NCBI GenBank assembly: GCA_002862085.1
Contig: PKCK01000099.1
Coordinates: forward strand, 1-64,000
DNA: 64,000 nt
Reading direction: 5' to 3'
Source: Planctomycetota bacterium
Lineage (GTDB): Bacteria; Planctomycetota; UBA1135; GCA-002686595
Shown here piece by piece: positions 1 through 64,000 of this stretch (position 1 is the stretch's first letter; every line of letters starts with the position of its first letter). Below the pieces are notes generated by a model, which ran no database searches, had not been told where the DNA came from, and worked only from the letters and a program-made list of their open reading frames with translations. A program made the translations under genes and the position numbers.

Positions 1-1
1 C

Positions 2-220
2 GTGGCGTCCGGCCGTCAGGTCCTCGGAGATGAACATCGGAGCACCCTGATCTTCATCAATAAGCTGGGCAACCTGCTCGGGAGCCAGGGCCAGCTCGAT
101 GAGGCTCGACGCTTCCTGAGGGGTTTCCTGACGACCAGTGACCTCCCGGTGGGGCACGAGAACCGCACGGCCGTCGAGGCTGCGCTCGAGCAGCTCGAGA
201 CCCCGGGGGGGGACGGCTGA
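2..220 (+). CDS. C-terminal fragment of a TPR-repeat protein (5' end outside window)
   Basis: The frame is already open at the first base and stops at 218-220, so only the last 72 or so residues are present. They read as tetratricopeptide repeat: a helix with LGNLL, the turn SQGQLDEA and a second helix, followed by part of a further repeat. In this kind of bacterium such tails commonly end Ser/Thr protein kinases or large TPR scaffold proteins, but no catalytic domain is visible here, so the parent protein is unknown. The next gene on the same strand starts 132 bases later. Confidence 0.6.
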   Translation: MASGRQVLGDEHRSTLIFINKLGNLLGSQGQLDEARRFLRGFLTTSDLPVGHENRTAVEAALEQLETPGGDG

Positions 221-352
221 CGCAGCGACGGAGGCCCCGAGCTGCCCGGCCGCGCCATCGGGGAGGTCCCCGGAGGCCGGAGCGGGCCATCCGCCACGCG
301 AGAGGCGGGTCGGCGGTTCCAAGCAGCGCGTCGGTCGCTCAGAATCAGTCCC

Positions 353-1147
353 ATGAGGATCCCCGACCCGGTCTCCATCGCCCCGGCTGCCGTTGCCGCC
401 GCGCTCCTCGCAGTCTCCTGCAACGGCTCGGGCCCCGCGGTCATGGACGGTGAGAGCACCGTCAGGACCCACGGAGGGAACGCCCCCACGCCGTCCTCCG
501 AGGCGGAACCCGCCGCGGCACCCCAGGGGACCTCGTTCATGGAACCATCGGAGGCTCCCACGGCCCGGTCCGCCAGCCCGCCCGCCGGAGGCGCAGGCAG
601 CCCCCTCGAACTGGACCCCGAGCTCGCGGCCACCCTCGACCCCCGTATGGTCATGGGGCTGCGTCAGGACCCGGGCCAGAGCGCGAAGGGTTCGATCGAG
701 GGCCTGGTCACCTTCGCGGACCTCAGCCTCGTCGGCGTCCCGCTCGACGGTCTCCTCGACTACCTCTTCCGCCCGGAGTCCGAGGAGGCCGCGACGTTCG
801 AGTTCCCCGAGCGTGTCCGCGGTCAGGCGGGAGAGGACAAGGCGGTCATCGGATACATGCTCGCCATCGAGATGAAGCCTCGGTCGAGCGACCAGGTCCT
901 GGAGTTCATGCTCGTGAAGGACCTCGCCGCCTGCTGCTTCGGCGGCTCGCCGCGCCCCGATGAGTGGGTCAACGTGAAGATGAAAGGCGGCGGCTCCGCG
1001 CAGTACCACCTCTACCGGCCGGTCGTCGTGCGCGGCGACTTCGAGGTGGGTCGCGTGGAGGACGAGCTCGGGTACGCCTACGGCGTGTTCCAGATGGAGG
1101 CGGACGCCGTCGAGCTCTACACGCCGCCGGGCGTCGCGCCTCGGTAG
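353..1147 (+). CDS. DUF3299-type lipoprotein
   Basis: 264 residues. The N-terminus is a lipoprotein signal: a hydrophobic stretch ending AVSC, the Cys being the likely lipidation site at about residue 23. A low-complexity Pro/Ala/Ser linker follows to about residue 85. The C-terminal 130 residues match what I know of DUF3299: a strand carrying IGYMLAIEMKP, then EFMLVKDLAACCFGG with a conserved double Cys, then a strand ending in the VELYTPP-like tail. DUF3299 proteins are exported and often sit beside ABC-type exporters; their function is not established. Here the neighbour is the convergent mnmG, 13 bases away, so the context does not help. Start chosen at the ATG that opens the signal peptide. 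Confidence 0.72.
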   Translation: MRIPDPVSIAPAAVAAALLAVSCNGSGPAVMDGESTVRTHGGNAPTPSSEAEPAAAPQGTSFMEPSEAPTARSASPPAGGAGSPLELDPELAATLDPRMVMGLRQDPGQSAKGSIEGLVTFADLSLVGVPLDGLLDYLFRPESEEAATFEFPERVRGQAGEDKAVIGYMLAIEMKPRSSDQVLEFMLVKDLAACCFGGSPRPDEWVNVKMKGGGSAQYHLYRPVVVRGDFEVGRVEDELGYAYGVFQMEADAVELYTPPGVAPR

Positions 1148-1160
1148 CTCTCCGCGCGCG

Positions 1161-3092
1161 TCAGCCGATCGCGCCGGCGCGCTTTCGAAGCTCCAGCCCC
1201 ACGAGCGCGAGGTCGCTCGGCCGGACGCCCTCGATCCGGGATGCCGCGCCGAGGGTGCGCGGAGCGAGGCGCGCGAGCTTCTCACGGGCCTCCGTGCTGA
1301 GGCCTTCGATCACGGCGTAGTCGAGATCGGCGGGGATCTCGGAGGTCTCCTGCCGCGCGAGTCGCTCGACCTCCGCGCGCTGGCGCTCGATGTAACCCTC
1401 GTACTTGACGTCGATCTCGACGGCCTCACGCACCTCGCCGCTCACGGCGCCGAGCGCAGCGCGGGTCTCCGACGGCGCGCGCTCGAGCACGCGGTCGAAG
1501 GAGGCGTCCGGGCGCCGGAGCAGGTCGACGAGGCTCTTGTTCTCGGGCTGCGCTCGCGTCCTCTCGAGCAGCCGCCGCGCCGCCGCGATGGCTCGCTCCT
1601 TCTCGTCGATCGCGTCGAGACGCGCGGCGTCCACGAGCCCGACCTCGGCCGCGCGCCGCACGAGACGGCGGTCCGCGTTGTCCTGGCGCAGGAGGAGGCG
1701 GTACTCGGCCCGGCTGGAGAACATCCGGTAGGGCTCGCTGGGGTTGGTGATGATCAGGTCGTCGACCATCACCCCCAGGTACGCCTCGTGACGGCGCAGG
1801 ACGAACGGCGCCCGATCCTGGACCCAGAGGGCGGCGTTCGCCCCTGCGATCAGCCCCTGCCCGCCGGCCTCCTCGTAGCCAGAGGTGCCGTTGATCTGCC
1901 CGGCGAGGAACAGCCCCGGGACCGAGCGCAGGGCGAGCGTGTCGGAGAGCTGGCTCGGCTGAACGAAGTCGTACTCCACGGCGTAGCCGTGGCGCAGGAA
2001 GCGCGCGTTCTCCAGCCCGGGGACCGTCGCGACGAAGGCTTCCTGGATCTCCGCGGGCAGCGAGGTCGAGATGCCGTTGATGTAGAGGACGTCCGTCTCG
2101 AGCCCCTCGGGCTCGACGAAGATCTGATGCCGCTCCCGGTCGGGGAAGCGCATGATCTTGTCCTCGATGGACGGGCAGTAGCGCGGACCGACGCCCTCGA
2201 TGCGCCCGCTGTACATCGGCGCGCGGTGCACGTTGTCCGCGATGATCCCGTGGGTCTTCGGCGTCGTGTAGGTGATGTGGCAGGGCACCTGGCGCTGGAG
2301 CGGGAAGCGCGCGCGGTCGGTCAGGTACGAGAAGGGTGAGGGGTGCGCGTCGCCCGGCTGCGCCTCCATGGCGCCGAGATCCACGCTCCTCTTGTCGAGC
2401 CGCGGCGGGGTGCCGGTCTTCAGGCGGCCGAGCCGCAGGCCGAGCCGCTCGACGTCGCCGGAGAGGCCCTCTGCGCTTCGTTCGCCGATACGCCCGCCAG
2501 TCGCCTGCGCTTCGCCGGTGTGCATCACTGCGCGCAGGAAGGTTCCAGTCGTCAAGATGGTCGCTGGCGCGCGGAGTTCGCGCCCGTCCTCGAGCCGGAC
2601 GCCCACGACCCTCAGGCCGTCGTCTGCGTCGTCGAAGAGCAGCCCGGATGCGCCGCCCTCGACGAGCTCGACGCCGGGCTGGGCGAGCACCGCGCGCGTG
2701 GCGGCCGCGCGGTAGAGGTGGCGGTCGGACTGGCATCGCGGCGCGCGCACCGCGGCGCCCTTCGCCGTGTTGAGCATCCGGAACTGGATGCCGGTCTCGT
2801 CCGCGATCCGCCCCATCGCGCCGCCGAGGGCGTCGATCTCGCGAACGATCTGGCCTTTGCCCAGCCCCCCGATCGCCGGGTTGCAGCTCATCTCCCCGAC
2901 CTTGTCGGCGTCGAAAGTGACCATCACCACGTGCGCACCCAGGCGCGCGGCAGCGAGGGTCGCCTCGACGCCAGCGTGCCCACCGCCGACGACGAGGACG
3001 TCCGCGACGCGCCCGGAGAGCCCGGGCCCATCGAGACGCGGCGTGCCGTGAGCGTGGCGCGCGGGATCGAGGCTGGTCTCGTGGGAGGTCAT
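1161..3092 (-). CDS. mnmG: tRNA uridine-5-carboxymethylaminomethyl modification enzyme MnmG (GidA)
   Basis: 643 residues, the usual MnmG length. With MnmE it installs the carboxymethylaminomethyl group on wobble uridine 34 of tRNAs reading split codon boxes. It uses FAD, NADH and a folate one-carbon unit in the cytoplasm. The FAD-binding Rossmann motif GGGHAGVEA lies at residues 36-44, followed by the family signature CNPAIGGLGKGQIVRE and further on FSSRAEYR and the helical C-terminal MnmE-binding region. The frame stays open upstream, but the ATG at 3092 gives a normal N-terminus, so longer starts were rejected. No mnmE lies in this window. An MnmC1-like gene at 26559-27269 acts on the same modification. 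Confidence 0.96.
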   Translation of the reverse strand: MTSHETSLDPARHAHGTPRLDGPGLSGRVADVLVVGGGHAGVEATLAAARLGAHVVMVTFDADKVGEMSCNPAIGGLGKGQIVREIDALGGAMGRIADETGIQFRMLNTAKGAAVRAPRCQSDRHLYRAAATRAVLAQPGVELVEGGASGLLFDDADDGLRVVGVRLEDGRELRAPATILTTGTFLRAVMHTGEAQATGGRIGERSAEGLSGDVERLGLRLGRLKTGTPPRLDKRSVDLGAMEAQPGDAHPSPFSYLTDRARFPLQRQVPCHITYTTPKTHGIIADNVHRAPMYSGRIEGVGPRYCPSIEDKIMRFPDRERHQIFVEPEGLETDVLYINGISTSLPAEIQEAFVATVPGLENARFLRHGYAVEYDFVQPSQLSDTLALRSVPGLFLAGQINGTSGYEEAGGQGLIAGANAALWVQDRAPFVLRRHEAYLGVMVDDLIITNPSEPYRMFSSRAEYRLLLRQDNADRRLVRRAAEVGLVDAARLDAIDEKERAIAAARRLLERTRAQPENKSLVDLLRRPDASFDRVLERAPSETRAALGAVSGEVREAVEIDVKYEGYIERQRAEVERLARQETSEIPADLDYAVIEGLSTEAREKLARLAPRTLGAASRIEGVRPSDLALVGLELRKRAGAIG

Positions 3093-3297
3093 GACGACGG
3101 GGACGGTCCGGCGTGGGGATCCCTGGAACCGGTCCGACGGGGCTTCGGTGGCCGCAGGGGGCCCTGATCGGCCGAGCGCCAGGGCGACGCCGGCGCGGGA
3201 GACTATCCGAATGGGGGTCCGGCGCGGACGCGGGCCTGCCGAAGCGTTGGATCGAGGGCCGTCTCGGCCTAGGATCGAGGCGCAACGCGCCTGCGTC

Positions 3298-3543
3298 ATG
3301 AACTCCTGGGTCTTCCGCAACCTCGACGAGCTCCGCCGCATCTACTGCGGGGGACGCGACGGCTCCGGCTCGGGGGCGGATCGGGGGCTGCTCCACGTGG
3401 CCCCGGCGCCCCTCGCCGAGGACGGCACCCTCGAAGTCGCTGGCCCGACGCTCTACGGCGACCCCACGCACGGCTTCGGACCGCGCGCGGCCGGCTGGGA
3501 CGGCCGTGGCCCCGGATGGGACCGAGGCATCGACCGCGACTGA
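3298..3543 (+). CDS. Small hypothetical protein (81 aa)
   Basis: A short frame opening with ATG in the 537-base space between the divergent mnmG and the downstream secreted protein. The product starts MNSWVFRNLDELRRIYCGG and then becomes Gly/Asp/Pro-rich with no hydrophobic segment. The ordered, amphipathic N-terminal 20 residues and good third-position GC speak for translation. No clear ribosome binding site and no recognised family speak against. It could also be the 5' leader of the next gene. Confidence 0.35.
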   Translation: MNSWVFRNLDELRRIYCGGRDGSGSGADRGLLHVAPAPLAEDGTLEVAGPTLYGDPTHGFGPRAAGWDGRGPGWDRGIDRD

Positions 3544-3629
3544 GCAGCGCAGGCCTGACGTAGCTCTTGCCGGGCGCCGGCACGCGCAGCGCGACGAGGC
3601 TCCCTGCGGCTGTATTCTCTGGTGACACC

Positions 3630-4991
3630 ATGGGCATCCCCATCCTCCTCCTCGTCGGCCTCGCCTGTCCGGCCGCGTCCGTCGTGCCTCCGCAAAGCAC
3701 CACGCAGGACGACGGCGCGTCGACGCGCAGCCTCGAGGAACTCCTCGACGAGGCTCGCCGCGCGCGCGTACGCGCGGAGGCCGAGCTGCGGCCAGCGGTT
3801 GCGGAGATCATGGACGGGCTCGACGCGTCCGTGGCGCGCCGCCCGACCGCGAGGACGGACACCGCCAAGCAGGAGCTGATGCAGCTGGGCGAGGCAGCGC
3901 TGCCGCTCGTCGTGCCCTACCTCGACCCCGGTGAGTCCACCGAGAACGGGCCCCGGCTCCGGGCGCAGATCGCCGCGGAGGTGCTCCACGAGCGCCCGTC
4001 GATCGGCGTGACGAGCGCCCTGCTCGACGCCGCCGCCGCGGGCACGCCGACGGCGCGCCGCGGCGCCCTGTTCGCGCTGCGTACGACCCCCGAGCCGCGG
4101 CGGGCGCTCCCTTCGATCGTGACCATCGCCCGCGGCGCCGAAAAGGCCACCGGTGAGGACGGAGAGGAGAAGGCCCGAACAGCCGTCCTCGTGTCCTGCT
4201 ATCGCACCATCGCAGCACTCGGACAGCCGGGATCGACCACCTTCCTGTCCGAGGAGATCGCGAGCGGAGAGCCCGACCGCCAGCGACTGGCCATCGGCGC
4301 CCTCGAGTACGGGCCGACCGACGCCGTCGTCGGTCAGGTCATCGAGCTCTTGCGCTCGAACGCAGCCGCCGGCCTCGCGGAGCCGATCATCGGCTTCCTC
4401 GGGCGCCGCGACGTGCTCCTCGCAGAAGAAGATCTCGCCGAGGCCTTCATCGATCTTGGGCTCCGACCTGGCCTCTCCCCCGAGGATCGGATCGGCGTGT
4501 TCGACCTGGCCCGGATCACCGACGCGGACATGTCCACCGCTGCCAAACGGAAGCTCGAGAAGGACTACGGAGACGCGAGCTCGTCGGACCTGCGACGCGC
4601 CGCGCTCCTGCTCCTCGCCCGCAACAAGGACCGTAGCGCGAAGCGCGACCTGCTCGAGCCCTTCGAGGAACAGATCGCCGCGGGTGGCCGGATGGTGGCG
4701 ATCGCCTACCGGAACCGCGCCGAGCTCAACCACGCGATCGGCGAGTGGAGCGCGGCGGTCAAGGACTGGCGCTCGGCCATGAAGGCGAGCAAGGCGCAGC
4801 GGCTGCGGGGCGACGAGAGCCGCGAGCAGGTGGGCATCGCGAAGTCGCTCGCCCGCATGAAGAAATACCGCGAGGCGGCGGAGTACCTCAAGGACTCACC
4901 GCTCACGCTGCGAGCGCTCCAGGAGCTCGGCCGGGAGCGGGACTTCCGGGAGATGCGCGGCACCAAGTGGGGTCAGGTCTTCCGCCTCTAG
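3630..4991 (+). CDS. Secreted HEAT/TPR-like repeat protein
   Basis: 453 residues from the ATG at 3630, which opens a signal peptide (MGIPILLLVGLACPAASVV). The body is all helical. From about residue 50 to 300 there are HEAT-like pairs with the recurrent ALPLVVPYL and RRGALFAL type helices. The last 100 residues read as TPR, with RAELNHAIGEWSAAVKDW and AKSLARMKKYREAAEYL. There is no catalytic motif. Proteins of this build are usually periplasmic scaffolds. A TATTCT hexamer at 3613-3618 lies 11 bases before the ATG and may be a near-leaderless -10 element. Confidence 0.7.
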   Translation: MGIPILLLVGLACPAASVVPPQSTTQDDGASTRSLEELLDEARRARVRAEAELRPAVAEIMDGLDASVARRPTARTDTAKQELMQLGEAALPLVVPYLDPGESTENGPRLRAQIAAEVLHERPSIGVTSALLDAAAAGTPTARRGALFALRTTPEPRRALPSIVTIARGAEKATGEDGEEKARTAVLVSCYRTIAALGQPGSTTFLSEEIASGEPDRQRLAIGALEYGPTDAVVGQVIELLRSNAAAGLAEPIIGFLGRRDVLLAEEDLAEAFIDLGLRPGLSPEDRIGVFDLARITDADMSTAAKRKLEKDYGDASSSDLRRAALLLLARNKDRSAKRDLLEPFEEQIAAGGRMVAIAYRNRAELNHAIGEWSAAVKDWRSAMKASKAQRLRGDESREQVGIAKSLARMKKYREAAEYLKDSPLTLRALQELGRERDFREMRGTKWGQVFRL

Positions 4992-5278
4992 GTGCACCGC
5001 AGACTCCCTTCGGCTCGAGCTCGGAAGGCAGCTGCGCGGACCGGGTGCGGCCCGCGGCCGACCGAAGGGCGCCGCCCGGGTCAGCTGAGAGCTCTCTCCG
5101 ATCGCCGCGCGGGACGAAGGGTGTGGGCCTCCTTCGCCGAGGGACGCCTCCGATCCGGCCGGAGAGAACGCGCGAGGGTCCGGCGACGCCGCGGGGCCCC
5201 CATACGACGGGTTCACGCCCCCGTCGAGCGCCACGACGAACGACAATACCGCGAGCGCCCTCGAGGCGCCTCCGCCCC

Positions 5279-6607
5279 ATGACCGACACCACCATCCGCT
5301 CGACCGGCCTCACCCTCGAGACCGGGATCCCGATCTGCCAGACGGACCTCCCGCTGGACTGGTACCAGGAGGAGTTCAAACCGTACGCGGAGGAGTACCT
5401 CGCGCTCCCGGATCGTCATCCGGAGACTGTCCTCCCCTGGCTCGACCGGTACACGCTGCCGGCCCTGGACCACTTCGGGGACGAGCTCCTGCTGCTCGCG
5501 CACTTCTACATGGGCGGCGAGATCGTGAAGCTGGTCGAGCGCTACCAGGGCGCCGTCTCCGACAGCTACGTCCTCGCGCTCCAGGCCCTGGAGAACCCGG
5601 GGAAACGGATCATCGTGGAGTCCGCGGTCCACTTCATGGCCGAGACGGTGGCGATCCTCAGCCATCCCCACCAGGAGGTCTGGATCACCAACCCCAAGGC
5701 GGGCTGCACGATGGAGATGCTCGCCAAGGACCACCTCGTCGAGCCGATCGCCGACCAGCTGCTCGAGCGCTACGGCGATGACCTGCTCTGCATCGCGTAC
5801 ATGAACACCAGCGGGCGCCTCAAGGCCCTCGCCGGCCGCACGGGCGGCGCCGTCTGCACCAGCTCGAACGCGCACCACGTCGTCGAGTGGGCCAGGGCCC
5901 AGGGGAAGAAGCTCTTCTTCGTCCCCGATCAGCACCTCGGGCGGAACGTGGCCGACCGCCTGGGCATGGATCAGTCGAAGCTCCTCGCGCTGCCGAACCC
6001 CCAGACGCACGGCGCCAACTACACCCTCGCCGACGTCGACGGCGGCCTCGAGGCCCTCGACGCCGCCGAGATGATCCTGTGGGGCTCGTACTGCGGCGTG
6101 CACACGGTGTTCACCCCCGAGATGGTCGAGCACTGGCGCGCCGACGGTCGCCGCGTCCTCGTGCACCCCGAGTCGCCACTGGAGACCGTGCGCGCCGCGG
6201 ACGGCTCGGGCAGCACCAACTACCTGTGGGACGCGGTCCTCGCAGCGAGGCCCGGGGATCGCCTCGCGATCGGGACCGAGGGACACTTCGTCCGCAACGC
6301 TCGCGTGGAGGGCGCCAAGCGCGGGGTCGACATCGTTCACCTGGCAGAGATCCCCGGATCTCTCGCCGCCGGATGCGGCTGCGCGACCATGAGCCGGAAC
6401 GACCCTCCCCACCTCGCCGGGATGCTCGACCTTCTCCGGCAGGGCAAGGCGCCCGCGATCAATCGTGTCCTCGCTGGTGACTCCGTGGACGAGGTGAGCG
6501 GCGCGCGCGATCGACTCCGAGACGACGAGCGCGCCGAGCTCGTGGTCCAGGCCCGGGCGGCACTCGAGCGCATGATCGAGGTGACCGAGCGGCACCAGGG
6601 GTCCTGA
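5279..6607 (+). CDS. nadA: Quinolinate synthase A
   Basis: 442 residues. NadA condenses iminoaspartate (from NadB) with dihydroxyacetone phosphate to quinolinate, the first committed intermediate of de novo NAD synthesis, on a [4Fe-4S] cluster held by three cysteines. Candidate ligands are C143 in AGCTMEM, C272 in SYCGVH and C366/C368 in GCGCATM. Substrate-binding motifs are also present: LLAHFYMGGEIVKL near the N-terminus, MNTSGR, CTSSNA, FVPDQHLGRN and LVHPESP. The length exceeds the E. coli type (about 350) because of an N-terminal extension and a C-terminal helix. No nadB or nadC is in the window. The start was set at the ATG preceding the family-like N-terminus; the frame is open further upstream but looks non-coding. 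Confidence 0.95.
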   Translation: MTDTTIRSTGLTLETGIPICQTDLPLDWYQEEFKPYAEEYLALPDRHPETVLPWLDRYTLPALDHFGDELLLLAHFYMGGEIVKLVERYQGAVSDSYVLALQALENPGKRIIVESAVHFMAETVAILSHPHQEVWITNPKAGCTMEMLAKDHLVEPIADQLLERYGDDLLCIAYMNTSGRLKALAGRTGGAVCTSSNAHHVVEWARAQGKKLFFVPDQHLGRNVADRLGMDQSKLLALPNPQTHGANYTLADVDGGLEALDAAEMILWGSYCGVHTVFTPEMVEHWRADGRRVLVHPESPLETVRAADGSGSTNYLWDAVLAARPGDRLAIGTEGHFVRNARVEGAKRGVDIVHLAEIPGSLAAGCGCATMSRNDPPHLAGMLDLLRQGKAPAINRVLAGDSVDEVSGARDRLRDDERAELVVQARAALERMIEVTERHQGS

Positions 6608-6622
6608 GCGGAGGGGCGGAGA

Positions 6623-6628
6623 TACACT
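6623..6628 (+). promoter_or_regulatory. TANNNT -10 element, leaderless DHS-like gene
   Basis: TACACT ends 7 bases before the ATG at 6636. Confidence 0.5.
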
Positions 6629-6635
6629 TCGCCCC

Positions 6636-7871
6636 ATGTCCGACGAGGCCCCCCCCTGCCGCCAGGGCCAGCCCCTGGCCCACCGCCCGGTCACCGAGCT
6701 CCGCCACCTCGACCACCTCCTCGAGGGCGCCTTCCCGAGCTTCGGGGGCGGCTACATGCGCCGCGTCTGGGGCCTTCTGGACCGCGCGATCGGCGAGGGC
6801 GTACCGATGACCCTCGCGGTCGCGGGCCCCGTCACGGCCTCCGGCCAGCACATCGCGTGGCTGAACCCGCTCCTCGACACGGGGTGGTTCTGCCTCCTCT
6901 CGACGACCGACGCGGTCTGCTATCACGACGGGCACCGCTCCCTCGACGACGCGGCGAAACACCCGATCCACGAGGTCCCCATCTTCGGTGACGACGGAGC
7001 TCTGCGGGACGACCGCATCATCCGGATCACCGACGTGGGCTTCGACGAAGACCTACTGCTCGGCCAGGACGAGCTCCTCCGTCGCATCCTCGCCCGCCCG
7101 GAGTTCCAGCGTTCCATGTCGGGGACGGAGCTCCGCAACCTGCTCGGCCGCGCCTACGCGGAGCAAGAGGCGCGCACCGGCGCGCCCGAGGGTCTCCTCG
7201 CCCTCTGCCACCGGAAAGCCATCCCGGTCTTCGTCGGCGCGCCCTCCGACGGCTCCGTCTTCCTCAACTCCGTGAAGCTCTGGGCTCTGGCGCGCGCAGG
7301 TCGGGGTGAGCACCGCCTCGACGTCGATCTGCACCTCGAGGTCTTCGAGAGCTGCGCCTACCACGTGTGGGGACAGGACGCCGACGCGGCCGCGGCCGAG
7401 GACCGGCCCGCCAGCCTGGGAGCCCTCGTGCTGGGCGGCGGCGTACCCAAGAACTTCAACCTCCAGCCCGAGCCCGCTCTCAGTCAGATCCTCGGCTTCG
7501 AGGAGATCGGCGGGTACCTCTACGACATCCAGATCACGACCGCGCCGGTCACGGACGGCTCCCTCTCGTCGTGCCCGCCTGCGGAGGCGGTCACCTGGGG
7601 CAAGGTCGACAAGGACGCGTACCAGCGCACGACCGAGTCGATGCCGGCCGACTACTCGATGGTCATGCCGATCCTGACGAAGGCGCTCCTCGACAAGCGC
7701 GCGCGACTCGAGCGGCTGCGGGAAGAGCTCGGGGAGGACGTCCTCCTCCAGCGGCACCCCGAGGCCCGCGGGTACCTGCGGAGCGTCGATGGCTACCGCC
7801 TGTTCGAGCGACGGGACGCGCTCATCGAGACCCTCCAGACCGAGGTCGGCCGCCGCGCGGCCGACTCCTGA
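6636..7871 (+). CDS. Deoxyhypusine-synthase-like enzyme (possibly homospermidine synthase)
   Basis: 411 residues of the deoxyhypusine synthase fold. Family hallmarks are the NAD-binding motif TGWFCLLSTTDA region, FVGAPSDGSVF and LGALVLGGGVPKNFNLQPEP, in which K272 occupies the place of the lysine that forms the enzyme-aminobutyl imine. Bacteria lack eIF5A, so hypusine formation is unlikely. Characterised bacterial relatives transfer the aminobutyl group of spermidine to putrescine (homospermidine) or act on related polyamines. No other polyamine gene is nearby. nadA ends 28 bases upstream on the same strand, but a TACACT hexamer 7 bases before the ATG suggests a separate leaderless transcript. 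Confidence 0.85.
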   Translation: MSDEAPPCRQGQPLAHRPVTELRHLDHLLEGAFPSFGGGYMRRVWGLLDRAIGEGVPMTLAVAGPVTASGQHIAWLNPLLDTGWFCLLSTTDAVCYHDGHRSLDDAAKHPIHEVPIFGDDGALRDDRIIRITDVGFDEDLLLGQDELLRRILARPEFQRSMSGTELRNLLGRAYAEQEARTGAPEGLLALCHRKAIPVFVGAPSDGSVFLNSVKLWALARAGRGEHRLDVDLHLEVFESCAYHVWGQDADAAAAEDRPASLGALVLGGGVPKNFNLQPEPALSQILGFEEIGGYLYDIQITTAPVTDGSLSSCPPAEAVTWGKVDKDAYQRTTESMPADYSMVMPILTKALLDKRARLERLREELGEDVLLQRHPEARGYLRSVDGYRLFERRDALIETLQTEVGRRAADS

Positions 7872-7892
7872 ACGCCCCGGGGGAAACGGAAG

Positions 7893-7934
7893 AGCGCCCC
7901 GGCGCCGGCCCGAGGGGGCCGGCGCCGGGGCGCT
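7893..7934. terminator. Bidirectional terminator between DHS-like and VCBS genes
   Basis: A perfect 19-bp inverted repeat (AGCGCCCCGGCGCCGGCCC against its complement) with the loop GAGG, 21 bases after one stop and 32 before the other, between convergent genes. Confidence 0.75.
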
Positions 7935-7966
7935 CGCGAGGGATCACCGCCCGCTGGAGCTGTCCC

Positions 7967-9745
7967 TCAGCGGAAGGTGACGCTCGTCGCGCTCGTGAAG
8001 TTGCTGGTGGCGATCCCGAAGATCGAGTCCCGGAACCACGCCGTGAAGCTGAAGGTGTCGCCAGCCTCGGCCATGACCGGGCTCGAGCCGAGCGGAAGCG
8101 TCGTCAGGTCGATCGCGACCGAGAACTCGCCGGCGGCGGAGGCGGCGACGATCTGCCCGGGACCCACGAAGCGACCGAGCGGTGCGCCCAGGCAGAGGTT
8201 GCCAGCGCTGTTCCCGGGATTCGGCACGAACCCGCGATCCGGGCTCACCAGGAAGATCCCGAACTGCCCGGGCGGGAGGCGATCGGCTCGCAGGGTCACG
8301 TCGTTGCTCGCCGCGTAGGGGCTGCCCTCCACGCGGAGTCGCGCCGACTGACCCGTGGAGTTGAGCATGGCCTCGCAGTAATCGACGCCGAGCGCGTTGC
8401 GCTCGTTGAGGTAGACCCGGGTGCCGGAGCAGCGGCCCACGACCATGTCGCGGTCACCGTCGTTGTCGATGTCGAAGATCGCCACGTCGTGGGTCCCGCG
8501 GAGGGCCGGGAGGCCCCGGGCGCCATAGGTGCTGCCCGATCGCTCCTCGACGAGGCTGACGAACCCGCCGACCGTGCCGCCGCGGTTGTGATAGATGTGC
8601 AATCTGCGGTCACACCCGCCGAGGTCGACGTCCACGTCGCAGATGATCGCCTCCGCGAAGTCGTCGCCGTTCAGGTCGACGATGTAGTTGTTGCTGCCGA
8701 ACCCGTCGTCGGTGTTGAAGATCCGGGCGGGCCCCCAGTCGACGCGACCGAAGACATCGTTCCCCTCGTTCAGGAGATAACGGTCCTCCTCGTCGTCGCT
8801 CAGGATCATGTCCGGACGGCCGTCCGCGTTCAGGTCCCCGGTGGCCACGTGATACGGAGCTCCGCTGTAGGGCTCCTGGAGGGTGTTGAAGAAGCCCTCG
8901 TTGTTCGAATTGTTGTAGGCGATCGACGAGCGCGTCAGGCCGCCGGTCTGCCCGGACCCCGACACGGAGATGACGTCCTGGACCCCGTCCCCGTTCATGT
9001 CGTCGATGACGGCCGAGGTGCCGAAGGAGGACCCGCGCATCGCCGGGGTCATGCGGGCGGAGCTCTCGTCCGTGAAGAAGCCCGCCCCGTCGTTGATCAG
9101 CAGACGGTCGTTGAGATCGACCTGGGCCTGCTGCTCGTAGTGGGAGAAGTAGATGTCCGGATAGCCGTCGCCCGTCACGTCGCCCACCGCGACGCCGCAC
9201 ATGTTCGGATAGGTCCCCCAGTCGGGGATGCGCGCCTCCTGGTGGAAGAAGCCCTGCCAGACGCCGCCGACCTCCCCGAGGTTCATGTAGATCCGCGGGT
9301 GGGAGATCGCCTTGGGCTGTCCAGGGGAGAACGTGGTCGCGGTCACGAAGTCGAGCCACCCGTCCTGGTCGAAGTCCCCCACCGCGACGTCCCTGTCGTT
9401 CGTCGGCGTCAAGAAGCCGCTGTCACCAGGGACGTCCGTGGTCGCCGCGTGGAGCGCGCTCTCGTCCGTGAGGACGCCGTTGCGGTTCATGAACAGGACG
9501 TTGCGATAGCGGCCGGTCGTCGTGAAGGGCTGCTTGCGAACGCAGATGAGATCGATCCAGCCATCACGGTCGAAGTCCCCGGTGGCGTAGTCCTTCTCTC
9601 GCACGTCTCCGAGGCCGACGGCGTTGCCGGCCGAGATCCGCGAGTCGTCGCGCGTGAACTCCGCCCAGTCCACGGACTGGGCCCAGGCCGGCGTCAGCGA
9701 GAGGCCGCAGGCGGCCGCGAGGTAGAGAGCTTTCATGTTGATCAT
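7967..9745 (-). CDS. Secreted FG-GAP/VCBS-repeat protein with Cys-containing C-terminal domain
   Basis: About 592 residues. The signal peptide is MINMKALYLAAACGLSLTP, cleaved near AWAQ. At least seven FG-GAP/VCBS blades follow with the calcium-loop pattern DxDxDGxxD, for example DFDRDGWID, DFDQDGWLD, DVTGDGYPD, DMNGDGVQD, DLNADGRPD, DLNGDDFAE and DIDNDGDRD, predicting a beta-propeller. From about residue 455 comes a separate beta-rich domain beginning YCEAMLNSTGQ and containing LPPGQFGIFLVS and LCLGAPLGRF. A related domain ends the product of 12701-13732. It is the last gene of a minus-strand group of secreted proteins, 49 bases after the CRTAC-like gene. ATG at 9736 is an alternative start. 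Confidence 0.85.
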   Translation of the reverse strand: MINMKALYLAAACGLSLTPAWAQSVDWAEFTRDDSRISAGNAVGLGDVREKDYATGDFDRDGWIDLICVRKQPFTTTGRYRNVLFMNRNGVLTDESALHAATTDVPGDSGFLTPTNDRDVAVGDFDQDGWLDFVTATTFSPGQPKAISHPRIYMNLGEVGGVWQGFFHQEARIPDWGTYPNMCGVAVGDVTGDGYPDIYFSHYEQQAQVDLNDRLLINDGAGFFTDESSARMTPAMRGSSFGTSAVIDDMNGDGVQDVISVSGSGQTGGLTRSSIAYNNSNNEGFFNTLQEPYSGAPYHVATGDLNADGRPDMILSDDEEDRYLLNEGNDVFGRVDWGPARIFNTDDGFGSNNYIVDLNGDDFAEAIICDVDVDLGGCDRRLHIYHNRGGTVGGFVSLVEERSGSTYGARGLPALRGTHDVAIFDIDNDGDRDMVVGRCSGTRVYLNERNALGVDYCEAMLNSTGQSARLRVEGSPYAASNDVTLRADRLPPGQFGIFLVSPDRGFVPNPGNSAGNLCLGAPLGRFVGPGQIVAASAAGEFSVAIDLTTLPLGSSPVMAEAGDTFSFTAWFRDSIFGIATSNFTSATSVTFR

Positions 9746-9794
9746 GGTGAGGGGAACCGGCGAGAAGCGCCAGTCGTGGGATGCCCGCGGCGGG

Positions 9795-11000
9795 TCAGCG
9801 GTCTGCCGCGGCGTAGACGTCGGCGTCCGCGTCCAGCCCGGCCTCCCGCAGGAGCCGGACCAGGCGCGTGTAAGAGCGAGGGGCGGCGTGGAACCAGCGC
9901 GGGCCGCGCTCGAGGCTCCCGTCTCCATCGGAGAACGCGTTGCGTCCCGCGGCCGGGCCGGGCGCGATCACCAGCCGCTGTACGTCACTCAGCATCCGGT
10001 CGCGCCGGAGCGCGCCGAGCTGGAGTGCCTGGACGTTGCCGCCACGGTCGAGGAGCAGGCTGACGGGCAGCGCGAGCTCCGCGCCCGGGCCGAGCACGGA
10101 CTCCACCAGCGCGCGGACGAAGTCCCCGACGCGGGCAGGGTCCGCAGCCTCGAGACTCACGACGGAGACGGTCACGGGATCCTCGGGCCGGAGCTGCTCC
10201 AGGAGGAGCGGGACCTGCGCCTCGCACGTGGCGCACGTGTCGCTCTTCAGGACGAGCAGCCGCGCCGCGCCTCGGGCCTCGCCGGACGCGGGGAGGGACA
10301 GGATCGCGCGGGCGCGCTCCGTCGGGAGCGCATGCGGCGTCCGCAGGACCACGCGATCCGGCAGCGGGGCGCGCTCGAGTTCCCCGCGGTCGAGGCCGAG
10401 CTCCCGCGCGGGCTCGCCGCGACTCTCGCTCAGGAACCCGCGATCCGGCGTGAGCTCGAAGCGGTCCCCGAGGTGGCCGCTGCTCCGCATGGCTCCGCCG
10501 CGGCCGCTCCCGAGCGAGTAGCTGATCCCGACGACCTTGTCCCCTTCCCTGAGCGGCGCCGCCAGGCTGCTGCGCGAGGAGGCGAGATAGCCGTCCGTCC
10601 CGGAACCGCCGCCGAGCCTCAGCCGTCGCTCTGCTCCGCTGCGATCCTGAACGTCCACATCGACGCTCGTCACCAGGACCTGCGAGACCACGCGGACCGT
10701 CCGCCCGGTCCCTCGCTGGTTCTCGAGGTACCGCAGCGCCGGCCCGCTCCGCGACCTCAGCCAGAGGTCCTCGTCCCCGTCGCCGTCCCAGTCGCACCGC
10801 AGCGCGACGCGGCCGTCATCCGCGTGGTCGAGACCCGCGATCGCCGACACGTCCACGAACGTCCCGTCACCGACGGCTCGCCACGCGCGGTTCCGTTCGT
10901 GCCCGCTCCAGGAAACGCCGCGCTCCATCGAACGGGCGAGGTCGCCCCAGCCCGCTCGCGCAGCCCGCGCGCCCTGGCCCTCGACGTCCTGCGGCGCCAC
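9795..11000 (-). CDS. CRTAC-like protein, C-terminal part (ASPIC/UnbV plus thioredoxin-like), in frame after TGA
   Basis: This segment is in the same frame as 11019-12701 and is separated from it only by TGA (11019-11021). The 401 residues counted from the GTG at 11000 are the expected second half of a CRTAC-like protein. They begin with the linker SEFWRRVAP (coded just before this GTG) and SWSGHERN. Then come one more VCBS loop (DWDGDGDEDLWL), an ASPIC/UnbV-type domain with GGGSGTDGYLASS and a thioredoxin-like domain with the CxxC motif DTCATCEAQ near residue 254. It has no signal peptide of its own, so independent translation would leave it in the cytoplasm. That argues for readthrough or for a broken gene. 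See the SECIS-like hairpin entry. Confidence 0.75.
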   Translation of the reverse strand: MAPQDVEGQGARAARAGWGDLARSMERGVSWSGHERNRAWRAVGDGTFVDVSAIAGLDHADDGRVALRCDWDGDGDEDLWLRSRSGPALRYLENQRGTGRTVRVVSQVLVTSVDVDVQDRSGAERRLRLGGGSGTDGYLASSRSSLAAPLREGDKVVGISYSLGSGRGGAMRSSGHLGDRFELTPDRGFLSESRGEPARELGLDRGELERAPLPDRVVLRTPHALPTERARAILSLPASGEARGAARLLVLKSDTCATCEAQVPLLLEQLRPEDPVTVSVVSLEAADPARVGDFVRALVESVLGPGAELALPVSLLLDRGGNVQALQLGALRRDRMLSDVQRLVIAPGPAAGRNAFSDGDGSLERGPRWFHAAPRSYTRLVRLLREAGLDADADVYAAADR

Positions 11001-11021
11001 GCGCCGCCAGAACTCGCTTCA
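10987..11021 (-). promoter_or_regulatory. In-frame TGA followed by SECIS-like stem-loop (candidate selenocysteine site)
   Basis: On the coding strand the TGA at 11021-11019 is followed after 18 bases by the triloop GTG (11000-10998) closed by a perfect 7-bp stem, GCGGCGC against GCGCCGC. A mismatch and three more pairs extend it to 10987-11011. From memory, bacterial SECIS rules ask for an apical loop 16-37 bases after UGA with a G among its first two bases; both are met. The frame is open on both sides and encodes contiguous homologous protein. Coding constraint and high GC could produce such a hairpin by chance. Confidence 0.5.
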
Positions 11022-12701
11022 GAGGTCGCCGGGCTCGGGCCCGGTCAGAAATCCCGCCGGGACGAAGATGTCGAGGAGACCGTCGCGGTCGAAGTCGGTC
11101 ATCACCCCGCCCCAGCCCCAGCGGCCCATCTCGATGCGCGCGCCCTCGCTCCGCTCGAAGCCCCCCTTCCCGTCGGAGAGATAGAGCGAGTTCCCCGAGG
11201 CCAGCCCGCGGATGCGCCGGCGGGCCTCCTCGCCGAGCCCCTCGCCGAAGGAGTCCTGGAACGCCAATCGCCGGCCAGCGGACGAGTACATGTTCGTCAC
11301 GTGGAGGTCGAGGTCGCCATCTCCATCCACGTCTCCCCAGCTCGCTCCCATGCCAGCGCCCGGATCGCACACGGGCGAGTCCACGGCGCGGAAGGACACG
11401 CCGCGATCGCGCTCGAACAGCTGGTTGCTCCCGAAGTCGTTGACCACGTAGAGGTCGAGGCGGTCATCGCCGGTGGCGTCGACGAACTGCGCGGAGAGAC
11501 TGAACCGGCCGCCCGCTTCGGACAGTCCCGCTTCCTCGGTGATGTCGCTCCAGGCCCCCCCGCGCCACTGGAACAGATGATTCGAGGGCCCGTTGCGAGC
11601 CTCGTGGAAGGGCGTGGGCACCGCGTCGCCGTAGCGCGTCGCGACGTATCGCGTGCCGAAGACCTCCGGTACGGCGTCGCCGTCGAGCCGGGCCGCCGCG
11701 ATGGAGTAGAAGCTCGCCTCGTCGGGCGCGCGCAGCATCCCCGTCACGGAGAACGGCCCCTCACCCGCGTTCTCCTGGACCACGATCACGGGACCCAGCG
11801 CGCTCACGACGTCGTCGTCGCCGTCGCCGTCCATGTCGACGAGCAGGACCCCCTTGGTGTCGTCGAGCCACGCGACCCCGTGCTCCTCGGCGACGTCCCT
11901 GACGCGGCCGGACTCCTCCTGGACCAGCAGCAGGTTGGGGACCCCCGAGGGCATGGCCACGTAGAGATCGGGAAGCCCATCACCGTTGACGTCGCCCGCG
12001 GCGATCCCCTGATGGCCGAACCAGGCCGAGAGCGCAGCGTCGTCGAGACGCGTGGCGAGACGGTCCAGGCCCACTCCCAGGAGCTCCGCGAGCTCGGGCT
12101 CCTCGGCGAAGACGCCAGCGGTCCGCTCCACGAAGTAGGGGTCGTCGAGCTGAGAGCGCTCGAAGGACACCAGCTCGAGCTTCATGCAACGCTCGTCCAC
12201 GTCGAAGGACGCGCACGCCAAGGCCGTCGCCTGCCAGACCGGCGGCAGCCCCAGCTCCTCCACGCCGCGCACCTCGATCCGGAGATCGAGGATCATGCCG
12301 CCTGCGTCCCGCCGCGCGCCGATCGTCTTGATCTTCACCTCGCACTCGCCCGGGAAGACCTCACCCCGGACGAAGCATCCTCGCCACGCGGCGGCGACGG
12401 TCTCGGCGCGCTCGGCGCCGTAGGAGCGGACCGTGAGCAGACCAGCGATCTCCGACTCGATCCACTCCTCCGACGAGGGGGCCGGCGCGACGAACACGAC
12501 GCCCGCGCCCAGCGGGCCGGCCTCGCGCCCGTCCACGAACTCTCCGAGCGCCTCGAGCCAGGCCGCCTTCCTCTCGACGAACGCCTCGACCTCGTCCGGG
12601 GTCGGGCCGTCGGGCCCCTCCCCACCCTCGTGGCCCGAGGCCACGGGAGCGAGGAGAGCCGCGGCGGCCAGCGCCGCGCAGACGGGCCGGCGTCCGGTCA
12701 T
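11019..12701 (-). CDS. CRTAC-like secreted VCBS protein, N-terminal part up to in-frame TGA
   Basis: 560 residues from the ATG at 12701, which overlaps the upstream stop (TGATG) and opens a signal peptide (MTGRRPVCAALAAAALLAP, cleaved near VASG). About 200 residues of unassigned sequence are followed by VCBS/FG-GAP loops: DVNGDGLPD, DMDGDGDDD, DATGDDRLD, DVDGDGDLD and DFDRDGLLD. The frame stops at TGA right after FLTGPEPGDL, the point where related proteins normally run on into a WRR-type linker and the ASPIC/UnbV domain. Exactly that sequence follows in the same frame (9795-11018). The product is therefore either truncated by mutation or continued through selenocysteine insertion. Neighbours are secreted proteins in the same direction. 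Confidence 0.82.
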   Translation of the reverse strand: MTGRRPVCAALAAAALLAPVASGHEGGEGPDGPTPDEVEAFVERKAAWLEALGEFVDGREAGPLGAGVVFVAPAPSSEEWIESEIAGLLTVRSYGAERAETVAAAWRGCFVRGEVFPGECEVKIKTIGARRDAGGMILDLRIEVRGVEELGLPPVWQATALACASFDVDERCMKLELVSFERSQLDDPYFVERTAGVFAEEPELAELLGVGLDRLATRLDDAALSAWFGHQGIAAGDVNGDGLPDLYVAMPSGVPNLLLVQEESGRVRDVAEEHGVAWLDDTKGVLLVDMDGDGDDDVVSALGPVIVVQENAGEGPFSVTGMLRAPDEASFYSIAAARLDGDAVPEVFGTRYVATRYGDAVPTPFHEARNGPSNHLFQWRGGAWSDITEEAGLSEAGGRFSLSAQFVDATGDDRLDLYVVNDFGSNQLFERDRGVSFRAVDSPVCDPGAGMGASWGDVDGDGDLDLHVTNMYSSAGRRLAFQDSFGEGLGEEARRRIRGLASGNSLYLSDGKGGFERSEGARIEMGRWGWGGVMTDFDRDGLLDIFVPAGFLTGPEPGDL

Positions 12702-13732
12702 CAGGGGCAGACCGTGAAGCGCGCCGCCTCGGACAGTCCGACGGTCGTGCCGTCCGCCGCGAAACGGTCGCGGTAGAGCCACTGGCAATGGATCGTCTCG
12801 CCGAGCATGAGGCCCTGGCTCGCGAGGAAACCCGCGTCGACGACGCGGCTGAAGCTGCCGCTGCAGTTCGTCCCGTACGCCCCGGTCCCGCCCGAGGTTC
12901 CCGGCTCCAGGATCCTGACGAGCGGCTGGGCCACGCAGAGAGTGCCGCCGAAGAGCGGCGTCTGTGCCTCGTCCCGCCCGAAGACGAACATCCCGAACTG
13001 ACCGTTGATCACGTCCGAGACGGTGAGGGTCAGCGACCCGCTCCCGCTCGACGAAGCCTGGCCGGAGCCCTGGATCGTCGCCACACAGCCGCCGGAGTTC
13101 ACCTTGCCGGTGCAGTACGAGTGGGTTCCGCATTCCAGCACGATGATCGTGAGCGATGCGGGGGCGAGGACATCGACGGGGCGCACCCGCCAGAAGCCGG
13201 CTGGCGATTGGCTCTCGAGGGCGTTCGCGAAACCGCCCGAGAGCGAGAGCGTGTAGGTGCCCGCCGTCGACGGCGCGGTCACCGATCCGATGGCGAGGGT
13301 CTCCGGCGCGCCGTCCGCGAACCCGGTCACGACGATGCCCGAAGGCGTCGGCGCGAACTGGTTGGCGATGGTGTTCATCGCACCGCCCACCTGGAGCAGA
13401 CCGCCGGCCTCGGCCGTCCCGCCGTAGCCGGCGGGATTGTTGAAGCCGCGCGGCGCGACGAACTCCTGGACCGGACCGGACGCGGGCGCCGCCATGGGAT
13501 CGAGCGCCCCACCGTCGAAGGTGGCGTCGAAGGCGAACATGCAGAGACCCAGACTCGCGTCGCCGCCGAGCAGGCCCGTCACCTGGTAGTCGACGGTCGC
13601 TCCCGCGATGACGTGCACCACCGGGCCCTGCCCGGTGGTCACCTCGAGTTGGAGGGTCGTCTGGCCCGCGGAGCTCGCGACGAGTCCGAGCGCGATCGCG
13701 GCGTGGAGGATGCTCTTGTTCATCGTCATCAT
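12701..13732 (-). CDS. Secreted protein with cohesin-like N-domain and Cys-containing C-terminal domain
   Basis: 343 residues. The signal peptide starts at MMTMNKSILHAAIALGLV. Residues 25-190 form an all-beta domain with VIAGATVDYQVTGL, LGLCMFAFDATFDGGAL, NPAGYGGTAEAGGLLQVGG and TAGTYTLSLSG. It resembles the cohesin-like beta sandwich I have seen in planctomycete exported proteins; this is an inference. The rest starts YCTGKVNSGGCVATI and includes INGQFGMFVFG and LCVAQPLVR, matching the C-terminal domain of the VCBS protein at 7967-9745. The start lies 6 bases after the upstream peroxidase gene and the stop overlaps the next start, so it belongs to one operon. GTG at 13741 is an alternative start. 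Confidence 0.75.
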   Translation of the reverse strand: MMTMNKSILHAAIALGLVASSAGQTTLQLEVTTGQGPVVHVIAGATVDYQVTGLLGGDASLGLCMFAFDATFDGGALDPMAAPASGPVQEFVAPRGFNNPAGYGGTAEAGGLLQVGGAMNTIANQFAPTPSGIVVTGFADGAPETLAIGSVTAPSTAGTYTLSLSGGFANALESQSPAGFWRVRPVDVLAPASLTIIVLECGTHSYCTGKVNSGGCVATIQGSGQASSSGSGSLTLTVSDVINGQFGMFVFGRDEAQTPLFGGTLCVAQPLVRILEPGTSGGTGAYGTNCSGSFSRVVDAGFLASQGLMLGETIHCQWLYRDRFAADGTTVGLSEAARFTVCP

Positions 13733-13737
13733 CTCGC

Positions 13738-15147
13738 TCACTGTCCCGTCCAGGCGCGCTGGAGCTTGCCGAACTCGACGAGGTCGAAGTCCCCGTCCTG
13801 GTCCACGTCCGCGATGGCGCCAGGATCGTCCGGCGTGATCGGGGTCGCCGGCGCCGGGCCAGTGGCGAAGGGTTCGACGAAGAACCAGTCGAACTCGTCG
13901 ATCGTGTTGTTCACGTCCCAGTCGAACTCGGCTCGGCCGAGGGAGGTCAGGAAGGCGATGACCGCGTCCTTGTCCTGCTGGCCGAGGGCCTGGTAGGCCG
14001 CGGCCGAAGGGGCGGCGGTCCCGCCGTGCTCCGCGATGGCGCTCTCCACGTTGTCGGCGAAGGTGCCGCCGAGGGCTCGGCCGTCGTGGAGGTAGGCGTT
14101 GCGCTGGACGAGGCCCCAGAGCGGGCGCGTCATCATCTCGGTCTCGGTGGCCTCGCCCTCCACGATGCCGTCACCGAGGAGGCCCATGTCGTGCAGCAGG
14201 AAGTCCGAGTAGGGCTGGATCAGCTGCCCGGAGAGCGCCGCCTCCGGCGCGTTTCCCGTCGTGTAGCGGCCCACGTGGCAGTCGGCGCAGCCGATCGCCT
14301 CGAAGACGGCCTCGCCGGTCATGCCCGAGCGCGGCGTCTGCGCCGGCGCCGCCAGGAGCCGCTGGAAATCGGTGAAGCGCTCGGTCCGCCGCACGCCGAA
14401 GGCATCGGGGAGGTCCTCCGGATCCGCGACCGTGTCGCACTGCGCGAGCAGGGCCATGTCACCGTTCGGCGCGTTCTCGAACGGCAGCTCGGGGCTGGTC
14501 AGGCCCATCTCGTTGAGCGCAGCGTCGAGGGAGAAGCTCTCCACGGTCGCGATGCCACCCTTCCAGCCGAAACGACCGACGCGCTGCGGCCCGTTGGGGT
14601 CCTCGAAGGGCTGCACCATGTGCACCCGGCCCGCGAGGCCGAAGGGCTGGTTGGCCGCTCGGTCGAGCAGCACGCTCTCGGGGATCGCCTCGAGCAGGCC
14701 CAGCCCGAAGAGGATCGGCGTCCCCCGCTCGGCCGTCACCGTCGCCTGGACCGGCACGGTCTCACGGCATCCGATGTTGAAGAACTGGTCCTGGAGCAGC
14801 GTGCCGCCGAATCCGTCGAGGGACTGGAACGGAGCTCCGTTCGCGGCCGCGATGCCGAAGCGGGTCACGCGCCGCGTCCCGAACCCGCCGATCGCCGGCA
14901 CGTTGTGGCAGCCCGCGCAGGTGACCTCGTTGAAGATCGGGCCGGCGCCCTCCGACTGCAGGACCGGCGTCGTGAATGCGACGAGCCCGGCGTCGAAGCG
15001 AGCCAGCTCGGCAGACGTCAGCCCGGACACGGGCCGGCCCATGACGGGCTGCGGCTCCTGGGCCATGAGAGGGGTCGCGGCGGCCACGAAACCCGCGAGC
15101 GCGAGCGCGCGCGCGAGGGCCGGCGACGTGCGTCGCACCGGAACCAT
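13738..15147 (-). CDS. Secreted di-haem peroxidase-like protein with dockerin-like tail
   Basis: 469 residues. The signal peptide runs from MVPVRRTSP to about ATPLMAQ. Two c-type haem sites are visible: CAGCH at 77-81, in the family context EVTCAGCHNVPAIGG, and CADCH at 287-291. This matches the DHOR/thiol-oxidoreductase family of periplasmic di-haem oxidoreductases, which are relatives of cytochrome c peroxidase. The C-terminal 60 residues add two EF-hand/dockerin-like loops, DWDVNNTIDEFDWFF and DVDQDGDFDLVEFGKLQ, unusual for the family. First gene of a four-gene group of secreted proteins. AGGA lies about 8 bases before the ATG. The physiological substrate is unknown. Confidence 0.85.
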   Translation of the reverse strand: MVPVRRTSPALARALALAGFVAAATPLMAQEPQPVMGRPVSGLTSAELARFDAGLVAFTTPVLQSEGAGPIFNEVTCAGCHNVPAIGGFGTRRVTRFGIAAANGAPFQSLDGFGGTLLQDQFFNIGCRETVPVQATVTAERGTPILFGLGLLEAIPESVLLDRAANQPFGLAGRVHMVQPFEDPNGPQRVGRFGWKGGIATVESFSLDAALNEMGLTSPELPFENAPNGDMALLAQCDTVADPEDLPDAFGVRRTERFTDFQRLLAAPAQTPRSGMTGEAVFEAIGCADCHVGRYTTGNAPEAALSGQLIQPYSDFLLHDMGLLGDGIVEGEATETEMMTRPLWGLVQRNAYLHDGRALGGTFADNVESAIAEHGGTAAPSAAAYQALGQQDKDAVIAFLTSLGRAEFDWDVNNTIDEFDWFFVEPFATGPAPATPITPDDPGAIADVDQDGDFDLVEFGKLQRAWTGQ

Positions 15148-15343
15148 CGAATCCTGGGAAGGGGTGGGAGGGGAGTCCTGCCCCGAGGGGCGGGGAGCGA
15201 GGCGACCGCGACGAAGCGTCGAGCGCCGGGTGCATAGACTAACCGTCCGCGCTCGATGTTCCCTTACAGGGACATCACGTGGCCGTCGAAAACAGGGGTC
15301 GAAAGCGATCTCCGTCTCGATCGAGCGACAGAATGCCGCAGCC

Positions 15344-16291
15344 TCACCAGAGCCAACCGCCGCCGCTCTCGAGCGCGTCGGCGGTGACACGCCGGCCCCT
15401 GAATCCGTCCCAGATGCCCTTGGCCTTGGCGAGCACCGCGCGTGCCTCACCCCGCGGAGCGCGCAGGACGAGGAGCAGCGGCAGGCTGGCGACGTCGAAG
15501 AGGGCGAAGCGAAGCCAGTGAACGGCGCCCCCGTGAGCCTTGAGGAACCGCACGGAATTCACCGCCTGCATCCACTTCCGGCGCGCGCCATATCCCCCGC
15601 CGGTGGCACTCGAGGGCGCGTGGTGGGCCGCGTGCTCGCCGAGCACCCGCACGCCCCAGCCTGCACGCCGCGCGCGCAGTCCGAGCTCGACGTCCTCCAT
15701 GTAGGCGAAGTAGCTCGCATCGAAGAGCCCGACGTCCGCGAGCGCGGCCGCGCTGGCCACGAGCGCGCAGCCCACCACGTAGTCCACGTCACGAGTCGTG
15801 CTCCACTCCGGCCCGTCGAGCGCCCCGTTCCCCAGGAGCGTCGAGACGTTCTGGCGATGGTCCTGGCGCCCACCCGCGCACCACACGCGCCCGCTGCCGT
15901 CGTCGAAGAGGACGCGCGGCCCCACGAGGCCGAGCCGCTCGTCGGCGTCCAGCGCTGCACAGAGCGCGCGGAGCACGCTGTCGCCCTCCGTGAAGCGCAG
16001 GTCGTTGTTCACGAACGCCACCGCCCGCGCACCCGACGCGAGCGCGTGCCGCGCCCCCTGATTCGCCCCCTCGCCGAAGCCGAGGTTGCTCCCGTTGTCG
16101 AGGTGCACGAGACCGGGGAGCGCCGCCGCCACGGCGTCACGCGACCCGTCCGCCGACGCGTTGTCCACGAAGACGACCCGCTGCGGTGGTACTCCCTCGG
16201 CGAGGACCGATCGCAGGCAGCGCAGGTTGCCGTCCGCGCCGCCGTTCCAGTTGACGACGACGACCCAGAGCCCGTCGAAGCTGCTGCTCAC
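15344..16291 (-). CDS. Family 2 glycosyltransferase (rhamnosyltransferase-like)
   Basis: 315 residues of the GT-A fold. Motifs in order: VVVVNWNGG at the N-terminus, VFVDNASADGS, the nucleotide-binding NLGFGEGANQG, AFVNNDLRF in the DXD position and YFAYMEDVELGLRA at the acceptor side. This set is typical of the GT2 rhamnosyl/galactofuranosyl-transferase group that decorates surface polysaccharides at the inner face of the membrane. A hydrophobic segment (ALFDVASLPLLLVL) lies near the C-terminus. The GTG start overlaps the xseA stop by four bases (GTGA), so the two are translationally coupled though functionally unrelated. Sugar specificity cannot be read from sequence. Confidence 0.86.
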   Translation of the reverse strand: MSSSFDGLWVVVVNWNGGADGNLRCLRSVLAEGVPPQRVVFVDNASADGSRDAVAAALPGLVHLDNGSNLGFGEGANQGARHALASGARAVAFVNNDLRFTEGDSVLRALCAALDADERLGLVGPRVLFDDGSGRVWCAGGRQDHRQNVSTLLGNGALDGPEWSTTRDVDYVVGCALVASAAALADVGLFDASYFAYMEDVELGLRARRAGWGVRVLGEHAAHHAPSSATGGGYGARRKWMQAVNSVRFLKAHGGAVHWLRFALFDVASLPLLLVLRAPRGEARAVLAKAKGIWDGFRGRRVTADALESGGGWLW

Positions 16292-17739
16292 GTGCGCTCC
16301 TCCTGGCCGGGCGCTGGCCGGGCTTCCGTGACCTCCGAGTCCACCTCACCGCTCGCCAGGAGGGTCGAGATGCGCTCGCCGGGAGCCACGTCCCCCGCGT
16401 CCCCCACGACCGAGCCGTCGGCCCGTCGGGTGATGGAGTAGCCGCGCTCCAGGACGGCGTGGGGAGACACGGCAGCCAGCGTCCGCGCGAGCAGCCGCAG
16501 TCGGTCCTCGGCGAACCGGGCCCGGCGATCGCCGGCTCCGATCAAGTCTTCTGCAGCGCGGGTGAGCGCCTCCGCGCGCCGCTCCAGCGCCCGGTCGACG
16601 GCACCCGTGAGCCCCGCCGCGAGCGCGCGCAGACGCTCCTCGGCGCGGCCGACCCGCGCGAAGGGCCCACCCCGCTCGAGACGTGACCCCGCGCGCTCCA
16701 GCGCCGAGGCGCCGCGCTCCAGGCGCGCCGCCACCGCGCCCCGAAGGCGCCGGCCGAGCTCGAGCGTCTGAGCCTCCCGCCGCTCGAGGGCCCGTTCCAC
16801 CGCGTCGCCGAGGTAGGCGGCGCTGCGCTGGAGCGCATCCTCGAGCGCCCGGCGCTCCGGGATCGCCGTCTGCGCCGCGTCCGTGGGCGTGTGCGCGCGA
16901 TGATCCGCGACGTGATCGATGAGGGTCGTGTCCGTCTCGTGACCGACCCCGCTGACCACCGGCACGCTCGCCGCGAAGGCCGCGCGCGCCACGGCCTCGT
17001 CGTTGAAGCACCACAGGTCCTCGATCGCGCCGCCCCCGCGGCAGACCACGATCACGTCGACACCGCTCCGATCGAGACGTTCGATCGCGCCGGCGATCTC
17101 CCGCGCCGCGGCCTGACCCTGGACGCGACTGTGAGCGAGTCGCACCGGGAACCCCGACCAGCGGAGCGAGCGCGTTCGAAGGAAGTCGCGCCACGCGTCG
17201 GCGTCGCGGCTCGTGACGACGCCCACGACGCGAGGGAGCCGCGGCAGCGGCCGCTTGCGGTCGAAGAGCCCCTCGTCCCGCAGCTGAGCCTTCAAGCGCT
17301 CCAGCTCCGCCAGCAGGGCGCCGAGCCCTCGCGCCTCCACTCGGTCGACGATCAGGCTGTGCTTCCCGTAGGGCGGGTAGACGTCCAGGGAACCGTGGCA
17401 GACGACCCGCGCGCCGTCCTCCAGCTTCACCGCACCGAGAGCGCGAGGCACCTGGCTCCGCCAGATCTTGGCGTCCAGGGCGGCGCGATCGTCCTTGAGC
17501 GTGAAGAAGACGTGCCCGGAGGCCACCGTCTTGGGCCGGCTGATCTCCCCTTCGACGGCCACCCGACCGAACCCCTTCAAGGCAGCATCGATTCGCTCCG
17601 TCAGCCCCGCCACCGACTCGACCGGCGGGCCCTCGGCAGGCCCCGCGTCCGGGCGTCGAGCCGAAGCTGCGGGACGGCCGCGACGGCGGGCAGCGCCGCT
17701 GCCGCGGCGCCGCCGCGGAGGATCGTCGAAGAGACTCAC
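16288..17739 (-). CDS. xseA: Exodeoxyribonuclease VII large subunit
   Basis: 483 residues. XseA with XseB degrades single-stranded DNA processively from both ends in the cytoplasm. A basic, low-complexity N-terminus is followed by the OB domain (VAVEGEISRPK, GHVFFTLKD). Next is the catalytic core with VVGVVTSRDADAWRDFL, VCRGGGAIEDLWCFNDE, VSGVGHETDTTLIDHVADHRA and TPTDAAQ, then a long Arg/Glu/Ala-rich helical region and the short C-terminal ERGYSITR motif. GTG start at 17739. A TAATCT hexamer ends 7 bases upstream and there is no Shine-Dalgarno, so a leaderless message is likely. No xseB is in the window. Confidence 0.95.
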   Translation of the reverse strand: MSLFDDPPRRRRGSGAARRRGRPAASARRPDAGPAEGPPVESVAGLTERIDAALKGFGRVAVEGEISRPKTVASGHVFFTLKDDRAALDAKIWRSQVPRALGAVKLEDGARVVCHGSLDVYPPYGKHSLIVDRVEARGLGALLAELERLKAQLRDEGLFDRKRPLPRLPRVVGVVTSRDADAWRDFLRTRSLRWSGFPVRLAHSRVQGQAAAREIAGAIERLDRSGVDVIVVCRGGGAIEDLWCFNDEAVARAAFAASVPVVSGVGHETDTTLIDHVADHRAHTPTDAAQTAIPERRALEDALQRSAAYLGDAVERALERREAQTLELGRRLRGAVAARLERGASALERAGSRLERGGPFARVGRAEERLRALAAGLTGAVDRALERRAEALTRAAEDLIGAGDRRARFAEDRLRLLARTLAAVSPHAVLERGYSITRRADGSVVGDAGDVAPGERISTLLASGEVDSEVTEARPAPGQEERT

Positions 17740-17746
17740 GCCGGGA

Positions 17747-17752
17747 AGATTA
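17747..17752 (-). promoter_or_regulatory. TANNNT -10 element, leaderless xseA
   Basis: TAATCT ends 7 bases before the GTG at 17739. Confidence 0.5.
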
Positions 17753-17788
17753 CACCCCGCCGGCTCCCGTCAGAACGATCGGAGCGGT

Positions 17789-18940
17789 TCAGCGAGCCAC
17801 CAGCGGGATCTCCGAGGCCCGCCAGGTGGGCGCGTCCGCGAAGGGCAGGAGGATGCGGTAGGTCCCGTCGAGGAACGGAGCCACGCGCGCGCCGCGCTTG
17901 ACCGAACCGTCGCGGAGCAGGATCTCGACGCTGCCCGAACCGGGAACACGCACCTCCGCCGCGTCCGCGAACACGCGACGCCGCACCTGTCCGGCCGCGT
18001 CGAGCTCGACGAACTGCACATCCATCAGGCGACGCTGCCGCACGCCGCCGAGCCCCGCGATCCGCCAGCTGCTCGACCCCGCAGGCGCCGAAGCCGCGAG
18101 CAGCTGGGTCAAACGGACGCGCAGGCCCGGCAGGTCCCAGGTGCCGTCGTCCAGATCCGCGTCGACGTCGTCTCGATCCACGAGTTCGGGGACGGCCTCG
18201 ATCCACGGTCTGGGGTCCACCGAGGGAAAGGCCATCCGCCTCACCCCGGCGGGGGCGGCCGCGCCGGGCTCACCCGCCCCGTTCTCCGCCGACGTGGCGC
18301 CCGCCGGAGCCGGGAACGGGGTCCGAACGCCTGCGCGCGACTCGAAGCCATCCTCGAGGACGACGGTGACCACGCGCGCGGCCCGGCTCACCTCGAGGTG
18401 CAGGTGCTCCGCGCGCACCATACCGATCAGGCGCCCGCGGTCGTCGAGCAGTCGCGCCACCACAGGGCCCACGCAGGAGCGTCCGTTGCGGTCGTGGAGG
18501 AGGCCTGTCTCCAGGAAGTCGACGCCGCGAACGCCGTCGGCGATGAGCAAGGCCTGAAGCCGCCGGCCCACCTCGGCGCTGCGCGCGCGCCTGAGGGCTT
18601 CCCGTCGCGCGAGAGCCTCCGCGACCGGATCCGGCTTCGGCTTCATCGACTCCGCCAGGAACCCGGGCGGCTCCGGAAGGCGCACCGCCTCGAAGCCCTG
18701 GAGCACTCTCACGTACTCGATCCACTCCTGCTGCTGGCGCATGGCTCGCTCCTGGGCCTCTTGCAGCTCGGTCTCGAGGTCTGCGATGCGCGTCAGCAGT
18801 TCGAGCTCACGCCGCGACCACCGCGCCTCCTCCTGCGCGGAGCCGGACACCGAAGCGGACGCGAGCCCGGTCTCCTGGAGGCCGGCGATGGCCGACGGAT
18901 CCACGGCGGGGAGCGCGAGCAGTACGGCGGCAACACTCAT
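17789..18940 (-). CDS. Exported coiled-coil protein of unknown function
   Basis: 383 residues. A short hydrophobic N-terminus (MSVAAVLLALPAV) may be a signal sequence. Residues 35-80 form a Glu/Arg-rich coiled coil (RRELELLTRIADLETELQEA). The remainder is mixed beta, with GLLHDRNGRSCVGPVV and two similar segments around MVRAEHLHLEVSRAARVVTV and RRRVFADAAEVRVP that look like repeated beta hairpins. No family recognised. The start overlaps the preceding gene by ATGA, so it is the third gene of an exported-protein operon (20510 down to 17789). xseA follows 49 bases later. Confidence 0.62.
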   Translation of the reverse strand: MSVAAVLLALPAVDPSAIAGLQETGLASASVSGSAQEEARWSRRELELLTRIADLETELQEAQERAMRQQQEWIEYVRVLQGFEAVRLPEPPGFLAESMKPKPDPVAEALARREALRRARSAEVGRRLQALLIADGVRGVDFLETGLLHDRNGRSCVGPVVARLLDDRGRLIGMVRAEHLHLEVSRAARVVTVVLEDGFESRAGVRTPFPAPAGATSAENGAGEPGAAAPAGVRRMAFPSVDPRPWIEAVPELVDRDDVDADLDDGTWDLPGLRVRLTQLLAASAPAGSSSWRIAGLGGVRQRRLMDVQFVELDAAGQVRRRVFADAAEVRVPGSGSVEILLRDGSVKRGARVAPFLDGTYRILLPFADAPTWRASEIPLVAR

Positions 18941-19668
18941 CGCCGATCCTCCTCGCCGGGGGCTGCCTCGCCCCGCGCGTCGATCGCGGCCAGGGACGAG
19001 GTCGCCGTACTTCCCTCTCGAACGGAGGGGACGAGACGCAGCTCGGCCTCCACGCCCGGCAGCTTCACCGCGACGACTCCTTCGGGGGCCTCGCCCCACA
19101 GGACCAGGGACACCGTCTCCCCGGTCCGCAACGCGCCGGTCGGAGGAGTGAGGAGCGAGCTCAAGGGGTGGCGGGGCCCGGAGACCTCGGCGGAACCGGC
19201 ACCGCCCGAGAGGAAGACGAGCTCGCCCACGCCCGTGTCGGCGAGCGCCCCCACCGCGACCACCCCGTCGGCCCCTCCATCACCCGCCGCGGTCAGGACG
19301 AGCCGCCACGGTTCGCCCCCCGGGACCGCCGTGTGCGGGAAGTGCTCCCGGAGCGCGTTCACGTCGAATCGCTGCCGCTCGGCAACGGGGTGGAGGCGCT
19401 CGAGGCGACCGGAGAGGGTCACGCCTTCGCCCAGCGCGACGGAGCCGTCCCAGCCCGGGGTCTCACCGTCGTGGCCGACGCGCTCCGGCGCGGTCGGCGC
19501 GGTCGCGGGAGACAGCGGACGCAGGCTCCGGCCGCGCTGCCAGAGCGCGAAGACGAGAAGCGCCGCGGACGGCAGGAAGAGCAGGAGCGCCGGTGCGCGC
19601 CCGGCTCGCGCGGGAGCGCGGCGCCGGACGCGCGCGGGCGCGTCGTGGGAGCGGGAGCGCGTCGCCAT
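18937..19668 (-). CDS. Single-span membrane protein of unknown function
   Basis: 243 residues. A very basic N-terminus (MATRSRSHDAPARVRRRAP) is followed by one transmembrane helix (ALLLFLPSAALLVFALW, about residues 27-45) and a roughly 195-residue outside domain rich in beta structure (WRLVLTAAGDGGADGVVAVG, VSLVLWGEAPEGVVAVKLP). The positive-inside rule puts the N-terminus in the cytoplasm. It lies 23 bases after the HEAT protein and overlaps the next gene by ATGA. No catalytic motif or known family. Confidence 0.62.
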   Translation of the reverse strand: MATRSRSHDAPARVRRRAPARAGRAPALLLFLPSAALLVFALWQRGRSLRPLSPATAPTAPERVGHDGETPGWDGSVALGEGVTLSGRLERLHPVAERQRFDVNALREHFPHTAVPGGEPWRLVLTAAGDGGADGVVAVGALADTGVGELVFLSGGAGSAEVSGPRHPLSSLLTPPTGALRTGETVSLVLWGEAPEGVVAVKLPGVEAELRLVPSVREGSTATSSLAAIDARGEAAPGEEDRR

Positions 19669-19691
19669 GGGACGGGCGTGGACGCCGCGCC

Positions 19692-20510
19692 TCAGTCCTT
19701 GTTCCCCTCGTCCCAGTCCTTCTTCTTGTTCTTGTTCCACCAGCGACGGAACGCGGTGGGATCGCGAATCTCGTCGTTCCCGGAGAGGACCTGCAGACTC
19801 GTCAGCATCGGGCCGGCGATGATGTCGTAGCGCTTGCGCTCGATGGGGTCGACCTGGTCGACGTCGATGGCGTTCTTCACGCGCGTGATCTGGTCGAGCA
19901 TCTTCTTGAAGATCTTCTTCCGCTCCTTCTGCTCGGCCTCGCCGTAGTTGCCGAGTCCCTCGGCGGCCGCAGCCTGGACCTGAGCGTCGTGATGGCCGAG
20001 GAAGTCGATCAGCGGATCGACGCCGTCCTCGTCCTCGGTCTTGCCGAGCGCGCGAATCAGCCGGCACTTGACGTCCACGTTCTTGGCGAAGTTCTTGTGG
20101 TCAGACCACTTCACCAGGTCCTTCACGCTCTCCGGGCCCATGCGCCCGAGCGCGATCGCCGCGGCGTTGAAGAGCTTGTTGTCGAGGATGTTCTCCTTCG
20201 ACGGCTTGCGCTTGAGCTTGAACACCGCCCCGATCTCCTTGGCGATCGCCTTGCGATCCTTCGGCCCCGACTCCGGGAACTCCTGGAGCATCCGATCGAT
20301 GATCGCGATGGCCTCGACGTCCTCGTCGCCGCGCTTGGAGACGTGTTTCTTGAAGGCCGCGAGGGCCTCCTTGATCTCGGGGCGCTTGTCGGGCTTCTCC
20401 TCGTCGTCCTGCGGAGCGGAGACCGCCGTGGCGGCGAGCGCGACCGGGAGGGTCGATGCGCCGAAGCAGGCGGCGAGGACGAGGGCGAGGGCTCGGGTCT
20501 TCGTGATCAT
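19692..20510 (-). CDS. Secreted HEAT-repeat protein
   Basis: 272 residues. The signal peptide is MITKTRALALVLAACFGAST, with cleavage near TAVSA. The mature protein is Lys/Glu/Asp-rich and helical, with HEAT-like units around FNAAAIALGRMGPESVKDLV, CRLIRALGKTEDEDGVDPLI and VQAAAAEGLGNYG. The C-terminus is charged (WWNKNKKKDWDEGNKD). Composition and fold resemble the secreted repeat protein at 3630-4991, without close sequence identity that I can see. First gene of a three-gene run of exported proteins. Confidence 0.7.
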   Translation of the reverse strand: MITKTRALALVLAACFGASTLPVALAATAVSAPQDDEEKPDKRPEIKEALAAFKKHVSKRGDEDVEAIAIIDRMLQEFPESGPKDRKAIAKEIGAVFKLKRKPSKENILDNKLFNAAAIALGRMGPESVKDLVKWSDHKNFAKNVDVKCRLIRALGKTEDEDGVDPLIDFLGHHDAQVQAAAAEGLGNYGEAEQKERKKIFKKMLDQITRVKNAIDVDQVDPIERKRYDIIAGPMLTSLQVLSGNDEIRDPTAFRRWWNKNKKKDWDEGNKD

Positions 20511-20705
20511 CGGAGTCGTGATGGAGTGCGGCGCACGAGCGGCCGGGCCGGCGAGTCGCCGGGCGAGCGGCTCGGGGCCGGGGTCGGTGTGTGGATCGTC
20601 GGCGCTGGAGCGCGCGTCCGCAAGGACGCGGCCCCGTGCTCGGTCTCGAAGCGCCGCGCGACCGGATCCGAGCAAGGCCCGTGCCGCGCCTCCTGCTGGC
20701 TCCTG

Positions 20706-22232
20706 TCAGTGATGCGTATGCGGGGACGGCTCCGGGCGTCCCCTCCGGAGGTCACCACCGTGCGGCGTCGCTCGCACGATCGCGTGGGGCGCGAGGGCTC
20801 GGAGCAGCCCGTCCGCCTTGTGCCCCGTCTCCGCGTCCTCGAGCGCAGGATCGGAGCGCCAGGTGATCCCCCCGCCCACGTGAAGCGAGACCTCACGCGC
20901 ATCGCCGGCCTCGCGGTGGACGAGGGTCCGGATGAGGATGTTCAACGACGCGCGCCCGCGGGCATCGACGAAGCCCATGGATCCCGTGAAGAAGCCCCTC
21001 CCCTCCCCCTCGAGAGCGGCGATCGCCTCCATGCTCCGCAGCTTCGGCGCGCCCGTGATCGATCCGCCGGGGAACAACGCGCCGACGACGTCGATCGCCG
21101 TCGCGTCGGGGCGCAGGCGAGCGCGTACGTCGGCGACGAGGTGATGCACGGACGCGTAGCTCTCCAGGGTCGGGAACCCGCGGACCTCGACGCCGCCGGC
21201 CTCCGCGACCCGCCCGAGGTCGTTGCGCTCGAGATCGACGATCATCGCCAGCTCGGCGAGGTCCTTGTCGCTGGCCAGGAGCCTCGCGCGGCTCTCCGCG
21301 TCCTCGGCCGGTGAAGCGCCGCGCGGGGCGGTCCCCTTGATCGGCCTGGTGCGCGCGACGCGGTCGTCCTCGCCGTCCGGCCCGAGCTCGAGAAGGAGCT
21401 CAGGTGAAGAGGACAGCAGCGCGCCCGCCGCGCCGTCCGAGAACCTGAAGCGACAGAGTCCCATGTACGGCGCGGGGTTCGCGGCGCGGAGGGTCCTGTA
21501 CAGCTCGACGTCCGCTGCGGCCACCTCGACGTTCAGGCGGTGAGCGACGTTGGCCTGGTAGATCTCGCCCGCCTCGATGAGCGCGCGGGTCCGCTCGACC
21601 CGCGCCATGTGCTCCTCCGCGGCCACGGCACGATCCGCGGGGACCGGCTCGCCGGCGGCGAGAGCCTCCGTCCGCGGCCCGACGACCGCGGCCTCGAGCG
21701 CCTCCAGGATCGCGGCGCTGCGCTCGGCCGCAGGCGCGCGCCCCGGCACGTCGGAGAGGAAGAGCGTCGCGCCGCGCGGGCCGGGATCGAGGAGCAGCCA
21801 GTCCCCGTAGAGCCCCCCGACGATCGGCGGCGCCGGCCACTCCGCCGGGGGCAGGTCGAGCTCCTCACCGCGGACCCCGAGGTCGTAGGCCAGCGCCCCG
21901 ACGAACCCTCCGCAGAAGGGCGAGGAGGCCACCAGCGGGTCCGCGAGGGCCCGCGGATCGAGCTGCAGCCGCTCCAGCTCCCCGGCGAGGCCGTCCAGAT
22001 CGGCGGGCGCGGCCGCGCCCTCGAAGCTCACCAGCGGGTCGAAGGCGATGAGCGACCAGCGCGTCGGCGCACCGCCCGCGCTGTCGAGGCAGACGAGCCC
22101 CCCGCGGCTCTCGAGCGCCGCGAGGGCGGTCTCGACGTCGAGTCGAGCGGCCCAGGGCGCGGCCCCGAGGGGGAAGGCGCGCGGCCTGAGCGTCAGGAGC
22201 GTCTGGGTCGAGGAGGGGGCCGGACTGGACAT
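20706..22232 (-). CDS. pabB: Aminodeoxychorismate synthase component I (PabB-type)
   Basis: 508 residues of the chorismate-binding family. PabB converts chorismate, with ammonia from PabA, to 4-amino-4-deoxychorismate on the way to folate. Diagnostic motifs are GEIYQANVAHRL, TRPIKGTAPRG, MIVDLERNDLGRV and LFPGGSITGAPK. The Lys in PIKGT is the residue that separates PabB from anthranilate synthase, which has Ala there. The C-terminus ends in an unusual HTHH. The amidotransferase partner is at 52824-53408, 30 kb away. A TACCAT hexamer ends 9 bases before the ATG and no Shine-Dalgarno is visible. Confidence 0.92.
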   Translation of the reverse strand: MSSPAPSSTQTLLTLRPRAFPLGAAPWAARLDVETALAALESRGGLVCLDSAGGAPTRWSLIAFDPLVSFEGAAAPADLDGLAGELERLQLDPRALADPLVASSPFCGGFVGALAYDLGVRGEELDLPPAEWPAPPIVGGLYGDWLLLDPGPRGATLFLSDVPGRAPAAERSAAILEALEAAVVGPRTEALAAGEPVPADRAVAAEEHMARVERTRALIEAGEIYQANVAHRLNVEVAAADVELYRTLRAANPAPYMGLCRFRFSDGAAGALLSSSPELLLELGPDGEDDRVARTRPIKGTAPRGASPAEDAESRARLLASDKDLAELAMIVDLERNDLGRVAEAGGVEVRGFPTLESYASVHHLVADVRARLRPDATAIDVVGALFPGGSITGAPKLRSMEAIAALEGEGRGFFTGSMGFVDARGRASLNILIRTLVHREAGDAREVSLHVGGGITWRSDPALEDAETGHKADGLLRALAPHAIVRATPHGGDLRRGRPEPSPHTHH

Positions 22233-22241
22233 CGCCGCCGG

Positions 22242-22247
22242 ATGGTA
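22242..22247 (-). promoter_or_regulatory. TANNNT -10 element, leaderless pabB
   Basis: TACCAT ends 9 bases before the ATG at 22232. Confidence 0.45.
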
Positions 22248-22296
22248 GCCGCAGCACCCCTCGCATCGCAGGGCACCCCTCGCGTACAACCGGTCC

Positions 22297-23655
22297 ATGG
22301 CATCCCCGACCTCCGATCCGGGCGCTGGCCCTGCCCCCCGCCGGGGGATCCTCGGCCTCGTCTTCCTGACCGTGTTCCTCGACATGGTCGGGTTCTCGAT
22401 CATCTTCCCGCTCTTCCCCGAAATGCTCGAGTGGTATGTCGGGAAGGAAGGGGCCAGCAGCGCCGTCGGCCGGCTCGCCGCTTCGCTGGCGGGCATGGTC
22501 GACGACCGCGAGTTCGCGGTCATCGTGCTCTTCGGGGGCCTCCTGGGATCGCTCTACTCGGGGGCGCAGTTCCTCTTCGCGCCGATCTGGGGCGCCGTGT
22601 CCGATCGCATCGGACGCCGCCCGACGATCCTCGTCACTCTCCTGGGGACGGCGCTCTCGTACCTCGTGTGGTTCTTCGCGGGGACCTTCTGGCTCCTCGT
22701 CTTCGCGCGGCTGTTCGGCGGCGTGATGGCGGGCAACATCTCCACCGCGTCGGCCGCCGTCGCGGACACCCACGAGGGGAGTGACCGCGCGAAGGGCATG
22801 GGCGTCCTCGGCGCGGGCATCGGGCTCGGGTTCGTGATCGGCCCGGCGCTCGGCGGACTGGCCTCGGGCTGGGACCTGACCGGCCTCTTCGAAGGCGCCG
22901 CCGACGCGGGCGTCAACCCGTTCAGCGGCGCGGCTGCTCTGGCGCTCGGGCTCGCTCTCGTGAACCTGGCGTGGGCGGCGGCGCGCTTCCCGGAGACGCG
23001 AGTCCAGGGTCCCGGTGCGGGCGAGGAACGGCGCGGGCTCAATCCCTTCAGCGCGCTCACGCGGCTCGACTTCCCCGGGGTCAAGGCGCTCAACCTCGCG
23101 TACTTCGTCTACTTCGTCGCCTTCGGCGCGATGGAGTTCACGCTCGTGTTCCTCGCCACGGAGCACCTGGAGTACGAGCCGATGGACAACGCGATGATGT
23201 TCGTGTTCATCGGCCTGATCATCGCCCTCGTTCAGGGCGGGCTCGTGCGGCGCCTCGTTCCCAAGCGCGGCGAGCGCGCCGTCGCGTTCATGGGCATGGC
23301 GATGACCCTGCCGGGCTTCGTGTTGATCGCGCTGGTGACCAGGGCGGAGTCGGGTGCGATCCTGTATGCAGGCCTGTTCCTCGTGGCCGTGGGGAGCTCG
23401 ATGGTCATGCCCAGCTTCTCGAGCCTCGCGAGCCGCTACGTCCCCGACGACCGCCAGGGTTTCGCGCTCGGGGTCTTCCGGAGCTTCGGCTCCCTGGCCC
23501 GGGTCCTGGGCCCCATCGCGGGGGGCGCCCTCTACTTCGGGCTGGGCAGCATCGCGCCCTACGGGGCCGCCGCGGTGGTCCTCATGGTCCCTCTGGCCAT
23601 CACCAGGGGCCTCCCGGAGGTTCCGGCTTCACCCGAGGGCCCGGAAGGCCGATAG
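22297..23655 (+). CDS. Major facilitator superfamily transporter (TetA/DHA1-like)
   Basis: 452 residues with 12 predicted membrane helices. The first helix contains FLDMVGFSIIFPLFPEM, the D-x-x-G-x-x-I-x-x-P motif of DHA1 drug:proton antiporters. The loop 2-3 motif follows as GAVSDRIGRRPTILV, and GAGIGLGFVIGPALGG is the antiporter motif C in helix 5. A 60-residue insertion with polar residues lies between helices 1 and 2 (YVGKEGASSAVGRLAASLAG). Substrate unknown; the family includes tetracycline and sugar exporters. It starts 65 bases from divergent pabB and is followed 10 bases later by the small secreted protein. Confidence 0.87.
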   Translation: MASPTSDPGAGPAPRRGILGLVFLTVFLDMVGFSIIFPLFPEMLEWYVGKEGASSAVGRLAASLAGMVDDREFAVIVLFGGLLGSLYSGAQFLFAPIWGAVSDRIGRRPTILVTLLGTALSYLVWFFAGTFWLLVFARLFGGVMAGNISTASAAVADTHEGSDRAKGMGVLGAGIGLGFVIGPALGGLASGWDLTGLFEGAADAGVNPFSGAAALALGLALVNLAWAAARFPETRVQGPGAGEERRGLNPFSALTRLDFPGVKALNLAYFVYFVAFGAMEFTLVFLATEHLEYEPMDNAMMFVFIGLIIALVQGGLVRRLVPKRGERAVAFMGMAMTLPGFVLIALVTRAESGAILYAGLFLVAVGSSMVMPSFSSLASRYVPDDRQGFALGVFRSFGSLARVLGPIAGGALYFGLGSIAPYGAAAVVLMVPLAITRGLPEVPASPEGPEGR

Positions 23656-23665
23656 GAACGGCGTC

Positions 23666-24064
23666 ATGATGCGCTTCCAGAACCTCGCTCTCTGCGCCCT
23701 CGGGGCGCTGACCGCGGCCGCCCTCGCCTTCTCGAGTCCCCAGGCCCCCGAGGCCGCTGCCCGGAACGGCGCCGACGAATCGGCCGCCATCGAAGCCCGG
23801 GTGGAAGCCCTCGAGCGGGAGGTCGCTGCTCTCGAGGCCTTCGTCGAGTCCCAGGCCGCCGCAGGCGCCGCGCTGATCGACGCCCTCGCCCGCTGTGAGG
23901 CGGAGGGCTTCACGGCCGGCATCAACCCGAAGTCCCGCGAGGTCCTCCTCGAGGGCCTCCGCGCCCAGGCCGGCGCCATGAAGGCGGGCGCCGACGAGAA
24001 GAAAGGCGGCGCGAGTTCGAAACGCGTCCGCGGCGACCGGAAGCGCCGCCGCCAGGAGCGTTGA
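23666..24064 (+). CDS. Small secreted coiled-coil protein
   Basis: 132 residues. The signal peptide is MMRFQNLALCALGALTAAALAF with cleavage near SSPQA. It is followed by a coiled coil (IEARVEALEREVAALEAFV) and a strongly basic C-terminus (KRVRGDRKRRRQER). AGGA sits 10 bases before the ATG. The stop overlaps the TTG start of the recombinase (TTGA). Function unknown. The basic tail could bind nucleic acid or polyanionic surface polymers, which is only a guess. Confidence 0.6.
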   Translation: MMRFQNLALCALGALTAAALAFSSPQAPEAAARNGADESAAIEARVEALEREVAALEAFVESQAAAGAALIDALARCEAEGFTAGINPKSREVLLEGLRAQAGAMKAGADEKKGGASSKRVRGDRKRRRQER

Positions 24065-24987
24065 CGGCTCCCCCCGACGCAGCGGCCGAGGCCCCTGGCC
24101 TCGACCTCCTCGTGGATCGCTTCCTCGAGCGCATGAGCGCCGCGCGCGGCGCGTCGGAGCACACGATCAAGGCCTACTCCCGCGACCTCGCGGACCTCGT
24201 GGGCTTCCTCGAGGGTCGCGGCGTGACCGCCCCCGGGGCCATCACTCCCCGCACCCTCCGCGGCTGGCTGGGAGATCTGGACGCCCGCGACCTCTCGAGG
24301 GCGACGATCCAGCGGCGGCTCTCGGCCGCGCGCACCTTCCTCAAGGGCCTCGTCGACGAGGGCCGGCTCGACGTGAACCCCGCGGTCGGTCTGCGCCAGC
24401 GCAGGTCAGCGCGCCATCTCCCCGGCGTCCTCTCGGAGCAGGAGATCGAGCGCTTGCTCGCGGCGCCTGACGTGAGCGCGCCCCTGGGGACACGGGACCG
24501 CGCGATCCTCGAACTGATGTACTCCGCCGGAACGCGCGCGTCCGAGACCGTCGGCCTCGACCGTGCGCATCTCGACCTCGACCGGGGCATGGCTCGCGTT
24601 CTCGGCAAGGGGCGCAAGGAGCGGCTCGTGGCCGTGGGGAGCTTCGCGAAGGACGCGCTGGTCGAATACCTCTCGGACCCGCGGCGCCCCGCCCCCACCA
24701 CCGCGGCCGCCGACGCGCTCTTCCTCAGCCAGCGCGGAACACGGCTCACCACCCGCAGCCTCGAGAACATCGTGGCCAAGCACGTGCTGACCGCGGGCAT
24801 CCACCGCCGCGCGACGCCGCACACGCTGCGCCACAGCTTCGCGACGCACCTGCTCGACCGGGGCGCGGATCTGCGCTCGGTCCAGGAGCTCCTCGGCCAC
24901 GAGAACCTGGTGACGACCCAGATCTACACGCACGTCTCGGTGGCCCGGCTCGCCGAGATCTACGAGAAGGCCCACCCGCGCGCCTGA
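24061..24987 (+). CDS. xerC: Tyrosine recombinase XerC
   Basis: 308 residues. Xer recombinases resolve chromosome dimers at dif during division. The N-terminal SAM-like core-binding domain (residues 15-105) precedes the catalytic domain with all active residues: R159 in AGTRASE, K183 in GKGRKER, H254 and R257 in HTLRHSF, H280 in LLGHENL and nucleophile Y289 in TTQIYTHV. The ending IYEKAHPRA is closer to XerC than XerD. The likely start is TTG overlapping the preceding stop. No second Xer gene or dif-like site was identified here, so XerC versus XerD stays tentative. Confidence 0.9.
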   Translation: MTAPPDAAAEAPGLDLLVDRFLERMSAARGASEHTIKAYSRDLADLVGFLEGRGVTAPGAITPRTLRGWLGDLDARDLSRATIQRRLSAARTFLKGLVDEGRLDVNPAVGLRQRRSARHLPGVLSEQEIERLLAAPDVSAPLGTRDRAILELMYSAGTRASETVGLDRAHLDLDRGMARVLGKGRKERLVAVGSFAKDALVEYLSDPRRPAPTTAAADALFLSQRGTRLTTRSLENIVAKHVLTAGIHRRATPHTLRHSFATHLLDRGADLRSVQELLGHENLVTTQIYTHVSVARLAEIYEKAHPRA

Positions 24988-25003
24988 GCGCGGGCCGGGT
25001 CGC

Positions 25004-25038
25004 GTGTGGCCCTTTCCCGCGCCGCGCGGAGGGCACAC
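25004..25038 (+). terminator. Hairpin between convergent xerC and oxidoreductase genes
   Basis: GTGT-G-GCCCT pairs with AGGGC-ACAC around an inner CCGCG/CGCGG stem. It lies 17 bases after the xerC stop in the 169-base convergent gap. There is no T run, so it is at best a GC-type terminator. The remaining gap holds nothing recognisable. Confidence 0.4.
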
Positions 25039-25156
25039 GCAGCGCCGAGGCGCGCCGACGCCCGGACGAGTGGCTCAGCTGCGCTTCGGGCTTCGGAGCG
25101 GGAGGCGGCGGAGCGCGCCGCGGACGAGCCCGGCGGAGCCGTACCGCACGACGCGA

Positions 25157-26470
25157 TCAGACGTCCCAGCCCTCTCGCTCGGGCTGGGCCACGAGCTCCT
25201 GCCCGGCGCTGGCGACGCCTTCGTCGAAGTCCCAGGTGATCTCGCCGCCCGAGCGGTAGGCGAGACACGCGAGCAGGACCGTCTCGGTCAGGCGGGTGCC
25301 GTACGCGAACTCGCAGAGCGGCGCGGGCCCCTCGCCCTTGATGGCGCTGAGCCACTCGACGTGATGGCCGGGAGACTCGGCGATCGAGGGCTCGGGCTGC
25401 ACCCACTCCGCGGCGGGATCGTCGAGCTCGACGCTCATCGTGTCGTAGGTGCTCACGATCCGTCCGCGAGCACCGATGAACACGTGGCAGTCGGGCAGGG
25501 GGACGTCCTCCGGCCTGCGACCTCCGTCGTACCAGTGAACGTCGACGGCGCGTCGCTGCGGCGTCGCCGCGTGACCCCAGCGCACGTGCATCCACGCGGG
25601 AGTCCCCTCCACCTTCGCGCTCCCACCGTCGGCGTCGGCGACCTCCGGTGTGTAGGGCGGGCCCTCGACCTCGACGGTCCGGGGCACGCCGAGATCGAGC
25701 GCCCAGTGAACGAGATCGACCCAGTGGCAGGCCATGTCCCCCACCGTGCCGTTGCCGTAGTCCCAGAAGCGCCGCCACCCCGCGGGGTGCAAGCCGTCGT
25801 GGTACTCGCGCCCGGCGGCGGGGCCGAGCCAGAGGTCCCAGGCGAGCCCCTCGGGGACCGGCTTGGTCGCGGCGCGGCGGCCGAGCGACCAGCTCTTGGA
25901 GCAGGCCACCTTCACCGTGTGCACCTCTCCGATCAACCCCGCGCGGATCGCCTCGACGACGCGGCGGTAGTTCGACCGCGCGTGGATCTGGGTCCCCATC
26001 TGCGTGGGGACGCCCGCCTCCGCTGCCAGCGTGCGGAGCTGGCGCGCCTCGCCGATGGTGCGGGTCAAGGGCTTCTCGCAGTAGACGGGGAGACCACGCC
26101 GGAGCGCGGCGCGGGCGATGGCCGCGTGGGTGTGGTCGGGAGTGGAGATCACGACACCGTCGAGGTCGTCGACCGCGGCCAGCATCTCGCGCCAGTCGAC
26201 GAACGTGGCGGGATCGGGACCGCCGCCGGCCTTCACTTGCTCCACGCCGCGCGCGAGGTGCCGCGCGTCCACGTCGCAGAGACAGGCGAGGTCTTCACCG
26301 AGGACGCCGGCGATGTTGGCTGCGCCCCGGTTCGCCGTGCCCACGGCCGCGAGCTTCAGCTTGGAGTCCTGGACACGGCCCGCCCTGACTGCGGGAGCGG
26401 TGGCCGCCAGGGCCCCGGCCGCGGCTGCCCCGCGCAGGACCCGCCGTCGTGAGATCTGGAGCTTCGACAT
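25157..26470 (-). CDS. Tat-exported Gfo/Idh/MocA family oxidoreductase
   Basis: 437 residues. The N-terminus carries a twin-arginine signal (SRRRVLRGAAAAGALAATAP), so the folded, cofactor-loaded enzyme is exported. The Rossmann part begins LKLAAVGTANRGAANIAG. The family motif is CEKPLTRTIGEARQL with the EKP lysine, and WDYGNGTVGDMACHWVDLV carries the catalytic-side His/Asp. These proteins are NAD(P)-dependent sugar or polyol dehydrogenases; exported versions are numerous in Planctomycetes and their substrates are mostly unknown. A TACCAT hexamer ends 7 bases before the ATG, pointing to a leaderless message. Confidence 0.9.
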   Translation of the reverse strand: MSKLQISRRRVLRGAAAAGALAATAPAVRAGRVQDSKLKLAAVGTANRGAANIAGVLGEDLACLCDVDARHLARGVEQVKAGGGPDPATFVDWREMLAAVDDLDGVVISTPDHTHAAIARAALRRGLPVYCEKPLTRTIGEARQLRTLAAEAGVPTQMGTQIHARSNYRRVVEAIRAGLIGEVHTVKVACSKSWSLGRRAATKPVPEGLAWDLWLGPAAGREYHDGLHPAGWRRFWDYGNGTVGDMACHWVDLVHWALDLGVPRTVEVEGPPYTPEVADADGGSAKVEGTPAWMHVRWGHAATPQRRAVDVHWYDGGRRPEDVPLPDCHVFIGARGRIVSTYDTMSVELDDPAAEWVQPEPSIAESPGHHVEWLSAIKGEGPAPLCEFAYGTRLTETVLLACLAYRSGGEITWDFDEGVASAGQELVAQPEREGWDV

Positions 26471-26477
26471 CGGCTCG

Positions 26478-26483
26478 ATGGTA
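26478..26483 (-). promoter_or_regulatory. TANNNT -10 element, leaderless oxidoreductase gene
   Basis: TACCAT ends 7 bases before the ATG at 26470. Confidence 0.5.
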
Positions 26484-26558
26484 GCGAGTGTGTTCCACGC
26501 CATAAGTGAAGTGAACGCAGGTGTCCGCGGCTCCAGCGCGCCGAAGGGCCCGCGGGTT

Positions 26559-27269
26559 TCAGGCCTGGCGCTGGCCGACGATCCGGTGCCGCTTGCGCGC
26601 GAAACCCGCGAGCCGCCTCACACGAAAGCCCACCTCGGTCAATCCCTCGCGGACGGCCGAGGCCGCGCTGTAGGTCGCGAGCGTCGCGCCCGGCGCGGAG
26701 AGCCGCGCGAGCTCCCGGTAGACCTGGAGGTTCCACATCCCCTGGTTCCTCGCCGGCGCGAACCCGTCCAGGTAGAGCGCGTCGAACGGGCCCTGGAGCC
26801 TGGCCAGGGCGGCGGCTCCATCGCCGAGCACGAGCTCGAGGTCGACCTGGAGGTTCTCCTCGATCTTCAGGGTCGCACGGCCGTCGCGGACCAGCGCCGG
26901 GTAGGCCTCGAGGAAGGAGGGCGCGAAGGGCGCGTCGCGTTGGATTCGTGCGAGATCCTCGGGGTGGACCGGGTGGAGCTCGATGGCCGCGTAGCGCAGC
27001 CGGAGCGGTTCGCTCCGCCCGACGGTCGCGAGGGCGTCCACGGTGGCCGAGAGATTCAGACCGAGCCCCAGCCCGGTCTCCAGGATCGCGAAGCTGCGCG
27101 CGGCGACGCAGCGCTCGGCCACGCGGTTGCCTTCGACGAAGACCTCCGCCGCCTGGCCCCGGCCGCTCCTCGAGCAGTAGACGTCGCCGTAGCGCGGGGC
27201 GAAGGGAGTCCCGTCCTCGAGGTATTCGAGTCGCGCCCATTCCACGGAGGGTCGGTCTTCGCTCGACAT
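26559..27269 (-). CDS. mnmD: MnmC1-like tRNA (5-methylaminomethyl-2-thiouridine) methyltransferase
   Basis: 236 residues, corresponding to the methyltransferase half of E. coli MnmC (DUF752) without the FAD oxidase half. It would methylate aminomethyl-uridine at the tRNA wobble position with S-adenosylmethionine. Motifs are EYLEDGTPFAPRYGDVYCS, the SAM-binding ILETGLGLGLNLSATV and the diagnostic LDGFAPARNQGMWN, followed by FRVRRLAGFARKRH. MnmG, which makes the precursor modification, is encoded at 1161-3092. The tRNA-Glu(UUC) gene 112 bases upstream is itself a substrate class of this pathway. Start chosen at MSSEDRPS. Confidence 0.87.
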   Translation of the reverse strand: MSSEDRPSVEWARLEYLEDGTPFAPRYGDVYCSRSGRGQAAEVFVEGNRVAERCVAARSFAILETGLGLGLNLSATVDALATVGRSEPLRLRYAAIELHPVHPEDLARIQRDAPFAPSFLEAYPALVRDGRATLKIEENLQVDLELVLGDGAAALARLQGPFDALYLDGFAPARNQGMWNLQVYRELARLSAPGATLATYSAASAVREGLTEVGFRVRRLAGFARKRHRIVGQRQA

Positions 27270-27381
27270 CACGCGGGAGCCGTTCGCGCCGCGACCCACG
27301 GCCGGTCGAGACAGCCCGTGAAAGAAGATCCCCGAGCCCTGTGCCAGCGCGCAGGGGAGCGCGGGGGACAGTGCCCGGGGA

Positions 27382-27459
27382 TGGTGACCCTAGGGGGATT
27401 CGAACCCCCGTCGCCAGGATGAAAACCTGGTGTCCTAGGCCTGACTAGACGATAGGGCC
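27382..27459 (-). tRNA. tRNA-Glu (anticodon UUC)
   Basis: A complete cloverleaf on the minus strand. Acceptor GGCCCUA pairs with UAGGGUC, with one G-U pair. The anticodon stem CCAGG/CCUGG holds the loop UUUUCAU, giving anticodon UUC. The T arm contains GGGGGUUCGAAUCCCCC. The discriminator is A and CCA is encoded (27382-27384). A strong promoter lies upstream at 27486-27514. Confidence 0.96.
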
Positions 27460-27485
27460 CCGGTGCCGACGAATCGACGGGCGGG

Positions 27486-27514
27486 AGAATAGGATCGGGT
27501 CTGGAGGGTGTCAA
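27486..27514 (-). promoter_or_regulatory. Sigma-70-type promoter of tRNA-Glu
   Basis: On the minus strand: TTGACA (27514-27509, perfect -35), a 17-base spacer, then TATTCT (27491-27486). Transcription would start near 27479, about 20 bases before the tRNA. It slightly overlaps the 3' end of eboE. Confidence 0.75.
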
Positions 27515-28803
27515 ACCCGAGCCGGGCCGTTTTTCCCCGGCGACCAGCCCCCTGCCTCGAGCAGGTCGAGGACGTGCCGGTACTCCCGCTCCAGCCCGTC
27601 GATCACGGCGGCGCCGTCGCGCGGCGCGCCCGCGGACTCGGGCAGCACGTTCCACGTGTAGGTCTCGATCTCGACGTGGAGCTCCTCGGCGGCGGGACGG
27701 GCCAGCGCCGCCCGCAGGACTGCGTCGGCGTGATCCCTCGTCGTCGCCAGACCGGCGGCACGTTCGAGGTCCACAGGGACGTGGAAGTGGCAGCGCCACT
27801 CATCGGCGCGGGCCCATGACCCATCGGCGTCGCCGGCCGCCTCGCGCAGCGCTGGCAGGTCGCGGAGGTGCAGGAATTCGCCCTCGGCCCGCGCCGTCAC
27901 CTGGTGCAGGAAGCGCGGCTCGTCGAGGCCGAGGAGCGCCTCGCGAGCGGCCGGGTGCGACGCCGGCGCCTCCAGCCGCAGCGCGCTCGAGAACTGGATC
28001 TTGCCGAGGGGCCCGCCCATGCTCGCGAGTTCCACGGCGAGCGCGGGATCCTCGAACTCCACCGCCGAATGGCAGCAGTCCAAGCAGGTCCCCAGGTGCC
28101 GCTCCATGAGCGCGGCCGTCGCCTCGGCGGGGTGGCCGAATTCATCGGCGAGGACGCGTGTCCCCACGAGGCGAGCGAACATGAGGGACTCGGCGAGGGC
28201 GCGCGAGTTCCTGGCCGAGGCGTCGGGCTCGGCCTCGACGGCGAGGACGAGGCGCGGTCCGCCCTGTGCTTCGATCCGCGCGAACTCCCCCACCGCCCGG
28301 GCCATCCCCTCGGCGCAGGCGCGCAGCCCGCTGCGGTCCGTGATCTCCGCGCCGTAGGCGCCTGGGTGGGTGCTGATCGCGATCGTGCGGCCAGGACCCC
28401 CGGCCAGCCGCGCGGCCACGCGCCCGACGTCGACGGTGTACGCGAGGCGCTCGGGCGTGCGCCAGTCGGGCTCGTAGACGCGCTCCTTCAGCCCGTCCTC
28501 CTGGAAGCCGCCCTGCGGGAACGCGTTGTAGGTGAAGGGATCGACGCCGAGGGCCCGGATCAGGTCCGCGAAGCCCTCGAGGGCGGACTCGTCGGACGCG
28601 AGCGCGCGCGCGGGTCCCTCCCCCAGGTACATCCCCACGCCGAAGTCCCGGCCGCCCCCGAGGCGCTCGGCGAGGGGGGCCACGAAGTCCTCCAGAGCGC
28701 GTTCGACGTCGGCGAGCGTCTCCGATGGGTGGAGGTTGAGGCAGTAGCCCAGGCGGACGGCGCGCGGGCCGTCCGCGGCTGCGCCTCCGCGCGAGAGGAG
28801 CAT
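27511..28803 (-). CDS. eboE: EboE-like protein (xylose-isomerase-like TIM barrel)
   Basis: 430 residues. The sequence follows EboE, a TIM-barrel protein of the xylose isomerase/endonuclease IV superfamily: LGYCLNLHPSETLADV at the N-terminus, TYNAFPQGGFQEDGLKERVY, the metal-site-like GTCLDCCHSAVEFEDP, KIQFSSALRLE, EWRCHFHVPVDLE and VEIETYTWNVLPES. In ebo clusters it works with EboA-F, including a UbiA-like prenyltransferase, in exporting or making secondary metabolites. None of those partners is in this window. Its ATG overlaps the stop of the Trm112-like gene (TGATG). Enzymatic activity is unknown. Confidence 0.82.
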   Translation of the reverse strand: MLLSRGGAAADGPRAVRLGYCLNLHPSETLADVERALEDFVAPLAERLGGGRDFGVGMYLGEGPARALASDESALEGFADLIRALGVDPFTYNAFPQGGFQEDGLKERVYEPDWRTPERLAYTVDVGRVAARLAGGPGRTIAISTHPGAYGAEITDRSGLRACAEGMARAVGEFARIEAQGGPRLVLAVEAEPDASARNSRALAESLMFARLVGTRVLADEFGHPAEATAALMERHLGTCLDCCHSAVEFEDPALAVELASMGGPLGKIQFSSALRLEAPASHPAAREALLGLDEPRFLHQVTARAEGEFLHLRDLPALREAAGDADGSWARADEWRCHFHVPVDLERAAGLATTRDHADAVLRAALARPAAEELHVEIETYTWNVLPESAGAPRDGAAVIDGLEREYRHVLDLLEAGGWSPGKNGPARV

Positions 28804-29057
28804 CAGAGATCGGCGGTGCGGACGCCGTTGTCGACCATGCAGATCGGGATCTTGTGGCGGACGAGGTAGAGCACCTCGCCGTCCTCCCGCAGGAGCGCCC
28901 CCTCGACCGGCTCGGTCACCGCTCCGCCGCCGACGTCCTGGAGTGCGCCCCCTGCGATGGCTGCGTTGAGCTTCTCGACCAGCGCGTCGTCCGCGAGCGC
29001 GAGGGGCTGCTTGGTCTCGGGGCAGGCGAGGATCGCGAGGAGTTCGTCGTGGATCAC
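28803..29057 (-). CDS. Trm112-family protein
   Basis: 84 residues from a GTG start. The opening reads IHDELLAILACPETKQPL, the standard Trm112/YcaR N-terminus, followed by LAINAAI-type helices and GEVLYLVRHKIPICMVD near the end, also typical. Only the ACP cysteine of the usual zinc ligands remains plus one Cys in IPICMV, as in most bacterial members. Archaeal and eukaryotic Trm112 activates methyltransferases; the bacterial role is unclear. The frame is open upstream (possible ATG at 29168), but those residues do not look like the family. The stop overlaps the eboE start. Confidence 0.72.
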   Translation of the reverse strand: MIHDELLAILACPETKQPLALADDALVEKLNAAIAGGALQDVGGGAVTEPVEGALLREDGEVLYLVRHKIPICMVDNGVRTADL

Positions 29058-29216
29058 GGGTGTTCCGTCGGAGGACTGCGGGACGAGGCGCCAGGCTCCG
29101 GCGCCTGCGCCCCGGAGAGCGTGGGCCATGGCGAGGGCCGCTGCAAGCGCAGGCAGTGCCTGGATCACGGAGCGGCCCTTGACCCCCCGGCCCGCGAGGC
29201 CGACCTTCCCCTGGAC

Positions 29217-30371
29217 ATGGTCGGCCTCAACCTCGCTCCCTTGGCCCTCGCGGCCAGCGTGCTGCCCCTTCTCGCGACCTCCGACGCCGCCCCGGCAGCG
29301 GGCGTGGCCTTGGCCCAGAAGGATACCGGGGGCACCAGCTGGCTCGCTTTCCCCGACGAGCCCCTCGGGCGGCCCTGGGCATCGGTGGGTGCAGGCACGA
29401 AGGCCTGGACGTTCCTGGCCGAACCGGGCTCCGAGGCCCTGGAGGCGGAGGGCGGGCCCTGGCCCACGTGGGCGGCGGACCTCGGGATCGTGGCGTCGAG
29501 CGAGCCCTCACCTGAGCGCCGCGAGGCGATCGCACGGCTTTGCCGCTTCGCTGCCCGAGACGGCCGGCCGGACGACGCGTACCGATGGGCGGCGGCCCTC
29601 GGGGCGGGCGACCCGGAAGGACTCGCCGGCGTGGTCCCCTACCTGTTCCCGGGCGTTCCCTTCGGTACCTCGCTCGGGGCCGCCGGGCGCCCCGGACCGC
29701 TCGGCCCCTCGATGGCCCTGCGTCCGCTCCTGCCTCCCGCCACGGAGCGGTTGCCCTTCGGGCAGATCCAGTGGCGTGAAGCCACCGCTCGTGGACTCCA
29801 GACCGGAGACACGCGCTTCGACCTCCTGGTCAAGGTGGACGGCTCGGGGGTCGTCGCCGAGTTCCAGGAGATCCAGGGCAGCCGCGGCGCCGTCGACCTC
29901 GTCCTGCCCGCACCCGCGGGCTACCGCCTGAAGACCCTCTACGTCGACTGGGAGAAGATGCCCCTGCCGGAGGGCGCCGATGCGGAGACGATCGACTGGT
30001 CGCGCCACCCGGTGCGCGTACCGCTCGATCCGGAGGAGGGCAGCTTTTCGGTCTTCGCGCGGCTCGCACCGCTGCCGGCCGAACTCCCCACTCCCCCGGG
30101 CGGGACGCTGCCCGCCGCGCTGATCGAGGCCGGTCTCGAGGTGCGCACCGGCGACCGCTCCCCGCCCGCTGTCGAGGACGTGGTCCGGGCCTGGGGACGG
30201 GCGGTGGGCGTCGACGCCCGGGTCCGCCGCGTCGTTTCGCTGCACGAGCCCGTGGACCGCACGGTGCGCGGCGCCGTGATCGATCTCACCAGGAGCGCGG
30301 ACCCGGCGCGGCTCGTGCGCGCGGTGACGAGCGCCATCGAGCTCCGATTCCTCCCCGTCCGAGCGCGCTGA
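29217..30371 (+). CDS. Exported protein of unknown function
   Basis: 384 residues. A hydrophobic N-terminus (MVGLNLAPLALAASVLPLL) looks like a signal peptide. The remainder is Pro/Gly/Ala-rich with helical stretches (RREAIARLCRFAARDGRPDD) and beta segments (RFDLLVKVDGSGVVAEFQEI). No family recognised and no catalytic motif. It is divergent from the Trm112-like gene and ends 54 bases before pepP on the same strand. Start position is moderately certain. Confidence 0.55.
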   Translation: MVGLNLAPLALAASVLPLLATSDAAPAAGVALAQKDTGGTSWLAFPDEPLGRPWASVGAGTKAWTFLAEPGSEALEAEGGPWPTWAADLGIVASSEPSPERREAIARLCRFAARDGRPDDAYRWAAALGAGDPEGLAGVVPYLFPGVPFGTSLGAAGRPGPLGPSMALRPLLPPATERLPFGQIQWREATARGLQTGDTRFDLLVKVDGSGVVAEFQEIQGSRGAVDLVLPAPAGYRLKTLYVDWEKMPLPEGADAETIDWSRHPVRVPLDPEEGSFSVFARLAPLPAELPTPPGGTLPAALIEAGLEVRTGDRSPPAVEDVVRAWGRAVGVDARVRRVVSLHEPVDRTVRGAVIDLTRSADPARLVRAVTSAIELRFLPVRAR

Positions 30372-30425
30372 GGCGATCCGGGCCCCGAACGTGGAGGGCG
30401 GGGGCGAGTACCCTTGAGGGGCCCC

Positions 30426-31763
30426 ATGCAGAACTCTCTCCACGCCCGACACCGCGAGGCCTACCTCGAGCGGCTGGCCGCAGAAGGCGCCGCCGCGGTC
30501 GTCCCCACGGCGAGCCCGAAGGTCAGGAGCAACGACTCCGACTACCGGTTCCGCCCGCACAGTGACTTCTGGTACCTGACCGGCTTCGACGAGCCAGGCG
30601 CGTGCCTCGTCCTCTTGCCCGCGCGTGGCGAACAGGCGGCGCGGACCGTGCTCTTCCTGCGGCCGAAGGACAAGGAGCGCGAGATCTGGGACGGCCGGCG
30701 GCTCGGCGTCGAGGACGCCCCGGCGGCCCTCGGCGTCGACGAGGCCCACGACGTCGCACGGCTGTGGGACGAGCTGCCCGAGCTGCTGTCCGGCCACGAG
30801 GCGATCGCATGGCGCTTCGGCGACGACGAGGATGCGGACCGACGGATGATCGAGGTCTTCACCGGGCTCCGAGCCAGCGCGCGCGGGGCGGTCCGTCCGC
30901 CCGTCTCCCTGCTCGATCCCGCGCCGCATCTGCACGAGATGCGGGTCATCAAGTCCGCTGACGAGCTGGAGTTCATGCGGAGCGCCGCCCAGCTGACCGC
31001 GGCGGCGCACCGGGACCTCATGGGGTTCGTGACCCCCGGGCGCAACGAGTGCGAGGTCGAGGCCTTCCTCGACCACGCCTACCGCTCGAACGGCTCCACC
31101 GGCGCGGCCTACGGACACATCTGCGCCGGCGGCGCCAACGCGTGCATCCTGCACTACGTCGAGAACGATCAGCCGCTCGCGGACGGCGATCTGATCCTCG
31201 TCGACTCGGGGGCTGAGTGGGGCTACTACGCGGCTGACATCACGCGGACCTTCCCGGTGAACGGGCGTTTCAGCGATGACCAGCGCGCCATCTACGAGGT
31301 CGTGCTGCGCGCGGAGATGGCTGCGATCGATGCCGTCAGACCCGGCGTACGCTTCGACGAGATCCACCAGGCCGCCCTCGAGGTGATCGTCGATGGCCTG
31401 ATCGAGCTGGGCCTGGTCACGGGGACGCGGCAGGAGGTCCTCGACGCGGGCAGCTACCGCGCCTTCTTCATGCACAAGACCAGCCACTGGCTGGGCCTCG
31501 ACGTCCACGACCAGGGTCGCTACTACGAAGGTGGGGAGTCCCGCGCGCTCCAGCCCGGGATGGTCCTCACCGTCGAGCCGGGTCTCTACATCGACCCCGA
31601 GAACACCGACGTGGACGAGCGCTGGCGCGGGATCGGGGTGCGTATCGAGGACGACGTGGTCGTGACCGCGGAGGGGCACGAGGTGCTGACCCAGGGCGCG
31701 CCCAAGACCGTGGAGCAGGTGGAGGCGGCGTGTGGGGCCGCCGCGGCGACGACCGGGAGCTGA
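30426..31763 (+). CDS. pepP: Xaa-Pro aminopeptidase
   Basis: 445 residues. It removes N-terminal residues preceding proline and is cytoplasmic. The N-terminal creatinase-type domain includes DYRFRPHSDFWYLTGFDEP. The pita-bread domain holds the two-metal site: Asp pair in LVDSGAEWGYYAADITRTFP, His in HWLGLDVHD, Glu in VEPGLYI and Glu in GVRIEDDVVV. The Shine-Dalgarno-like GAGGGG 4 bases upstream of the ATG favours this start over the in-frame TTG at 30414. The membrane protein at 31776 begins 12 bases after the stop. Confidence 0.93.
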   Translation: MQNSLHARHREAYLERLAAEGAAAVVPTASPKVRSNDSDYRFRPHSDFWYLTGFDEPGACLVLLPARGEQAARTVLFLRPKDKEREIWDGRRLGVEDAPAALGVDEAHDVARLWDELPELLSGHEAIAWRFGDDEDADRRMIEVFTGLRASARGAVRPPVSLLDPAPHLHEMRVIKSADELEFMRSAAQLTAAAHRDLMGFVTPGRNECEVEAFLDHAYRSNGSTGAAYGHICAGGANACILHYVENDQPLADGDLILVDSGAEWGYYAADITRTFPVNGRFSDDQRAIYEVVLRAEMAAIDAVRPGVRFDEIHQAALEVIVDGLIELGLVTGTRQEVLDAGSYRAFFMHKTSHWLGLDVHDQGRYYEGGESRALQPGMVLTVEPGLYIDPENTDVDERWRGIGVRIEDDVVVTAEGHEVLTQGAPKTVEQVEAACGAAAATTGS

Positions 31764-31775
31764 GGCCCACGCACC

Positions 31776-32723
31776 GTGGCGATGGAGCAGGATCAGCGCG
31801 GCGGGGCGGGCGAGCCGGACCCGGCCGCCCTCGCGGACTCGGGAATCCTCGTCCGCCGCTTCGTCGGCGAGGACAACCCCGAGGAGGCGTCTCGTGTCCT
31901 GCGCGAAGCGCTTCGACGAGCGCCCCTCCCCAGCCTCTCCGGACTCGCCTTCGAGATCATGGGGCTCGCCTGGGTGTTCGGCGGGCTGTTCGGGCTCCTG
32001 TGCGTCAGCGCCCTCGTGCCAGTGGAACGCCGCGTCTCGGCCGCGCTCGACAGCTTCCTCCCCGTCGCGGCGCCCGAGAGCCTTCCTTTCTGGCTCGCAG
32101 CATTGGTCCCGGTCGTCCTGTTCAGCGTGCGGGTCGCAGCCGGTCTCGCCAGGATCGCCAGCGAGGGGAAGGGCCAAGGCGGCGGAGCGAACGCCGTGCG
32201 AGCCTTTCGACTGGGCGGACGCGTCCAGGTCTCCGCGGTCGCCGTGTGGCTCCAGATCTTCGGGATGATGGCCTGCGCGACCGTGGTCCTGCTCGCGCCG
32301 CTCGTACTCCTGAGCGTCGTCGTGCAGGTCGAGATGCTCCAGCCCCTCTGGGTCGTCCTCGCGGGGCTCGGACTCACCTTCACGCTCTGCTACGGGGCTG
32401 CGCTGGGCGCCGTTCAAGAGCTCGCCATGGCGAGCCTCGTCCGCCACGAGCGAGGAACGGGCTCGGCGATCCTGCACGCGTGGCGCCTGATGAGGAACAA
32501 GCGACTCACGGCCTCGCGTATGGCCGTCGTGGAGATGGCCGCGCGCGTGGTGATCGTGGCGACGGCCTGGGCCGTCGGCGAGTTCGCGAGCGTGTGGCTG
32601 GGGATCGGACAGCTGGTGGTCTTCGGCGCCCTCGTCGGCGGCTTCAGGTGCCAGGCCTGGGCCCTGGGATTCCCGCGCATCGGGGGCCTGGAGGCGGAGA
32701 CCACTCAGCCGCTCGCCTCCTGA
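31776..32723 (+). CDS. Multi-pass membrane protein of unknown function
   Basis: 315 residues. After a 50-residue hydrophilic N-terminus come about six membrane helices, e.g. MGLAWVFGGLFGLLCVSALV, PFWLAALVPVVLFSVRVA, ACATVVLLAPLVLLSVVVQ and PLWVVLAGLGLTFTLCYGAA. A charged loop (LVRHERGTGSAILHAWRLMR) precedes the final helices. This pattern, with paired helices and a basic amphipathic loop, is common in planctomycete DUF-type proteins; no name can be given. GTG at 31776 or ATG at 31782 may be the start. It follows pepP closely and probably shares its transcript. Confidence 0.62.
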   Translation: MAMEQDQRGGAGEPDPAALADSGILVRRFVGEDNPEEASRVLREALRRAPLPSLSGLAFEIMGLAWVFGGLFGLLCVSALVPVERRVSAALDSFLPVAAPESLPFWLAALVPVVLFSVRVAAGLARIASEGKGQGGGANAVRAFRLGGRVQVSAVAVWLQIFGMMACATVVLLAPLVLLSVVVQVEMLQPLWVVLAGLGLTFTLCYGAALGAVQELAMASLVRHERGTGSAILHAWRLMRNKRLTASRMAVVEMAARVVIVATAWAVGEFASVWLGIGQLVVFGALVGGFRCQAWALGFPRIGGLEAETTQPLAS

Positions 32724-32871
32724 GCCCGGAGTCCCGCGGATCGGCCGCGATGCCCCTGCCGTGGGCGCTCCGGAGCCGGCCCTCCGGTGACTCCCGGACA
32801 CCGTGAACACCACGCCTCCCGATCCCCCCTCGGCGCGCGCCCTGCACCTCGTGTGAACCGCCCCACAAGAG

Positions 32872-32910
32872 ACCAGCCCGCATCGTCGCTGCGCGACGGT
32901 GCGGGCTGGT
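32872..32910 (-). terminator. Long hairpin fused to the 3' end of tRNA-Lys
   Basis: ACCAGCCCGCA pairs perfectly with TGCGGGCTGGT, with an inner CGTCGC/GCGACG stem and a triloop, 18 bp in all counting one wobble. Read on the minus strand it begins with the ACCA end of tRNA-Lys and is followed by CTCTTGTGG. It is probably the intrinsic terminator of the tRNA transcript. Confidence 0.6.
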
Positions 32911-32982
32911 GAGCGCGCCAGGGCTCGAACCTGGGACCTACTGGTTAAAAGCCAGTTGCTCTACCAACTGAGCTACGCGCCC
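32907..32982 (-). tRNA. tRNA-Lys (anticodon UUU)
   Basis: 76 bases with encoded CCA (32907-32909). The acceptor is GGGCGCG/CGCGCUC, the D arm AGCUCAGUUGGUAGAGC, the anticodon stem ACUGG/CCAGU with loop CUUUUAA giving UUU, and the T arm CCAGGUUCGAGCCCUGG. All stems pair without mismatch. Confidence 0.96.
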
Positions 32983-33025
32983 TTTCATGGTCTCGCCCAC
33001 CGAATCCCGGCCGACGAGCGCCGAG

Positions 33026-33053
33026 ATCCTACGGTTTCCCAAGGCGATCTCAA
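33026..33053 (-). promoter_or_regulatory. Promoter of tRNA-Lys
   Basis: Minus strand: TTGAGA (33053-33048), a 16-base spacer, then TAGGAT (33031-33026). The inferred start is near 33019, about 37 bases before the tRNA. Confidence 0.55.
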
Positions 33054-33111
33054 GGAGAGAGCGGGGAGTTTGGCCCGCGTCCTCGAGCCCCTGTGACGGT
33101 GGCTCCGACGT

Positions 33112-33152
33112 GTGCTCGGGCCCCCGCGGACGCGGGCGCCCGGGCGCAGCAC
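33112..33152 (-). terminator. Hairpin after frr (end of rpsB operon)
   Basis: Starting two bases after the frr stop, GTGCT-CGGGC-CCCGC pairs with GCGGG-GCCCG-AGCAC (as read on the plus strand) with a small bulge. No T run; GC-type terminator. Confidence 0.5.
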
Positions 33153-33153
33153 T

Positions 33154-33714
33154 TCAGTCTTCGAGGACCTCCTTGGTCTTCTTGTCCTGCACCTCACCGA
33201 CCTTGCCCTCGTACTCCTTCAGGAGCTTCTGGATCTCGTCCTGGAGGTCGCGGTTGTCGTCCTCGGTGATGTCGCTCTTCTTCTGAAGCGCGTCGGCCTC
33301 CTTGTTCGCATCGCGGCGAATGTTCCGCAGGGACACCCGCCCCTCCTCGCCGAGGTCCTTGGCCTTGGCCGCGTACTTCTTGCGCTGGTCCCCGCTGAGC
33401 GGCGGCATGGTGAGCCGGATGATCTTGCCGTCGTTCTCCGGCGCGATGCCGATGTCCGATTTCATCAGAGCCTTCTCGATCTCCTTCACCACGCTCGCGT
33501 CGAAGGGCTTGATCGCCAGGGTCCGCGCCTCGGGGACCGTGATCTGCGCGATCTGGCTCAGCGGCGTCGGGGTGCCGTAGTAATCCACGCGCACGTGCTC
33601 CACCAGCGCCGAGGAGGCGCGGGAGGTGCGGATGTTCCGCAGCATGTCACGGGTGTGGCCCAGGGCCTTCTCCATGCGGCCCTTGGCGTCGGCGAGAACG
33701 TCGTCGTAGCTCAT
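33154..33714 (-). CDS. frr: Ribosome recycling factor
   Basis: 186 residues, the standard RRF length. RRF with EF-G splits the post-termination ribosome. It is a three-helix bundle with an inserted beta domain: MEKALGHTRDMLRNIRTSRAS, VDYYGTPTPLSQIAQITVPEA, PFDASVVKEIEKALMKSDIG, IRLTMPPLSGDQRKKYAAKA and RNIRRDANKEADALQKK are all family-typical. Last gene of rpsB-tsf-pyrH-frr, 86 bases after pyrH. Confidence 0.97.
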   Translation of the reverse strand: MSYDDVLADAKGRMEKALGHTRDMLRNIRTSRASSALVEHVRVDYYGTPTPLSQIAQITVPEARTLAIKPFDASVVKEIEKALMKSDIGIAPENDGKIIRLTMPPLSGDQRKKYAAKAKDLGEEGRVSLRNIRRDANKEADALQKKSDITEDDNRDLQDEIQKLLKEYEGKVGEVQDKKTKEVLED

Positions 33715-33800
33715 CGTTCTGGTCGCGGGATCCTCTGGATCCCCGGTCGTGGGTCTGGGTTGGGTGGTGACTGTTGAGAGAGGGGACTCGCCCCGGGCCG

Positions 33801-34532
33801 TCAGCTCGCCTGATCGTCCGGCACGATGGTCGTACCGATGGGTTCTCCGCGCACGACGCGCTCGAGGTTCCCCTCCTTGAACATGTCGAAGACCACCACC
33901 GGAATCGAGTGGTCGCGGCACATCGTGATCGCGGTGCCGTCCATGACCTTGAGGTCCTTCATGAGCACCTCGCCGTAGGACAGCGTCTCGTAGCGCTTGG
34001 CGTCCGGGTCCTTCTGCGGGTCGGCGGAGTAGACGCCGTCGACCTTGGTGGCTTTCATCAGCACGTCGCACTCCAGCTCGTTCGCTCGGAGCGCCGCGGC
34101 GCTGTCCGTCGTGAAGAAGGGGTTGCCCGTACCCGCGCCGAGGATGACGACGCGGCCGCGCTGGAGATGTCGCTCCGCCCGGCGACGCACGAAGAGCTCC
34201 GCGACCTGGCGGATCTCCAGGGCGGTCATGACGCGCGTCTCGCGGCCGAAATGCTCGATCGCCTCGGACATGGCGAGGGCGTTGACGACCGTCCCCAGCA
34301 TGCCCATGTAGTCCGCGTTCGCGCGGTGGCCGCCGAAGGCCGAGAACTCGGCCCCGCGGAGGATGTTCCCTCCCCCCACGACCATCGCGACCTCGACCCC
34401 GAGCTCGACCACGCGGGCGACCTGGGCGGCGATCTTGGTGACCTGGTCCGCGTCGATGCCGTGCCCGGTGTCGGGCGATCCGAGGGCCTCGCCGGACATC
34501 TTGAGGAGGATGCGTCGGTAGCTGGGCGCCAT
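33801..34532 (-). CDS. pyrH: Uridylate (UMP) kinase
   Basis: 243 residues. PyrH phosphorylates UMP to UDP with ATP, forms hexamers and is allosterically regulated. Motifs are RILLKMSGEALG at the N-terminus, VVGGGNILRG, ILGAGTGNPFFTTDSAAALRA and the LMKATKVDGVYSADP region that binds the nucleotide. It sits between tsf and frr as in most bacteria. A TAGAGT hexamer ends 7 bases before the ATG, so besides operon readthrough it may have its own leaderless transcript. Confidence 0.97.
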   Translation of the reverse strand: MAPSYRRILLKMSGEALGSPDTGHGIDADQVTKIAAQVARVVELGVEVAMVVGGGNILRGAEFSAFGGHRANADYMGMLGTVVNALAMSEAIEHFGRETRVMTALEIRQVAELFVRRRAERHLQRGRVVILGAGTGNPFFTTDSAAALRANELECDVLMKATKVDGVYSADPQKDPDAKRYETLSYGEVLMKDLKVMDGTAITMCRDHSIPVVVFDMFKEGNLERVVRGEPIGTTIVPDDQAS

Positions 34533-34539
34533 GGCAGGC

Positions 34540-34545
34540 ACTCTA
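34540..34545 (-). promoter_or_regulatory. TANNNT -10 element before pyrH
   Basis: TAGAGT ends 7 bases before the ATG at 34532, inside the rpsB operon. Confidence 0.4.
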
Positions 34546-34643
34546 CGCCGCGCCGCTCGCCGAGGCCCGCGCCATACCCCTTTTCGAGCTGCTGGCGCCG
34601 CCTGGGCCGGAGCTCCGTCCACATCGAGTCGCCCGGAACGCGA

Positions 34644-34673
34644 ACCGGGGAGCCCCCTCGCGGAGGCTCCCCG
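34644..34673 (-). terminator. Hairpin between tsf and pyrH
   Basis: CCGGGGAGCC pairs with GGCTCCCCGG around a 10-base loop, about 40 bases after the tsf stop. No T run follows. It may be a partial terminator or an RNA-processing signal inside the operon. Confidence 0.4.
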
Positions 34674-34714
34674 GGTGGAAGCAGGGGGCCGGTGGGCGCC
34701 GGCCGGAGTCTCAC

Positions 34715-35557
34715 TCAGCCGAGCTGAGCGCGGGTGAAGCCGTCGATCTTGGTCCCGGCGCCGAGCTCGGCCTCCAGGGCCTTCGCCACGGAGGACTTGT
34801 CGTCCATGATCCAGGGCTGTCCGACGAGGGTGCGCTCCGCGAAGAACTTCTGGAGGCGCCCGACCATGATCTTCTCCTGGATGTCCTCGGGCTTGCCCTT
34901 CAGGCCGTCGCGGATGATGTCCTTCTCACGCTCGACGTCGGACTCCGGCACGCCGGACTCGTCGAGGGCCGAGGGGCTGAAGACCACGACGTGCATGCCG
35001 AGCTGCTTGAGCGTGTCGCCCGCCTTGGCAGCGTCCGCGGGAGTCGTCACGTTGACGAGCGCGCCCTTCTTGTTGTCGTGGTGCACGTAGCCCGACACCT
35101 GGCCGCCGTCGTTGCAGTAGGCGCAGGCCTCGACGATCTGCAGGTTCTCCTTCATCTCACCGATCTTGGCGGTCAGGGCCTCCTGGACGGTGCCGCCGGT
35201 CGACCAGCTCTGCTCGAGCATCGCGGCGACCGAGCCAGGCTTGTGGTCGTAGGCGTGATCCACCAGCGCCTGATGGAACTCGATGAACCCGGGGGTCGAG
35301 GCGAGGAAGTCCGTCTCGGTGGCGAGAGCGACGATCGCGCCGACCTTGCCGTCGTCGGACACCTTCACGCCGACGCGTCCCTCGGCCGTTTCACGGCCGA
35401 CCTTCTTGGCCGCCGATTTGAGTCCCGCTTTCCGGAGCTCGTCGAGGGCGGCGTCGACGTCGCCGTCGGTGGAGGTGAGCGCCTTCTTGCACTCCATCAT
35501 GCCGGCGCCGCTCATCTCGCGGAGCTGACGGACCAGTTGGGCGGTGATCTCGGGCAT
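34715..35557 (-). CDS. tsf: Elongation factor Ts
   Basis: 280 residues. EF-Ts recycles EF-Tu from the GDP form. The N-terminal UBA-like domain (ITAQLVRQLREMSGAGMMEC) and the nucleotide-exchange signature (TETDFLASTPGF) are intact, and the dimerisation region with GYVHHDNKKGALVNV follows. The C-terminus (VGQPWIMDDKSSV) is also conserved. It follows rpsB at 240 bases, a gap that contains a strong hairpin. Confidence 0.97.
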   Translation of the reverse strand: MPEITAQLVRQLREMSGAGMMECKKALTSTDGDVDAALDELRKAGLKSAAKKVGRETAEGRVGVKVSDDGKVGAIVALATETDFLASTPGFIEFHQALVDHAYDHKPGSVAAMLEQSWSTGGTVQEALTAKIGEMKENLQIVEACAYCNDGGQVSGYVHHDNKKGALVNVTTPADAAKAGDTLKQLGMHVVVFSPSALDESGVPESDVEREKDIIRDGLKGKPEDIQEKIMVGRLQKFFAERTLVGQPWIMDDKSSVAKALEAELGAGTKIDGFTRAQLG

Positions 35558-35759
35558 GTGCGTGTGGGTTGGTTGAGCGGCCCGCCGCGATGGGCGCGAA
35601 CCGTGGGCGCCGCGGCGCCGGGGGACGAGGGTCGGAGACGGCGCGGGGCCGCTCCGCTCGGAGGAACGGATGGGGTCGATGTGGAGCAGCGCCGAGTCCT
35701 GGGACGGCCCCCGCGAAAGGGAACCGGAGAGGGCACTCGGCGCCGGTACTGGAGAGGCA

Positions 35760-35788
35760 GGACGGCGCGCGCGGAACGCGCGCCGTCC
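35760..35788 (-). terminator. Hairpin in the rpsB-tsf gap (attenuator or partial terminator)
   Basis: GGACGGCGCGCG pairs perfectly with CGCGCGCCGTCC around a 5-base loop, beginning 10 bases after the rpsB stop. No T run. Its place between rpsB and tsf resembles the known partial terminator in other bacteria. Confidence 0.5.
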
Positions 35789-35797
35789 GCGCGGATG

Positions 35798-36784
35798 TCA
35801 CTCGGCCGCGGCCGCGTCGGTGGACGGCGCCGCAGGCGCGGCCTCGGTGCCGGGCGCCTCGGCGGCGGGGGCGGCCTCGGCGGCGGGGGCGGCCTCGGCG
35901 GCGGGGGCGGCCTCGGGGGCGGCCTCGGGGGCGGGGGCGGCCTCCGCGGCGGGAGCGGCCTCCGCGGCAGGAGCGGGCTTCGCGAGGTCCTCGGGGCGCT
36001 CGGGGAGCTTGTTGCCCGTGGTGGGACGCACGACGTCGCCGGTCCCGTCACCTTCGTCCTTGCGCTCGGCGACGCCCACGGCCTGGAGGTTGTCGGTGTG
36101 CTGATGCCAACCGGCCTCGACCGAGTCGACGAGCTCTTCGACGAGCAGACGCACCGACTTGAGCGCGTCGTCGTTGCCCGGGATGACGATGTCGACGTCC
36201 TCCGGATCGCAGTCGGTGTCGAGGATACCGATCACGACGATGCCCATCTTTCGAGCCTCGCGGACGGCGTTGCCTTCGCGCGAGGGATCGACGATGACCA
36301 TCGCCCCCGGCATCTTGTCCATCTCGCGGATGCCGCCGAGGTTGCGCTCGATCTTGCGGCGCTCGCGGTTGATCTGCGCGACCTCCTTCTTGGTCAGCTT
36401 CTGCTGCTCGATCGCCTTCTCGTCGATGGCCTCGAGCTGGGCGAGACGCTTCAGTCGACTGCGGATGACGCTGAAGTTGGTCAGCGTGCCGCCGATCCAG
36501 CGCTCGGTGACGATGGGCATACCGGTGCGCTGGCCTGCGTCCTGGATGACGCCCTTGACCTGGCGCTTGGTGCCGACCCAGAGGACCGTCTGGCCCTCGG
36601 AGGCGATGCGGAAGAGGAGGTTCTGCGCGCGGAGAAGGCCCTTGACGGTCTCGCGCAGGTCGATCACGTGGATCATCCCGCGACGGCCGTGGATGTAAGG
36701 GGCCATCTTCGGATTCCACCGCGACACGCGGCATCCGAAGTGCACACCAGCTTCGATCAGCTTCTGTGCGTCGATGTTGCTCAT
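35798..36784 (-). CDS. rpsB: Ribosomal protein S2 with long Ala/Pro/Glu tail
   Basis: 328 residues, against about 240 in E. coli. Residues 1-235 are ordinary S2: IEAGVHFGCRVSRWNPKMAP, IHVIDLRETV, VLWVGTKRQ, ERWIGGTLTNF and VIVDPSREGNAVREARKMGI. After about residue 265 the protein becomes a low-complexity tail of PAAEAA-type repeats coded by 18-bp tandem DNA repeats (35861-35980). S2 binds the 30S subunit late and is needed for S1 binding. The tail should hang off the particle and its purpose is unknown. First gene of the tsf-pyrH-frr operon. Confidence 0.97.
   Translation of the reverse strand: MSNIDAQKLIEAGVHFGCRVSRWNPKMAPYIHGRRGMIHVIDLRETVKGLLRAQNLLFRIASEGQTVLWVGTKRQVKGVIQDAGQRTGMPIVTERWIGGTLTNFSVIRSRLKRLAQLEAIDEKAIEQQKLTKKEVAQINRERRKIERNLGGIREMDKMPGAMVIVDPSREGNAVREARKMGIVVIGILDTDCDPEDVDIVIPGNDDALKSVRLLVEELVDSVEAGWHQHTDNLQAVGVAERKDEGDGTGDVVRPTTGNKLPERPEDLAKPAPAAEAAPAAEAAPAPEAAPEAAPAAEAAPAAEAAPAAEAPGTEAAPAAPSTDAAAAE
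35861..35980 (-). repeat. 18-bp tandem repeat coding the S2 tail
   Basis: Three perfect 18-bp units (GGCGGCGGGGGCGGCCTC on the plus strand) at 35861-35914, a 12-bp partial unit, then three degenerate units to 35980. Every step keeps the reading frame. Confidence 0.85.
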
Positions 36785-37139
36785 GGGAACTGTGGGGCGG
36801 GTTTGGGCCGGCCTGAGGGAACTCCCCAGGCGCGGAAATCGAGCCGGAGAGTTTACGGAGGCCTGCCCGGATGTCCAGTGGTCACAGCCGGGCCGAGGCT
36901 CCCCCCACCGCTGGTGCTCCGCCGGGCCTCGTCGGTCGCCCTCCTCCATCCCCCCTCCCGCTCGGGACTCCGTCCGCGGGCACGACGTCTCGTTCCGGGC
37001 CCGACACAGCCTCCCGGGCCGGTCTACACTTGGGGATCCGGTGTCGCCGCGCAGCGGCTCCGACTCACCCGGTATCTCACGCCCCCACGGCCTCGGCCGT
37101 GTCCGGCGCAACTCACAGGGCCCTCCCGGGTCCTTGGCC
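36785..37139. other. Divergent intergenic region rpsB / GGDEF gene
   Basis: 355 bases with no convincing gene. The rpsB promoter candidate is at 36850-36877. On the plus strand CCGACA (37001) and TACACT (37025), 18 bases apart, could serve the GGDEF gene. Nothing else is recognisable. Confidence 0.6.
36850..36877 (-). promoter_or_regulatory. Candidate rpsB operon promoter
   Basis: Minus strand: TGGACA (36877-36872), a 16-base spacer and TAAACT (36855-36850), giving a leader of about 60 bases to the rpsB ATG. Confidence 0.5.
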
Positions 37140-38165
37140 GTGCCCTGCCCCAAGCGACTCCTCGTCCTCGGCGACCGCGCCCGGAGCGCGGACGAGAACG
37201 CGCCGTCCCTCTGCGACGTGTTCCGCCCGCTGGAGGCCCTCGGCGTCCACGTGATCGCTGCCGAGAGCCTCGAGGACGCTGCGGGCGAGCTCGAGAGGAA
37301 CGAGGTGGACGTGCTCGTCGTCGACCCGGAGGTCGTCGGCGGCGGTGAGGGCCAGGCGCGAGCCGCGCTGCGGCTGAAGACGCTGAGGCGCTGGCTCGAC
37401 CAGACCGAGAGCCAGCGCGCTCCGGGCGCCGGACTCCCGCCCGTCCTCGTCGTCTCGGATCCCGACGATCCCATCCCCGCCGTCGTTGCGGGTCGCATGC
37501 TCCTGGAGACCCGCGCCTGGGACATCGCGCGCAGGGACGCGTCCCCCGAGGAGCTCCTCCTGCGAACCGAGCACCTCGTGGCCCAGGCTCGCTCCGCGGC
37601 GGAGCTCGAGCGAGTCCGTTACGAGGCGTCGCACGACGACAGGACCGGTCTTCTCCGGCCCGGTGCCTTCGAAGAGCGTCTCCGCGCCCACTTCTCGGCG
37701 GCCCAGCGTCACCGCCTCCAGCTGGCCCTGGTCCTCGTGGACATGGACAACTTCGGCGAGGTGAACAAGCGCTTCGATCACACGGTGGGCGACGACCTGA
37801 TCGGGCGCGCGGGCAGCGTCATCCGGATGAGCCTGCGCGAGGAGGACGTCGGCGCCCGCATCGGCGGTGACGAGTTCGCGCTGGTCCTGCCGTACACGCA
37901 GCGCGTGGCCGCTGCGCGCGTCGTCTCCAGGCTCACGGGCCGCTTCCGCGCACTCAGCGGACCGGCCCCGCGCGCCGCCGGAGGAGACGGCTCGTCGATC
38001 TACGTCAGCGCGAGTCTCGGGTTCGAGACCTTCGACGGCAGCGACGTCGAGAGCCCTGAGGATCTCCGTCGCCGCGCCGAGCGCGCCCTGGGCGTTGCGA
38101 AGGCCCGGGGCGGTGACCAGGGCGTCTACTTCCGCAACCTCGACGAGCGCGATCGAGCCGGCTGA
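37140..38165 (+). CDS. Receiver-like/GGDEF diguanylate cyclase
   Basis: 341 residues from GTG (TTG at 37134 is an alternative). Residues 1-140 look like a response-regulator receiver: RLLVLGDRARS, then VDVLVVDPEVVG with D62 in the phospho-acceptor place, and PPVLVVSDPDD. Residues 160-335 are a GGDEF domain that makes cyclic di-GMP from two GTP. The active loop ARIGGDEFALV is intact at 242-246. An RxxD inhibitory site (R233-D236) sits exactly five residues before it, so product inhibition is expected. The input signal is unknown; no sensor kinase is adjacent. Confidence 0.85.
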   Translation: MPCPKRLLVLGDRARSADENAPSLCDVFRPLEALGVHVIAAESLEDAAGELERNEVDVLVVDPEVVGGGEGQARAALRLKTLRRWLDQTESQRAPGAGLPPVLVVSDPDDPIPAVVAGRMLLETRAWDIARRDASPEELLLRTEHLVAQARSAAELERVRYEASHDDRTGLLRPGAFEERLRAHFSAAQRHRLQLALVLVDMDNFGEVNKRFDHTVGDDLIGRAGSVIRMSLREEDVGARIGGDEFALVLPYTQRVAAARVVSRLTGRFRALSGPAPRAAGGDGSSIYVSASLGFETFDGSDVESPEDLRRRAERALGVAKARGGDQGVYFRNLDERDRAG

Positions 38166-38181
38166 GACGCCGGCCACCGCG

Positions 38182-39459
38182 TCACCGGACGAGCATCGGC
38201 CGGAGCCAATCGGCGCGGTCGAGGGTGAAGGGCCCGGCTGGGTCCACCTCGAGCACGAGCTTCGACACGCCCTCGAGATCCATGGCCGAGGGGCGCTGCG
38301 CGGGCGCGCCGGCGCGCACGACGTCGCTCTGCCAGAGGAGCTCGCCGTCGCCGAGGACGCGGAAGCGCACGGCCCCGGCGCTGCCGGCCTTGGCGCCCGT
38401 GTCGTCCACGCCGCAGCGCACCCGGAACTGCGTCCACCCGGCGCCTTCCAGGTCCCACTCGAGGCGGCTGGGCGCATGCACGCCCATCCCGCGGGAGTAG
38501 GTCCGCCCTGCGACGACAAGGGGCCCACCGCGCACGTTGCGGTCCACGCGCATGGGCCACGCGAAACCGAGATCGTCGCCGAAGAGCGAGGTCGGTGCCT
38601 CTGTCGAGGGAGCGAGATCCCCGAGGAATCGGAACGAACCGTCGTCCAAGGCCACCTCGGACACGACGCGTCCCGGCAGCGAGACCTCGGCGCCCTCGCC
38701 CAGCGCGATGTCCACGCCCTCGGTCGGTCCGACGATGCGGCGGAGCCGGCCGCTGAGGCGACCACCGCCGCGCAGGGAGACAGCCACGGGCTCGCCGGAC
38801 AGGGCCGCGGGCTCCTCGCCCTCCTCTTCGTCGAGGGCGGTGATGAACAGGGCGGCCACGCGATCCCACGCGAAGGTCCGCGCGCCCAGGCGCTCGTCCT
38901 CGAAGGTGACGCCTTGGTCGGTGAAGGCCTCGACGAAGCCCTGGGCGAGATCGAGGCTGCCCGAGGCGACGAGGAAGAGGCGGTCGCCGTCCGACCCGGG
39001 GCCCGGCGTGCTGGTGACGCCGTCCGGGATGCGCCCGGGAAACACCATCGAGCTGATCGCGTCGATCGTGAGATCCAGGGCGACCCCGCCGCGAAGCTCC
39101 ACCCCGAGCAGATCGCCGTCGCCGCCGCGCACGGCGCCGGCGAGTCGGTCACCGCCCGCGAGCTCGAAGGAGCACAGGTCCTCCGGCGCGATTCGAGCGC
39201 CGAGTGCCGTGCCCGACGGGACGCCCTCGAAGTGCACGAAGGCCGCGCCGATGGCGGCGAGGCTCGTGATGGGGCCAGCCCCGCCGGGCCGCGCCTCCCG
39301 CTTGCCGTCGAGCCCCTCGACGACGAGCCGCGGCTCGGCGCCGTCCTCCTGGGGACCGGGTCCCGAGGCGGCGGGCTGAACGAGCGGTCCGGCTGCTGCG
39401 GGAGCAGCGAGGCCGACGGAGAGGAGGGTGGCCCGGGCGGCGAGAGAGCGCGGCGTCAT
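38182..39459 (-). CDS. Secreted protein with C-terminal NPCBM/NEW2-like domain
   Basis: 425 residues. The signal peptide is MTPRSLAARATLLSVGLAA, cleaved near PAAAG. The middle 250 residues are beta-rich, with repeated ELRGGVALDLTIDAISSMVF-like and VSLRGGGRLSGRLRRIVG segments. The last 115 residues fit the NPCBM/NEW2 carbohydrate-binding-type domain: TYSRGMGVHAPSRLEWDLEG, GVDDTGAKAGSAGAVRFRVL and LVLEVDPAG. Planctomycetes use this domain in exported glycan-related proteins. The catalytic role, if any, is unknown. A TACCTT hexamer ends 6 bases before the ATG. Confidence 0.78.
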   Translation of the reverse strand: MTPRSLAARATLLSVGLAAPAAAGPLVQPAASGPGPQEDGAEPRLVVEGLDGKREARPGGAGPITSLAAIGAAFVHFEGVPSGTALGARIAPEDLCSFELAGGDRLAGAVRGGDGDLLGVELRGGVALDLTIDAISSMVFPGRIPDGVTSTPGPGSDGDRLFLVASGSLDLAQGFVEAFTDQGVTFEDERLGARTFAWDRVAALFITALDEEEGEEPAALSGEPVAVSLRGGGRLSGRLRRIVGPTEGVDIALGEGAEVSLPGRVVSEVALDDGSFRFLGDLAPSTEAPTSLFGDDLGFAWPMRVDRNVRGGPLVVAGRTYSRGMGVHAPSRLEWDLEGAGWTQFRVRCGVDDTGAKAGSAGAVRFRVLGDGELLWQSDVVRAGAPAQRPSAMDLEGVSKLVLEVDPAGPFTLDRADWLRPMLVR

Positions 39460-39465
39460 GGACGG

Positions 39466-39471
39466 AAGGTA
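39466..39471 (-). promoter_or_regulatory. TANNNT -10 element, NPCBM gene
   Basis: TACCTT ends 6 bases before the ATG at 39459. Confidence 0.5.
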
Positions 39472-39527
39472 GCCCACGGGGGGCGTCGCCGTGAGATCGA
39501 AGTCCGCGGGAGAGCTGCCGCGTCGCC

Positions 39528-40079
39528 TCAGAGCTCGACCGGGATCAGATGAGGGACCTCCAGAGCCATGGCCTCGTCCCAGGAGATCCCGGATCGGCGG
39601 ACGCGCAGCGCGCGAACCGGCCCGGCGTGGGCGATCACGAGGTGTCGCGTTCCCGGCGCGAGCTCGTCGGCCCAGGCCGCCACGCGGCGCTCGAGGGCGA
39701 CGGCCGACTCGCCGCCGGGAGGGCCTTCCTCGATCCAGCGCTCCCCCCAGCGCGCGAGCGCCTCCGGCTCCGCGGCGTGGATCTCGTCCCACGAGCGTCC
39801 CTCGAACCCGCCGTGGTCGAGCTCCTGGAGACGGACGTCGACCCGATGCTCGAGGCCGAGCGCGTCCGCCACGATGCGCGCGGGTCCGTGGCAGCGCGCC
39901 AGCGGCGAGGACCAGACGGCGTCGAAGGCGCCGCTCAGGCCCTCCTGCACGAGCCGAGCGGCTTCCTCCGCTTGGACCTCGACGGTCACGTCCGTCCGGC
40001 CGTAGCAGCGCCCCCGCCACTCCCCGGCCACGGCGGCGTGCCGCGCGGCCACGATCGTCGTCCCCGGCGGCGAGCTCAT
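39528..40079 (-). CDS. cobC: Histidine phosphatase, probable alpha-ribazole phosphatase
   Basis: 183 residues of the phosphoglycerate mutase-like superfamily. The phospho-acceptor motif is AARHAAVAGEWRGRCYGRTD, where RH is kept but the usual RHG has become RHA. SSPLARC and the second His in VIAHAGPVRAL complete the site. The CYGRTD wording and position after cobT-cobS (ATGA overlap with cobS) point to CobC, which removes the 5'-phosphate of alpha-ribazole phosphate in cobalamin nucleotide-loop assembly. Confidence 0.78.
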   Translation of the reverse strand: MSSPPGTTIVAARHAAVAGEWRGRCYGRTDVTVEVQAEEAARLVQEGLSGAFDAVWSSPLARCHGPARIVADALGLEHRVDVRLQELDHGGFEGRSWDEIHAAEPEALARWGERWIEEGPPGGESAVALERRVAAWADELAPGTRHLVIAHAGPVRALRVRRSGISWDEAMALEVPHLIPVEL

Positions 40080-40876
40080 GGAACCAGCGCGAGGGCGAGC
40101 AACACGGAGATCTCCCCGCACTGCTCCTGAGCCCCGAGGAAGTCCCCCGTGATCCCGCCCGCGCGGACGTGGAAACGCCAGGCCGCGAAGGCCGCCACGG
40201 GCGCGATCGTCGAGAAGGCGACGACGAGTCCGAGGGCGGCGCTCGGTGCGAGGGCCGAGGCAGCCGCGACGAGGACCGCGCCGTGAACGCTCGCCACCAG
40301 TGCTTGGGGCAGGCCCGCCCGCACGATCGGACGACTCCGCGCGTGGGCCTCGTCGGTGACGTAGGGCATCAGCGCCATGAGCCAGACAGGCCCGACGCGC
40401 GCGAACACGTGGCTGCTGAGCATCGCCAGCACCAGGCCCCACGCGGCGCTCTCGTGGAGCCTGCCCGGCGCTGCGAGCTCGCACAGCAGGGCCGCGCGCA
40501 GTCCGACCGAGAGGACGAGCGCCAGCGCTCCGTACGTCCCGATGCGGCTGTCCTTGAGGATCTCCAGCAGCTTCGCTCGTTCGAAGATCGCGCCGCCGAG
40601 CGCGTCCGCCGTGTCGGCGAGGCCGTCCTCGTGGAACCCACCGGTCACGAGCATCGTCACCGCCAGCCCCACGAGCACGGCCGGCATCGGGCCCGCGCCC
40701 AGGCAGAGGACGGCAGCCACCGCGCCGAGGCCCCCCACGACGAGCCCGACGAGCGGCCCGTGGGCCGGCGCCCAGGCGTAGGCGCTGTCCGAGTAGGGAT
40801 AACCGCCGAGAGGCAGGCGGCTGAGGAAGACGAAGGCCGCCCGCACGCCGCGGATCGCAGGGGGGAGGCCGCTCAC
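40076..40876 (-). CDS. cobS: Adenosylcobinamide-GDP ribazoletransferase (cobalamin synthase)
   Basis: 266 residues with six to seven membrane helices. CobS joins adenosylcobinamide-GDP with alpha-ribazole (or its phosphate) to give cobalamin at the inner membrane. The signature is clear: FVFLSRLPLGGYP, GGFHEDGLADTADALGG (metal-binding Asp/Glu) and LKDSRIGTYGALALVLS. The GTG start overlaps cobT's stop (GTGA) and the stop overlaps cobC's ATG, a tightly coupled trio. Confidence 0.94.
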   Translation of the reverse strand: MSGLPPAIRGVRAAFVFLSRLPLGGYPYSDSAYAWAPAHGPLVGLVVGGLGAVAAVLCLGAGPMPAVLVGLAVTMLVTGGFHEDGLADTADALGGAIFERAKLLEILKDSRIGTYGALALVLSVGLRAALLCELAAPGRLHESAAWGLVLAMLSSHVFARVGPVWLMALMPYVTDEAHARSRPIVRAGLPQALVASVHGAVLVAAASALAPSAALGLVVAFSTIAPVAAFAAWRFHVRAGGITGDFLGAQEQCGEISVLLALALVP

Positions 40877-41946
40877 TCCGCAGCGGACTCCCCGCCGCCG
40901 GGCCCGCCTTCGAGCCCGGCGTCGTCGAAGGTCGCCATGTCGCCGTGGAGGCGCACGGCGAGCTCCACGAGGCCGTAGGCCGCGAGAGCCCCGCTGCCTT
41001 CGCCGAGGCGGAGGCCGAGATCCAGAAGAGGGCGCGCCGAGAGAGCCTCGAGCAGGATCGCGTGGCCGGGCTCTCCGGATCGGTGCCCGAAGACCAGGTG
41101 CTGGCGGAGCGCAGGCTGCGCGCGCACGGCGGCGAGGAGCGCCGCCGTGACGATGAAACCGTCCACGATGATCGCCGCGCCGGTCTCCCGGGCGGCGTCG
41201 GCAGCGCCGGCGATCGCCACGAGCTCGCGACCCCCGACGCGGCGCAGGATCTCGAATGGCGATTCGTCGCCGTCGAGCCGTGCCAAGGCGTCCCTCACCA
41301 CCTCGGCCTTGAGGGCGACTCCCGCCTCGTCGAGTCCCGTGCCCGGGCCGACCATTCGCTCGGCGGGGAGCCCGAGGAGCGCCGCGGCCACCGCGCTCGA
41401 GGGTGTGGTGTTCCCGATCCCCATCTCGCCGAGGAGGAGCACCTTGGCGGGGCGGTCCAAGCCGAGCACGGCGCTGCGCCCGGCCTCGTAGCAGGCCTCG
41501 AAGAGCTCCGAGGACATCGCGTCCTCGACGCGAAGATCGCCGGCCTGGATCTCGGCCGAGGGGTGCCTCACGACGCGGGCAGAGGACGTGGAGGGCGGCA
41601 GCTCGTAGGGCGTCGACACGCCGACGTCGTGGACCTCGAGCGGGATCCCATGGCACTTCGACGCGACGGAGGCAGCAGCCCCGCCGACGGCGAGGTTCAC
41701 GACCATCCCGGCCGTGATCGACGCGGGGTAGGCGGCGACTCCGTGGCGGACCACGGGGTGATCGGCGGCGAAGATGAGCGCCGCAGCCGGCCTCGCGACG
41801 GGGAGCTCCGCGCCCTGGATCTCGGCGAGGTCGAGCGCGACCTCCTCCAGGACCCGCAGGCTGCCGGGCGGCTTGGTGAGCTGGGCTTGCCGGTCGGCGG
41901 CGGCCTGGCGGGCTTCGTGATTCCTGCCGGAGGGGGGGGAGGACAT
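40873..41946 (-). CDS. cobT: Nicotinate-nucleotide-dimethylbenzimidazole phosphoribosyltransferase
   Basis: 357 residues, standard length. CobT makes alpha-ribazole phosphate from nicotinate mononucleotide and the lower-ligand base. Motifs are LTKPPGSLRVLEEVAL, FAADHPVVRHGV, LGEMGIGNTTPSSAV, GPGTGLDE, VDGFIVTAALLA and LGLRLGEGSGA. E316 in the last one corresponds to the catalytic glutamate. First gene of cobT-cobS-cobC; the rest of the corrin pathway is not here. I found no cobalamin riboswitch in the leader. Confidence 0.95.
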   Translation of the reverse strand: MSSPPSGRNHEARQAAADRQAQLTKPPGSLRVLEEVALDLAEIQGAELPVARPAAALIFAADHPVVRHGVAAYPASITAGMVVNLAVGGAAASVASKCHGIPLEVHDVGVSTPYELPPSTSSARVVRHPSAEIQAGDLRVEDAMSSELFEACYEAGRSAVLGLDRPAKVLLLGEMGIGNTTPSSAVAAALLGLPAERMVGPGTGLDEAGVALKAEVVRDALARLDGDESPFEILRRVGGRELVAIAGAADAARETGAAIIVDGFIVTAALLAAVRAQPALRQHLVFGHRSGEPGHAILLEALSARPLLDLGLRLGEGSGALAAYGLVELAVRLHGDMATFDDAGLEGGPGGGESAAE

Positions 41947-42588
41947 GGCTGGAGAACGTCTCTGTTGAAGCCGGGAGGCGAGGAGGTGGTGGGCGGACAG
42001 CACCGCGACGGTGAAGCGGACCGGAAAGATACGGATTGCCACCCGTCCGAGGATCGGGCGGAGGTCACGGTGTCCGACGTTCAGGAAGAGGCCGGCCGAC
42101 GACGGCGTTCGGTCGAGGAGAGCGCCGATGGCAGGCCGCCCCCACTCGCCGACGCCCTCCGCCGGGCCGTCATCCCGGCGCGCCCTCGGTCAAATCGGCA
42201 GCCGTCACGAGAGCGCCCCACCCCCTCTGCCACTGTGGCAGCGGGGAGCGCTGCGCCGCCGGAGCCGCCCGGCTGAGCCGCGCACGCCGGCCCGCACGGC
42301 CCCGGGACAGCCATTCCGGCCCCTGAAATGCCGTTCCGACGCCGAGCGCGGACGCGCGACGCCGGGTCTTCGCAGCGCCTGACGGGTGCCGAGCATCTCG
42401 TGCGCGGCCACGGCACGCCCTTTGCTCCCGAACGTGGTCGCGGTCCGGACCTCCGACCCGCGCCCCCGTCGCCCACCACCGCATCCCTCGGTCACCGAGG
42501 CGCGGGCGGCGTCCCCGACACGACCACCGCGGCCGGCGACAGCGCCCGCCGCTCCTCCACCTCCGACCCAGCCCCCTCCAAGAGCCCC
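41947..42588. other. Divergent intergenic region cobT / groEL
   Basis: 642 bases, the longest gap in the window. Open frames crossing it show no family features. It contains two inverted repeats: CGCCGGG/CCCGGCG with a 7-base loop (42160-42180) and CTGCCACTGTGGCAG flanked by CCCC/GGGG (42222-42246). No CIRCE element, riboswitch or clear promoter was recognised. Confidence 0.55.
42222..42246. promoter_or_regulatory. Interrupted palindrome upstream of groEL
   Basis: CTGCCAC-T-GTGGCAG (42227-42241) is extended, after a mismatch, by CCCC/GGGG. The 7-bp half-sites around one centre base look like a dimeric repressor operator. It lies about 340 bases before groEL and 280 before cobT. Confidence 0.35.
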
Positions 42589-44253
42589 ATGGCCAAGCAG
42601 ATGGTTTTCGAGTCCGACGCGCGCGAGGCGATCCTTCGCGGCGTCGACAAGCTCGCCAAGGCGGTCACCACGACCCTCGGCCCCCGCGGACGCAACGCCG
42701 TCATCGACAAGGGCTGGGGAGCCCCCACCGTCACGAAGGACGGCGTCACCGTCGCAGAGGAGATCCAGCTCAAGGATCCCTACGAGCAGATGGGCGCTCA
42801 GCTCGTCAAGGAGGTCGCCTCCAAGACCAGCGACGTGGCCGGTGACGGCACGACGACCGCCACGATGCTCACCCGCACCATCTTCGCGGGAGGCCTGAAG
42901 GCGATCACCGCGGGCGCTGCCCCCGCGCGTCTGAACGCGGGCATGCAGGACGCCGCCTCGAAGATCGCGGCCAAGCTGGAGCAGATGTCCAACAAGGTCG
43001 GCGGCAACGACGAGATCAAGCAGATCGCCACGATCTCGGCCAACAACGACCCGGCGGTCGGCAAGCTCATCGCCGACGCCATGAAGAAGGTCGGGAACGA
43101 CGGGGTCATCACCGTCGAGGACGGCAAGAGCATGGACACCACCGTGGACGTGGTGGAGGGCATGCAGTTCGACCGAGGCTTCCTCTCGCCTCACTTCGTC
43201 ACGAGCCCCGAGGACATGGAGGCGCAGTTCGAGAACGGACTCGTGCTCGTCCACGAGGGCAAGATCTCGAACGTCCAGAGCCTGCTCCCGATCCTCGAGT
43301 CGATCCGCGAGAGCGGCAAGTCACTGCTCATCCTGGCCGAGGACGTCGAGAACGACGCCCTCGCGACTCTCGTGGTCAACAAGATGAACGGCGTCCTGAA
43401 GGTCTGCGCGGTCAAGGCGCCCGGCTACGGCGATCGTCGCAAGCAGATGCTCCTCGACATCGCCGCGCTCACCGGCGCCACGGCGATCATGAAGGACACC
43501 GGCATGGAGCTCGAGCAGGTGACCCCGCAGCACCTCGGCAGCGCCCGCCGCATCACCGTCTCCAGCGACGCCACCACCATGGTCGGCGGCAAGGGCCGCA
43601 AGGAGGACGTCGCCGCGCGCGTCGGCCAGATCCGCGGCGAGATCGAGACGACCACCTCCGACTACGATCGCGAGAAGCTCCAGGAGCGCCTCGCGAAGCT
43701 GACGGGCGGGATCGCACAGATCAACGTCGGCGGCGCCACCGACACCGAGGTGAAGGAGCGCAAGGCCCTCATCGAGGACGCCCTTCACGCCACCCGCGCG
43801 GCCGTCGAGGAGGGCGTCCTGCCCGGCGGCGGAGTCGGGCTCCTGCGCGCTCGCGGCGCGGCCCTCGACCTGAAGCTGCGCGACGACGTCGACTACAACC
43901 TCGGCATCGACACGCTCCACGACGCTCTCGCCGGTCCGATCACCCAGATCGCCGAGAACGCCGGCTTCGACGGCGCGGTCGTGGCCCACAAGGTCACCAA
44001 GGAACGCAAGCAGAGCTTCGGCTTCAACGCTCTGACGGGCGAGTACGGAGACATGGTCGACATGGGCATCATCGACCCGGCCAAGGTCACCAAGTCCGCG
44101 CTCCAGAACGCCGTCAGCGTCGCCACGCTGCTGCTGACCACCGACGCGCTGATCGCCAACAAGCCCGATCCGACCCCCGCGGCCCCCGGCGGCGGTGACA
44201 TGGACGGAATGGGCGGCATGGACGACATGGGAATGGGGGGCATGGGCTTCTGA
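42589..44253 (+). CDS. groEL: Chaperonin GroEL (first copy, with GGM tail)
   Basis: 554 residues. The 60-kDa chaperonin folds proteins in an ATP-driven double ring with Gro[22 protein letters not shown] opens the equatorial domain. The nucleotide motif [12 protein letters not shown] and the catalytic Asp in [15 protein letters not shown] are intact, as is VLPGGG. The C-terminus is Met/Gly-rich, ending [15 protein letters not shown], the tail that fills the ring cavity. No groES is in the window. The next gene, 77 bases on, is a second, divergent groEL. Confidence 0.96.
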
Positions 44254-44330
44254 GCCGCTCCTGAATTCCGACGCCTCCCGAAGGCACTCCCCCACCACCC
44301 GACGCACAACCACACACCCCACTCAACGAC

Positions 44331-45932
44331 ATGGCCAAGCAGATCATGTTCGACGACGCCGCCCGTCAGAAGATGAAGGTCGGCATCGAGAAGCTCGCGA
44401 AGACCGTTCGCGTCACCCTCGGCCCCGCCGGGCGCAACGTCATCCTCCAGAAGAGCTTCGGCTCCCCGCACGTCACCAAGGACGGCGTCTCCGTCGCCAA
44501 GGAGATCGAGCACGTCGATCCCTTCGAGAACATGGGCGCCAAGCTCGTGCTCGAGGTCGCCAACAAGACCAACGACGTCGCTGGTGACGGCACCACCACC
44601 GCCACGGTGCTCGCGTCGGCCATCTTCAACGAGGGCCTCAAGTACGCGACCACCGGCGTCTCCACCATCGAGCTGCGCAACGGCATCGACAAGGCCGTCG
44701 ACAACGCGATCGCCTCGCTCGAGGGCCAGAGCCGCAAGGTGAAGACGAAGGCCGACAAGGCCGCCGTCGCGACCATCAGCGCGAACAACGACCCCGAAAC
44801 GGGTGAGCTCCTCGCCGAGGCCTTCGACAAGGTCGGCGACGAGGGCGTCATCACCGTCGAGGAGAACAAGGGCGTCGAGACCATCCTCGACCACGTCGAG
44901 GGTATGGAGTTCGACAAGGGCTATCTCTCGCCCTACTTCGCGACCGACCTCTCCAAGCTCGTCGCCGAGTACGAGAACGCGCAGATCCTCATCTGCAACA
45001 AGAAGATCTCGACCGTCCGCGAGCTCGTTCCGGCCCTCGAGGGCGCCATGCGCAGCGGCGCGCCGCTCCTCATCATCGCCGAGGACATCGAGGGTGAGGC
45101 CCTGACGGCGCTGGTCATCAATCGCCTCAAGAACGTGCTCAACGTCGTCGCGGTGAAGGCCCCGGGCTTCGGCGAGCGCCGCAAGAGCTATCTCGAGGAC
45201 ATCGCCGCCCTCACCGGCGGCGTCGCCATCACCGACGAGATCGGGATCCAGCTCGAGAACGTCACCGAGGAGCACTTCGGCCGCGCCAAGCGCATCGTCG
45301 TCTCCAAGGACGCCACCACCATCGTCGAGGGAGCGGGCAAGAAGAAGGACGTGAAGGAGCGCGCCGCGCAGATCCGCGTCCAGATCGACAAGACCAGCTC
45401 GGACTACGACAAGGAGAAGCTCGAGGAGCGCCTCGCAAAGCTCACGGCCGGCGTCGCGGTCATCAAGGTCGGCGGCAAGACCGAGGCCGAGATGAAGGAG
45501 AAGAAGGACCGCGTCGAGGACGCACTCAACGCGACTCGCGCCGCCATCCAGGAGGGCATCGTCCCCGGCGGTGGCACCGCGCTCCTCCGCGCGTGCGAGG
45601 CTGTGGCCGAGGGCCGCTACAAGGGCGACGAGAAGTTCGGCGCCCAGATCGTCGAGCGCGCGCTCCAGGCCCCGATCCGCCAGATCGCCGAGAACGCCGG
45701 CGTGGACGGGTCCGTGGTCGCCGAGACGGTGCGCGAGAAGGGCAAGAGCATCGGCTACAACGCCCTCACCAGCGAGTACGAGGACATGTTCAAGGCCGGC
45801 GTCATCGACCCCGCGAAGGTCGTGCGCACCGCGCTCCAGAACGCCGCCTCGATCTCGGGTCTGCTCCTGACGACGGACTCGATGATCACCGACATCAAGG
45901 ACGACGAGACCATCGAGGGCTCCGTCGCCTGA
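44331..45932 (+). CDS. groEL: Chaperonin GroEL (second copy, no GGM tail)
   Basis: 533 residues. The ATPase motifs are intact ([46 protein letters not shown]) and [19 protein letters not shown] is standard. It ends [17 protein letters not shown] with no Gly-Met tail. The two GroELs differ clearly along their length, so they are not a recent duplication. A strong hairpin follows, then dnaJ and grpE. Loss of the tail usually marks a specialised paralogue, but here both copies are otherwise complete. Confidence 0.96.
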
Positions 45933-45981
45933 TCCCTCGGCCGGCCCGGGCCACCGCCCGCCCGCCGGCCGGGCCGCTCCC

Positions 45982-46015
45982 GAGGGCGGCGGAGCGCCTG
46001 CGCTCCGCCGCCCTC
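45982..46015 (+). terminator. Strong hairpin after the second groEL
   Basis: GAGGGCGGCGGAGCG pairs perfectly (15 bp) with CGCTCCGCCGCCCTC around the loop CCTG, 49 bases after the stop and 34 before dnaJ. The tail is GTCTCTCCC, not T-rich. Confidence 0.65.
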
Positions 46016-46049
46016 GTCTCTCCCACCGGCCCTCCGCACCTCCCACCGC

Positions 46050-47180
46050 ATGGCATCCAAGCGCGACTTCTACGAGGTCCTCGGCGTCTCCAAGGACGCG
46101 AGCGCGGCCGACATCAAGAAGGCGTACCGAAAGCTCGCGCTTCAGTACCACCCGGATCAGAACCCCGACGATGCGGGCGCGGAGGCGAAGTTCAAAGAGG
46201 CCGCCGAGGCCTACGACGTCCTCTCGGATGACGGCAAGCGCCAGCGCTACGATCAGTTCGGCCACCAGGCGTTCGCCGGCGGCGCGAGCGGCGGCGGCGG
46301 CGGGTTCACGAACGTCGAGGACATCTTCTCGGCCTTCGGCGACATCTTCGGCGGCGCCGGCGGGGCCTTCGGGAGCATGTTCGGCGGCGGCGGAGGCCGA
46401 CGACGCGGCCCTCGCCGCGGCCGTGACCTGCGCATCGTGCTCGAACTGACTCTCGAGGAGATCGACCAGGGTGTCACGAAGACGGTCGCTCTGAAGCGCC
46501 TCGACATCTGCGACACGTGCGACGGCACCGGAGCGCGCCCGGGCACGTCGAAGATCACGTGCAGGACATGCGGTGGCACCGGTCAGGTCACGCGCAGCGC
46601 GGGGTTCTTCCAGATGGCCAGCCCCTGCCCGGCGTGCCACGGCACCGGCGAGATCATCGAACACCCGTGCCAGGACTGCTCCGGCAGCGGCACGGTCCAG
46701 AAACGCAAGGAGATCGAGATCAAGGTCCCGGCCGGCGTCGAGGAGGGCGTCCAGCTGCGCGTCACGGGCGAGGGCGACGCAGGTCCGGAGGGCGCTCCCC
46801 GCGGCGACCTCTACTGCGTGATCCGCGAGAAGGAGCACAGGGCGTTCCAGCGCTCCGGCCCGGACGTGCTGACCGAGGTCCCCTTCTCCTTCGCGCAGCT
46901 CGCCCTCGGTGACAAGGTCGAGATCCCGACCCTGCGCGGCAAGGTCGAGATGACCGTCCCCGCGGGCACCCAGAGCGGCAAGGTCTTCCGACTCCGTGGC
47001 CAAGGCCTTCCGCGCCTCGAGGGCCGCGGCAAGGGCGATCAGCTCGTGCGCGTCTTCTGCGAGATCCCGAACAAACTGACCGACCGCCAGGAGGAGATCC
47101 TGCGCGAGTTCCAGGAGATCGACGGTGAGCAGACCGGCAAGAAGTCGTTCTTCGATCGCGTCACCGAGTACTTCACGTGA
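46050..47180 (+). CDS. dnaJ: Chaperone protein DnaJ
   Basis: 376 residues, full class A architecture. The J domain occupies residues 5-70 with the HPD triad at 34-36. A Gly/Phe-rich region (70-115) with [17 protein letters not shown] follows. Four zinc-binding repeats are present ([32 protein letters not shown]), then the substrate-binding C-domains. It stimulates the ATPase of DnaK and delivers clients. dnaK is not in the window. Its stop overlaps the grpE start (GTGA), giving the unusual order dnaJ-grpE. Confidence 0.96.
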
Positions 47181-47803
47181 TCCAAATGGCCTTCGGCAAG
47201 CGCAAGAAGAAGGACGAGACCATGCACGAGACCAGCCAGACCTCGGAGAGCGCCGAGGAGCAGGCGGGCGCCGAGGCGCCCGCGGAGCCGCCCACGCCCG
47301 AGGACGAGCTCGAAGCCGCGCACGCGGAGCGCGATGCGTTCGAGCAGAAGTGGCTGCGCGCCCAGGCGGACTTCCAGAACCTCCGTCGGCGCACGGCGGA
47401 GGACATCGACGCGGCCGTGGGCCGCGCGAAGTCCGAGGTCCTCGCCGAGGCGATCACCGTCCTCGACTACCTCGACATGGCCCTCGCCGCGCCGGTCACC
47501 ACCGACGAGGCGAAGAACCTCAAGATCGGCGTCGAGATGACCCGCGGCCAGCTCCAGGGGCTGTTCGATCGGCTCGACGTGAAGCCCATCGTGGCCGAGG
47601 GGACCTTCGATCCGGCGCTGCACCAGGCCGTGTCCACCGTCGAGACCGAGGAGCACGGTCCTGGCGAGATCGTCGAGGTCGTGCGCGGGGGCTGGTGCAT
47701 GGGCGAGACGGTCCTGCGCTACGCCCAGGTCCGGGTGGCCGCGGCCCTCGAGGCCGAGGAGACCGCGGAGACCGAAGAGGAACCGTCCGACGGCGGGGAG
47801 TGA
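47177..47803 (+). CDS. grpE: Nucleotide exchange factor GrpE
   Basis: 208 residues from GTG (ATG at 47186 is an alternative). GrpE releases ADP from DnaK. An acidic, disordered N-terminus is followed by the long dimerisation helix ([20 protein letters not shown]), the four-helix region with [14 protein letters not shown] and [20 protein letters not shown], and the beta-wing [20 protein letters not shown] with [20 protein letters not shown]. All are family hallmarks. It is coupled to dnaJ and followed 4 bases later by the zinc-ribbon gene. Confidence 0.94.
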
Positions 47804-47807
47804 ACCG

Positions 47808-48056
47808 GTGCCGACCTACGACTACGCGTGCGAGGCCTGCGGGCACACCTTCGAGGAGTTCCAGATGATGAGCGACCCGGTGCTCCGCAAGTGTCCCCGG
47901 TGCGGGGAGTCGAAGCTCCAGCGCCTCATCGGTGGCGGGGCTGGCTTCCTCTTCAAGGGATCCGGCTATCACGTCACCGACTACCGGTCCAAGTCCTACG
48001 AGGACGGCAAGAAGGCCGACTCGAAGTCCGGCAGTGGCCCTCCGGAGCCCGCCTGA
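47808..48056 (+). CDS. FmdB-family zinc ribbon protein
   Basis: 82 residues from GTG. MPTYDYACEACGHTFEEFQ and CPRCGESKLQRLIGGGAGFL give the two CxxC knuckles of the FmdB/putative regulatory zinc ribbon family. The tail with GSGYHVTDYRSKSY is also typical. Bacterial members are widespread and often lie next to grpE/dnaJ or housekeeping genes; the exact role is unknown. Confidence 0.85.
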   Translation: MPTYDYACEACGHTFEEFQMMSDPVLRKCPRCGESKLQRLIGGGAGFLFKGSGYHVTDYRSKSYEDGKKADSKSGSGPPEPA

Positions 48057-48102
48057 GGCAGCTGCTGACCGGCTCCGTGCGAGCCGACCACTCCGCCGTT
48101 CC

Positions 48103-48942
48103 CTAGGGGAGCAGGCGCTCCTCGATCAGCCGCGCGATGGCATCGCCGCGGTGGTCCTCGATGACCTCGTCGGCCTCGGCGTGCACCTCCGGCAGGGCGT
48201 TGCCCATGGCGACGCCGAGCCCCGCCTCGCGCAGCATGGGGATGTCGTTGTCCGCGTCCCCCACGGCGATGACGCGCTCGGGCGGGATCCCGCGCGTCTC
48301 CGCGAGGAAACGCAGCGCCTCGGCTTTCCCACGGCAGGGCGCGTGGACGTCGATCGCGCTGTAGGGGTTCGTGCTGTGGCGCGGCAGGACGGACAGCGGG
48401 AAGTGCGAGACGTAGATCGGGCCGCGCGCGACGGCCTCCAGCTCCCGCACCAGCGGCGTGGACCCGTCCTCGCCGCACTTCACCAGGAAGCTGAGACGGA
48501 TCGTGTTCTCGCGCAGGAGGTCCGCGCGTTCCACGAACTGCATCCCGACGAATCCCTCGAAGTTACGGCGCTCCTCGTCCGAGCGCGGCGCCATGGCGAG
48601 CTTCTCGTCGGCGGTCATGACGATCATCTGGATCTCGCGCTCGGCGGCCCAGGCGTGGAGGCGCTCGTTGGTGCGGTTCGAGACGAGCCGCTCCTCGAGC
48701 ATCCGGCCGCCGTCCGGGCACCAGATGGCGCAGCCGTTGAAGAGCACGACGGGCTCGCCGAGCTCGAGCGGAGCGACGACGGGCATGGCCAGGGCCTTCG
48801 AGCGACCGGTGACCACCATCACGGTCTTCCCGGCGTCCTGGGCGCGGCGCAGGGCCGTCAGGTTGCGCGGATCGACCGCCTCGTCCTGGCCGAGCAGGGT
48901 CCCGTCGAGGTCCAGCAAGATCGCGTCGTAGGAGTCGCGCAT
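48103..48942 (-). CDS. HAD-superfamily hydrolase, Cof type
   Basis: 279 residues. Motif I is LLDLDGTLLGQDE (nucleophile and acid Asp), motif II VVTGRSKALAM, and motifs III/IV KAEALRFLAETRGIPPE with VIAVGDADNDIPML. The large C2 cap between residues 85 and 200 marks the Cof/YbiV subgroup, phosphatases of sugar phosphates, FMN or similar. A TATCTT hexamer ends 7 bases before the ATG; leaderless transcription is likely. It is convergent with the FmdB gene. Confidence 0.9.
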   Translation of the reverse strand: MRDSYDAILLDLDGTLLGQDEAVDPRNLTALRRAQDAGKTVMVVTGRSKALAMPVVAPLELGEPVVLFNGCAIWCPDGGRMLEERLVSNRTNERLHAWAAEREIQMIVMTADEKLAMAPRSDEERRNFEGFVGMQFVERADLLRENTIRLSFLVKCGEDGSTPLVRELEAVARGPIYVSHFPLSVLPRHSTNPYSAIDVHAPCRGKAEALRFLAETRGIPPERVIAVGDADNDIPMLREAGLGVAMGNALPEVHAEADEVIEDHRGDAIARLIEERLLP

Positions 48943-48949
48943 CGGGGCG

Positions 48950-48955
48950 AAGATA
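48950..48955 (-). promoter_or_regulatory. TANNNT -10 element, HAD gene
   Basis: TATCTT ends 7 bases before the ATG at 48942. Confidence 0.5.
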
Positions 48956-49142
48956 GCGCCTCCCGTGCGGCCGATCTGCCCCCTGGTGGCCCTCCTCGCC
49001 GCCCTGGAGGAGCCAGAACGAGGTTCCGGAGGGGCCCCGGGGAGGCTTTCGGGCCGATCGAGGACGGGACCCGGCCGCCTCGGTCGATATAGCCGTAGCG
49101 AGAGGGGCCGGACTCGGCCATCCTCGCGCCGAGTCACATCCC

Positions 49143-49802
49143 ATGCGCAGACGAATCAGCCTCCTCCGCCTCGCCCCGCTCGCCGCGGCCGTCCTCCTGA
49201 CCGCCTGCTCGGGGACCCGCAAGCTCGTCGACCCCGTCGTGGTCATCACCACCCGCAACGGCATGGAGCTCGGGGTCACGACCCGGAGCGGCGTCGTCTT
49301 CACCGGCGCCACCGCCGAGCGCGGCGAGATCGAGATCGAGGCCTGGTTCGGCGACGGGCCGACCATCGAGCGCACGATCATCGAGCCCGTCTCCGACGAG
49401 CTGTTCACCGCCGAGATCGACATCGTCCTGCCCTCGGTGCCGATCTCCTTCGACGAACCGCGAGACGGCGAGTCCCTCCAGCTGATGGGCCGCAAGGACG
49501 GGGCCCGGTGGTCCATGTCCGCGCGCGCGAAGACAGACCCCCGCGTCTTCGGCCTGCTGCTGGAGATCCCCTCCGGCTTCCCGGACGACCCCGACCAGGT
49601 GGGGGCCGGTGTGTTTCGCCGCCTCCCCGAGCACCGCCACGAGCTCGTGGGCCTCGTGGTCGGCAAGATCCAGCTCGAGCGCGACGGCTCGGCACAGCGC
49701 TACCTCGCCGTGGCCGGACCGACCGAGCTCTGGCGGCTCGTGGCTCACCGGCGCGATCATCTGCGCAAGAAACCCTTCGTCTACCGCGAGGACATCCTCT
49801 GA
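49143..49802 (+). CDS. Lipoprotein of unknown function
   Basis: 219 residues. The lipoprotein signal MRRRISLLRLAPLAAAVL ends at the lipobox LTAC (Cys about residue 22). The mature part is beta-rich (GVTTRSGVVFTGATAERGEI, EIDIVLPSVPISF) with a basic C-terminus. No family recognised. The convergent trkH gene lies 82 bases on, with a terminator hairpin between. Confidence 0.65.
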   Translation: MRRRISLLRLAPLAAAVLLTACSGTRKLVDPVVVITTRNGMELGVTTRSGVVFTGATAERGEIEIEAWFGDGPTIERTIIEPVSDELFTAEIDIVLPSVPISFDEPRDGESLQLMGRKDGARWSMSARAKTDPRVFGLLLEIPSGFPDDPDQVGAGVFRRLPEHRHELVGLVVGKIQLERDGSAQRYLAVAGPTELWRLVAHRRDHLRKKPFVYREDIL

Positions 49803-49830
49803 TCGCGCCAGCTCGTGCGCGTGACACCGG

Positions 49831-49866
49831 ACGCCGCCTGACTCCCCCGCCGGGGAGCGGCGGCGT
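49831..49866. terminator. Bidirectional hairpin between the lipoprotein gene and trkH
   Basis: ACGCCGC and CTCCCC pair with GGGGAG and GCGGCGT across a small internal loop, loop CGCC, in the gap of two convergent genes. Confidence 0.55.
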
Positions 49867-49884
49867 TCTCGCGTCCTGACGGGA

Positions 49885-51435
49885 TCAGCGGCGCCAGAAG
49901 CCGGGCATCAGCAGCACGACGAGCGCGTAGAACTCCAGGCGGCCGAGCACCATGCAGAAGCTGAGCACGAGCTTCGGGAGCGCCTGGAGCCCGGCGAAGT
50001 TCTCGACGGGCCCGACGCCGCCCAGTCCCGGGCCGACGTTGTTCAGGGTCGCCACCACCGCCGTCGCGCTCGTCTCGAGGTCGGTGCCGAAGCTCGCGAC
50101 GAGCGTCGTGGCGAAGAGGAACACGGCCACCCACAGGACCAGATAGCCCGTGACCGACGAGGTGATCCCCTCGTCGAGCGTCTGGCCATCGATCCGCACG
50201 TCGTGGATGACCCTCGGCCGCGCGAAGCGCCGCACGCCCACCAGCGCCGCCTTGAGCACGATCGCGACCCGGACCAGCTTGAAACCCCCGCTCGTGGAGC
50301 CCGCGCAGGCCCCGCAGAACGCGAGCAGCATCAGGAGGATCCGGCAGAACTGCGGCCACGCGTCGAAATCCTCGGTGGCGAATCCAGCCGTGGTGATGAT
50401 GCAGGTCACCTGGAAGAGGCTGTCACGCAGCGCCTCGACGGGGCCCCCCTGGCCCTCGGCTCCCGACGTGCCGGGCGCGCCCGAGAACCACAGGACACCC
50501 GCGATGCTCAACGTCGCGGCCACCACGATCCCGATGAACATGCGCGCCTCGAGGCTCCCCACGAGCCTGCGCCACGCCGGCCTCGGCCCGACGCGGATGA
50601 GCGTGTCGTAGATCGCGAAGTTGAAGGCCGACAGCAGCATGAAGACCACCAGCACCCCCTCCACGGCCGCCGAGCCGAAGTAGGCGATGCTCTCCGAGTG
50701 GTTCGAGAAGCCGCCGTTCGCGATCGTCGAGAACGTGTGGATGACCGCGTCGAACGTCGGCATCCCGACGAGCAGGAGACCGGCGGCGAGCAGCAGGCTG
50801 AGCGCCATGTAGATCTTCACCAGCATGAGCGCCGAGTCGCGCACACGCTGATGCCCCGCCTCACGGCTGACGCCAGGCACCTCCGAGCGGAAGAGGCTGC
50901 GTCCCCCCGTCGGGAACAGCACCACGAAGACCATCACGATGCCGAAGCCGCCGATCCACTGGCTGAAGCAGCGCCAGAACGCGATGGCGTGGGGCATGGA
51001 GTCGATCCCCTCCCCCGACATGACCGTGGACCCCGTCGTGGTCAGCCCCGACACCGACTCGAAGAAGGCATCCACGAACGAGGTGAAGGTCCCCTCGTAG
51101 AGATAAGGGAGCGCACCTGCGACGCCGCCGACGAGCCACGAGAGCCCGACCGTCGCCAGGCCCTCCCGCCTGAAGAAGTCGATCCGACCCCTCTCGTCCT
51201 TCGTCGAGCCGTGGAACAGGACGGCGGGGATGGCGCCGAGCCCCATGGAGGTGATCGCCGCGTACATGCACGCCCGCGCCGAGTGGTGCTCGTCGTAGCC
51301 GAGCCCCACGAGCGCCGGCACCAGCATGAACACCCCCATCAGGATCATCACGATCCCGAGCATCCGCAGGACCGCGGGGATGTTCACGGGGCGAGGGCCG
51401 CGCCGCACGATCCGGTGGCTGGATGAGGCGGACAT
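49885..51435 (-). CDS. trkH: Potassium uptake channel subunit TrkH
   Basis: 516 residues, about ten membrane helices in four M1-P-M2 units. The four pore segments carry selectivity-filter sequences LTTTGST, IANGGFSN, TTAGFAT and NNVGPGLGG. TrkH with TrkA imports potassium; NAD and ATP binding by TrkA gates it. It starts 9 bases after trkA, so the two are one operon. Confidence 0.95.
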   Translation of the reverse strand: MSASSSHRIVRRGPRPVNIPAVLRMLGIVMILMGVFMLVPALVGLGYDEHHSARACMYAAITSMGLGAIPAVLFHGSTKDERGRIDFFRREGLATVGLSWLVGGVAGALPYLYEGTFTSFVDAFFESVSGLTTTGSTVMSGEGIDSMPHAIAFWRCFSQWIGGFGIVMVFVVLFPTGGRSLFRSEVPGVSREAGHQRVRDSALMLVKIYMALSLLLAAGLLLVGMPTFDAVIHTFSTIANGGFSNHSESIAYFGSAAVEGVLVVFMLLSAFNFAIYDTLIRVGPRPAWRRLVGSLEARMFIGIVVAATLSIAGVLWFSGAPGTSGAEGQGGPVEALRDSLFQVTCIITTAGFATEDFDAWPQFCRILLMLLAFCGACAGSTSGGFKLVRVAIVLKAALVGVRRFARPRVIHDVRIDGQTLDEGITSSVTGYLVLWVAVFLFATTLVASFGTDLETSATAVVATLNNVGPGLGGVGPVENFAGLQALPKLVLSFCMVLGRLEFYALVVLLMPGFWRR

Positions 51436-51444
51436 GGGGGCCCG

Positions 51445-52788
51445 TCAGGCGCCGGGGCGCAGGACGCGCTCGACCTCCTCCAGTTTCTCGACGACCGTGA
51501 ACACGATCAGCGTGTCCCCCGGCCGCACCACGGAGTCGCCGGTCGCGATGGACACCGACTCCTCGTGGACGATGGCCCCGACCACGGCGCCCTTGGGGAG
51601 CCCCATCTTCTTGACCTTGATGGCGTCCTTGATCGTCGTCTGCAGCTCCAGCACCTCCGCGGCGCCCTGACCGATGACCGAGATGGCCTGCGGCGAGCCC
51701 GCGCGCACGTAGCGCAGGATGTGCGCGGCGCAGAGCGCGCGGGGGCTGATGGCCTGATCGACACCTTCGAGGAAGTCGTACACCTCGCGGTAGCCCGACT
51801 TCTGGATCAGCGCCACGGTCCGCTCCGCCCCGTGCCCCTTGGCGAGCATGCACGAGATCATGTTGATCTCGTCATCGTTCGTCGTCGCCACGAAGACGCT
51901 CGCGGTGGCGATGCGCTCCTCCTGGAGGAGAGTGAAGTCGGTCGCGTCCCCGACGAGGACGGTGACCGCGCCCCGCGACTCGCTCGAGAGGGCCTGGGCT
52001 CGCGCGCGGTCCTTCTCGATCACGAAGACCTCGATTCCGGGCGAGTCCGCGAGGCGCCTCGCGATCTCGCGGCCGATGCTGCCCGCCCCCATGATCACCG
52101 CGCTGCGCTTCCACACCACCGTCTCGCCCGCCGCGCGCTCGAACGCATCGAGATCGCGGGTCTGGCCGAGGACGTAGACCTGGTCGCCCACGCGGAGCTC
52201 GTCCTCCCCCGACGGCACAAGGAACTCGCGGTCGCGCTGCAGCGCGACGACGAGCACACCCGGCGGGATGCGGAGCTCGCCGAGCGGCGCGCTCGTGAGC
52301 TCGCTGGACTCACGCAGCGGAAGCCGCCGCAGCTGCACCTTCCCGTCCGCGAAGCTCTCGACCTCGAGGGCGTGGCGCTCACGCACGGTCGAGAGGATCG
52401 ACTCGGCCGCGAGCTCCTCCGTCGAGAGCACGACGTGGAAGCCCAGAGCGTCCTTGTAGAAGTAACGGAAGTCGGTGAGGACCTGGGTGTCCTTCAACCG
52501 CAGGATGACCCGCTCTGCGCCGAGCTTCTTGGCCACCACGCTCGTCAGCATGTTCACGTGGTCGTCGTCGCTCACCGCGATCACGAGGTCCGCCGTGCTC
52601 GCGCCCGCGCTGGTCAGCGTGTCCGCGCGCGTCCCGTCCCCCACGAGGGCCTGGACGTCGAGGGACTCGGTCATCCGCCTGGACTTGGACGGATCCGGGT
52701 CGACGACCGTGACGGCGTGCTCCTCGCGGCTCAAGATGTCGGCCAGGTGTTGGCCCACCTCTCCGGCGCCCACGATGACGATGTTCAT
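51445..52788 (-). CDS. trkA: Trk system potassium uptake protein TrkA
   Basis: 447 residues with two RCK modules, each a Rossmann NAD-binding domain plus a TrkA-C domain: MNIVIVGAGEVGQHLADIL and, from about residue 230, SAVIMGAGSIGREIARRLAD. TrkA-C segments follow each, for example FLVPSGEDELRVGDQVYVLG. It gates TrkH, encoded next. A TATCGT hexamer ends 7 bases before the ATG, suggesting a leaderless transcript. pabA is divergent, 35 bases away. Confidence 0.95.
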   Translation of the reverse strand: MNIVIVGAGEVGQHLADILSREEHAVTVVDPDPSKSRRMTESLDVQALVGDGTRADTLTSAGASTADLVIAVSDDDHVNMLTSVVAKKLGAERVILRLKDTQVLTDFRYFYKDALGFHVVLSTEELAAESILSTVRERHALEVESFADGKVQLRRLPLRESSELTSAPLGELRIPPGVLVVALQRDREFLVPSGEDELRVGDQVYVLGQTRDLDAFERAAGETVVWKRSAVIMGAGSIGREIARRLADSPGIEVFVIEKDRARAQALSSESRGAVTVLVGDATDFTLLQEERIATASVFVATTNDDEINMISCMLAKGHGAERTVALIQKSGYREVYDFLEGVDQAISPRALCAAHILRYVRAGSPQAISVIGQGAAEVLELQTTIKDAIKVKKMGLPKGAVVGAIVHEESVSIATGDSVVRPGDTLIVFTVVEKLEEVERVLRPGA

Positions 52789-52795
52789 GCGGGCG

Positions 52796-52801
52796 ACGAT
52801 A
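52796..52801 (-). promoter_or_regulatory. TANNNT -10 element, trkA
   Basis: TATCGT ends 7 bases before the ATG at 52788. Confidence 0.5.
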
Positions 52802-52823
52802 GGACCGGTCGCCCCGCCGGTCC

Positions 52824-53408
52824 ATGTCCATGATCGCCCTCGTCGACAACCGCGACTCCTTCACGTTCAACATCGCCCAGGAGCTCATGGGGCTGGGGGC
52901 CGAGGTTGGCGTCGTCAGGGCCCTGGAGAGCGCGGCGGAGGACGTTCTGCGCCTCCGACCCGCAGGGATCGTCCTGGGCCCCGGACCGGGACGGCCTGGG
53001 GGCGCAGGGTGCACGGAGGAGCTCGTCCGGCTGGCCGCGGCGGGCGCCGGGCCGCCGGTCCTGGGGATCTGTCTGGGGCACCAGGCGATCGCCACGGCCC
53101 TCGGCGGCCAGCTTCGCACGGCGCGCACCCTGGTCCACGGGGAGTGCCGCCCGGTGTCCCACGACGGACGCGGTGTGTTCGAGGACGAGAAGAGCCCCGT
53201 CGACCTCGCGCGGTACAACTCGCTCGCCGTCGAGGCCGACGGCCTTCCGTCGGAGCTCGAGATCGCCGGGACCACCGAGGACGGCGACGTCGCCGCCCTG
53301 CGCCACCGCACCCGGCCGCTCCAGGGGATCCAGGGGCACCCCGAGTCAGTCCTGTGCCTGGACGTCGGACGCCGGCTGCTGGGACGCTTCCTGCGCGGCC
53401 TCCACTGA
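52824..53408 (+). CDS. pabA: Aminodeoxychorismate/anthranilate synthase glutamine amidotransferase
   Basis: 194 residues of the class I amidotransferase fold. It opens IALVDNRDSFTFNIAQEL, followed by LGPGPGRPGGAG. Nucleophile C83 is in GICLGHQ, and H172 and E174 are in GHPES. It releases ammonia from glutamine for PabB (20706-22232), possibly also for anthranilate synthase. The usual QFHPES has become QGHPES. The 3' end overlaps the opposing kinase-like gene by 63 bases. Confidence 0.9.
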   Translation: MSMIALVDNRDSFTFNIAQELMGLGAEVGVVRALESAAEDVLRLRPAGIVLGPGPGRPGGAGCTEELVRLAAAGAGPPVLGICLGHQAIATALGGQLRTARTLVHGECRPVSHDGRGVFEDEKSPVDLARYNSLAVEADGLPSELEIAGTTEDGDVAALRHRTRPLQGIQGHPESVLCLDVGRRLLGRFLRGLH

Positions 53409-54191
53409 CCGATCGCCGATGGCCGCGGTCCACCGCGGCCAGGGACCTCTGCTGGGTCGCGCCTCCTCGCCGTCTCGCGTTCGCAGGACCCGCCGCGTGA
53501 CGAAGCGGTAGAGCGGCTTCACCGTGCGCATCCAGACCAGGGCGATGCCCCGGCGGCGCATCCGCGCGGACTCCTCCACGCGGAGCGCCGCGGGCCCGCG
53601 GCCGTCCCTCGTGTAACGCCGACGGTGCTTCTGCACGTGTCTCAGGTCGTCGCGGCAGCGCGCCTCGAACCAGCGGCCGCGCCGCTGCGGATGAAGGGTC
53701 GCGAGCTGGAAGTCGATGAGGACTGGCGCGCCGTCGATCCCCACGACGACGTTCTGCTCCTTGTGCAGGTCGTTGTGGCAGACGCCCGCGGCGTGCAGCT
53801 CGGCGACCCGGCGCTCGAGCAGGTCGAAGAAGTCGAGGGGCAGGGACTCTGCGCGATGGAGCGGGTCGCCCTCGGCGTAGGGCCGCAGATGCACGCGCTC
53901 CGGGTCGGGGCGCGCGCCGCGGACCGTCTCGAGGGAGCGCGCCTCACGGAGCAGCGTCTCGTCGAGGTCCGGCGCCGCGGCGACGCCTCGCACGCCGCAC
54001 TCCCGGAGTCGCCGGAGCGCGCGCGCCTCCCGGCGCGCGAGGAGCCCCGCGGCCCAGCCCAGCCCGGCCCGCGCCGTGACCACGCGCCTGACGAGGCGCA
54101 CAGCCGGCCGGCTGCTCACCCCGTCCACGCGCACCAGTTCGACGCAGCCGAAGGTGTCGTGTTTCAGCTCCTTCTCGATGCGGACCGGCAT
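53346..54191 (-). CDS. Lipopolysaccharide-kinase (InaA)-like protein
   Basis: 281 residues of the protein-kinase-like fold. Catalytic-loop equivalent: GVCHNDLHKEQNVVVG, where the Asp and Asn take the places of the HGDxHxxN motif. VLIDFQLA corresponds to the metal-binding DFG/DFE. This pattern fits the InaA/Kdo-kinase/WaaP group, which phosphorylates LPS core sugars, though RIO-like kinases are possible. The C-terminus is basic. It shares a 25-base divergent region with the ABC transporter. The ATG at 54191 was preferred to the one at 54218, which would overlap that gene. Confidence 0.75.
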   Translation of the reverse strand: MPVRIEKELKHDTFGCVELVRVDGVSSRPAVRLVRRVVTARAGLGWAAGLLARREARALRRLRECGVRGVAAAPDLDETLLREARSLETVRGARPDPERVHLRPYAEGDPLHRAESLPLDFFDLLERRVAELHAAGVCHNDLHKEQNVVVGIDGAPVLIDFQLATLHPQRRGRWFEARCRDDLRHVQKHRRRYTRDGRGPAALRVEESARMRRRGIALVWMRTVKPLYRFVTRRVLRTRDGEEARPSRGPWPRWTAAIGDRSVEAAQEASQQPASDVQAQD

Positions 54192-54200
54192 CGCGCCACC

Positions 54201-54207
54201 TACCGTA
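54201..54207. promoter_or_regulatory. Overlapping divergent TANNNT elements, kinase-like gene / ABC gene
   Basis: TACCGT (plus strand, 54201-54206) and TACGGT (minus strand, 54207-54202) share five bases. Each ends 10 bases from its own ATG (54217 and 54191). Confidence 0.4.
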
Positions 54208-54216
54208 CTCCGGCCC

Positions 54217-55191
54217 ATGACGACGAGCACAGCCCCGCACCCTGGAGGAGCCAGAGGCGCCAACGCGCCCCGGGAGGGGACGATCCTCGTCCGCGACCTC
54301 GGCCACCGCTTCGGCGACAAGACCGCCCTCGAGGACGGCCTCGAGCTCCGCGTGGAAGCGGGCGGCGTGGTGGGGCTCCTCGGACCGAACGGCAGCGGCA
54401 AGAGCACCCTCATGCGCCTGCTCGTGGGCCTCGTCCCCCTCGAGCGCGGCGCGATCTCCGTCGACGGCGTCCAGCTGGAGAAGGACGGCCTCGAGGTGCG
54501 CAGACGGGTCACGTACGCCCCCGGGGAGCTCCACCTCTACGGCGAGCTCACCGGCGAGGAGCACCTCCGGGTGCTCCTGCGAGCCAGGCCCGCGGCGGCC
54601 CTCCGCCGCGCGCGGGAGACCGCGGAGGAGCTCGGCCTCCCCCTGAAGCGCCGGGTCCGTGGCTACAGCCACGGCATGAAGCGCCAGCTCGTCTTCGCCG
54701 CTGCCATGGCGCCGTCCGTCCGCGTCCGCATCCTCGACGAGATCTCCGAGGGCCTGGATCCCGCCAAGCGCAGCCAGATCCTGGATCACATCGAGCACGA
54801 CGCCGCCTCGGGAACCACGATCCTGCTCTCCTCGCACCACCTCGGCGAGGTCGATCGCGCGTGCCAGCGCATCGTCTTCCTCAGCGCCGGCCGGATCATC
54901 GCGGACGAGACCGCCGAGGCCGTCCGGGCCCGCGCCGCGCGCGTCCTGAAGCTACGCTTCCCCGAGAGCGCGGACGGCGAGGCCGTCGCAGCCGCGCTGC
55001 AGGGCGCGGACGTCGAGACGCTGTCGCGCGAGAACGGAGTCTTCCGGCTGGTGCTCGAGGATGAGGATCCACGCCCCTTCCTCGGGCGCCTCGCCGCCGC
55101 GGAGGGCCTGCCGGCTCCCCTCTCCATCGAGCACGGCCGCCTCAGCCTCCGAGAGCTCTACCGCTCGCTCTACGGAGTGGAGGGGACCTGA
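54217..55191 (+). CDS. ABC transporter ATP-binding protein
   Basis: 324 residues. Walker A is GLLGPNGSGKSTLMRLLVGL, the signature is GYSHGMKRQL (a variant of LSGGQ), Walker B is VRILDEISEGLDP and the switch His is in LLSSHHLGE. The 80-residue C-terminal extension is typical of ABC-2 type exporters (drug, lipid or antimicrobial efflux). The stop overlaps the permease start (TGATG), so the pair forms one exporter. Substrate unknown. Confidence 0.9.
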   Translation: MTTSTAPHPGGARGANAPREGTILVRDLGHRFGDKTALEDGLELRVEAGGVVGLLGPNGSGKSTLMRLLVGLVPLERGAISVDGVQLEKDGLEVRRRVTYAPGELHLYGELTGEEHLRVLLRARPAAALRRARETAEELGLPLKRRVRGYSHGMKRQLVFAAAMAPSVRVRILDEISEGLDPAKRSQILDHIEHDAASGTTILLSSHHLGEVDRACQRIVFLSAGRIIADETAEAVRARAARVLKLRFPESADGEAVAAALQGADVETLSRENGVFRLVLEDEDPRPFLGRLAAAEGLPAPLSIEHGRLSLRELYRSLYGVEGT

Positions 55192-55955
55192 TGCTGCACG
55201 GCCTCAAGAGCTACCTGGTCTACTCCTTCGGGTTCTTGCTCGTCCTCGAGATCATGATCGCGGCGGCCATCTATTGGTGGCCGACCTTCGAGGACAACGC
55301 CCAGAACATCATCAACATCGCGTCGCGCATCCCCGTCCTCGGAGGACTCGCGACGACGGTCAAGGAGAAGGGCGTCAGCGCCTACGTGTACGGCCAGCAG
55401 TACTTCAAGGGCTGCGCCGCTCTGGGCACCGCGGCCTGCGTCCTGTTCGCCGCCCCCTCCGTGGCCGGTGAGGTCCATCGCGGCACGATGGAGATGTGGC
55501 TCGCGCGTCCGGTCTCACGGTCGCGTCTGTTCACCGAACGGTGGCTCGGCGGCTTCGCGGCGATCGCGGTACCGGTGGTCCTCTCGAGCCTGTCGATCGC
55601 CTGGATGCTTCCCTGGGTCGACGACTCGATGCCGCTGGGCGACCTCGCGCTGACGTCCCTCCACATGGTGCTCTTCCTCGCGCCGATCTACGCCGCGACC
55701 TTCGCGTGGTCGTCCATCGGCTCGGAGCCGATGCGGATCAGCTTCGTGATGCTCTTCCTCTCCGTGCTGGCCTTCGCCATGTACCTCGTGGAGGCGGTCA
55801 CGAACTACACGCCCTACCGCATCGTCGACATCCGCGTCTTCCTCGACATCGAAGCGACGGGACGCCTCGACTGGCGGTACTACGTCCCGCTCACGGCCGC
55901 GACCCTGGCCGGGTACGTGGTGGGACTGCGCAGCTTCCTGCGCCGGACGCCCTGA
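55191..55955 (+). CDS. ABC-2 type transporter permease
   Basis: 254 residues, six predicted helices. After the first helix (SYLVYSFGFLLVLEIMIAAA) comes an outside loop to about residue 70, then LFAAPSVAGEVHRGTMEMWL, the cytoplasmic EVxxGT-type coupling sequence of ABC-2 permeases, followed by ARPVSRSRLFTERW. The final helices end in LRSFLRRTP. Partner of the ATPase at 54217. It is convergent with the peptidase gene, 4 bases apart. Confidence 0.85.
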   Translation: MLHGLKSYLVYSFGFLLVLEIMIAAAIYWWPTFEDNAQNIINIASRIPVLGGLATTVKEKGVSAYVYGQQYFKGCAALGTAACVLFAAPSVAGEVHRGTMEMWLARPVSRSRLFTERWLGGFAAIAVPVVLSSLSIAWMLPWVDDSMPLGDLALTSLHMVLFLAPIYAATFAWSSIGSEPMRISFVMLFLSVLAFAMYLVEAVTNYTPYRIVDIRVFLDIEATGRLDWRYYVPLTAATLAGYVVGLRSFLRRTP

Positions 55956-55959
55956 GGTC

Positions 55960-57444
55960 TCAGCGTCCGCCCGCCCGGATCCAGGCGCGGAGCGCCTCCT
56001 CGAGCTCCGCGACGTCGACTCCCTCGAGGGCCGCCTCCAGCGCGCGCTCGCGCGCCCGCCCCGCCGCAGCGCGCAACCGAGAGCCGGTCATCCCCGAGAA
56101 CGCGGCGCCCTCGGCCTCGAGCCTCCAGCGCGCGCGGAGCTCCGCGAAGTAGCGCTCGAGCAGCCCTCCCCAGGCCTCCTCGGCGCGCGCCGCGCGTGAC
56201 GTGCGCAGGAACCTCACCAGGGCGTAGCCCATCGAGTAGTTCACGTCCGGACTGGCGTAGTACTCCTGCTGGCTCATGCGCAGGAGCGTCTCGAGAGCGG
56301 GGAGGGATCCGCTCGCAAGCCGCGTCCGGAGGAAGCGCTCGCGTTCAGGCAGGCCTTCGATCCGGATCACGCGCCCGCGGTCGACCACCGCGCCCGCGTA
56401 GAACTCCGCGGTCCCCTCGTCGTACCACGCGTGCGGCCGCACCGCGCTCGCGGTGTGGTGGACGAACTGGTGGCAGGCCTCGTGGTACAGGGTGCACAGC
56501 GTCGGGTGTCCCGCGGGCAGCCGCCCCTCGCGGACCTCCCGTGCGTCGTAGAGGACGAGCTCCCGGGTGTTCGGGTTGAAGTGGCCCACCGTGCCCGGGT
56601 TCCCGCCGAAGGTCAGGTACTCGCCGCGGTCGCGGCAGACGCGGACGACGCTCAGCGATTCGGCGGGCCGGTCGGGCGGGAAGTCCGAGGTGAAGCGCCT
56701 GCGCACGGCGACGAGCTCGTCCGCGATCTGCTCGAGCACCGGCGCGCTCCCCGGACCGTGGTAGAGCACGATCGAGTGCTCGGTGTCGCGCACCGACCAG
56801 CCGTCCACGAGCGCGCAGGCCACTTCGATGCGCTCCTCCACATGAGGCAGACGGGTGCGCCGATAGCGTCGAGTCCAGCGGGCCCGCTCCTCGTCGATCT
56901 CCGCGTGGCTGAAGAACCGGAAGCTCGAGGCGACCCGCGCGAACACGCGCGTCTCTCGCCGCTCGATTCGCGGCTCACACTCCCCCACGAAGATCAAGGC
57001 GCGGGTGTCCTCGATCCAGCCGTGGACGAAGAGCGCGCGGGTCTCCCCGGCGCCGTCGAGGTACGCCCCCGTGAATCGAGCGGGCGTGCGTCCGTACCGT
57101 TTGCGCACCGAGCGCTCCCGCGCGAGCTCGGACGGCTGGAACGTACGGAGCACCCAGCGCTGCACGTCCTCGGCCGTGGCCGCGTCCTCGACCGTGAAGA
57201 CCTGGTGGGTGACCGGTGCCCGCCGGTCCTTCGGCGCGTCCTTCGGCGCGTGGACGAGCAGGAGCCCCTCGCTCCCCGGCGGAACCGGTCGCGCCTCGAA
57301 GGCCGCTGGCAGGCCGATCGAGAAGCCGTGTTCGGGGTGCTTGCTCGTCAGGTCGAACGCTGACGCAGGCGCGGCCGCGATGCACGCGAGGAGACAGGGC
57401 CGCAGGACGCGGCCAGCGCGGTGAAGAGCAGGGAGGAGCGCCAT
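55960..57444 (-). CDS. Secreted zinc metallopeptidase-like protein (DUF1570 type)
   Basis: 494 residues. The signal sequence is LRPCLLACIAAAPASAF. An N-terminal beta-rich region (residues 30-170) precedes the gluzincin-like catalytic part: TLYHEACHQFVHH has the HExxH zinc motif, and WYDEGTAEFYAG supplies the downstream Glu. The layout fits DUF1570, common in Planctomycetes. The C-terminal 120 residues are helical, with YSMGYALVRFLR. Natural substrate unknown; likely periplasmic or surface proteolysis. Confidence 0.82.
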   Translation of the reverse strand: MALLPALHRAGRVLRPCLLACIAAAPASAFDLTSKHPEHGFSIGLPAAFEARPVPPGSEGLLLVHAPKDAPKDRRAPVTHQVFTVEDAATAEDVQRWVLRTFQPSELARERSVRKRYGRTPARFTGAYLDGAGETRALFVHGWIEDTRALIFVGECEPRIERRETRVFARVASSFRFFSHAEIDEERARWTRRYRRTRLPHVEERIEVACALVDGWSVRDTEHSIVLYHGPGSAPVLEQIADELVAVRRRFTSDFPPDRPAESLSVVRVCRDRGEYLTFGGNPGTVGHFNPNTRELVLYDAREVREGRLPAGHPTLCTLYHEACHQFVHHTASAVRPHAWYDEGTAEFYAGAVVDRGRVIRIEGLPERERFLRTRLASGSLPALETLLRMSQQEYYASPDVNYSMGYALVRFLRTSRAARAEEAWGGLLERYFAELRARWRLEAEGAAFSGMTGSRLRAAAGRARERALEAALEGVDVAELEEALRAWIRAGGR

Positions 57445-57477
57445 GGAGGGTGGATCGGCGCCTGCTCGCGGGCTCCC

Positions 57478-58179
57478 TCAGCCGAACCAGCGAGCGAGCC
57501 GGAGCCGCCACCGGAAGGTCCAGCCCCGGGACCCCCGCGTTTCGGGATGGGACGCTGCGAGGCGCGCGGCCTCGGCGAAGGCGGCGTCCGCCGCCGCCGC
57601 GTTCTTCCGCCCTCGCTCGACGCGCCCGCGCAGGAGCGCGCTCTCGGGAGCCGGGCCGTGGTTGAGCTCGAAGCGCGCGATCCGCTCGCTCGCCGCGTCG
57701 TATCGCGCGAGGGCGTGATCGAGGCGAGCCGCGAGCAGCATCGCAGCCCCGTAGCCGTGCTCCTCGTCCTCCGCCAGCAGCCCCTCGAGGACCTCGAGCC
57801 CGCGCGCCCGCTCCTCACCGCCGACCGCGGCTGCCGCGCGCGCGAAGCCGTAGCGCCATTCGAGGCTCGCTGGATCCATCTCCATCGCCTCGCGGAACAG
57901 GGGCAAAGCCCTGCGCGCGCGGCCTTGGGAGAGATGGAGCCCTGCGAGCTTGCCCTTGTGGTGCGGCGTGTTCACCGAGCCGAGCGACCGCTCGAGGGCG
58001 CGCCGTCGGCCCGCGTCCACCGCCTCCGTACCCACCTTGGCGAGCGCCGCCGAGAGGAGGATCGCCGTGAACCAGAACCCGAGGAACGGGATCCGGAAGA
58101 GCCCGCCCACCAGGGGCACCTGGGCCAGGAGACCCGTCAGGAAGAAGACGGCGACGAAGAAGAGCAGGAAGCGCAGCAC
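57478..58179 (-). CDS. Membrane-anchored TPR protein
   Basis: 233 residues from GTG. Two membrane helices lie at the N-terminus (LRFLLFFVAVFFLTGLLAQV and GLFRIPFLGFWFTAILLSA). From residue 60 on, TPR-like helices include LHLSQGRARRALPLFREAME, DPASLEWRYGFARAAAAVGG and ESALLRGRVERGRKNAAAAD. A TACCCT hexamer ends 9 bases before the GTG, supporting it as a leaderless start. lpxB is divergent. Role unknown; it may link to envelope biogenesis through its neighbours. Confidence 0.65.
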   Translation of the reverse strand: MLRFLLFFVAVFFLTGLLAQVPLVGGLFRIPFLGFWFTAILLSAALAKVGTEAVDAGRRRALERSLGSVNTPHHKGKLAGLHLSQGRARRALPLFREAMEMDPASLEWRYGFARAAAAVGGEERARGLEVLEGLLAEDEEHGYGAAMLLAARLDHALARYDAASERIARFELNHGPAPESALLRGRVERGRKNAAAADAAFAEAARLAASHPETRGSRGWTFRWRLRLARWFG

Positions 58180-58188
58180 GGCGGGCGG

Positions 58189-58194
58189 AGGGTA
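58189..58194 (-). promoter_or_regulatory. TANNNT -10 element, TPR membrane protein
   Basis: TACCCT ends 9 bases before the GTG at 58179. Confidence 0.4.
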
Positions 58195-58241
58195 GCCGAA
58201 GAGGCCGGCGAGGAATCCCTGGAGCCCGGGCGCCGGGCCCG

Positions 58242-58247
58242 TATTCT
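58242..58247 (+). promoter_or_regulatory. TANNNT -10 element, lpxB
   Basis: TATTCT ends 8 bases before the GTG at 58256 and supports that start over the ATG at 58442. Confidence 0.5.
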
Positions 58248-58255
58248 CGCGCCCC

Positions 58256-59587
58256 GTGGCTCCCCTCTCTCCGAAGAGCGCGGCGCGCCTCGAGCTGGCC
58301 CGCGCGGTCGGCGGCGGGCTCTGCGTCCCCCTGCGCTTCGCCGCGCACCTCCTGACACGGCGCAGCGAGATGGCGTCCATCCGCGCGGACGTCGTCGCCG
58401 GAGCGGGGCGCGTGGACGAGCCGCCGACCGCGGCCCTGCCCATGAACCGGCCGCTGCGCCTCTTCGTGGGCGCGGCGGAGGCCTCCGGGGAGATCCACGC
58501 CGCCTCGCTCGTGCGCAGCGTGCGCGCGCTCGCGGCCGCGCAGGGCGCGCCGGAGCCCGTGATCACCGCGATCGGCGGGGAGCGCCTGCGCGCCCTCGGC
58601 GTCGAGCCCCTCGCCGACCCCGTGGCCCGGGCCCGCACGGGCTTCGACGGCGTGCTCGAGTCGCTCCCCTACTACGCCGGAGTCCTCGAGCGCGCCGCGG
58701 AGCACGCGCGGGACACACGGCCCGACGTCTTCGTACCCGTCGACTCTCCCGCGCTCCACGTGCCCATGGCGCGCATGGTCGGACGCCACGGGGTCCCGGT
58801 CGTCCATCTCGTCGCGCCCCAGTACTGGGGCTGGGCGCCGTGGCGCGTGGGGGCTTACCGCCGCGCGGTCGATCTCGCGCTCACGCTGCTCCCCCACGAG
58901 CCCAGCTGGTTCGGCCGCCACCGCGTGAACACCCGTCACGTGGGGCATCCCCTGCTCGACGCGCTGGCGGACGTGCCGGTGACCCGCCCCGATCCGGCGA
59001 GCCTCACGCTCGCGATCCTCCCCGGGAGCCGCGCTGGCGTGATCGAGCGGAACCTCCCCTGGATGCTGGACGCCCTCGGCCCCCTCCGCGAGGCGGCGCC
59101 CGGGCTGGACGTCGCGGTGCTTCAGTCCACGGACGAGCATCGCGAGCTCATCGAGTCGATCTGCACCGGCCGCGCGCGACTCGAGACCGGGGACCTGCAC
59201 GAACAGCTCTCCCGCGCGCGGGCCGCCTTCGCGGTCTCGGGGACGGTGCTCACGGACGTGCTGCACCACCGTCTCCCCCACGTCGTCGTCTATCGCATCG
59301 CGAAGCGCCTCGAGGAGTTCATCTACCGGCGCGTGCTGACGACGCCCTATTTCGCCTCCACGAACCTCCTCGCCGGACGCGAGGTGGTCCCCGAGCACTG
59401 CTTCCGGGGCGACGGGCCCCGGGAACTCGTGGGTCGCCAGCTGGTCGACGCGTGGCTGGACGGCCCCGCGCGCGAGGCCATGTGCGCGGGGATCGAGGAC
59501 GCTGCCGCCCGGCTGGGCGGGGCCGGCGCCATCGACCGCGCCGCGAGACACGCCCTCGCTGTGGCATCGGGCGCCGCGCGGACATGA
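58256..59587 (+). CDS. lpxB: Lipid-A-disaccharide synthase (LpxB), divergent
   Basis: 443 residues. LpxB joins UDP-diacylglucosamine and lipid X in lipid A synthesis at the inner membrane. Recognisable motifs are VGAAEASGEIHAASL (usual GEASGDxHxA), VAPQYWGWAPWRVGAYR, LAILPGSRAGVIERNLP and VSGTVLTDVLHHRLPHVVVY. Two positions differ from the norm: Asp to Glu in the first motif and the missing Glu after LPGSR. A 62-residue N-terminal extension precedes MNRPLRLF. It keeps strict GC third positions and has a TATTCT hexamer 8 bases before its GTG, so the longer start was chosen (ATG at 58442 otherwise). Confidence 0.85.
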   Translation: MAPLSPKSAARLELARAVGGGLCVPLRFAAHLLTRRSEMASIRADVVAGAGRVDEPPTAALPMNRPLRLFVGAAEASGEIHAASLVRSVRALAAAQGAPEPVITAIGGERLRALGVEPLADPVARARTGFDGVLESLPYYAGVLERAAEHARDTRPDVFVPVDSPALHVPMARMVGRHGVPVVHLVAPQYWGWAPWRVGAYRRAVDLALTLLPHEPSWFGRHRVNTRHVGHPLLDALADVPVTRPDPASLTLAILPGSRAGVIERNLPWMLDALGPLREAAPGLDVAVLQSTDEHRELIESICTGRARLETGDLHEQLSRARAAFAVSGTVLTDVLHHRLPHVVVYRIAKRLEEFIYRRVLTTPYFASTNLLAGREVVPEHCFRGDGPRELVGRQLVDAWLDGPAREAMCAGIEDAAARLGGAGAIDRAARHALAVASGAART

Positions 59588-59600
59588 AATAGCGGACGTC

Positions 59601-60353
59601 ATGTCGCAGACCGAGCCCCCTGGAGCCCGGCAGAGGCCCGAGGGCCCCTCCGAGGAGCGCGCCCGGTCGCGCGGGGAGGATTCCCTCGATTCCGTGAATG
59701 CCACCGGGAGCCCGGAGTACGCGCCCTCTGCGATGCAGTGCGAGGCGACCCAGCTCATGACCGCGGCCCGCTCGGGCCACCGAGAGGCCTTCGAGGACCT
59801 CTTCGCGAAGGTCCGCGGCTCCGCGTTCCACGCGGCGCGGTCGCTGGTCGGCAACCACGAGGACGCCCAGGACCTCACCCAGGAAGCCTTCGTGAAGGCC
59901 TACCGGGCGCGGGAGAGCTACGACCCTGGTCAGCCCTTCCTCCCCTGGTTCCACAGGATCCTGCGCAACACCTGCTTCAGCTTCCTGCGCAAGCGCGGGC
60001 GGCTGCGGGAGCGCTCGATCCACGCCCGGGCGAACGCCCAGGACGACGGGGACGACACCTGGGAGATCCTCGACGTCCGCGCCGCATCGCCGTCGGACGG
60101 CGCCGAGGCGCGTGAGACCACGGACGTGTTCGCCCGGGCCCTCGAGCGGCTCTCGGCACGCGACCGCGAGATCATCGTGCTGCGCCACTACCAGGAGCTC
60201 TCCTACAAGGAGATCGCGGCCGCCCTCTCGATCCCCGAGGGCACCGTGATGTCCCGCCTCTATCACGCGCGCAAGCGCCTGCGCGGGCTGCTCGCGAACC
60301 AGGTCGACGACCTCATCGACGAGGGCGGAATCGCCAGGGGCAGCAACGCATGA
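59601..60353 (+). CDS. ECF-type RNA polymerase sigma factor
   Basis: 250 residues. A 50-residue disordered N-terminus precedes sigma region 2 (FEDLFAKVRGSAFHAARSLV, DAQDLTQEAFVKAYRARESY, FLPWFHRILRNTCFSFLRKR) and region 4 (LERLSARDREIIVLRHYQEL, SYKEIAAALSIPEGTVMSRL). Lack of regions 1.1 and 3 marks group 4. Its stop overlaps a 34-codon ORF by ATGA, which in turn overlaps the putative anti-sigma gene, so the three are likely co-translated. Confidence 0.92.
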   Translation: MSQTEPPGARQRPEGPSEERARSRGEDSLDSVNATGSPEYAPSAMQCEATQLMTAARSGHREAFEDLFAKVRGSAFHAARSLVGNHEDAQDLTQEAFVKAYRARESYDPGQPFLPWFHRILRNTCFSFLRKRGRLRERSIHARANAQDDGDDTWEILDVRAASPSDGAEARETTDVFARALERLSARDREIIVLRHYQELSYKEIAAALSIPEGTVMSRLYHARKRLRGLLANQVDDLIDEGGIARGSNA

Positions 60354-60454
60354 AGTTCCACGAGCATCGGACGACGCACCGGATGGCTCCGCTGCGCCGT
60401 CGCTCCGCGGCTCCTCCCGTGGAGGTGCGCAGCGTGGAGGGCGTCCAGACATGA
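60350..60454 (+). CDS. 34-aa coupling ORF between sigma and putative anti-sigma genes
   Basis: ATG at 60350 lies inside the sigma gene's stop (ATGA), and the ORF's own TGA (60452-60454) lies inside the ATG of the next gene (ATGA again). The product MKFHEHRTTHRMAPLRRRS... is short and basic. Overlap on both sides would let ribosomes pass from sigma to anti-sigma gene by reinitiation. The peptide may have no function of its own. Confidence 0.5.
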   Translation: MKFHEHRTTHRMAPLRRRSAAPPVEVRSVEGVQT

Positions 60455-60930
60455 GCACGTACATCGACAGGACGGCGCCCGGCGCCGGCGAAGAGGGCGC
60501 GCCGCCGCCCGACGAGCTCCTCGCCATGGCCTTCGCCGACGGTGAGCTGAGCCCCGAGGAGCGGCTCGCCTTCGAGCAGCGCATGGTCCGCGAGGAGGGC
60601 CTCGCGCGCCTGGTCTCCGAGCACATGGCTCTCGACGTGCTCGCCCGACGGGTCGCGCCGAAGGAGCCGCAGGATCACGAGTGGGAGCGCCTGCGCCTGA
60701 ACCCGCTCTTCGTGGGCACCCGCTCGAGCGGGTGGGCCCTGCTCGCCCTGGGCTCGGTGACCACCCTCGCGTTGACCGTCTTCGGTGTGGCCACCAACGA
60801 GAGCCTCTCCATCCCCACCCGCGTCGGGATCCTGGGCGCCCTCCTGGGCTTCCTCCTTCTCTTCCTGACCGTGGCCGCGCGCCGCCTGCGGACCATGCCC
60901 CTGGACCCCTATCGCCACGTGGAGCGCTGA
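60451..60930 (+). CDS. Putative anti-sigma factor (two membrane helices)
   Basis: 159 residues. The cytoplasmic N-terminal part contains PPPDELLAMAFADGELSPEE and RLAFEQRMVREEGLARLVSE, matching the start of zinc-less anti-sigma domains (MAFADGELxxEE). Two helices follow (GWALLALGSVTTLALTVFGV and VGILGALLGFLLLFLTVAA), with a short C-terminus. Position after the ECF gene supports an anti-sigma role. No CxxC or HxxxC zinc motif is present. Confidence 0.72.
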   Translation: MSTYIDRTAPGAGEEGAPPPDELLAMAFADGELSPEERLAFEQRMVREEGLARLVSEHMALDVLARRVAPKEPQDHEWERLRLNPLFVGTRSSGWALLALGSVTTLALTVFGVATNESLSIPTRVGILGALLGFLLLFLTVAARRLRTMPLDPYRHVER

Positions 60931-60939
60931 GGTGACCCG

Positions 60940-61272
60940 ATGTTGATCGTCACGACCAACGAGCTCTTCGGCTCCGAGATCGCCGAGACCCTCGGCCTCG
61001 TCCGCGGCACCACCGTCCGCAGCAGGCACCTCGGAAGCAGCCTCATCGGCTTCATGAAGGGCCTCGTCGGCGGCGAGGTGCACGAGTACACCAAGATCGT
61101 CGCCGAGGCCCGCGAGGAGGCCATCGACCGCATGAAGGCCGACGCCCTCGCGCTCGGCGCCGACGCGGTCGTCGGCTTCCGCTTCGCCACCAGCGAGGTG
61201 GCCGCGAGCGCGGCCGAGGTCGTGGCCTACGGCACGGCGGTGCGCCTCCGGTCGAACGCGGAGTCCTCGTGA
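60940..61272 (+). CDS. ybjQ: YbjQ-family protein (UPF0145)
   Basis: 110 residues, the usual size. MLIVTTNELFGSEIAETLGL, VRGTTVRSRHLGSS and ALGADAVVGFRFATSEV are typical of this pentameric, so-called heavy-metal-binding domain family. Function unproven. It starts 9 bases after the anti-sigma stop and is probably the last gene of the sigma operon. Confidence 0.88.
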   Translation: MLIVTTNELFGSEIAETLGLVRGTTVRSRHLGSSLIGFMKGLVGGEVHEYTKIVAEAREEAIDRMKADALALGADAVVGFRFATSEVAASAAEVVAYGTAVRLRSNAESS

Positions 61273-61291
61273 CGCCGCGCGCAGCCGGCGG

Positions 61292-61957
61292 TCAGTAGCG
61301 CGCGACGATGTCCTCGAGCGGCTTGCGTTCGAGATCGGGCACCTGGCAATCGTCCGCCGGGTAGCCGATCGGGATCAGGAGGAACGCCTTCTCGTTCTTC
61401 GGCCGCCCGAGGACCTCCCCGAGGAAGCCCATGGGGCTCGGGGTGTGGGTCAGGGTCGCGAGACCGGCGGCGTTGAGCGCCGCCAGCAGCATCCCGCTCG
61501 CGATCCCGACGGACTCCTGGGTGTAGTAGTTCTGTCCGCGGTCGCCCTCGCCGCGGTCCTCCCAGGAGTGCCTGAAGACGACGATCAGAGCGGGAGCGAC
61601 CTCCAGGAACGGCTTCTCGGCGTTCGTGCCGAAGGGGCGCAGATCCTCGAGCCACTCCTCGTTCATGCGGCCCCCGTAGTTCTCGCGCTCCTCCTCCTCG
61701 GCGGCCTCACGGACCCGGCGCTTGATGTCGGGATCGGTCACGACCGCGAAGGTCCAGGGCTGCTTGTGCGCCCCGGACGGCGCGGTCCCGGCGGCCCTGA
61801 TGCACTCGTCCACCACGCTCATCGGGATCGGGTCGGAGGAGAAGGCGCGCACCGAGCGGCGGCGTTCGGCCGTCTCCGCGAAGGCGCGAGCGCGCGCGAG
61901 CATGGTCTCGGGGTCGAGGCGCTCGAAGCCGAGGGGAACGAAAGGTGCGTCGGACAT
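61292..61957 (-). CDS. Nitroreductase-fold flavoprotein, iodotyrosine-deiodinase-like
   Basis: 221 residues. FMN-binding motifs are RRRSVRAFSSDPIP, AAGTAPSGAHKQPWTFAVV and TLTHTPSPMGFLGEVLGRP. The sequence tracks iodotyrosine deiodinase (IYD) along its whole length, e.g. NYGGRMNEEWLEDL, YYTQESVGIASGMLLAALNA and IGYPADDCQVPDLERKPLE. Glu90, Tyr94 and Lys115 sit at the spacing of the IYD triad that grips the amino acid part of iodotyrosine (E157, Y161, K182 in human numbering as I recall). So it may reductively dehalogenate halotyrosines, or use another zwitterionic aromatic substrate. Monocistronic. Confidence 0.88.
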   Translation of the reverse strand: MSDAPFVPLGFERLDPETMLARARAFAETAERRRSVRAFSSDPIPMSVVDECIRAAGTAPSGAHKQPWTFAVVTDPDIKRRVREAAEEEERENYGGRMNEEWLEDLRPFGTNAEKPFLEVAPALIVVFRHSWEDRGEGDRGQNYYTQESVGIASGMLLAALNAAGLATLTHTPSPMGFLGEVLGRPKNEKAFLLIPIGYPADDCQVPDLERKPLEDIVARY

Positions 61958-62107
61958 CGAAATGCAGGAGGGGCGGTCGAAGGGCCGGGGCGAGGAACGT
62001 GAACCGCCGCGCGCCCCGGACGTTGTCCCGATGAGGTTAGGGCGCCGCCCGAGCCGATCCAGCGCGGAGCCCTCGCCGAAGGGCTAGCCGCCGTCCCGGG
62101 TATGCCC

Positions 62108-62113
62108 TACGTT
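62108..62113 (+). promoter_or_regulatory. TANNNT -10 element, terpenoid-cyclase-fold gene
   Basis: TACGTT ends 9 bases before the ATG at 62123. Confidence 0.35.
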
Positions 62114-62122
62114 CCCGCCGTC

Positions 62123-63889
62123 ATGCTGAGACTGACTTCCGCCCTCCTCGTCGTCCCCGCGCTCCTCGCCCCGGTCCATGCGCTCCCGAGCGTCACGAGC
62201 GCGGCCCGGGCCGCCGCGGCCCAGGACGACCTCCCCGATCTCAAGGGCGTGCTGGACGGCACCTGCCGCTGGCTGCGCTCGACGCAGAACCCGGCCGATG
62301 GGTCCTACGGCGGCGGGGTCGAGGGCACCGCGTGGGTGCTCTACGCGCTGGCGAAGAGTCCGCGCGCCTACGAGAGCGCCGACGGTCCCTTCGTCTCCAA
62401 GGCCATCGAGCACCTCCTGGCGCGCCAGGCCGAGGACGGTTCGATCGCCGACGAGGCCGCCGCCGCAGGCGCCCGGCTGGCCCAGACCCGCGCCGCGGCC
62501 GCCGCGCTCTCGGCCCTGGTCAGCCCGAGGACGGCTCCTGCCCTCGGCAAGGCCGTGGTCTGGCTCGGTGAACAGGGCGTGGACGAGCCCGGCCTGGACC
62601 TCCTCGAGGTCCCGGCGGAGAACGCCGATGCGCGCAAGCTCGGGCTCCGGCTGGTGGCGAGCCTCGGGGACGCGGGGCACCTCGACGGACCTCGCGGCGC
62701 CGTCGTCGAGACAGCGCGCGTGACCGTCGCCCTCAGCTCGATCAAGAAGCAGCTCACGCCGAAGGACGCCGGGCCAGGACGCGCCGCCCAGCCCCTCCCC
62801 GGGTTCACGGCCGCGAGCCGCGCCGAGGTCGACGCAGCTGTGCTCAAGGGCGCGCGGTTCCTCCTGGCCGCCGGCGACGGCGCCCGCTGGGGCGCGCCCG
62901 GCCGCCCCGACGCCGGCCTCACCGCGATGGTGACCGGCGCGCTCCAGGCCGTCCCCGCGCCGCGGCCCGGCGACGTCCAGGCCGCGATCGACGACGCGCT
63001 CGGCTGGCTCATCACGCTCCAGGACGAGAGCGGCGCCATCCACCAGGGCCGCCTGAAGAACTACGTCACCTCCGCGGCGATCATGGCCCTCGCCGAGGAT
63101 CCCGCGTACGCGGCGCAGGTCGCGCGCGCCCGCAAGTTCATCGAGAAGCTCCAGGCCGACGGCGGCGAGGGGTACTCGGAGGGCGATCTCTTCTACGGGG
63201 GCATCGGCTACGGCGGCGACGAGCGTCCGGACCTCTCGAACCTGCAGATGGCCATGGAGGCTCTCGTCGCGGCCGGTGCCACCAAGGACGATCCGGCCAT
63301 GCAGAAGGCGCTCAAGTTCCTGGAGCGCTGTCAGAACCGCTCGGAGACGAACGACATCGCGCTGACCCGCAAGGGCATCGTCATCAAGTCAGGCGACGAC
63401 GGCGGCTCGGGCTACGCGCCGGGTGACTCGAAGGCGGGGTTCATCGAGCTCTCCGACGGGACCAAGGTCCCGCGGTCCTACGGGTCCATGAGCTACGCGC
63501 TGCTCAAGGGCTTCGTGTTCGCCGGGCTGGAGCGGTCCGACCCCCGGGTCGAGGCCTGCTGGAAGTGGCTCAGCGACCACTACACCCTGGACGTCAACCC
63601 GGGCTTCCTGACGACCTCGGACCCGCTGGCTCCCTACCGCGGCCTCTTCTACTACTTCAACACGATGGCCACGGCCCTCGACGTCTACGGGGCCGAGGCG
63701 ATCGTCACGCCCGACGGGGTTCGCCACGACTGGCGCGCGGAGCTCGCGGGTCGACTGATCGCCATGCAGAGCAAGACGGACGGCTCCTGGATCAACCGCA
63801 ACGCCAGCGCGTGGTGGGAAGGCAACCCGCTGCTGGCCACCGCCTACAGCCTGCGCGCGCTGCGCTCGGCGCGCCCGGCCCGCGACTGA
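62123..63889 (+). CDS. Secreted terpenoid-cyclase-fold (alpha/alpha toroid) protein
   Basis: 588 residues from MLRLTSALLVVPALLAP, a good signal peptide. ATG at 62102 is an alternative. The mature protein consists of prenyltransferase/squalene-oxidase-type repeats: LRSTQNPADGSYGGGVEGTA, ITLQDESGAIHQG, GYSEGDLFYGGIGYGGDERP, YGSMSYALLKGFVFAGLERS and MQSKTDGSWINRNASAWWEG. The cyclase DDTAE/DxDD catalytic motifs are missing, so it is more likely a structural or binding member than a hopene cyclase. Such exported proteins are frequent in Planctomycetes. A TACGTT hexamer lies 9 bases before the chosen ATG. Confidence 0.8.
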   Translation: MLRLTSALLVVPALLAPVHALPSVTSAARAAAAQDDLPDLKGVLDGTCRWLRSTQNPADGSYGGGVEGTAWVLYALAKSPRAYESADGPFVSKAIEHLLARQAEDGSIADEAAAAGARLAQTRAAAAALSALVSPRTAPALGKAVVWLGEQGVDEPGLDLLEVPAENADARKLGLRLVASLGDAGHLDGPRGAVVETARVTVALSSIKKQLTPKDAGPGRAAQPLPGFTAASRAEVDAAVLKGARFLLAAGDGARWGAPGRPDAGLTAMVTGALQAVPAPRPGDVQAAIDDALGWLITLQDESGAIHQGRLKNYVTSAAIMALAEDPAYAAQVARARKFIEKLQADGGEGYSEGDLFYGGIGYGGDERPDLSNLQMAMEALVAAGATKDDPAMQKALKFLERCQNRSETNDIALTRKGIVIKSGDDGGSGYAPGDSKAGFIELSDGTKVPRSYGSMSYALLKGFVFAGLERSDPRVEACWKWLSDHYTLDVNPGFLTTSDPLAPYRGLFYYFNTMATALDVYGAEAIVTPDGVRHDWRAELAGRLIAMQSKTDGSWINRNASAWWEGNPLLATAYSLRALRSARPARD

Positions 63890-63956
63890 GCGCCTCGATC
63901 CTGCGCGCGCGGTGATATCTCACCGCAGGGACGGGAGCCGCGAACCGCCGATCAAG

Positions 63957-64000
63957 ATGCGAGGCGCGGCTCTCGCTGTGGCCGCGTGGTGGTTATCGTG
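63957..64000 (+). CDS. Possible 5' end of a further exported protein (cut by window)
   Basis: An ATG at 63957 opens a frame reading MRGAALAVAAWWLS up to the window end, which could start a signal peptide. Too short to judge. Confidence 0.25.
   Translation, partial: MRGAALAVAAWWLS

Follow-up and report, generated by a model that had tools for sequence, protein, structure and literature searches.

According to a catalogue from 2026 that covers 119 families of prokaryotic selenoproteins (PMC13188914), most characterised selenoproteins have a thioredoxin-like fold. The catalogue describes the bacterial SECIS element as a stem of 4–16 bp with a loop of 3–9 nt and a G in the first two loop positions, located 16–37 nt from the UGA and having a minimum free energy (MFE) of at most -7.5. 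No FG-GAP/CRTAC family is named in Table 1 of the catalogue, to which the comparison extends; an unnamed candidate may stand in its supplementary tables. A literature search returned no paper joining selenocysteine with FG-GAP, nor one joining selenoprotein, FG-GAP and Planctomycetes. Among the papers listed, selenocysteine (Sec) was not found paired with VCBS or UnbV, and its pairings with CRTAC1 or ASPIC were, judging by title, on other subjects.

The window analysed here is a stretch of 64,000 nucleotides from a Planctomycetota bacterium. On its minus strand a frame of 968 codons runs from position 12701 to 9798, the single internal stop of which is a TGA at codon 561 (11019–11021), placed between GFLTGPEPGDL and SEFWRRVAP. 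The preliminary description, which had taken two open reading frames for one frame split by a single TGA, is borne out in this respect. When the TGA is read through, the gene, referred to below as Sec-CRTAC, is predicted to encode a propeller, a further beta domain and a C-terminal thioredoxin-like domain. The first half (11022–12701) has a near-identical counterpart in the database (P0002, 94% identity), where it is given as a finished protein of 560 aa labelled ‘VCBS repeat-containing protein’. The second half (9798–11018) codes for the rest of the propeller, the beta domain and the thioredoxin-like domain, and is under purifying selection in relatives. The start of Sec-CRTAC is overlapped by the stop of a gene for a 346-aa protein without an assigned family (12704–13741, minus strand), a neighbour conserved in relatives. 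The first gene of this conserved run codes for a di-haem oxidoreductase (PF06537 DHOR) with two CxxCH motifs (13741–15147, minus strand; start inferred from an ATG before the homologous part), possibly a redox partner of the Sec-CRTAC protein within this clade. On the other side lies a conserved downstream neighbour, a 592-aa FG-GAP repeat protein (7970–9745, minus strand).

Among 124 aligned matches, TGA occupies the homologous codon in 94 fetched loci (87 distinct), which come from many genus groups, while 30 have other codons there. The frame stays open after the TGA for a median of 439 codons, as compared to 35 and 41.5 in the other two frames (n=94), and dN/dS amounts to 0.03–0.16 before the TGA and 0.07–0.30 after it in 11 of 12 relative pairs, one pair being not computable. 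As is expected of a bacterial selenoprotein gene, the coding frame is conserved both before and after the in-frame UGA. Cysteine is the usual stand-in for Sec. The preliminary description had asked whether homologues carry Cys or TGA at the site: TGA is common, and Cys is rare, being found in only 6 of 173 sense rows, where Ala (51), Glu (35), Ser (34), Asp (15) and Gly (13) prevail. This rarity of Cys counts against the Sec reading. Only three of the six Cys-site relatives (P0123, P0125, P0127) have a CxxC recognisable as a thioredoxin site; the context of the P0136 motif is not thioredoxin-like. Conservation of the TGA site extends through a multi-copy family found across the phylum, and one case lies outside the phylum.

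The TGA is followed, after 11 nt, by a hairpin (10991–11007, minus strand) consisting of GCGGCGC (11007–11001), the triloop GTG (11000–10998) and GCGCCGC (10997–10991), with seven G-C/C-G pairs and a spacing of 18 nt between TGA and loop. The perfect 7-bp GC stem with its GTG triloop had thus been described exactly, and so had its agreement with the spacing and loop-G rules, as the element falls within all of the limits given in PMC13188914. A segment of 39 nt folds at -19.7 kcal/mol (z -2.35), an energy matched by 6 of 200 shuffled sequences. Over 21 nt, 84 of the 85 distinct TGA sequences have an MFE of -7.5 or lower; this value is reached by 9 of 25 sense relatives too, in other registers or by chance; five rows without the FW motif (L030, L031, L035 and L039 twice) were left out of this sense set, drawn from the 124 aligned loci. 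Hairpin energy alone is a poor separator of TGA and sense sequences. When six core pairs at a fixed distance are considered, however, the complete set is formed by 82 of the 85 distinct TGA sequences, against 1 of the 25 sense relatives, and the observed mean of 5.96 pairs lies well above that of synonymous recodings, which average 3.57 of 6 and reach at most 3.94 in 300 sets. An enlarged set gave all six pairs in 110 of 114 sequences, with 99.1% of alignment cells paired against a shuffled maximum of 92.0%. The paired bases vary in concert: in this set pair 20:26 is A-U 66 times and G-C 48 times, and pair 18:28 appears as G-U (51), A-U (35), C-G (14), G-C (11), U-A (2) and C-U (1). In the fixed register L171 has 4 of the six core pairs and L172 has 3.

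The genes by which the selenocysteine claim was to be checked, selA (E 1.2e-119), selB (match over cut-off), tRNA-Sec (70.8 bits, anticodon TCA) and selD, which itself contains one in-frame TGA, are all present in the window genome. Since 142 of 151 near-relative genomes have selA, co-occurrence among near relatives is uninformative and a sample of the phylum was used instead. The TGA plus hairpin pattern was detected in 63 of 392 genomes, and the reversed-pattern control in none; the recurrence of TGA and hairpin in relatives, this control and dN/dS values below 1 in both halves uphold the view that the split frame is more than chance. Inspection of 44 distinct matches placed 43 in a CRTAC-like context and left one (L176) as a chance match. 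A selA match is present in 60 of the 63 pattern genomes and 185 of the 329 others (Fisher 1.6e-10, kinship ignored), so that three pattern genomes are without one. Among the TGA-copy relatives, seven genomes (G028, G053, G060, G065, G077, G132, G136), 64–90% complete, have no selA match. These gaps in selA weigh against the Sec reading.

The AlphaFold2 model of the window protein (pLDDT 87.2, pTM 0.91) is continuous across the TGA junction, which falls inside the propeller, and places residue 561 in the first turn of helix 560–567. The best Foldseek match is murine CRTAC1 (9etn, E 5.6e-22), and sequence alignment with mouse CRTAC1 does not clearly pair any residue with the Sec site. The sequence matches the FG-GAP propeller family PF13517 (E 2e-30) and, up to E 0.1, has no match to UnbV_ASPIC (PF07593), because of which it is classed as CRTAC-like and not as an ASPIC member. 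The UnbV_ASPIC part of the earlier assignment to VCBS-ASPIC/UnbV proteins is matched in relatives, five of six scanned being over the UnbV_ASPIC cut-off (L191, L192, L204, L066, L060) and L189 just under it, but not in the window protein itself. The CxxC of the claimed thioredoxin-like domain is CATC, residues 823–826 (10224–10235, minus strand); with strand 813–819 and helix 824–836, the model has the CxxC at a helix start in a thioredoxin fold, as in a TlpA/ResA-like domain. Sequence or profile matches to thioredoxin-like families come from relatives only, the window copy being too divergent for Pfam: the C-terminal domain of L191 matches ResA (4nmu, E 4.5e-9) and TlpA (1jfu, E 4.5e-7), and AhpC-TSA is over cut-off in L191, L192 and L204 and below it in L066 and L060. 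In three of the six scanned members TPR follows the C-terminal domain. Export of the protein is predicted from a reading of the sequence, and no leader is visible by eye on the second half.

Of 116 Sec rows, 110 have the CxxC of the C-terminal domain, compared with 17 of 173 sense rows. Any C..C located between 180 and either 460 or 480 residues beyond the site was scored, and two of those 17, P0044 and P0136, do not look thioredoxin-like. In 78 Sec rows it lies 229–295 residues after the Sec site; the 95 sense rows of that comparison hold some duplicates, which were removed for a first tree of 202 rows. In that tree 110 of the 116 Sec rows had CxxC, against 2 of the 86 sense rows, and 5 pairs changed together, 0 changed in opposite ways and 2 were equal (p 0.06). 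The tree was then extended by 87 database proteins, chosen only as L191 homologues; of 117 new ones 28 lacked a recognisable site and a further 2 were of insufficient length. On this FastTree phylogeny, some long branches of which are flagged, 13 independent pairs were available, with CxxC changing together with Sec in 7.6 on average, in the opposite direction in 0 and not differing in 5.4 (median p 0.008, range 0.004–0.06). The putative Sec and the CxxC change together on the tree. At least 330 residues follow the site in 81 of 87 distinct TGA loci, and 70 of the 120 listed database proteins have both the motif and at least that length. The Sec proteins without CxxC, which count against the proposed reading, are L055, L056, L057, L157, L172 and L194. 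Two further genes of the Sec-CRTAC kind, L188 and L189, occur in the window genome; L157, the gene of L189, is a second copy there and has no CxxC.

Taken together, UGA codon 561 is very likely decoded as selenocysteine in a CRTAC1-like FG-GAP propeller selenoprotein, and for decoding and family placement jointly we would put the probability at about 0.85. The sel genes, the conserved TGA, the covarying hairpin and the coupling of Sec with CxxC all support the preliminary claim to that effect. In one genome, a nonsense mutation, a pseudogene or a one-base sequencing error would likewise leave a frame that is open but for one TGA; this explanation was rejected, its probability being negligible, since a mutation or an error would not recur at the same codon in 94 loci of many genus groups, with a covarying hairpin in independent genomes and constraint maintained on both sides. 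A gene fission, with the TGA acting as a genuine stop and the part after it translated separately as a subunit, is suggested by database proteins ending there (25 of the 120 listed, 24 of them in GDL and P0096 in DC) and by an ATG or GTG codon at +7 (45 of 85 sequences) or +8 (39 of 85). Yet this start-like codon shifts, 33 of 85 sequences have no in-frame ATG within 59 codons, the junction interrupts a propeller that is modelled as continuous, the second half has no leader visible by eye, and a plain stop accounts neither for the covarying hairpin nor for its absence in sense relatives, making fission highly improbable. Only slightly better placed, and still very unlikely, is reading of the UGA by a near-cognate tRNA (e.g. 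Trp or Cys), or its inefficient reading, which would give a long and a short form with selenium irrelevant. The many residues accepted at the site in sense relatives fit such a reading, as the residue need not be redox active; the hairpin that obeys the SECIS rules (PMC13188914), the association of selA with the pattern and that of Sec with CxxC speak against it.

If selenocysteine is inserted, SelB and tRNA-Sec would decode the UGA with the aid of the downstream hairpin, and the modelled position of residue 561 at a helix start could lower the pKa of its selenol. A peroxide, disulfide or other oxidised partner would then oxidise the propeller selenol, and the CxxC of the protein's own TlpA/ResA-like domain would re-reduce it; with that domain as the proposed recharging unit, the joint retention or loss of Sec and CxxC would be accounted for. 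We consider such an intramolecular relay an even chance. Sec might instead be a metal ligand or a structural residue, with the CxxC domain serving a separate purpose. FG-GAP propellers bind calcium, which counts in favour of this option. The joint change of Sec and CxxC in independent lineages, with no pair in the opposite direction, weighs against it, though 5.4 of 13 pairs are equal. In the catalogue about 20% of known selenoprotein families are predicted to bind atoms or chemical moieties, and about 70% of these interactions are with metals (PMC13188914). On balance the metal-ligand or structural role is possible but doubtful.

Selenocysteine with a relay would make the Sec-CRTAC protein a secreted selenol/thiol oxidoreductase in which the fused thioredoxin domain serves the Sec of the propeller. 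The wider proposal of a secreted selenoenzyme class with reductant and catalyst in one chain, present in up to four copies per genome in Planctomycetota and reaching Verrucomicrobiota (Akkermansiaceae), in which lineages giving up selenium also lose the CxxC and retain a non-redox propeller, might equally well prove right or wrong. If the proteins are exported, selenium would be a working element of planctomycete proteins outside the cytoplasm, and the coupled loss of Sec and CxxC turns into a testable statement that some CRTAC/ASPIC proteins are enzymes. L188 and L189 show that the gene is not a single oddity of its genome. Probably, a large selenoprotein family has been mistaken for shortened genes, with members recorded in public databases as proteins that end at the UGA.

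Compared with the CRTAC1/ASPIC-UnbV FG-GAP proteins (PF13517, PF01839, PF07593; 9etn), the window protein shares the propeller fold and the FG-GAP repeats, and its relatives UnbV_ASPIC as well; it differs in having a putative Sec, on a helix within the propeller part, and in the fused C-terminal thioredoxin-like domain. ResA/TlpA thiol-disulfide oxidoreductases resemble that domain, which here, unlike in them, is attached to a large propeller protein. With the Trx-fold bacterial selenoproteins (TlpA-type UGC, ResA-like WAxxUGC NF041054, Sec-peroxiredoxin, Sec-MsrA) it has in common the UGA followed by a hairpin, the presence of a thioredoxin-type domain on the same chain and, in the model, Sec at a helix start. 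In contrast to them it contains no CxxU/UxxC, its thioredoxin domain has two Cys, and Sec would lie in the propeller, 262 residues before the first of these, which would set the Sec-CRTAC family apart from most characterised selenoproteins.

The Sec-CRTAC gene of the window (12701-9798, minus strand) is a single frame of 968 codons whose sole internal TGA (11021-11019) is codon 561, in agreement with the preliminary description, which had read two open frames as one gene split by a single TGA. This UGA is very probably (about 0.95) decoded as selenocysteine (Sec). The homologous codon is TGA in 94 of the 124 aligned DNA matches covering the site (87 distinct loci, the rest being the same genome twice) and another codon in 30. 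The 124 were drawn from 25 loci of a contig search and from 151 genomes, namely that of the window and 150 relatives; 112 of the 151 contained a match, and since up to 30 and then 80 more loci were taken from these, the loci represent best matches only. One TGA locus (L029) lies outside the phylum, in Akkermansiaceae (Verrucomicrobiota). Of the two states to be looked for in homologues, TGA recurs at the site and Cys is rare, occurring in six relatives. In the first protein search, 24 of the 120 listed homologues (P0001 to P0119, identity down to 54%) stop in GDL at the point that corresponds to the TGA of the window gene. One more database protein, P0096, ends GFLTGQTAADC at the homologous place, with Cys and not Leu as the final residue.

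The open frame 3' of the TGA has a median length of 439 codons, whereas the two alternative frames have medians of 35 and 41.5. In the 11 of 12 close pairs where it was computable, dN/dS is 0.03-0.16 upstream of the TGA and 0.07-0.30 downstream, synonymous sites being near saturation in some of these pairs. A fixed new start was not found for the second half: among 85 sequences, 33 have no ATG within 59 codons, and codon +7 is ATG or GTG in 45, codon +8 in 39. One copy, L142 (G118:C60:43493-45001), carries one TGA and one TAG in frame and is perhaps decaying or affected by a sequencing error.

The perfect 7-bp GC stem with a GTG triloop 18 bases after the TGA was confirmed in the sequence: seven G-C/C-G pairs close a GTG loop that lies 18 nt from the TGA, with -19.7 kcal/mol for the 39-nt fold (z -2.35). 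With the TGA numbered 1-3, 82 of the 85 distinct sequences with TGA form the complete core of six pairs (15:31 to 20:26), versus 1 of 25 sense relatives (another codon at the site) keeping the FW motif that soon follows. Synonymous recoding of the TGA genes leaves a mean of 3.57 of six pairs (maximum 3.94 in 300 sets), the observed value being 5.96, and a mean energy of -5.33 kcal/mol (20 sets) versus -9.97. Energy alone is a weaker mark of the hairpin than core pairing, as -7.5 is reached by 84 of 85 TGA sequences but also by 9 of 25 sense ones. In an enlarged set the core is complete in 110 of 114; 66 sequences have A-U and 48 have G-C at 20:26, pair 18:28 takes G-U, A-U, C-G, G-C and U-A forms and is unpaired once, and pair 19:27 shows one flip from C-G to G-C. 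Paired cells amount to 99.1%, versus at most 92.0% with partners shuffled. The RNA structure is conserved despite amino-acid variation (FWRRV, FWRQV, FWRHV, FWREV). Two TGA copies, L171 and L172, form only 4 and 3 of the six pairs in the usual register.

The genome of the window (4.39 Mb, 90% complete) encodes selA, selB, selD and tRNA-Sec, the last scoring 70.8 bits with anticodon TCA. Its selD (L018, G000:C12:18773-19720) has its own in-frame TGA at the UxxK motif, as in known SelD proteins with Sec. The same genome harbours three members of the family: the window gene, L188 on contig C16 and L189 on C119. The pattern TGARGYNNNTWYTGGCGNCRNGTN was present in 63 of 392 sampled Planctomycetota genomes, spanning 20 family groups, and, read backwards as a control, in 0 of 392. 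A CRTAC-like context was seen for 43 of 44 distinct hits read, with up to four copies per genome (G291, G412); L176, from the sole pattern genome of its group (G175), was rejected on reading as a chance match. selA was detected in 60 of the 63 pattern genomes versus 185 of 329 others (Fisher 1.6e-10, kinship not corrected); it was not found in pattern genomes G293, G314 and G397 (77-91% complete), nor did the selA search match in seven relatives with TGA copies (64-90% complete).

The AlphaFold2 model of the protein (73 sequences; pLDDT 87.2, pTM 0.91) places residue 561 second in helix 560-567, and the closest PDB structure is murine CRTAC1 (E 5.6e-22). The proposed CxxC thioredoxin-like domain is upheld by the strand-helix order of the C-terminal part, where CATC (823-826) opens helix 824-836, and by the ResA and TlpA matches of the equivalent domain in locus L191; Pfam gave no match to this domain of the window protein. 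Among six members scanned, AhpC-TSA is above the cut-off in L191, L192 and L204, weak in L066 and L060 and without a match in L189; C-terminal TPR repeats occur in three (L192, L189, L066). CxxC was initially counted in 78 of 81 TGA proteins versus 2 of 95 sense ones and, with more sense relatives, in 110 of 116 versus 17 of 173, 2 of the 17 being doubtful by sequence context. A tree that left out the site residues and the thioredoxin domain gave 13 independent pairs that differ in Sec, all on branches with good support; on average CxxC changed in the same direction in 7.6 of them, in the opposite direction in 0 and not at all in 5.4, with a median p of 0.008 (range 0.004-0.06). Among the six relatives with Cys at the site, the CxxC is thioredoxin-like in P0123, P0125 and P0127, stands in another context in P0136, and is absent from P0007 and P0008. 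Sec proteins without CxxC are those of L055, L056, L057, L157, L172 and L194; L157 is the gene of L189 (618-4178), the second Sec-CRTAC gene of the genome, which keeps TGA and hairpin and lacks CxxC in its C-terminal part.

A redox role of the Sec is likely. The selenol in the propeller would exchange with the CxxC thiols of the protein's own thioredoxin-like domain, and such an intramolecular relay, to which we give even odds, is preferred because Sec and CxxC change together. Upstream of the gene lie a di-haem oxidoreductase (13741-15147; PF06537, E 3.6e-35) and a 346-aa gene of no assigned family, and downstream another FG-GAP protein. In L022 to L027 these three neighbours keep their order around the Sec-CRTAC gene, forming a four-gene run headed by the PF06537 gene, within which L021 begins; the run was read in loci close to the window, flanks elsewhere being mostly ~1.5 kb and too short to judge. 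In the COG list PF06537 proteins bear the name of probable thiol oxidoreductases, which would fit this picture. Elsewhere in the window, 6636-7868 (+) encodes a deoxyhypusine synthase-like protein (PF01916, E 8.5e-33), here in a bacterium, and the 620-aa open frame 4745-6604 (+) matches NadA at residues 247-563 only, so that either its N terminus carries a long extension or its start is misassigned.

No NCBIfam model (June 2026) matched the window protein at E 0.01, and a literature search outside supplementary tables found nothing on such a protein. Of the 119 prokaryotic selenoprotein families or subfamilies counted in a 2026 review (PMC13188914), none is an FG-GAP, VCBS, CRTAC, ASPIC or propeller family. 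Selenoproteins as such are already known from Planctomycetes, as PMC4807772 reports, and the loop G within the first two positions agrees with the bacterial SECIS rules given in PMC13188914.
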